From an uncultured Prosthecobacter sp. (GTDB lineage: Bacteria > Verrucomicrobiota > Verrucomicrobiia > Verrucomicrobiales > Verrucomicrobiaceae), in NCBI GenBank assembly GCA_947523045.1, contig CANNUR010000029.1:1-20061 (forward strand): 20,061 nucleotides of DNA. Reading direction: 5' to 3'. Position 1 is the first letter of the stretch. Each line of letters begins with the position of its first letter. Below are positions 1-20,061 of this stretch, one piece after another. Both the position numbers and the translations under genes were made by a program. The notes below the pieces were generated by a model. That model did not search any database and was not told the origin of the DNA. It saw nothing but the letters and a program-made list of their open reading frames with translations.

Positions 1-556
1 TCAGCGCCTTGTCGGGCCGGAAGGTCGGATAGACGCGGGTCTTGAGGCCGGACTTATTGATCTTTTCGTGCTGGTCGAGCCGGTCGGCCGGGTCGTCGGT
101 CGTGCAGATGACGGCGACCTTGTTGGCCGCGAGGATGTCATGCACGCGCAGGCCGGACAGTTTCGCATTGGCCTCCCGCCAGATCTTGTCGGCCGAGGCC
201 GGGTTGATGATATCGGTGATGCCGAAGTAGCGGGCGAGCTCGAGGTGCGACCAATGATAGAGCGGGTTGCGCAGCGTGTGCGGCACGGTCGCGCACCAGG
301 CGTCGAACTTCTCTCGCGGCGAGGCGCCGCCGGTGCAGTATTTTTCATCCACGCCGTTGGAGCGCATGGCGCGCCACTTGTAGTGATCGCCCTCGAGCCA
401 GATTTCGAACAGGTTCTTGAACTGGCGGTCCTCGGCGATGTCCTTGGGCGGCAGGTGGTTGTGGTAGTCGAGCAGGGGTTCGTCCCTGGCGAAGTCATGG
501 TACAGACGGCGCGCGGCGTGGCTGGTGAGCAGGAAGTCGTCGTGAATGAAGCTCAT
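1..556 (-). CDS. uxaC: Glucuronate isomerase, N-terminal part (cut by window edge)
   Basis: Uronate isomerase (EC 5.3.1.12) converts D-glucuronate to D-fructuronate, or galacturonate to tagaturonate, in the cytoplasm as the first step of hexuronate catabolism. About 185 residues are visible, starting at the ATG whose first base is 556. The family signature LLDYHNHLPP lies near residues 28-37, with metal-binding His32 and His34 of the amidohydrolase fold, and a CTTDDP motif lies further on, as in known UxaC proteins. The remaining two thirds (the family is about 470 residues) lies beyond base 1. No Shine-Dalgarno sequence is evident before the start. The gene is divergent from the next gene, with only 39 bases between the chosen starts, so their promoters must share or overlap that space. 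Recognition is confident from the motifs; substrate preference cannot be decided. Confidence 0.93.
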   Translation of the reverse strand, partial: MSFIHDDFLLTSHAARRLYHDFARDEPLLDYHNHLPPKDIAEDRQFKNLFEIWLEGDHYKWRAMRSNGVDEKYCTGGASPREKFDAWCATVPHTLRNPLYHWSHLELARYFGITDIINPASADKIWREANAKLSGLRVHDILAANKVAVICTTDDPADRLDQHEKINKSGLKTRVYPTFRPDKAL

Positions 557-595
557 GGCGGTTGAGGGGTTGAAATTGTGCTCCAAAGTGGGCGG

Positions 596-1657
596 ATGAC
601 GTGCGATGGCAAATGGAGATGCGTGCTCGGCCTGCTGGCCGCGCTGGCGCTGGCTTCCTGCTCGACGGCGCGTTTTTACGGCCAGGCGCTGGCGGGCCAG
701 CGCGAGATGTCGCGCCTGTCCCGGCCGGTGGAGGCCGTGCTGGCCGATCCCGCCAGTTCGCCGCGGCTGCGCCGCAAGCTGGAGACGGCGCGCGATCAGC
801 TCGCCTTTGCCGAGCAGGAACTGGCGCTGCCGGTGCAGGGACAGTACGAGCGGTACGCCGACCTCGGCCGACGGCAGGCCGTCTGGGTGGTGTTCGCGGC
901 GCCGGAATTCAGCGTGGCGGCCAAGACCTGGTGGTACCCGCTCATCGGCAAGCTGAAGTACCGGGGTTTTTTCCGTGAGGAACTCGCGCAGGCCGAGGCC
1001 GAGCGCTGGCGGTCGCGCGGTCTGGATGTTTTTGTCGGCGGCGTCGAGGCCTACTCGACCCTCGGCTGGCTGCGCGATCCGCTGCTGAACACCTTCCTGG
1101 GTCGCGACGACGCCTGGCTTGCCGATCTGCTCTTCCACGAGTTGACCCACCAGCGGATCTACCTGCCGGGCGACACCGATTTCAACGAGGCGCTGGCGAC
1201 CGCGGTGGGCCAGGAGGGGGCGCGGCGCTGGCTGCGCGCGCGCGGTCGCCTGCGGGATTTGGCGATTTTTGAACGCGAGCTGGCGGTCGAGCGGGAGTTT
1301 GTCGCGGAGGTGCTCGCCACCCGCCAGCGACTGGCGGTGCTCTACAAGATCGAGTCGGGCCGGCCGCCGGAAGAGTTGCGGCGTGCCAAGCAGGCCGAGT
1401 TTGAGCGTTTGAAGACGCAGCTGCGCGCGCTGGACCGTCGCCATGGCGGTTCGCTGCGGCTGGATCGCTGGCTGGCCCAGCCGCTCAACAACGCGCGGCT
1501 GAACACGGTGGCCACCTATCATGAGTTGCTGCCGCACTTTGAGGCCGTGTTGCGCCGACACGACGGCGATTTCGAGGCGTTTTTCCGCGAAATCGAGGGG
1601 TTGCGCCGGCTTGAAGGCCGGGCGCGGCTGGCCAGATTGAAGGAACTCGCCTCATGA
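596..1657 (+). CDS. Predicted zinc aminopeptidase lipoprotein (COG4324 / Aminopep family)
   Basis: A 353-residue predicted exported metallopeptidase. It begins with a lipoprotein signal peptide (a hydrophobic LGLLAALALAS run followed by Cys22 in an LASC lipobox). The zinc-binding HExxH motif appears as HELTH (His181, Glu182, His185), followed by a downstream FNEALAT segment whose Glu198 is a likely third ligand. The architecture and the 'ELTHQRIY...DFNEALA' pattern match the COG4324/PF10023 'predicted aminopeptidase' family, which is known mostly by sequence; true activity is not established. An ATG at 596 is chosen because it gives a compact signal peptide; an in-frame GTG at 578 would add six residues. 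The stop overlaps the next start as ATGA (1654-1657), so it is probably translationally coupled to the following prolyl isomerase, and both products should act outside the cytoplasmic membrane. Confidence 0.85.
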   Translation: MTCDGKWRCVLGLLAALALASCSTARFYGQALAGQREMSRLSRPVEAVLADPASSPRLRRKLETARDQLAFAEQELALPVQGQYERYADLGRRQAVWVVFAAPEFSVAAKTWWYPLIGKLKYRGFFREELAQAEAERWRSRGLDVFVGGVEAYSTLGWLRDPLLNTFLGRDDAWLADLLFHELTHQRIYLPGDTDFNEALATAVGQEGARRWLRARGRLRDLAIFERELAVEREFVAEVLATRQRLAVLYKIESGRPPEELRRAKQAEFERLKTQLRALDRRHGGSLRLDRWLAQPLNNARLNTVATYHELLPHFEAVLRRHDGDFEAFFREIEGLRRLEGRARLARLKELAS

Positions 1658-2496
1658 AAGCCCTGATCGCCGCCCTATTGCTGCTCGCCCTGCTCTGGGA
1701 GTTTCGCGAGCCCCTGCGCGACTGGCTGGCGCGGCCCTGGCGGGCGCTCGAGCATGATCCACTTCCCGGGCTGGTCTGGCGTCACGGTCGCGAGGAGCCC
1801 GGGTTGCGGGTGCAGGCCGAGTTCGAGCGCTGGCTGCGCGCCGAGCGCTTGAAGGATCGCGGCTTTCGCGTCGAGTTGGATGACGCGGTGACCCGCGAAC
1901 TTGAACTTTGGGCGCGGCAGTTCCCGACGGAGGAGGAACGCCTGCGCCGCTTGCGCCTGGCCGGGTTGGGCGGTCGTGAGCTTGAGCGAAGGATCCGTGA
2001 GCACCTGCTCGACGAGGCTTGGCTGGAGCGGCGATTGTCCAAACGGGCAGCGCCGGCGGCCGGCACTCAGGACGTGCCCGAGGTGCTGCGGGTGGCGCAC
2101 CTGTTTTTGTCGCGCCACGGCGAGGGGCAGGCCGATCGAGCCGCGGAGATGGCCGGGTTGGAGCGACGGCTGCGCACGGGGGGTGATTGGAAGGCCTTGG
2201 TGGCGGCGCACAGCGAGGATGTGCGCAACAAGGAACGGGCAGGGGAACTGGGCTGGGTCACGGCTGGTCGTTTTCCCGAGGTGCTCTGGCAGGCGGCAGT
2301 TCGTCTGTCGCCCGGCGAGGTTTCGGCCCCGGTGGAGACCCCCTTGGGCTGGCATCTGCTGCGTTTGCAGGAGCGTCGCCCGGCGGGTCGGGTCGAAGGT
2401 GGAGCCGAACTTGCCGCGCGCACTGAATTTGAGGCGCGCCGGCAGGCGCTCGACAGCCTGCGCCGGGAAGCGGCGGAAGCAGGGCGGGTGAAATGA
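1654..2496 (+). CDS. Membrane-anchored parvulin-type peptidyl-prolyl cis-trans isomerase
   Basis: A 280-residue protein with an N-terminal hydrophobic segment (residues about 3-15) that should act as a signal anchor. A charged alpha-helical region (about 50-130) resembles the SurA/PrsA-like chaperone part, and a C-terminal parvulin domain spans about 145-243. The parvulin domain is recognised from VAHLFLSRH at its start, the central GELGWVTAGRFPE segment, the LSPGEVSAPVETPLGWHLLRL strand pair near 218-238, and the spacing between them. Such proteins catalyse proline isomerisation and assist folding of exported proteins in the periplasm. The start codon overlaps the stop of the aminopeptidase-like lipoprotein gene (ATGA), which suggests a joint extracytoplasmic role, but no specific client can be named. 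The family is confident; the exact subtype (PpiC, SurA or PrsA) is not resolved. Confidence 0.85.
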   Translation: MKALIAALLLLALLWEFREPLRDWLARPWRALEHDPLPGLVWRHGREEPGLRVQAEFERWLRAERLKDRGFRVELDDAVTRELELWARQFPTEEERLRRLRLAGLGGRELERRIREHLLDEAWLERRLSKRAAPAAGTQDVPEVLRVAHLFLSRHGEGQADRAAEMAGLERRLRTGGDWKALVAAHSEDVRNKERAGELGWVTAGRFPEVLWQAAVRLSPGEVSAPVETPLGWHLLRLQERRPAGRVEGGAELAARTEFEARRQALDSLRREAAEAGRVK

Positions 2497-2523
2497 CCGG
2501 CCTGGGGCGGCGTATGCCTCCAG

Positions 2524-3744
2524 ATGACCTTGTTTCGCCGCTTCCTGTTGCTTCTGCCCTATTTTGTTGCCTCCTCCCTTGCCGCGCAGTCGGCAGCATC
2601 GCGTCCCGTGGTTGTTGATGCCGGCGCGCATCCGAACCTGCAGGCGGCCATCGACGCTCTGCCGGCGACGGGGGGGCTGGTGCGCCTCCCGCCGGGGGAA
2701 TACCGTCTGCGCGAACCGCTGCGTGTGAAAACCGCGGAAACGCGGATTGAGGGTGCCGGTGCGGCCACCCACCTGATCAACGACAACACCGAGGGCCAGC
2801 CGGCGTTGATCCTGCGGCCGGCGGATTTGGACAGCAATAAAAAGGCCACGCTTTGGCGGGTGCAGCTCGCCAACTTCCGCGTCAGCGGCCAGGAGAAGAG
2901 CGGCGACGGCATCTTCGCCGAGGGCATTCAGGAAATTTACTTCGAGGGCATGTCGGTCGATCACCACGGCGGTCATGGCATCCACATGATCAACTGCACC
3001 GAAGATCCGCGCGTGGCCGACTGCATCTTCACCTACAACAAGGCGGCGGGCGTACGCATCGACGGCGGACATGACATCGTTGTCAACGCCTGCCACTTCG
3101 AGGAAAACCTCGATGCCCTGCACTGCGTCGATGCCTTCAACCTGTGCATGAACGGCAACAACGTCGACGATCACATCCGCCATGGCGTCGTCATCGAGAA
3201 CACGTATGGGTCGGTGCTGAGCGGCAACATGATCGAGGAGTGTTCGGGCACGGCGGTCATCCTCGACCGCGACTGCTACGGCATCACCCTCAGCGCGAAC
3301 GTCATTGCCCATCATTTGGAGGGCGGCATTGACCTGCGCGACGCCCACGGCTGTGCGATCAGCGCCAACACCTTCACCATCGCCCACAAGTTCAGCGTGC
3401 GGGTGGGGCCGGATTCCGGCCGGCTGACGATCACCGGCAACAACTTTTGCAACACCTGGATCGGCGCTGGCGACAAACGGCCGGCCGAGGCGAAGACGCC
3501 GATGGGCATTGACGAGGGCACAGGCGTGCTCATCGAGAAGGGGGCGTCCCACCTCAGCATCACGGGCAACAGCTTCAGCGGTCTGTCCGGGGCGGCGGTG
3601 TGGAGCCGCGGCACCTGTCGGGCCGTGCTGGTGAGCGCCAACACCCTGACCGACTGCGGGCGCAAGCTGCCGGCGGGTGCCGCCTGGATCGATCTGCCGG
3701 AAGCGGCGGCCAGCCTGGTCAAGGACAATCTCGAGGACCGCTGA
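2524..3744 (+). CDS. Secreted right-handed parallel beta-helix protein
   Basis: A 406-residue exported protein. A signal peptide is visible (FRRFLLLLPYFVASSLAA, cleavage near residue 21). It is followed by a cap segment typical of pectate-lyase-3-like folds, with VDAGAHPNLQAAIDAL and a GGLVRLPPGEYRL strand around residues 31-62. The rest shows repeated beta-helix coils, each with an Asn-bearing turn: LSGNMIEE, LSANVIAH, ISANTFTI, ITGNNFCN, ITGNSFSG, VSANTLTD. These proteins usually bind or cleave polysaccharides, but no catalytic residues can be assigned by eye, so lyase, epimerase or non-enzymatic roles are all open. It follows the prolyl isomerase by 27 bases on the same strand. The nearby uxaC might hint at uronate-containing glycans, but that is weak inference. 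Confidence 0.8.
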   Translation: MTLFRRFLLLLPYFVASSLAAQSAASRPVVVDAGAHPNLQAAIDALPATGGLVRLPPGEYRLREPLRVKTAETRIEGAGAATHLINDNTEGQPALILRPADLDSNKKATLWRVQLANFRVSGQEKSGDGIFAEGIQEIYFEGMSVDHHGGHGIHMINCTEDPRVADCIFTYNKAAGVRIDGGHDIVVNACHFEENLDALHCVDAFNLCMNGNNVDDHIRHGVVIENTYGSVLSGNMIEECSGTAVILDRDCYGITLSANVIAHHLEGGIDLRDAHGCAISANTFTIAHKFSVRVGPDSGRLTITGNNFCNTWIGAGDKRPAEAKTPMGIDEGTGVLIEKGASHLSITGNSFSGLSGAAVWSRGTCRAVLVSANTLTDCGRKLPAGAAWIDLPEAAASLVKDNLEDR

Positions 3745-3764
3745 CCGGGCGGCGCTTTCTCCAT

Positions 3765-3793
3765 TTGACGCGCCGAGCGGCGCGGAGTAAAAA
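3765..3793 (+). promoter_or_regulatory. Candidate sigma70-type promoter for the secreted protein-mnmE pair
   Basis: TTGACG (3765-3770) and TAAAAA (3788-3793) are separated by 17 bases and lie 43 bases upstream of the ATG at 3837. They match the sigma70 consensus at 5/6 and 4/6 positions. A GC-rich hairpin (CGCGCC, loop GAGC, GGCGCG; 3769-3784) sits within the spacer. The assignment is by eye only. Confidence 0.35.
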
Positions 3794-3836
3794 CTCAGCC
3801 CGAACATTCCGGCTCCAAGCTGGTCAAAGTCATCTT

Positions 3837-4457
3837 ATGCATTCTTCCCGCTCCCTGTTCCGCCTTTCCGTGGCTCTCGGCTTCCTTTCGATGGTCGGCG
3901 CCGCCATCAGCGGACCGCTGCCCCTGGATCATCCCTGCTCCGGTCTGGTGAAGAAGTACCTGCAGAGCGTGGTGGCCCAGGATTGGAAAACGGCGGCCAG
4001 CATGCTGCTGCCGAGTTCCCTGGAGCGGAAGCAGAAGGAGACCATTTCGATAATCAAAACCGCCCCGACGATGACCGTCGAGGAGGAGATGCTCGAGCGT
4101 TTCGGCGTCAAGGAGATCCGCGACCTGGAAAAGCTGTCGCCGCAGGAGTTTTACATCACCGATCGCACCGCCTGGCATCAGCGGGTGAATTCTTCGCCGG
4201 AAGTCACCAAGCGCAAGCAGGACACGCTCAAGATTGACGTGCTTGGCCTGGTTGAGGAGGCCGACAAGAATTACGTCCACGTCACCGTGCGCACCTCGCA
4301 GGAGACGCTGACCGACCGGATTGAGGAACTTTTCCTGATCTCCTTCGTCAAAGAGGGCGATGCCTACCTGATCTGGCCGGAGATGAAGGATCGTCCGATC
4401 ATCACGCCCCTCGGCACGGCCTCGGAAGCCAAGCCGGAGGAAGGCAAGGCCCGCTGA
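3837..4457 (+). CDS. Small secreted protein of unknown function
   Basis: A 206-residue protein that I do not recognise. The ATG at 3837 is chosen because it begins a clean signal peptide (basic RSLFRL start, hydrophobic SVALGFLSMVGAA, probable cleavage near residue 25). The same frame is open further upstream, but only over the end of the beta-helix gene. The mature part has a helical beginning (CSGLVKKYLQSVVAQDWKTAASML), then a charged middle and a beta-rich end (YVHVTVRTS, EELFLISFVKEGDAYLIW). This order loosely resembles NTF2-like or DUF4878-like domains, which is a guess. Its stop is 17 bases before mnmE on the same strand, so the two are probably co-transcribed. The C-terminal tail is charged and likely disordered. 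Confidence 0.7.
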   Translation: MHSSRSLFRLSVALGFLSMVGAAISGPLPLDHPCSGLVKKYLQSVVAQDWKTAASMLLPSSLERKQKETISIIKTAPTMTVEEEMLERFGVKEIRDLEKLSPQEFYITDRTAWHQRVNSSPEVTKRKQDTLKIDVLGLVEEADKNYVHVTVRTSQETLTDRIEELFLISFVKEGDAYLIWPEMKDRPIITPLGTASEAKPEEGKAR

Positions 4458-4474
4458 GGCGAGCCGCCGCGGCC

Positions 4475-5824
4475 ATGCTGCAGGACACCATCGCCGCTCT
4501 GTCGACCGCCGCGGCCGAAGCCGCCGTCAGCGTCATTCGCGTCAGCGGACCGCGCGCCCTGGAGGTTGCCGATGCCGTCCTGCGCGGGCGCCGCCCGCTC
4601 GCTGAGTTGCCGCCGCGCACCGCTTGCCGGGTTCAGGCGCTGGGCGCCGCGGGCGAGGTTGTCGATGAGGGCCTGGTTCTGGTCTTCCGGGCGCCGGCGA
4701 GTTTCACCGGCGAGGATGTGGTTGAATTCCAGGGCCACGGCGGCCTGCTGGTCAGTGGCACCGTGCTCGCCGCCCTGCTCGCCGCCGGCGCCCGCGCCGC
4801 CGGACCGGGCGAATTCACCCAGCGCGCCTACCTGAACGGCAAACTGGACCTCACCCAGGCGGAGGCGGTGATGGATCTCATTCACGCGCAGAGCACCCTG
4901 GCGCTGCGTGCCGCCAACGAGCAGCTCGGCGGTGCCATCGGTCGCGAGGCCGAGGCCCTCAAGCAGGACCTGCTGCCGGTGCTGGCCCATGTCGAGGCCT
5001 TCATCGACTTTCCCGACGAGGACATCAGTCCCGAGACCGGTGCGGCGTTGGTGGCCCGGCTCGACGCCGTCATCGCCCGGGCGCAGCGGCTCATCGCCAC
5101 CAGCGAGCAGGGGCGCATCCTGCGCCAAGGGGCGCGCACGGTCATTTGCGGCCGGCCCAATGCCGGCAAATCCAGCCTGCTCAACCTGCTGTCCGGCTTC
5201 GAGCGCGCCATCGTCAGTCCGGCCGCCGGCACCACGCGCGACACGATCGAGGAGATCGTGCAGGTGCATGGCCTGCCCCTGAAACTGGTCGATACGGCCG
5301 GCCTGCGCGACAGCGGTGACGCCATCGAGCAGCTGGGCATCGAGCGCACCCGTCGGGAGATGGAGCGGGCCGACCTGATTTTGGAGGTGGTCGATGCCAG
5401 CCAGCCGCCCGAACCCGGCGTCGAGGTGCCGCCCGGCCTGGAGAGCCGGCATCTGCGCGTGCTCAACAAGGCCGACCTCGGTCTGGCCCCCGGCTGGCAA
5501 CCAGGACCGGCTGACCTTGCGGTCTCCTGCAGCGATGGCACCGGTCTCGCGGAACTGCGCGAGGCCATCCGTCAACTCATCCTGCGCGCCGGCCCGCTTC
5601 AGGAGGCGCATCCGGTCGCCGTCAACGCCCGCCACCGCGCCTGCTTTGAAAAGGCCGCAGAGCGCACCGCCGAAGCCCGCCGCGTCCTGATGGAAGGGCT
5701 GGCGCCGGAGTTTGTCGCCCTGGAATTGCGTGAGTCCCTGCAGGCGCTGGGCGAGGTGGTCGGGGCTGTCGATGTTGAAGAGGTTCTCGATGTCATTTTT
5801 GCCTCTTTTTGCATCGGTAAATGA
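4475..5824 (+). CDS. mnmE: tRNA-5-carboxymethylaminomethyl-2-thiouridine GTPase MnmE
   Basis: MnmE (TrmE) works with MnmG to install the carboxymethylaminomethyl group on wobble uridine 34 of certain tRNAs, using folate-derived C1 units, FAD and GTP hydrolysis in the cytoplasm. All landmarks are present in 449 residues, the usual length. The N-terminal folate-binding domain includes FTGEDVVEFQGHGG (77-90) and GPGEFTQRAYLNGKLDLTQAEA. The G domain has G1 GRPNAGKSS (226-234), G2 TTRDT (253-257), G3 DTAG (273-276) and G4 NKAD (331-334). The C-terminal FCIGK motif with catalytic Cys446 ends the protein. It starts at ATG 4475, 17 bases after the small secreted protein gene, without a clear ribosome binding site. 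mnmG is not in the window. Confidence 0.98.
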   Translation: MLQDTIAALSTAAAEAAVSVIRVSGPRALEVADAVLRGRRPLAELPPRTACRVQALGAAGEVVDEGLVLVFRAPASFTGEDVVEFQGHGGLLVSGTVLAALLAAGARAAGPGEFTQRAYLNGKLDLTQAEAVMDLIHAQSTLALRAANEQLGGAIGREAEALKQDLLPVLAHVEAFIDFPDEDISPETGAALVARLDAVIARAQRLIATSEQGRILRQGARTVICGRPNAGKSSLLNLLSGFERAIVSPAAGTTRDTIEEIVQVHGLPLKLVDTAGLRDSGDAIEQLGIERTRREMERADLILEVVDASQPPEPGVEVPPGLESRHLRVLNKADLGLAPGWQPGPADLAVSCSDGTGLAELREAIRQLILRAGPLQEAHPVAVNARHRACFEKAAERTAEARRVLMEGLAPEFVALELRESLQALGEVVGAVDVEEVLDVIFASFCIGK

Positions 5825-5846
5825 TTTTGGGCGGGTGATTATTTTT

Positions 5847-5875
5847 TTGACATCCATCTGCCGACCAGACAAACT
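5847..5875 (+). promoter_or_regulatory. Candidate promoter for the small lipoprotein gene
   Basis: A perfect TTGACA lies at 5847-5852 in an AT-rich run after mnmE. Seventeen bases later is CAAACT (5870-5875), a poor -10 match (3/6). The ATG of the lipoprotein gene follows at 5888. The -35 box is convincing, the -10 is not; the transcript would have a very short leader. Confidence 0.3.
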
Positions 5876-5887
5876 CGGCGCGCATTT

Positions 5888-6490
5888 ATGAATAAATATC
5901 TCGCTCTCGTGGTGATCCCCGTTCTCGCCTCCTGCACCTCCAGCCAAGTGGCCCAGCGCCCGTCGCGCGACGCGGCCTACGAAAGCGAACGGAAACTCGA
6001 CGAGGCCTTCGGCCAGGGCGTGCATGGCACGATCGACAACACCTCCGTTGCCACGATGGATGTGACCGACGACTCCACCGGCCTCTTCGGCAACTTTGGC
6101 CGCAAGCAGACCCGCCGCTACTCCGGCACCGTCATCGACACCGCCGATGACACGGTGGATCTTGGCAATGAGCAGCTCACCAACTACACTGGCATCGTCA
6201 ACAACGCCGCCGGCCGCCTGATGTGCACCACCGGCAAAACGGTGGGCACGGGCGTCGAAGTTTACGCCGACACCGTTCACACCGCCAGCAGTGGCTTCTT
6301 CTGCCTCTTCAAGCGCACCGTCGTGCCGACCAAGAACTACATGGTGGGCAGCGCCAACGATCAGTACACCGTCACTGGCATGCCCGGCGCCGGCTGGAAC
6401 CGCCCGTTCCCGCAGACCCCCCATCACGTGATGGCTCCGGAGCCCGCTCCGGCCGTGACCAGCGGCAAGGAAGTCACCCTGTCGAAGTAA
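5888..6490 (+). CDS. Small lipoprotein of unknown function
   Basis: A 200-residue protein with a lipoprotein signal peptide: MNKYLALVVIPVLASC, with the lipidated cysteine at residue 16 in an LASC lipobox. The mature sequence is rich in Thr, Gly, Asp and Val, with short strands (RRYSGTVIDTADDTVDLGN, TNYTGIVNNAAGRLMCTTGKT), and has a Pro-rich tail before the end. Two further cysteines (near residues 113 and 139) could form a disulfide. No known domain is recognised; it looks like a lineage-restricted envelope lipoprotein. It has its own candidate promoter and is followed by a strong hairpin terminator, so it is probably a single-gene transcript. The gene is surely coding because its codon pattern is regular and its signal peptide is clear. 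Confidence 0.75.
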   Translation: MNKYLALVVIPVLASCTSSQVAQRPSRDAAYESERKLDEAFGQGVHGTIDNTSVATMDVTDDSTGLFGNFGRKQTRRYSGTVIDTADDTVDLGNEQLTNYTGIVNNAAGRLMCTTGKTVGTGVEVYADTVHTASSGFFCLFKRTVVPTKNYMVGSANDQYTVTGMPGAGWNRPFPQTPHHVMAPEPAPAVTSGKEVTLSK

Positions 6491-6511
6491 TTTTCCGATC
6501 CTTCGGAGTGC

Positions 6512-6541
6512 AAACGGCTTTCCCGTGCGGGAAAGCCGTTT
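6512..6541. terminator. Strong hairpin terminator between convergent genes
   Basis: A perfect 13-bp stem (AAACGGCTTTCCC at 6512-6524 and GGGAAAGCCGTTT at 6529-6541) encloses a four-base GTGC loop. It is followed on the plus strand by TGTTTT, as in a Rho-independent terminator for the lipoprotein gene. On the minus strand the stem ends in only three T residues, so it would stop the prepilin-like operon less efficiently; that operon ends just 16 bases away, at 6557. Confidence 0.85.
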
Positions 6542-6556
6542 TGTTTTGGGCGGGCC

Positions 6557-7225
6557 TCAGCGCCGTTCATCGGTCGCCTCGCCGGAGCCGGCGGGATCGA
6601 GAAAAAACAGGTGACGCAGGCGACCTCCGGCGTCGGCAAACAGGATCAGCGTGCCATCGCCGGCTTCATCGAAGGGCAGGCGACCGAGCGCATGTCCCGC
6701 GTGCTCCAGCAGCGGCTGGGGCTGTTCAAGGCTCAAGGATTCAACCCGGAGTCGGCGGCAGCGGAGTTCGCGACCGGCCACCTGCAGATCCAGTTGCTCC
6801 AGGGGCGTGGTCTGCCACACCCGCAGTCGGCGTCGTGCCAGCGGGTTGGGGGGCGGCTGGACAAGAACATGGCTGGCCAGTTGCGGCGGTGTCTCCGTGG
6901 CGCGTGAAGGCTCGATCACGGCGACCACGGTCTGGACATCTCCCGGCTGCAGTTCCAGCGGCAGAACGACGCGGCCAAGCCGTGGGTGGAGGAATTCGAT
7001 GCGGCAGAAGCCGGCCGCGAGTTCGAGCCGGCCGCTGGCCTCGCCACTGCGATAGCCTCGGGACTGCAGCAGTTCGTCATTGAGACGCACCGTCAGGGAT
7101 TCTGCGGCTCCGGTGGCGTTGACAAAGCGCAGGCTGGCTGTTGGCGGCTCCTGGGTGGCCAGCAGGGTGGCGGCAAGCAGACAGGCCACGCTAGAGCTGG
7201 CGTGAGCGAGTGAGGTGGATTTCAT
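6557..7225 (-). CDS. Secreted protein of unknown function, last gene of the prepilin-like operon
   Basis: A 222-residue protein that starts at ATG 7225, inside the end of the preceding gene (35-base overlap in another frame). The same frame is open further upstream, but only as a shadow of that gene. It has a signal peptide-like beginning (MKSTSLAHASSSVACLLAATLLA). A first beta-rich domain (about 31-106) contains SLRFVNATG, ESLTVRLNDELL and GDVQTVVAVIEP; a second beta-rich segment (about 133-212) contains LRVWQTTPLEQLDL and GTLILFADAGGRLRHLFFLD. The first part loosely recalls DUF4397- or AlgF-like surface domains, without firm identification. Its tight overlap with the GspK-like gene implies co-translation and a shared role, perhaps as a partner of the pilin-like complex. 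The function is unknown. Confidence 0.7.
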   Translation of the reverse strand: MKSTSLAHASSSVACLLAATLLATQEPPTASLRFVNATGAAESLTVRLNDELLQSRGYRSGEASGRLELAAGFCRIEFLHPRLGRVVLPLELQPGDVQTVVAVIEPSRATETPPQLASHVLVQPPPNPLARRRLRVWQTTPLEQLDLQVAGRELRCRRLRVESLSLEQPQPLLEHAGHALGRLPFDEAGDGTLILFADAGGRLRHLFFLDPAGSGEATDERR

Positions 7226-10193
7226 GGCGGAGAATCGAGCCGTCGGCAGCACGCACGGGTTCAAGAAAGACGTCGCAACTGCGTGAGCGGGTGGCGAGTA
7301 CCCGCAGGTCCCCCTGCCGTGTGAGGCGGTAACATTGACCGGTGATGACGACGCGAAAGTGGCGGCTGCGCACCGTGGAGCCGTTGAACAGGCGGGCAAA
7401 CACCTCTTCAGCGGCGGCGTCATTCCATTCGGGCGTGACCTGATGCTCGCCAGCTCGCTCAGTTTGCCCCAAAAGCGGTTCACCATCGTCACGCAGCAGG
7501 CGTTCGGGCAGTTCGGAAACGGACAGGAAGGGGCGGTGCCGCAGGATGGCATCAGCGATTAAGTCAGCCTGTTCATGAATTGAGGGTGGGTCGAGGCGCC
7601 TAGGTGCGGAGGCGGGATCCATGATCAGGCCGCCTGCGGCGAGTGCGCGCAGGCTGTCGCGGGTGGCGGTGTTGAGGTTGAGGTGGCCATCGATGCGGAT
7701 GAAGTCGCCTTCGCGCTGCGCCGGGTCCTCACTGAAGGGCTGGCCGCAGTGGAAAAGGTCGAGCAATGCCGTGGCGCAGAAACGCCGATCCGGCGGCTGC
7801 CCCTCGATGGGCGTGTCGTAGGCCGGTCGAAAGCGCAGGTGTTCGGGCCGGCCGATGCGCAGGCTGTGGCCACCGCAAAACTTGGCCGAGGGCCGGGCCG
7901 CCGAGGTCAGGTTGGCAGCGGCGCGGAAGGAGGGGGTGTCAAACTCGCCGCCGCCGTTGGCATCCCACTGGATGGGATCGAAGACGTGACCGAGTTCGCT
8001 GAGGCTGAACAGCCGGCCCTGGTTGGAGAGGTGCTGGACGTGCGTGTGTGGCTCGGCGGGCAGGTGTGGCAGTTCATCGGGGTTGCGGTCGAACCCGCCG
8101 ATTCGCTCGCTGCGCGCCGAAGTTGTGTGGCCGCCGTCGGGCCAGAGGTGGGGCAGGCATTCGCGGTGAAAGGCGCCGTCAGCGACGTTGTAGCGCCGGT
8201 TGCGCGAGCCCGGGCTGGAGCCATTCTCATAGTTCACCTGGTCCTGGGGATGGTCGATGAAGAAGGCGGCGCGCGGATCGCCGAGGTTGTCGGCATAGCG
8301 ACCGCTGCCAAAGCCTTCCGAATGGGACATGCCGGGCAGGGTGGTGCTGAAGCGCTGGCGCCGGCTGCCGGTGTCGAGGCCGAACCAGGCCGGTCGGTCG
8401 AGGGGGTGCAGGGGTTGATCGACCAACACCAGGGGGTCGTCGCCCTGACCGAAGCGCAGGCGGTAGCGGCTCTGGCGGTCGCGGCCATCGTCGGGGCCGG
8501 TGTAGTCGACGCGGCGGGTGAGCAGGCTGGCCGGACCGGCGCGCAGTTTGAAGGTGACCGGTTCGAACACGACCACGGCGAACGCGGCCGGTGCCAGATC
8601 GACGGGGCGGGCGGCATGCCACCACTGGCCGTCTTCCGAGATGGGATGGCCGCGGCAGACAAGGCCGTCGGGGCTGATGCCGGCCAGAAGTTCGTCGATC
8701 GGGTAAAGACCGGCGCCGGCGGTGAGCTGGCCGCGGCATTCGAAGGCGGCTTGGACACGGCCACGAATCGGCCACTGGCTGAGGTTCCAGAGTTCGAGAT
8801 AGGTGGTGATGGAAAACTCGATGAAGCGATCGTTGCCTTCGGTGTAGGTGCGCTCAAAGCGGTAGCGCTGCCATTGCTCGCTGACGAGTGGGTGGGCGTC
8901 CGTGCCACGGTAGGCGTCCTCAACCAGGGTGGGATAGGGGTCGCGATCGGCGTAGTCGAGCAAGCCGGCCGCCAGGCATTGGAGGTAGTTGAAATCGCGC
9001 TCGGCTTCGCTGGCGCCGAGGGGGTAGCCGCCGCGGCGACGGGAAAAGTGCGGCAGATGCCGGCGGATGTGGTTGGCAATCTCCGCCACTGCCTGCCGCG
9101 CCAGGGCGGGCCGTTCGGAGGGGGTGGCGCGCTCCAGGGCGCCGAGCAGGCGGTTGAGGTTGTGTTTGTCGACTGGTGCGGCGGCGAGGGCAAAGGCGGG
9201 ATCGGGCGGTATGAGTGCCCGCTCGTGGTAAGCAGCGAGGCGGTGGCAGGTTTGCTCCTCGAGCGCCCGCCAGGCGGGATCCTGCAGGCGACCGCTCAAT
9301 GGGTCACGCGCCAGGGCCAGCGCGGCCGGTTGCCCCGGCCAGTTGTCGTCGGGCTGCAGCAGGACCTGCTTCCAGAGTTCGGGTGACAGCAGCAGGCGAC
9401 GTTGGCGCAGGAGTTGGCGACCGAGGTCGGAGTGGTCGTCGGCAGCGGTCGGATCGAGCAGGGTGAACAGGGCGGCCTGGTCGAGCGCACCCGCCCGGCT
9501 GAGGTTGAGGCCCGGTACCGCGTGGGGGGCAGGCGACTCTCGGCGGTGGCGGACGTTCGGGCCATCCAGATTGCCGGCATGCCCGAGGTTGAGCCGGGAC
9601 TGCAGGTCCTCGAGGTGAAAGCAGTAGCGTGCGAGCAGCGTTTCGGTGTCGCCCTCCGGCAGCTTGAGATTTTCCCACCAGAGCGGCGGCGGCAGTTGGC
9701 CGGGGCTGGCGACGCCATGGCGGGTCAGGGCGAGCTGTTCCTCGTCGGTGGGGGACTGCAGTGCGGCGGGCCAGTCGTCGTCGTCGGGCGCCTGCAGCCG
9801 GTCACTCGCTCCCGGCGCGCGGCAGCCGGAAACGAGGGGCTGGTACTGCCACTGACGGGCAACCGGGTCGTGGTTGGCTGCCAGCAGGACTGGCAGGCGC
9901 GCGGGTTCATCGGCCGAGGCGACGGCGAAAAGCACGCCGGTTTCATCGCGCAGGCTGTGGTTGAGTCGCGTTACGGCCTGGGCCAGTCCCGCTTGGACGG
10001 CGAGATCGGCCTGGACGATGGCGTCGTAGGCGCTGGCAACCCGGCGTTCGCGCAGGGCCAGCGTCAGCAGACCTGTGACGATGAGCGTCAGGGTGGCGAG
10101 CAGCAGCAGCGTCGCCACCAGGGCAAAGCCACGGCCAGCTGCCTTAGCGCGCGGCAAGGCACAGGATGTAGGTGCGGACGTCACGATCGTCAT
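7191..10193 (-). CDS. Verru_Chthon cassette protein A-like, GspK-like giant prepilin-type protein
   Basis: A protein of about 1000 residues. The N-terminus has a short basic leader ending ...AKAAGRG (cut after Gly22) and then FALVATLLLLATLTLIVTGLL, a class III prepilin-type hydrophobic helix. Position +5 of the mature protein is Ala rather than the usual Glu, as in GspK, the tip pseudopilin of type II secretion. Near residues 838-852 is LNLNTATRDSLRALAAGG, like the 'NxNTAs...LxaL' helical segment of GspK. The rest is a large, Arg/Pro-rich extracytoplasmic region without a domain I can name. It matches my memory of the Verrucomicrobia cassette A family (TIGR02600). ATG 10193 is chosen; it overlaps the end of the GspJ-like gene by 50 bases, and later GTG or TTG starts are possible. 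Confidence 0.8.
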   Translation of the reverse strand: MTIVTSAPTSCALPRAKAAGRGFALVATLLLLATLTLIVTGLLTLALRERRVASAYDAIVQADLAVQAGLAQAVTRLNHSLRDETGVLFAVASADEPARLPVLLAANHDPVARQWQYQPLVSGCRAPGASDRLQAPDDDDWPAALQSPTDEEQLALTRHGVASPGQLPPPLWWENLKLPEGDTETLLARYCFHLEDLQSRLNLGHAGNLDGPNVRHRRESPAPHAVPGLNLSRAGALDQAALFTLLDPTAADDHSDLGRQLLRQRRLLLSPELWKQVLLQPDDNWPGQPAALALARDPLSGRLQDPAWRALEEQTCHRLAAYHERALIPPDPAFALAAAPVDKHNLNRLLGALERATPSERPALARQAVAEIANHIRRHLPHFSRRRGGYPLGASEAERDFNYLQCLAAGLLDYADRDPYPTLVEDAYRGTDAHPLVSEQWQRYRFERTYTEGNDRFIEFSITTYLELWNLSQWPIRGRVQAAFECRGQLTAGAGLYPIDELLAGISPDGLVCRGHPISEDGQWWHAARPVDLAPAAFAVVVFEPVTFKLRAGPASLLTRRVDYTGPDDGRDRQSRYRLRFGQGDDPLVLVDQPLHPLDRPAWFGLDTGSRRQRFSTTLPGMSHSEGFGSGRYADNLGDPRAAFFIDHPQDQVNYENGSSPGSRNRRYNVADGAFHRECLPHLWPDGGHTTSARSERIGGFDRNPDELPHLPAEPHTHVQHLSNQGRLFSLSELGHVFDPIQWDANGGGEFDTPSFRAAANLTSAARPSAKFCGGHSLRIGRPEHLRFRPAYDTPIEGQPPDRRFCATALLDLFHCGQPFSEDPAQREGDFIRIDGHLNLNTATRDSLRALAAGGLIMDPASAPRRLDPPSIHEQADLIADAILRHRPFLSVSELPERLLRDDGEPLLGQTERAGEHQVTPEWNDAAAEEVFARLFNGSTVRSRHFRVVITGQCYRLTRQGDLRVLATRSRSCDVFLEPVRAADGSILRHEIHLTRSRQL

Positions 10194-10968
10194 TGGGGTC
10201 GTCGGGCGTGTTCCGGTGCAGCCACTGCGCGCGGGCGCCCTCGCCACGCCAATCGGCCTCATCCTGCAACCGATGGGTCATGGCGCGGTGGGTGACACGC
10301 AGGGTCAGATGCAGTGGGGCTGGCTTCGGGGGGTGGGTGGCATCTGGAACCGATGAAGTTTGTGGGAGGGCCAAAAAGCGGACCACGTCATGAGCCAGAG
10401 GTTCCAGTTCTTCCGATCCCGGGCGCTGTGACGGCCAGTCGTCCTCCGACAGCAGCGGTTGGCCTGCAAGCTGTTGCGCGCGCAGGCGCCGGTAGGTTTC
10501 TGCCGGGTCAAATACCCGGCGCACCAGCTTTGGACTGCTGTGACGGCCCTCGACGGAGGTGGTGCCGCCGTCAGGCGTGAAAACGACCGCGTACAGCACG
10601 AGGCAGAGGTCGCCGCCGGCATCGACGGCGGTCCGGTGCCGGACTGGCTCCGTGCGCAGGAAGGCCAGCCGGCTGGAGGCCCCGGGATGGTCCGGTGTCT
10701 CGACCCAATAGCCGGGCCAAGCCTGGGACATCGAGTCGCTGTGCGGCAGGCAAGCCAGGCTCTGCCAGTCGTCCTGCAGCAGGCGCAGGGCGGTGCGGGC
10801 TTCGCGCTCCATGCCGAGGTCGCCGATCTGTCGATGCCAGGCTTCGGTCGCAGCGCTGACGGCTTCGAGCAGGGCGAGGACCAGTACCGCCGCGGCGGTC
10901 ATGGCGCCGAGCAGTTCGATCAGGCTGGTGCCTCGGTGGCCTAGGTCAGGGCAGGGCAAGGGTGACAT
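10144..10968 (-). CDS. Verru_Chthon cassette protein C-like, GspJ-like prepilin-type protein
   Basis: A 274-residue prepilin-like protein. A short leader (MSPLPCPDLGHRG) is followed by a cleavage/methylation site, G|TSLIELLGAM, with Glu at +5, and then a hydrophobic helix to about residue 40. After it come the amphipathic 'EAVSAATEAWHRQIGDLGMEREARTAL' stretch and a beta-rich globular part (RLAFLRTEP, GDLCLVLYAVVF, KLVRRVFDP). This resembles GspJ/PulJ pseudopilins and, from memory, TIGR02599. ATG 10968 is preferred because the frame upstream only shadows the previous gene and carries no leader. It overlaps the GspI-like gene by 23 bases and the GspK-like gene by 50 bases, so all are likely translated together. 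It would be processed by a prepilin peptidase that is not in this window. Confidence 0.83.
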   Translation of the reverse strand: MSPLPCPDLGHRGTSLIELLGAMTAAAVLVLALLEAVSAATEAWHRQIGDLGMEREARTALRLLQDDWQSLACLPHSDSMSQAWPGYWVETPDHPGASSRLAFLRTEPVRHRTAVDAGGDLCLVLYAVVFTPDGGTTSVEGRHSSPKLVRRVFDPAETYRRLRAQQLAGQPLLSEDDWPSQRPGSEELEPLAHDVVRFLALPQTSSVPDATHPPKPAPLHLTLRVTHRAMTHRLQDEADWRGEGARAQWLHRNTPDDPNDDRDVRTYILCLAAR

Positions 10969-11395
10969 AACTGCGGACCTGGCGTCGGCCGGCCGGTGCA
11001 CTGGCGGGGGATTCCACCCGAATCCGCAATCGGGCGGCGCCTGGCTGCGGGCTCGCGGTGGGTGGCAACCGGTCGATACGGGCGAAATGGGCGGCCGTGG
11101 GCAGGGCGGAGCCGTTGGCATAGGCGGCTTCGGTGGCCTCAGCCTGGTCGAGCAGGCTCAGCAACGGTTGCAGTGTCTGATCCACCAGCAGGATCCCGGG
11201 CGAAGACGAGTCGGACTGCCAGTCGGTCGCCAACCGCTGTGCAAGCAAGCCCGCCGCGGTCTGGCATCGACAGTCGAGTGCCGTTTTCAGGGCGCCTGCC
11301 AGCAGGCCGATCACCGCCAGCACGGCGCTGGAGGCAACGGCGAGAGCGAGCAGGGTTTCCGCGAGGCTGAAGCCGCGGTTGGAGGCAGGGGTCAT
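10946..11395 (-). CDS. Verru_Chthon cassette protein B-like, GspI-like prepilin-type protein
   Basis: A 149-residue prepilin-like protein with a very short leader (MTPASNRG). The processing site is G|FSLAETLLALAVASSAVLAVIGLLAG, with Glu at mature position +5. The small globular part ends in strands (GAARLRIRVES, RRQVRSYVTLALP), a pattern seen in GspI/PulI pseudopilins and, from memory, in TIGR02598. Its ATG overlaps the stop of the preceding GspH-like gene as ATGA (11392-11395), a sign of translational coupling. It is predicted to insert into the inner membrane as a prepilin and to be cleaved and N-methylated before assembly with the neighbouring proteins. Assembly partners are inferred from gene order. 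Confidence 0.85.
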   Translation of the reverse strand: MTPASNRGFSLAETLLALAVASSAVLAVIGLLAGALKTALDCRCQTAAGLLAQRLATDWQSDSSSPGILLVDQTLQPLLSLLDQAEATEAAYANGSALPTAAHFARIDRLPPTASPQPGAARLRIRVESPASAPAGRRQVRSYVTLALP

Positions 11396-12030
11396 GGCAG
11401 GAGTAGGGCGTTGCCGGTGTGCCGGTGCAGAAGGAGCCAGCGACAGGCCTCGGGTCCTGGGCCGTGTTGCGGGCGGGGGAGGCCGTGCAGGATGTCACCT
11501 TCGGTCAGCGCCAACAGAGGACGGCCGGGCGTGGGGTGCAGGAGCTGACCGAGCTTGCCAAAGCCGAGGCAGGGCAATGGCACCTGAGTGCCGGCAAGTT
11601 GCACAGGTTGCAGGGCAGTGGCATCGGTCAACAGGTTACGACCGGCCTCCGGGCTTGCCGGAGCAGCGAGGGAAAACACCTGGCCAGGTGGCAGCCGACT
11701 CCAGTTGCCGACCGGCTGCAGACGGCTTTCGCCATTCACATCAGGGATGCGTGCACATCGCGCGTAGGCGCGGAAGGCGTCGGCGCCGACAGTGTCAAAG
11801 GTGAGCCAGACCTCTTCTTGTCCAGCGAGGGCCTGTGCCCGCGCCTCATCGAGGTCGGCGGCAAGTTGTTGGATGGCGCTGAGGCCGCGCCAACTCGCCA
11901 ATGTCGTCAGAGCCCCACCCGTCAGGGCGGTCAGTGTGGCAAGCAGCGTCAACGTCACCAAGACCTCGAGCAAGCTCAGGGCGGTTGGCTCGGGCAAACC
12001 CGAGGTCGATGAGTTCGACAAACGCTGCAT
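11392..12030 (-). CDS. Verru_Chthon cassette protein D-like, GspH-like prepilin-type protein
   Basis: A 212-residue prepilin-like protein and the first gene of the operon. The ATG at 12030 is chosen over an upstream in-frame TTG (12054) because a GGAGG sits five bases before it. The leader MQRLSNSSTSGLPEPTA is followed by LSLLEVLVTLTLLATLTALTGG, with Glu at +5. The residue before the cut is Ala17, not the usual Gly. After the helix comes the GspH-like pattern AIQQLAADLDEARAQALAGQEEVWLTFD, then a beta-rich region ending RWLLLHRHTGNALLLP. It matches GspH/FimT-type minor pseudopilins and, from memory, TIGR02596. Processing efficiency may be lower because of the Ala. Confidence 0.82.
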   Translation of the reverse strand: MQRLSNSSTSGLPEPTALSLLEVLVTLTLLATLTALTGGALTTLASWRGLSAIQQLAADLDEARAQALAGQEEVWLTFDTVGADAFRAYARCARIPDVNGESRLQPVGNWSRLPPGQVFSLAAPASPEAGRNLLTDATALQPVQLAGTQVPLPCLGFGKLGQLLHPTPGRPLLALTEGDILHGLPRPQHGPGPEACRWLLLHRHTGNALLLP

Positions 12031-12035
12031 GCAGG

Positions 12036-12040
12036 CCTCC
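12036..12040 (-). promoter_or_regulatory. Shine-Dalgarno site deciding the start of the first cassette gene
   Basis: On the minus strand GGAGG (12040 to 12036) is followed by five bases and then ATG at 12030. Strong Shine-Dalgarno sites are rare in this window, so it both fixes the start and suggests efficient translation of the operon's first gene. Confidence 0.7.
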
Positions 12041-12053
12041 GTGAATTCTGCCA

Positions 12054-12059
12054 ATTATA
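12054..12059 (-). promoter_or_regulatory. -10 box of the prepilin-like operon promoter
   Basis: A perfect TATAAT on the minus strand (12059 to 12054) sits in an AT-rich tract. Transcription would start near 12047, giving a leader of about 17 bases that contains the GGAGG. The -35 region is less clear: TTTGTC 16 bases upstream or TTGTTT 19 bases upstream are weak options, so activator help is possible. Confidence 0.6.
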
Positions 12060-12235
12060 TACAAAAATAAAGTAGGACAAACAATGATAATCTGCATGGT
12101 GTGCCAGTCTCGGATAAATGGAGTATTCGATTGAATGCTCAAATACAGTGAACTAAATTAGTTATAACGTATTTTTTGTGTTTTTAAAAACACGGGCTGG
12201 TGCTGTGTGGTCCCGTTGCTATGGGGGTCGGGCTT
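12060..12235. other. AT-rich intergenic region with several dyads
   Basis: About 180 bases separate the histidine kinase gene from the prepilin-like operon, and their AT content is strikingly above the surroundings. Dyads are visible: GAGTATTC/GAATGCTC around GATT (12121-12140, one mismatch), AACTA/TAGTT around AAT (12151-12163), the palindrome GTTATAAC (12161-12168) and a 16-bp palindrome (12178-12193). No open reading frame with coding character is present. It is probably a regulatory region for the leftward operon. Confidence 0.55.
12178..12193. repeat. Perfect 16-bp palindrome
   Basis: GTGTTTTTAAAAACAC reads the same on both strands and has no loop, which is more like a protein-binding operator or intrinsically bent DNA than a terminator. 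It lies 43 bases beyond the kinase gene's stop and about 130 bases upstream of the operon's -10 box. Confidence 0.5.
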
Positions 12236-13324
12236 TCAGATGTGAATCGGCAGAGTGAAGGCAAAGATGGCACCGCCCACCGGTGCGTTGCGGGCGCTGA
12301 TGTGGCCGCCGTGTTCTTCGATGATTTGTCGGCAGATCGACAGCCCCAGGCCGGTGCCGTGGCTTTTGCCGTGAGGGTTGAAGGGCTCGAAGAGTCTTTC
12401 AAGGACGGCCTCGGCGATGCCGGGGCCGCTGTCCTGAATTTCGGTGAGCACTTCGTGAGCGCGTGCTTCGACACGCAGGCGCAGGCGGCCGCCGCCCTCC
12501 ATGGCATCGCTAGCATTGCCTGTCAGATTGGCGAGCACGCGGCGCAGACGCCGGGGGTCGGCCTGGAGGGTGGCCTCGGGCAGGTCGCCGGCGATGGTCA
12601 CCTCGATCTGCTTGAGGTCGAGGGAGGGTCGCAATTGGGCGAGGGTGTCGAGCAGGAACTGGCGGTAGTCGAGGGCCTGGGGCCGGCTGGCGCCGCCCTG
12701 GGTGAACTCGAGGATTTGGGCGACAAGGTCGTTGATGCGCTCGACCTGCGCGCGGATCTGGCCGGGAGCCTGTGAGGTGAGGTCGGCGGGCAGGCCGGGG
12801 GTGGCGATCAGTTCGGCATTGAGGCTGATGATCTGCAGCGGGTTTTTGAGATCATGGATGATCGAGCGTGCGAACTGGCCGATGACAGAGAGTCGCTCGG
12901 CCTGCACGATCTCATCGAGGAAGACGCGGTTGAAGTCGCGCAGGCGGTGGCTGATGAGCTGAAGCAGGCGCATCGCAAGGCCCGGCGTGCGCTGGATGAG
13001 TTTGAGCATCGCGTCGCGCTCAAGGAAATGCAGCACGCTGGGCTCGGTCGCGGCGGCGCTCGCCGAGCGATTGTGGTTTTCGATGACCGCCATTTCGCCA
13101 AACAGTTCGCCGGGGCCGAGGCGTGAGAACACGCGATGCCCCTGGCCGAGCATCTGGCCGGAGATCTCCACCTGGCCCGACTCGATGAGGTAGAGACCGT
13201 CGCCGGATTCTCCCTCCCGGAACACCGTTGCGCCGGCTTGCAGGTGCCGGGTCTCGGCGAGCGCGGCGAGGGCTTCCGGTTGTTCGGGCCAGAGGGCACT
13301 GAACATCGTTGGAGCTGCGGGCAT
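12236..13324 (-). CDS. Soluble orphan histidine kinase with cyclic-nucleotide-type sensor domain
   Basis: About 362 residues. The N-terminal part (about 9-100) is a cNMP-binding/Crp-type beta-barrel: FREGESGDGLYLIESGQVEI, then GELFGEMAVIENHNRSASAAA, where FGE and the Arg sit as in the phosphate-binding cassette. A linking helix leads to the H box SIIHDLKNPL with His157, then the N box NLTGNASDAM, G1 DSGPGI, F box LFEPFNPHGKS and G2 HGTGLGLSI. No membrane segment is present, so it should sense a cytoplasmic ligand and autophosphorylate. No response regulator lies beside it. ATG 13324 is chosen; a start at 13411 or 13417 is possible, but it would overlap the divergent peroxiredoxin start. The ligand is unknown. 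The adjacent operon is a speculative target. Confidence 0.85.
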   Translation of the reverse strand: MPAAPTMFSALWPEQPEALAALAETRHLQAGATVFREGESGDGLYLIESGQVEISGQMLGQGHRVFSRLGPGELFGEMAVIENHNRSASAAATEPSVLHFLERDAMLKLIQRTPGLAMRLLQLISHRLRDFNRVFLDEIVQAERLSVIGQFARSIIHDLKNPLQIISLNAELIATPGLPADLTSQAPGQIRAQVERINDLVAQILEFTQGGASRPQALDYRQFLLDTLAQLRPSLDLKQIEVTIAGDLPEATLQADPRRLRRVLANLTGNASDAMEGGGRLRLRVEARAHEVLTEIQDSGPGIAEAVLERLFEPFNPHGKSHGTGLGLSICRQIIEEHGGHISARNAPVGGAIFAFTLPIHI

Positions 13325-13409
13325 GGCCGAGCCTAGGAGGGAGGGATTCCCTGGTAAAGCTCCGTCTGGAGGCGCATCTCTCGCTTTCTTTGCCGCGTAA
13401 TGCTCAATC

Positions 13410-13913
13410 ATGCCCAAATCCGCTCCCGCCCCTTCCCAAAAGCCGTCGCCCGGTCAGCTTGCCCCCGATTTTGACGCGCCGGTCTCCGGTCCCGGCCTGC
13501 CTCCTGGCAGTCGCCTGCGGCTCGCCGACCTGCGCGACCGGCCGGTGGTGCTGTACTTTTACCCGAAGGACGACACCCCGGGCTGCACCCGCCAGGCCTG
13601 CGCGCTGCGCGACGGCTGGCAGCGGCTGTCAAAGCTTGCTCACGTGATCGGTGTCAGCGCCGATTCGATCGCCAGTCACGAGAAGTTTGCGCGCAAGCAC
13701 GAACTGCCGTTTCTGCTGCTGGGCGATACCGATCATGCCGTCGCCGACGCCTACGGCACCTGGGTGGAGAAAAGCATGTATGGTCGCACCTACTTCGGCA
13801 TGGAGCGCACGACCTTCATCATCGGGACCGACGGCCTTGTGCAGGCCGTGTTGCCCAAGGTCAAGCCGGACGCGCATCTGGATCAGGTGCTTGCCGTGCT
13901 CGCGCCGGCCTGA
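13410..13913 (+). CDS. bcp: Thioredoxin-dependent thiol peroxidase, Bcp/PrxQ family
   Basis: A 167-residue cytoplasmic peroxiredoxin that reduces hydrogen peroxide and organic hydroperoxides using thioredoxin. The family signature YFYPKDDTPGCTRQACALRD (residues 49-68) carries the peroxidatic Cys59 and a second Cys64 five residues on, as in the atypical two-cysteine Bcp type. FLLLGDTDHAVADAYGTWVEKSMYG and GMERTTFIIGTDG complete the thioredoxin-like fold. The N-terminus has an extra Pro/Ser-rich dozen residues. It is divergent from the kinase gene and 39 bases upstream of yggS on the same strand, so the two may share a transcript. Confidence 0.95.
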   Translation: MPKSAPAPSQKPSPGQLAPDFDAPVSGPGLPPGSRLRLADLRDRPVVLYFYPKDDTPGCTRQACALRDGWQRLSKLAHVIGVSADSIASHEKFARKHELPFLLLGDTDHAVADAYGTWVEKSMYGRTYFGMERTTFIIGTDGLVQAVLPKVKPDAHLDQVLAVLAPA

Positions 13914-13952
13914 CGGGTTGCGTCTCGCCGTGGAACGTGCCAGCCTAGAGCC

Positions 13953-14636
13953 ATGTCCACCTTGGCTGAACGACTTGAGCAAATCCGCGCGCGCATGGCC
14001 TTGGCAGCTGCCCGCGCAGGTCGAGCGGCGGATGCGGTCGAACTGGTGGCCGTCTCGAAGACTCAGCCGCCCGAGGCACTGCGCGAGGCCTTCGCGGCGG
14101 GACAGGTTCTCTTTGGCGAGAATCGCGTGCAGGAGATCCTCGCCAAGCAACCGCTGCTGCCGTCCGTGCTGCGCTGGCATTTGATCGGCCCGCTGCAGTC
14201 GAACAAGGTGCGCAAGGTGCTGCCGCGGGTCGAGATGATCGAGTCGGTGCACTCGCTCGACATCGCCCGCGACATCAACCGAATCGCCGCCGAACTGGGG
14301 CTGCATCCGCGGGTGCTGCTGGAGGTCAATGTCGCCGCGGAATCCTCCAAGCACGGTTTTTCCGCCGAGCTGTTGAAGGCGCAGCTCGAGGAGCTTTATG
14401 CGCTCGACCGGCTGTACATTCAGGGGCTGATGTGTATTCCGCCGCCGGCCGCCGATCCCGAAAAAAGCCGTTCCGCCTTCGCCGGCCTGCGCGCGCTGCG
14501 CGAGGCGCTGGAGCAACGGGGCGGGGCGCCGCTGCCCGAGCTGTCGATGGGCATGAGCCATGATTTTGAAGTGGCCATCGAGGAGGGGGCCACCCTCGTT
14601 CGGGTGGGCAGCGCGCTGTTTGGGGCGCGTGGCTGA
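13953..14636 (+). CDS. yggS: Pyridoxal phosphate homeostasis protein, YggS/PLPBP family
   Basis: A 227-residue single-domain fold-type III PLP-binding protein. The Schiff-base lysine is Lys36 in VAVSKTQP. Other family marks are FGENRVQE, WHLIGPLQSNK, an EVNVAAESSKHGF segment and the phosphate-binding end SMGMSHDFEVAIEEGATLVRVGSALFG. The family is not an enzyme in the usual sense; it buffers pyridoxal phosphate and affects amino-acid and keto-acid balance. The length is normal. It follows bcp closely and ends one base before the stop of the convergent folP gene, leaving no space for a terminator. Confidence 0.96.
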   Translation: MSTLAERLEQIRARMALAAARAGRAADAVELVAVSKTQPPEALREAFAAGQVLFGENRVQEILAKQPLLPSVLRWHLIGPLQSNKVRKVLPRVEMIESVHSLDIARDINRIAAELGLHPRVLLEVNVAAESSKHGFSAELLKAQLEELYALDRLYIQGLMCIPPPAADPEKSRSAFAGLRALREALEQRGGAPLPELSMGMSHDFEVAIEEGATLVRVGSALFGARG

Positions 14637-14637
14637 G

Positions 14638-15474
14638 TCAGGCGCCGAGCACGGCCTCGGTCATGCGCAGGGCCTGGGCATTGGCGCGCACCTCGTGCAC
14701 GCGCAGGATGCGGGCACCGAGTTCGCGGCAGCAGGAGGTGAGCGCCACCGTGGGCCAGTCGCGGTCGCTCAGGTTGGGATTGCCGAGCAGGCCGCTGATC
14801 ATTGACTTGCGCGAGACACCGGCGAGCAGGGGGCGGCTTGCCGGCGCGAGGGCGGGCAGGGCCCGCAGCAGGGCGAGGTTGTGTTCAAGGGTTTTGCCGA
14901 AGCCGAAGCCCGGGTCGAGCACGACACGGCGCGGGTCGATGCCAGCCTTTTCCAGAATGGCCAGGCGGGCTTCGAAGTAGCCACGCACCTCGGCGACCAC
15001 ATCGGTGTAGCTGGGGCCGGCCTGCATGGTGAGCGGTGTGCCGGTCATGTGCATGACCACCAGGCCGGCATCGCAGGCCGCCGCCAGGCGCAGCATGAGC
15101 GGGTCGCCGCGCAGGCCGGTGACATCGTTGAGGATGTCGGCGCCGGCGTCGAGGGCCGCGCGCGCGACGGAGGCCTTCATGGTGTCGATGGAGATCAGCG
15201 CCCCGGTTTGACCGCGCACGGCGCGGATCACCGGCAGCACGCGGCGCATTTCCTCCGCCTCGGCCACCGGTTCCGCGCCGGGACGGGTGGACTCGCCGCC
15301 GATGTCGAGGATGTCGGCGCCCTCGGCCACGAGGCGCAGGGCGTGTTCGACGGCGCGGCCGCTGTCGGCGAAGCGACCGCCGTCGGAAAAGGAGTCCGGG
15401 GTGACGTTGACGATGCCCATGATCAGGCCGCGCCGGGAGAGATCATGGGAGGTGCCGCGAATGAGCCACTGCAT
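14638..15474 (-). CDS. folP: Dihydropteroate synthase
   Basis: DHPS (EC 2.5.1.15) joins p-aminobenzoate to the pterin pyrophosphate in folate synthesis and is the target of sulfonamides. In 278 residues the TIM-barrel landmarks appear in order: MGIVNVTPDSFSDGG (19-33), DIGGESTRPGA (57-67), SIDTMKASVARAALDAGADI followed by NDVTG, MHMTGTPLTMQ, LDPGFGFGKTLEHN, GVSRKSMI and a final RVHEV. The ATG at 15474 is chosen because it begins shortly before the first conserved strand; a longer frame to 15567 would overlap the divergent dehydrogenase start and adds nothing typical. It is convergent with yggS with one base between the stops, and it stands alone without other folate genes nearby. Confidence 0.97.
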   Translation of the reverse strand: MQWLIRGTSHDLSRRGLIMGIVNVTPDSFSDGGRFADSGRAVEHALRLVAEGADILDIGGESTRPGAEPVAEAEEMRRVLPVIRAVRGQTGALISIDTMKASVARAALDAGADILNDVTGLRGDPLMLRLAAACDAGLVVMHMTGTPLTMQAGPSYTDVVAEVRGYFEARLAILEKAGIDPRRVVLDPGFGFGKTLEHNLALLRALPALAPASRPLLAGVSRKSMISGLLGNPNLSDRDWPTVALTSCCRELGARILRVHEVRANAQALRMTEAVLGA

Positions 15475-15509
15475 GCGGCACTCAGGACGGGAGCGCGCGG
15501 AAGTAAAGG

Positions 15510-15523
15510 CCGGGCTGTCCCGG
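15510..15523. repeat. Short inverted repeat between folP and the dehydrogenase gene
   Basis: CCGGG and CCCGG flank a CTGT spacer in the 86-base divergent intergenic region. It could be an operator or a chance feature of GC-rich DNA; nothing supports a specific regulator. Confidence 0.2.
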
Positions 15524-15560
15524 ACTTGCTCCCGGGCCCAAATGCTGGCATGGAGTGGGC

Positions 15561-16973
15561 ATGGCACGCGATTCCTTCCACGAAAGCGTCTCCCACTACT
15601 TCAACCGCGCGGCCGCCCACGCCAAGCTCGAGGAGGGCTTGGTCGAACAGGTGCGCTGCTGCAACTCGGCCTACCGCATGCGATTCCCGGTGCGGGCCGA
15701 CGACGGTCGCATCACCGTGATCGAGGCCTTTCGCGCCGAGCACAGCCATCATCGCCAGCCGACCAAGGGCGGCATCCGCTTCAGTCCGCATGTGACGATG
15801 GATGAGACCATCGCGCTGGCGGCGTTGATGACCTACAAATGCGCCGTGGTCGGTGTGCCCTTTGGCGGTGCCAAGGGCGGCGTGCGCATCGATCCCGGCA
15901 CGGCGTCGGAAGGTTTCCGCGAGCGCGTCACGCGCCGTTACACGGCCGAACTGATCCGCAAAAACTTCATCGGCCCGGACATCGACGTGCCGGCGCCCGA
16001 CTATGGCACCGGCGAGCGCGAGATGGGCTGGATTGCCGACACCTACAAGAACCTCAAGGTGAACAGCGGCGACGCCTACGCCTGTGTCACCGGCAAGCCG
16101 CTGAGTATGCATGGCATTCCCGGCCGTCGCCAGGCGACCGGACTCGGCGTGTTCTACGGCATCCGCACCTGCCTGGAGATCGACGAGGACATGAAGCCAC
16201 TCGGTCTCAGTCCCGGCCTTGCCGGCAAGCGGGTCATTGTCCAGGGACTGGGCAACGTCGGCTATCATGCCGCCTGGTACCTGCAGAACCAGGGCGGTGC
16301 GGTCATCACCGGGCTCATCGAGCGCGAGGGCGCGCTTTTCCATGCGGACGGACTCGATGTCGAGGCCGTGTTCCGCCACCGCCAGGCCAACCGCAGCCTG
16401 CTGCACTTCCCGGGTGCCGAGAGTGTCGAGAATGGCATGTCGGTGCTGGAGCGCGAGTGCGACATCCTGGTGCCGGCGGCGTTGGAAAACCAGATCACCG
16501 CCGAAAACGCCCCACGGGTGCAGGCGAAGATCATCGCCGAGGCCGCCAACGGCCCGGTCGATTTTGAGGCCGAGGCCATCCTACAGCGGCGCGGCATCTT
16601 CATGCTGCCCGACCTCTACCTCAATGCCGGCGGTGTCACCGTCTCTTACTTTGAGTGGCTGAAGAACCGGGCCGGGGTGAGCTTTGACCGCATGATCTCG
16701 CGGCATGAGGAACTCGTGAAGCGCGAGTTGCTGATGGCGGTCGAGGAATTGACCGGCGCTCGCCTGTCGGCGGAGCAGTCGGCCCGCCTCATCCACGGGC
16801 CCACCGAGGAGGAGTTGGTGGTTGCGGCGTTGGAGCAGAGCATGGTGCGCTCCTACCAGCGGTTGCGGCGCTTCTGGAAGGAGCGGGATCTGCCCGACCT
16901 GCGCACGGCGGCCTTCCTGCTGGCCCTGGAATTGGTCGCCGAGAGCTACCGCCACCACGGCATCTTCCCCTGA
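15561..16973 (+). CDS. Glu/Leu/Phe/Val-type dehydrogenase, probably glutamate dehydrogenase
   Basis: A 470-residue cytoplasmic amino-acid dehydrogenase that interconverts an amino acid with its keto acid and ammonia using NAD(P). The catalytic region has KGGIRFSPHV (69-78), then TYKCAVVGVPFGGAKGGV with catalytic Lys105, and GPDIDVPAPDYGTGEREMGWI with the conserved Asp near 147. The Rossmann domain carries VIVQGLGNVG (about 225-234), followed by PAALENQIT and AEAANGPV. The substrate pattern is closest to glutamate dehydrogenase; leucine dehydrogenases are shorter, about 360 residues. The cofactor is not decided by eye. ATG 15561 is preferred, with GGAG about five bases upstream; a GTG lies six bases earlier. 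It is followed after 55 bases by an AraC-type regulator on the same strand. Confidence 0.92.
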   Translation: MARDSFHESVSHYFNRAAAHAKLEEGLVEQVRCCNSAYRMRFPVRADDGRITVIEAFRAEHSHHRQPTKGGIRFSPHVTMDETIALAALMTYKCAVVGVPFGGAKGGVRIDPGTASEGFRERVTRRYTAELIRKNFIGPDIDVPAPDYGTGEREMGWIADTYKNLKVNSGDAYACVTGKPLSMHGIPGRRQATGLGVFYGIRTCLEIDEDMKPLGLSPGLAGKRVIVQGLGNVGYHAAWYLQNQGGAVITGLIEREGALFHADGLDVEAVFRHRQANRSLLHFPGAESVENGMSVLERECDILVPAALENQITAENAPRVQAKIIAEAANGPVDFEAEAILQRRGIFMLPDLYLNAGGVTVSYFEWLKNRAGVSFDRMISRHEELVKRELLMAVEELTGARLSAEQSARLIHGPTEEELVVAALEQSMVRSYQRLRRFWKERDLPDLRTAAFLLALELVAESYRHHGIFP

Positions 16974-17028
16974 GCGCGGGCTTGTCAGCCGGCCGCGGCT
17001 CGTCATCCTGTGTCCGATCCGGCAAACC

Positions 17029-17859
17029 ATGCCCCCCCCGTCCGACCTGCTCAGCCTTGTTCCACCCGGCTCTCGCCACCGCGTCGTCGGCGAGCGCACG
17101 GTGGCGCTGCCAGGCTGCGCCGTCGATGTGCTGACCGCGCGCAAGATCGAGCTGCAGCAATGGGAGCTGCACCGGCTGAGTGATCCCTACTGGCGGTTGT
17201 ACTGGCCGCTCGAGCCGGGCGGCGAGGTGGAGATCGACGGCGCCGTCACGGCGCTGGCGCCCGGGCATCTGTATTTGATTCCGCCACACACCTCGTTCAG
17301 CGGTCGCAACAGCCGGCCGTTCAGCAAATGGTATGTGCACTTCAACCTCGGTGCCGCTGGCGACCGTGCCGTGCCCGGCGTGTATCCGCTTGCCGTCACC
17401 GCCGCGGCTCGCGCCAGCCTGCGCGCCCTCATCCGCCTGGCTGAAGCGGGCGGTGCGCCGTTCTCCTGGCCGGCGGCGGCGCTGGTCGTCGAGGCGGTCG
17501 CGCGCCTGCCGGTGGCGGTCTGGGAGAGCCAGCGACTCGATCCGCGGCTGCGCAGCGCGCTGGATTTCATGAGCGCCCATCTGGCCCTCAAGTTGACGGC
17601 CGGTCAGATCGCCAAATTTGCCGGGCTCAGCGTACGCAATCTCAACCACCTGTTTCAGCAGGAACTGAAGCTGCCGCCGATGCGGGTGCTGCTCGACTAC
17701 CGACTGGACCAGGCCTGCGCCCTGCTGCGCCATGGCGATGCCAGCATCGACGAAATCGCCGAGCAGAGCGGTCTGGTGAACCGCCATTACCTCAGCCGCA
17801 TGATGCGCCAGTACCGGGGCACGTCGCCCGCCGCCTACCGGCGCGAGAGCGCCGGCTGA
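17029..17859 (+). CDS. AraC-family transcriptional regulator
   Basis: A 276-residue DNA-binding protein. The N-terminal half (about 30-120) is a cupin-like effector domain with strands WELHRLSDPYWRLYWPL, LAPGHLYLIPPHTSF and FSKWYVHFNLG. The C-terminal 100 residues hold the two helix-turn-helix units of AraC/XylS proteins: LTAGQIAKFAGLSVRNLNHLFQ (about 189-210) and ASIDEIAEQSGLVNRHYLSRMMRQYRGTSPAAYR (about 238-271). ATG 17029 gives the right length; the frame is open upstream only through the end of the dehydrogenase gene. Sugars are usual ligands of this type, but neither ligand nor target can be inferred. It converges on argJ with only six bases between the stops and no terminator. Confidence 0.93.
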   Translation: MPPPSDLLSLVPPGSRHRVVGERTVALPGCAVDVLTARKIELQQWELHRLSDPYWRLYWPLEPGGEVEIDGAVTALAPGHLYLIPPHTSFSGRNSRPFSKWYVHFNLGAAGDRAVPGVYPLAVTAAARASLRALIRLAEAGGAPFSWPAAALVVEAVARLPVAVWESQRLDPRLRSALDFMSAHLALKLTAGQIAKFAGLSVRNLNHLFQQELKLPPMRVLLDYRLDQACALLRHGDASIDEIAEQSGLVNRHYLSRMMRQYRGTSPAAYRRESAG

Positions 17860-17865
17860 CCAATC

Positions 17866-19158
17866 TCAAACCAGGCCCTTCTGCCGGCGCGCGTGCACGG
17901 CGGCGGAGTACTCGCTGCTGTTGAAGTCGACGTAGGCCTCGGAGAGGTCGCTCGTGTAGACGATGTGGTTGGCGTTGCCGAGGTTGAGGTCGATGGTGAC
18001 CGAGAAGCGCGGCTCGCGCACCACCTTCTCGAGTTCGCCGACCGGCGTGCCCGAGGTCAGGCCGCCCTTGCAGGCAAGCAGGCCGCCGAAGTAGATGTCG
18101 ATGAGCTCCTCGCGGATGCGCGCGCCGGAATAGCCGACCGCGTGGATGACGCGGCCCCAGTTCGGGTCGCTGCCGTGCCAGGAGCATTTCACCAGCATGG
18201 ACTTGGCGACGGCTTCGGCCACCTTCTTGGCGTCGGCATGGGTGCGGGCGTTGCGCACGCGGATCTCGACGAACTTGGTGACGCGCTCGCCGTCGCCGAC
18301 GATCATCTTGGCGAGTTCGAGCATGACCTTGTGCAGGGCGCAGCGGAAGATCTTCGCCTCGTCGCTGCCCTTGCGGATGGTCGGTGCGTCGGCCAGACCG
18401 TTGCTCATGACGACGACGGTGTCGTTCGTGCTGGTGTCGCCGTCGATGGTGATGCAGTTGAAGGACTGGTCGACCGCGCAGCGCATGGCGCGCTTGAGCT
18501 CGTCGGCGCCGATCTTCGCGTCCGTGGTGATGAAGCAGAGCATGGTCGCCATGTTCGGGCAGATCATGCCGGCTCCCTTGGCAATGCCGCCGATGCGGAA
18601 GGAGCCGTCACCGCAGGGCACCTCGATCGAGTAGGACTTCGCCCGGGTGTCGCTGGTCATGATTGCCGCGGCGGCATCGTCGGAGCCGGTCGGGCTGAGC
18701 TTGGCGGCGAGTTCGGCAACGCGCGGGGTGATGCGCTGGATCGGCATGGTCATGCCGATGATGCCGGTCGAGCAGACCTGGATCTGGCGCATGCGCACGC
18801 CCAGGGCCTCGGCGGCGGCTTTGCACATCGCCTTGGCGTCCTGGATGCCCTGAGGTCCGGTGCAGGCGTTGGCGTTGCCGCTGTTGGCGATGATGGCGCG
18901 GATGTCGCCCTCGCGGATGTGAGACTGCGAGACGCGCACGCAGGCGGCGCGCACCTTGTTCGTCGTGTACACGGCGTCGGTGACGGTGGGCACGTCGGAG
19001 ACGATCAGAGCGAGGTCGAGACGCGTGGCCTCCGGGTTCTTGATGCCGCAGGAGAGGGCGGCGGCGCGGAAGCCGCGGGCGGCGGTGACGCCGCCGTCGA
19101 CGACTTTGAAGGGCACCCGCACTTCGCGGAACGGGTCGCATTCCATCATGGCACTCAT
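17866..19158 (-). CDS. argJ: Bifunctional ornithine acetyltransferase / N-acetylglutamate synthase
   Basis: ArgJ transfers the acetyl group from N-acetylornithine to glutamate (EC 2.3.1.35) and in some bacteria also makes N-acetylglutamate from acetyl-CoA (EC 2.3.1.1), giving cyclic arginine biosynthesis. It is made as a proenzyme that cuts itself into alpha and beta chains. In 430 residues: ANSGNANACTG (91-101), CSTGIIG oxyanion segment (129-135), KGAGMICPNMATML with the cut between Ala204 and Thr205 (Thr becomes the nucleophile), then DGDTSTNDT and SDPNWGR. The beginning VDGGVTAARGFRAAALSCGIK is also typical. The C-terminus ends FNSSEYSAAVHARRQKGLV, about ten residues beyond the usual short '..Y.T' end. 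The start overlaps the argC stop as ATGA. Confidence 0.96.
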   Translation of the reverse strand: MSAMMECDPFREVRVPFKVVDGGVTAARGFRAAALSCGIKNPEATRLDLALIVSDVPTVTDAVYTTNKVRAACVRVSQSHIREGDIRAIIANSGNANACTGPQGIQDAKAMCKAAAEALGVRMRQIQVCSTGIIGMTMPIQRITPRVAELAAKLSPTGSDDAAAAIMTSDTRAKSYSIEVPCGDGSFRIGGIAKGAGMICPNMATMLCFITTDAKIGADELKRAMRCAVDQSFNCITIDGDTSTNDTVVVMSNGLADAPTIRKGSDEAKIFRCALHKVMLELAKMIVGDGERVTKFVEIRVRNARTHADAKKVAEAVAKSMLVKCSWHGSDPNWGRVIHAVGYSGARIREELIDIYFGGLLACKGGLTSGTPVGELEKVVREPRFSVTIDLNLGNANHIVYTSDLSEAYVDFNSSEYSAAVHARRQKGLV

Positions 19159-20061
19159 ACGTGAAGCAGGCCCGCGGTCGGCTCAAAGCCGCAGAGAAGG
19201 TTGAAGTTTTGCACCGCCTGGCCGGAGGCGCCCTTGCCGAGATTGTCCTCGGCGCTCATCAGGATCAGGCGGCCCGAGCGCTCGTCGAGCGCCCAGCCGA
19301 TGTCGATGAAGTTCGTGCCCATGACGTGCTTGGTGTCGGGGCACTGGTTGCGGCCGAGCAGGCGCACAAAGGGCTGGTGGCCGTACGCGGCCTCCAGGGC
19401 CGCGCCGACCTGGTCGGCGCTGACGCCAGGCGCGGGGGCGGCGAAGGTGGTGGTACAGATGCCGGCAAAGGTCGGTACCAGGTGGGGCACGAAGGCGAGA
19501 CGCACCGGCCGGCCGGCGGCGAGGCTGAGTTCCTGGCTGATTTCACTCAGGTGCCGGTGGCTCGGCACGCTGTAGCTGCGCACGCTGTTCTGCACTTCGC
19601 AGAAGAGCAGGGGAATGCTGGCGTTGCGGCCCGCGCCGCTGGCGCCGCTCATGCTGGCGACCGACAGGGGTTCATCGGCGAGCAGGCCGGCCTTGAACAG
19701 GGGCAGCAGGGGCAGCAGCACGCTGGTTGGGTAGCAGCCCGGGCAGGCGATGAGCCGCGCCGCGGTGACCGCATCGGCACGCCATTCGGGCAGGGCGTAG
19801 ACCGCCTCGTCCAGCAGTGCGGGAGCCGCGTGTTCATGACCGTAAAACTCGCGATAGGTTTCGGCACTGCGCAGGCGGAAGTCGGCGCTCAGGTCGATCA
19901 CCTTCAGGCCGGCTTCGAGCAGGGCGCCGGCGTACTCGACGGAAACGCCGTGCGGCAGCGCCAGGAAGGCGACGCTGGCGCCACTGGCCTTGAGGGCGGT
20001 GACATCCGGCTCGCTGAAGGCCAGTTGATCGGCGACGCCGACGCCGCGGAAGCGTGGGAAC
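19155..20061 (-). CDS. argC: N-acetyl-gamma-glutamyl-phosphate reductase (5' end cut by window edge)
   Basis: ArgC (EC 1.2.1.38) reduces N-acetylglutamyl phosphate with NADPH in arginine synthesis. The frame is open to the right edge, and 301 residues are visible, lacking roughly the first 40-50 with the start of the NADP-binding fold. Visible marks are VAFLALPHGVS, IDLSADFRLR, the catalytic cysteine in ACPGCYPTS (codon at 19736-19734), SGASGAGR, SHRHLSEI with the catalytic histidine, and a FVPHLVP strand. The end ...LCGFEPTAGLLHV is typical. An internal ATG at 19901 is not the true start, because conserved sequence continues before it. It overlaps argJ by four bases and so forms an argCJ operon whose promoter is outside the window. 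Confidence 0.96.
   Translation of the reverse strand, partial: FPRFRGVGVADQLAFSEPDVTALKASGASVAFLALPHGVSVEYAGALLEAGLKVIDLSADFRLRSAETYREFYGHEHAAPALLDEAVYALPEWRADAVTAARLIACPGCYPTSVLLPLLPLFKAGLLADEPLSVASMSGASGAGRNASIPLLFCEVQNSVRSYSVPSHRHLSEISQELSLAAGRPVRLAFVPHLVPTFAGICTTTFAAPAPGVSADQVGAALEAAYGHQPFVRLLGRNQCPDTKHVMGTNFIDIGWALDERSGRLILMSAEDNLGKGASGQAVQNFNLLCGFEPTAGLLHV

Follow-up and report, generated by a model that had tools for sequence, protein, structure and literature searches.

A single-locus gene module of Verrucomicrobiota encoding candidate GspH-, GspI-, GspJ-, and GspK-like proteins and a linked fifth gene

Layout and conservation of the D-B-C-A-E locus

Five genes, here called D, B, C, A, and E, lie in that order on the minus strand of the window, by which we mean the whole 20,061-nucleotide stretch of DNA that was analyzed, and each overlaps its neighbor. 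D and B share an ATGA, the overlaps of B with C and of C with A are longer, and the 5' end of E overlaps the 3' end of A, with a terminator-like stem directly after E.

11392..12030, minus strand: gene D, 212 aa, leader A/LSLLE, putative GspH-like minor pseudopilin
10946..11395, minus strand: gene B, 149 aa, leader G/FSLAE, putative GspI-like minor pseudopilin
10144..10968, minus strand: gene C, 274 aa, leader G/TSLIE, putative GspJ-like minor pseudopilin
7191..10193, minus strand: gene A, 1000 aa, leader G/FALVA without Glu5, putative enlarged GspK-like protein
6557..7225, minus strand: gene E, 222 aa, start resembling a signal peptide (judged by eye), putative exported beta-domain-like protein
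6512..6541, strand not assigned: terminator-like stem of 13 pairs from a consensus scan, alone no evidence of function

The prepilin leaders of D, B, C, and A can be read directly, each is followed by a hydrophobic helix, and position +5 is Glu in D, B, and C and Ala in A. An earlier note on this DNA had described four overlapping genes with such leaders and helices, and its account of the four pilin-like genes stands; gene E, which lies inside the span 6557..12030 that it covered, was overlooked. On the same strand, 205 bp upstream of D, a gene at 12236-13417 encodes a histidine kinase with a cyclic-nucleotide-binding domain. The nearest relative among genome contigs is that of a Prosthecobacter MAG (L001), whose A protein is 71% identical in the best segment, with residues 7-1000 matched, and whose surroundings share with the window the kinase, BCP, and a small gene that looks lipoprotein-like by eye. 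A right-handed beta-helix protein (Pfam) encoded at 2524-3744 appears to have no connection with the module. Rfam gave no match at gathering scores, nor did PHROGs at E 0.1 for E, A, or C.

Searches uncovered 79 related loci, whose record titles name Verrucomicrobiota lineages with the exception of L077 (Blastochloris). An A frame is present in 78 of the 79, and the leader motif is found in 60 of those 78. None of these 60 leaders has Glu at +5 (A31, M13, V6, T5, I3, L1, S1), whereas the pilin-leader genes within 2.6 kb upstream of A have 120 Glu and 2 Asp at this position, counted over the 52 loci whose upstream DNA was long enough (25 loci have three such genes, 22 have two, 3 have one, and 2 have none). 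A contrast of this size is not chance, and it supports the Glu5 pattern noted earlier, present in the first three genes and missing from the fourth. A missing Glu5 does not single out GspK, as a passage of PMC7541494 describes both GspK and PilX as lacking it. Where three Glu5 genes precede A, the mature D, B, and C proteins are approximately 205, 157, and 240 residues long, respectively; the gene order of Brevifollis (L006) is A-D-B-C-E. In all 24 genomes searched for copy number, which had been picked for holding such loci, exactly one locus matches the A profile beyond approximately its first 225 positions. The count of cassette copies proposed in the earlier note for the host comes, in these 24 genomes, to one window-type module per genome.

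Gene E belongs to this pattern. An E-like gene occurs at 60 of the 79 related loci (E 1e-3) and at 58 of the 73 that have at least 700 nt after A, and in 33 of the 60 listed cases it starts 16 nt short of where the A frame ends. A genome-wide search placed E solely at the A locus in 10/10 genomes, with a tandem second copy in two. Tandem pairs of E-like genes follow A at L003 and L004. An alignment of 24 of the 63 E-like proteins (62 from loci plus the window's own) contains weak PEGA and DUF4397 matches, each in 7/24 members. We considered E as a PilY1 or a GspL and rejected both, there being no such match in the searches of E. E is probably exported, and it is probably a partner of A; what role it would play is a guess that rests on linkage.

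Resemblance to type II minor pseudopilins

Type II pseudopilin operons, separate from the module, are present in all ten relative genomes that we compared. Among the 18 loci read, leaders in the order G-H-I-J-K occur in 9 and part of the set in the same order in 8, with K standing apart in L145. We built GspG, GspH, GspI, GspJ, and GspK profiles from these operons (12-18 proteins each), naming GspG and GspK by family search and H, I, and J by position, with weak support from NCBIfam. The D, B, and C profiles each drew on 29 of 80 sets (the window and 28 loci with exactly three Glu5 leader genes upstream), so Glu5 in these profiles reflects how the loci were picked. For A, a first comparison used 26 sequences and the repeat reported here 61 (the window and 60 loci).

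Compared by hhalign as full mature proteins, all four module proteins had as best partner the one expected from gene order: D scored 79.1 with GspH (next GspG, 64.7), B 54.0 with GspI (next GspJ, 46.4), C 64.2 with GspJ (next H, I, and G, 42-44), and A 41.7 with GspK (next J, 35.3). With the first 28 residues removed, this held for three of the four, namely, D with H (28.1, next 19.0), C with J (29.2, next 11.6), and A with K (32.0, next 20.8), while B did not discriminate (G 15.0, H 14.7, I 13.6). After removal of the first 50 residues, D scored 19.5 with I, 18.9 with H, and 12.7 with G. Against single Escherichia coli K-12 proteins, C pointed to GspJ and B to GspI, D was tied between GspG and GspH, and A had no clear preference. 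Profile partners and gene order thus agree with the earlier proposal that the genes are GspH-, GspI-, GspJ-, and GspK-like in type II secretion system (T2SS) order.

Curated family models give a fainter picture. The Pfam GspH model PF12019 reached 20.9 bits on D residues 52-170 against a cut-off of 21, the NCBIfam XpsH model matched D at 21.5 bits, under its cut-off, B scored 17.0 bits with TIGR01707 (cut-off 44.35), and A scored 18.7 bits with the GspK family NF037980 (cut-off 130). At E 1, NCBIfam yielded neither a gspJ match for C nor a TIGR01708 match for D, and the NCBIfam matches of the module proteins are weak and largely limited to the N-terminus. In the HMM comparison suggested in the earlier note, the proteins match GspK, TIGR01707, and Verru_Chthon models weakly, with every score under its cut-off. 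None of D, B, C, and A reaches a curated NCBIfam T2SS cut-off, yet the same is true of the relatives' own GspK (0/10 genomes over the cut-off) and of nine H, I, and J proteins from their operons. Across related loci, TIGR02599 was matched by 19, HpsC by 16, and gspJ by 13 of 25 C proteins, and GspK and TIGR02600 were each matched by 15 of 17 A proteins (E 0.1).

The structure of C, predicted as a single chain, is a clear match to GspJ, which was the structural correspondence anticipated for this protein, although it is tied with the Thermus pilin TTHA1219. Among the reference structures, chains 9a1f_T and 9a1f_S were taken as GspK and GspJ by chain length, not by sequence match; a sequence search ties GspK to 3ci0_K and 5vtm_X (the sequence of the latter is common to 6utu), and the same kind of search with E. 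coli GspJ matched no structure chain. The model of A, likewise a single chain and folded from an alignment of 17 of the 30 proteins found, is of low confidence, and GspK came out on top after structural realignment, but weakly. Searches of PDB sequences with the profiles A1, A2, and A3 (A3 being E) found no pilin relative except the N-terminus of geopilin at E 1.

A is 1000 aa long, compared with 295-307 mature residues in 12 GspK-type proteins of the relatives, in keeping with the earlier description of a K-like protein enlarged to approximately 1000 residues. By profile comparison, A bears a weak resemblance to GspK, and three stretches match it collinearly, each alignment having been set against 200 column shuffles. 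The parts of A are as follows.

9855..10193, minus strand: A residues 1-113, the leader with its N-terminal helix; aligned to GspK 1-107 with hhalign probability 91 and a score of 45.7, 0/200 shuffles reach the score
8754..9176, minus strand: A residues 340-480; collinear with GspK 93-202, a weak match, score 18.5, 7/200 shuffles
8334..8888, minus strand: A residues ~436-620, predicted inserted beta-sandwich-like domain; best-predicted part of the A model
7194..7706, minus strand: A residues 830-1000; collinear with GspK 193-309, a weak match, score 22.0, 2/200 shuffles; conserved NLNTA segment

The module therefore shares with T2SS GspH-I-J-K its gene order, leaders, Glu5 pattern, best profile partners, and the predicted fold of C. 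It differs in being encoded apart from a motor, in having the extra gene E, and in an A protein more than three times the length of the relatives' GspK.

Verru_Chthon cassettes and filament machinery in the same genomes

The four proteins also recall the Verru_Chthon cassettes, which likewise comprise four pilin-like genes including a giant A. Set against six classical Verru_Chthon A proteins in hhalign, A aligned from end to end, with a probability of 96 over 914 columns (local) and of 99 over 910 columns (global). However, the bit scores with the curated models are 13.2 for D (TIGR02596, cut-off 70), 26.1 for B (TIGR02598, cut-off 51.4), 13.5 for C (TIGR02599, cut-off 256.5), and 16.2 for A (TIGR02600, cut-off 332.3). 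Because all four fall below these cut-offs, we withdraw the label of "the Verrucomicrobia cassette," in its curated sense, that the earlier note had applied.

Classical cassettes that score over the cut-offs occur in six of the ten relative genomes, with 18 loci in G010, fewer elsewhere, and none in G005-G008. They are often ordered A-B-C-D and sometimes, like the module, D-B-C-A; some of the latter, in G010, have A frames of 984-1058 aa. The genome-wide search of the ten genomes found no E beside a classical cassette. We rely on that search because a scan of ten cassette stretches, which also found no E, covers too little: four stretches end inside A, and the others barely pass the last cassette gene.

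In 8 of 26 classical-type cassette stretches (L124, L125, L126, L128, L129, L158, L167, and L168), open frames 581 to 2994 aa long, some truncated where the stretch ends, lie directly upstream of A, as if some classical cassettes had a candidate substrate of their own. We looked for a secreted substrate linked to the module and saw none in the window; large proteins adjoin A in some classical cassettes only. Many frames of ~1150-1300 aa match TIGR02600 over its N-terminal ~60 positions only (16 in G005, 10 in G006, and others in G008 and elsewhere; L092, L099, and L130-L133). Our search of the open-licence literature found no paper on the cassette. A term search of the available text of PMC1569441 found Verrucomicrobium spinosum mentioned and "cassette," TIGR02596, and TIGR02600 absent, and according to a passage of PMC13274419, a PulG-like pseudopilin has 67 homologues in a single verrucomicrobial genome.

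No motor is encoded beside the module. The relatives' GspE, GspF, GspD, and GspG had no tblastn match in the window, and a Pfam scan of ten of its other open reading frames, by which the prepilin peptidase was sought as well, found no motor gene, so the module is, as previously described, detached from gspG, ATPase, and secretin. Of the machinery that the same note had wanted counted in the host, GspE-family ATPases, secretins, GspG, and an A24 peptidase occur in all ten relative genomes. In addition, nine genomes contain a second locus with two tandem GspE/PilB-like ATPases (L185 and L187-L194). An adjoining GspF/PilC-like gene and a Glu5 pilin gene accompany it in eight of the nine, and in the stretches fetched from eight genomes there was no clear minor-pilin set, the leader motif giving other, doubtful matches; in G009 the search found no GspF and no convincing pilin. 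Of the 79 related loci (3.8 to 23 kb each), one has E- and F-like motor genes, and these are of this separate tandem-ATPase type. There, at L056, the tandem-ATPase locus and the cassette are ~5 kb apart, separated by genes that look purA- and carA-like from their sequence. These observations suggest that the module may serve the tandem-ATPase machine. We do not accept the linkage as proof of shared function, since 1 in 79 is what chance allows (roughly 0.4 expected, from 79 loci x 20 kb / 4 Mb).

A candidate tip complex and its alternatives

We consider it likely that D-B-C-A-E forms an operon-like module, with four pilin-like proteins that are homologous to GspH, GspI, GspJ, and GspK and that prime and cap a filament driven by a motor in trans. 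The cell's prepilin peptidase would cut D, B, C, and A, which would then assemble in the inner membrane into a cap, with B-C-A as an I-J-K-like trimer, A outermost, and D as an H-like adaptor beneath. This cap would prime and top a type IV filament, for which the genes of the motor, the major pilin, and the secretin lie elsewhere. By insertions, one of them predicted to form a beta-sandwich, A may have reached 1000 residues, and it would be moved to the outside as the working head, with E exported as its partner. The cap and the exposure of A are proposed by analogy with two systems: the T2SS, where XcpX (GspK) tops a tip that also contains XcpU, V, and W (a passage of PMC6211770), and Myxococcus, where the pilus is primed by minor pilins together with PilY1, which remain at its tip (a passage of PMC7541494). 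The interpretation in the earlier note is thus partly supported: its core GspH-I-J-K proposal stands, with a fifth gene added, the curated cassette label dropped, and the structural match of A to GspK tentative. A bolder version, which we offer tentatively and rather doubt, is that this one-per-genome module provides the tip complex in trans to the tandem-ATPase filament of Verrucomicrobiales, with A a GspK/PilX-type pilin whose inserted head replaces PilY1 and E its exported partner. Such an arrangement would fit with the occurrence of both loci in the nine genomes read and with the tandem-ATPase locus having no clear minor-pilin set of its own.

Other systems could account for parts of this picture. 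The type IVa system of Myxococcus likewise has a minor-pilin set and a large protein priming and tipping a fiber, but in A the large part is fused to a pilin leader. One alternative is a type IVa set FimU-PilV-PilW-PilX in which A is an enlarged PilX and the primed fiber is not type II-like but a true type IV pilus. PilX_N scores 22.7 bits on the window's A (Pfam cut-off 25.5) and passes the cut-off in 3/10 relatives' copies of module A. Against this alternative, B and C match GspI and GspJ better than they match the E. coli Ppd set, D matches GspG/GspH better than PpdA, and no PilY1 candidate appears among the ten Pfam-scanned neighbors or the matches of E, which are weak and mainly to PEGA and DUF4397. 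We regard this reading as possible but doubtful. That the closest sequence relatives are T2SS minor pseudopilins, and that type II operons accompany the module in all ten relatives, would suit a dedicated head of the host's own T2SS that swaps with the resident H-I-J-K to export particular proteins. This is an unlikely explanation, as those operons already encode their own minor pseudopilins and no obvious secreted substrate is linked to the module in the window.

Nor do we find it probable that the module is an ordinary Verru_Chthon cassette that has merely diverged and has no special role. The end-to-end alignment of A and the D-B-C-A cassettes of G010 speak for it, but the module proteins score 13-26 bits against cut-offs of 51-332, the module occupies one locus per genome compared with up to 18 for classical cassettes, E is seen only at the window-type locus, and many classical cassettes run A-B-C-D. 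Finally, filamentous cyanobacteria have an Hps set, HpsA with pseudopilins HpsB-D, in which the pseudopilins are thought to work with the pilus motor, and a similar loan for polysaccharide export could be imagined here. HpsC is matched by many C relatives (the 16 of 25 given above, best E 1e-11), but not by the window's own C at E 0.1, and none of the ten neighbors scanned with Pfam is a glycosyltransferase, which leaves this the most improbable of the alternatives.

Many proteins of unknown function in Verrucomicrobia bear the annotation "cassette." Should the D-B-C-A-E module prove to be a tip complex, these proteins could be understood as exchangeable heads of type IV filaments, and the core set, which occurs once per genome with a linked partner, would be a clean genetic target. 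It would also mean that the K position, normally the tip, has been enlarged into a giant displayed protein.
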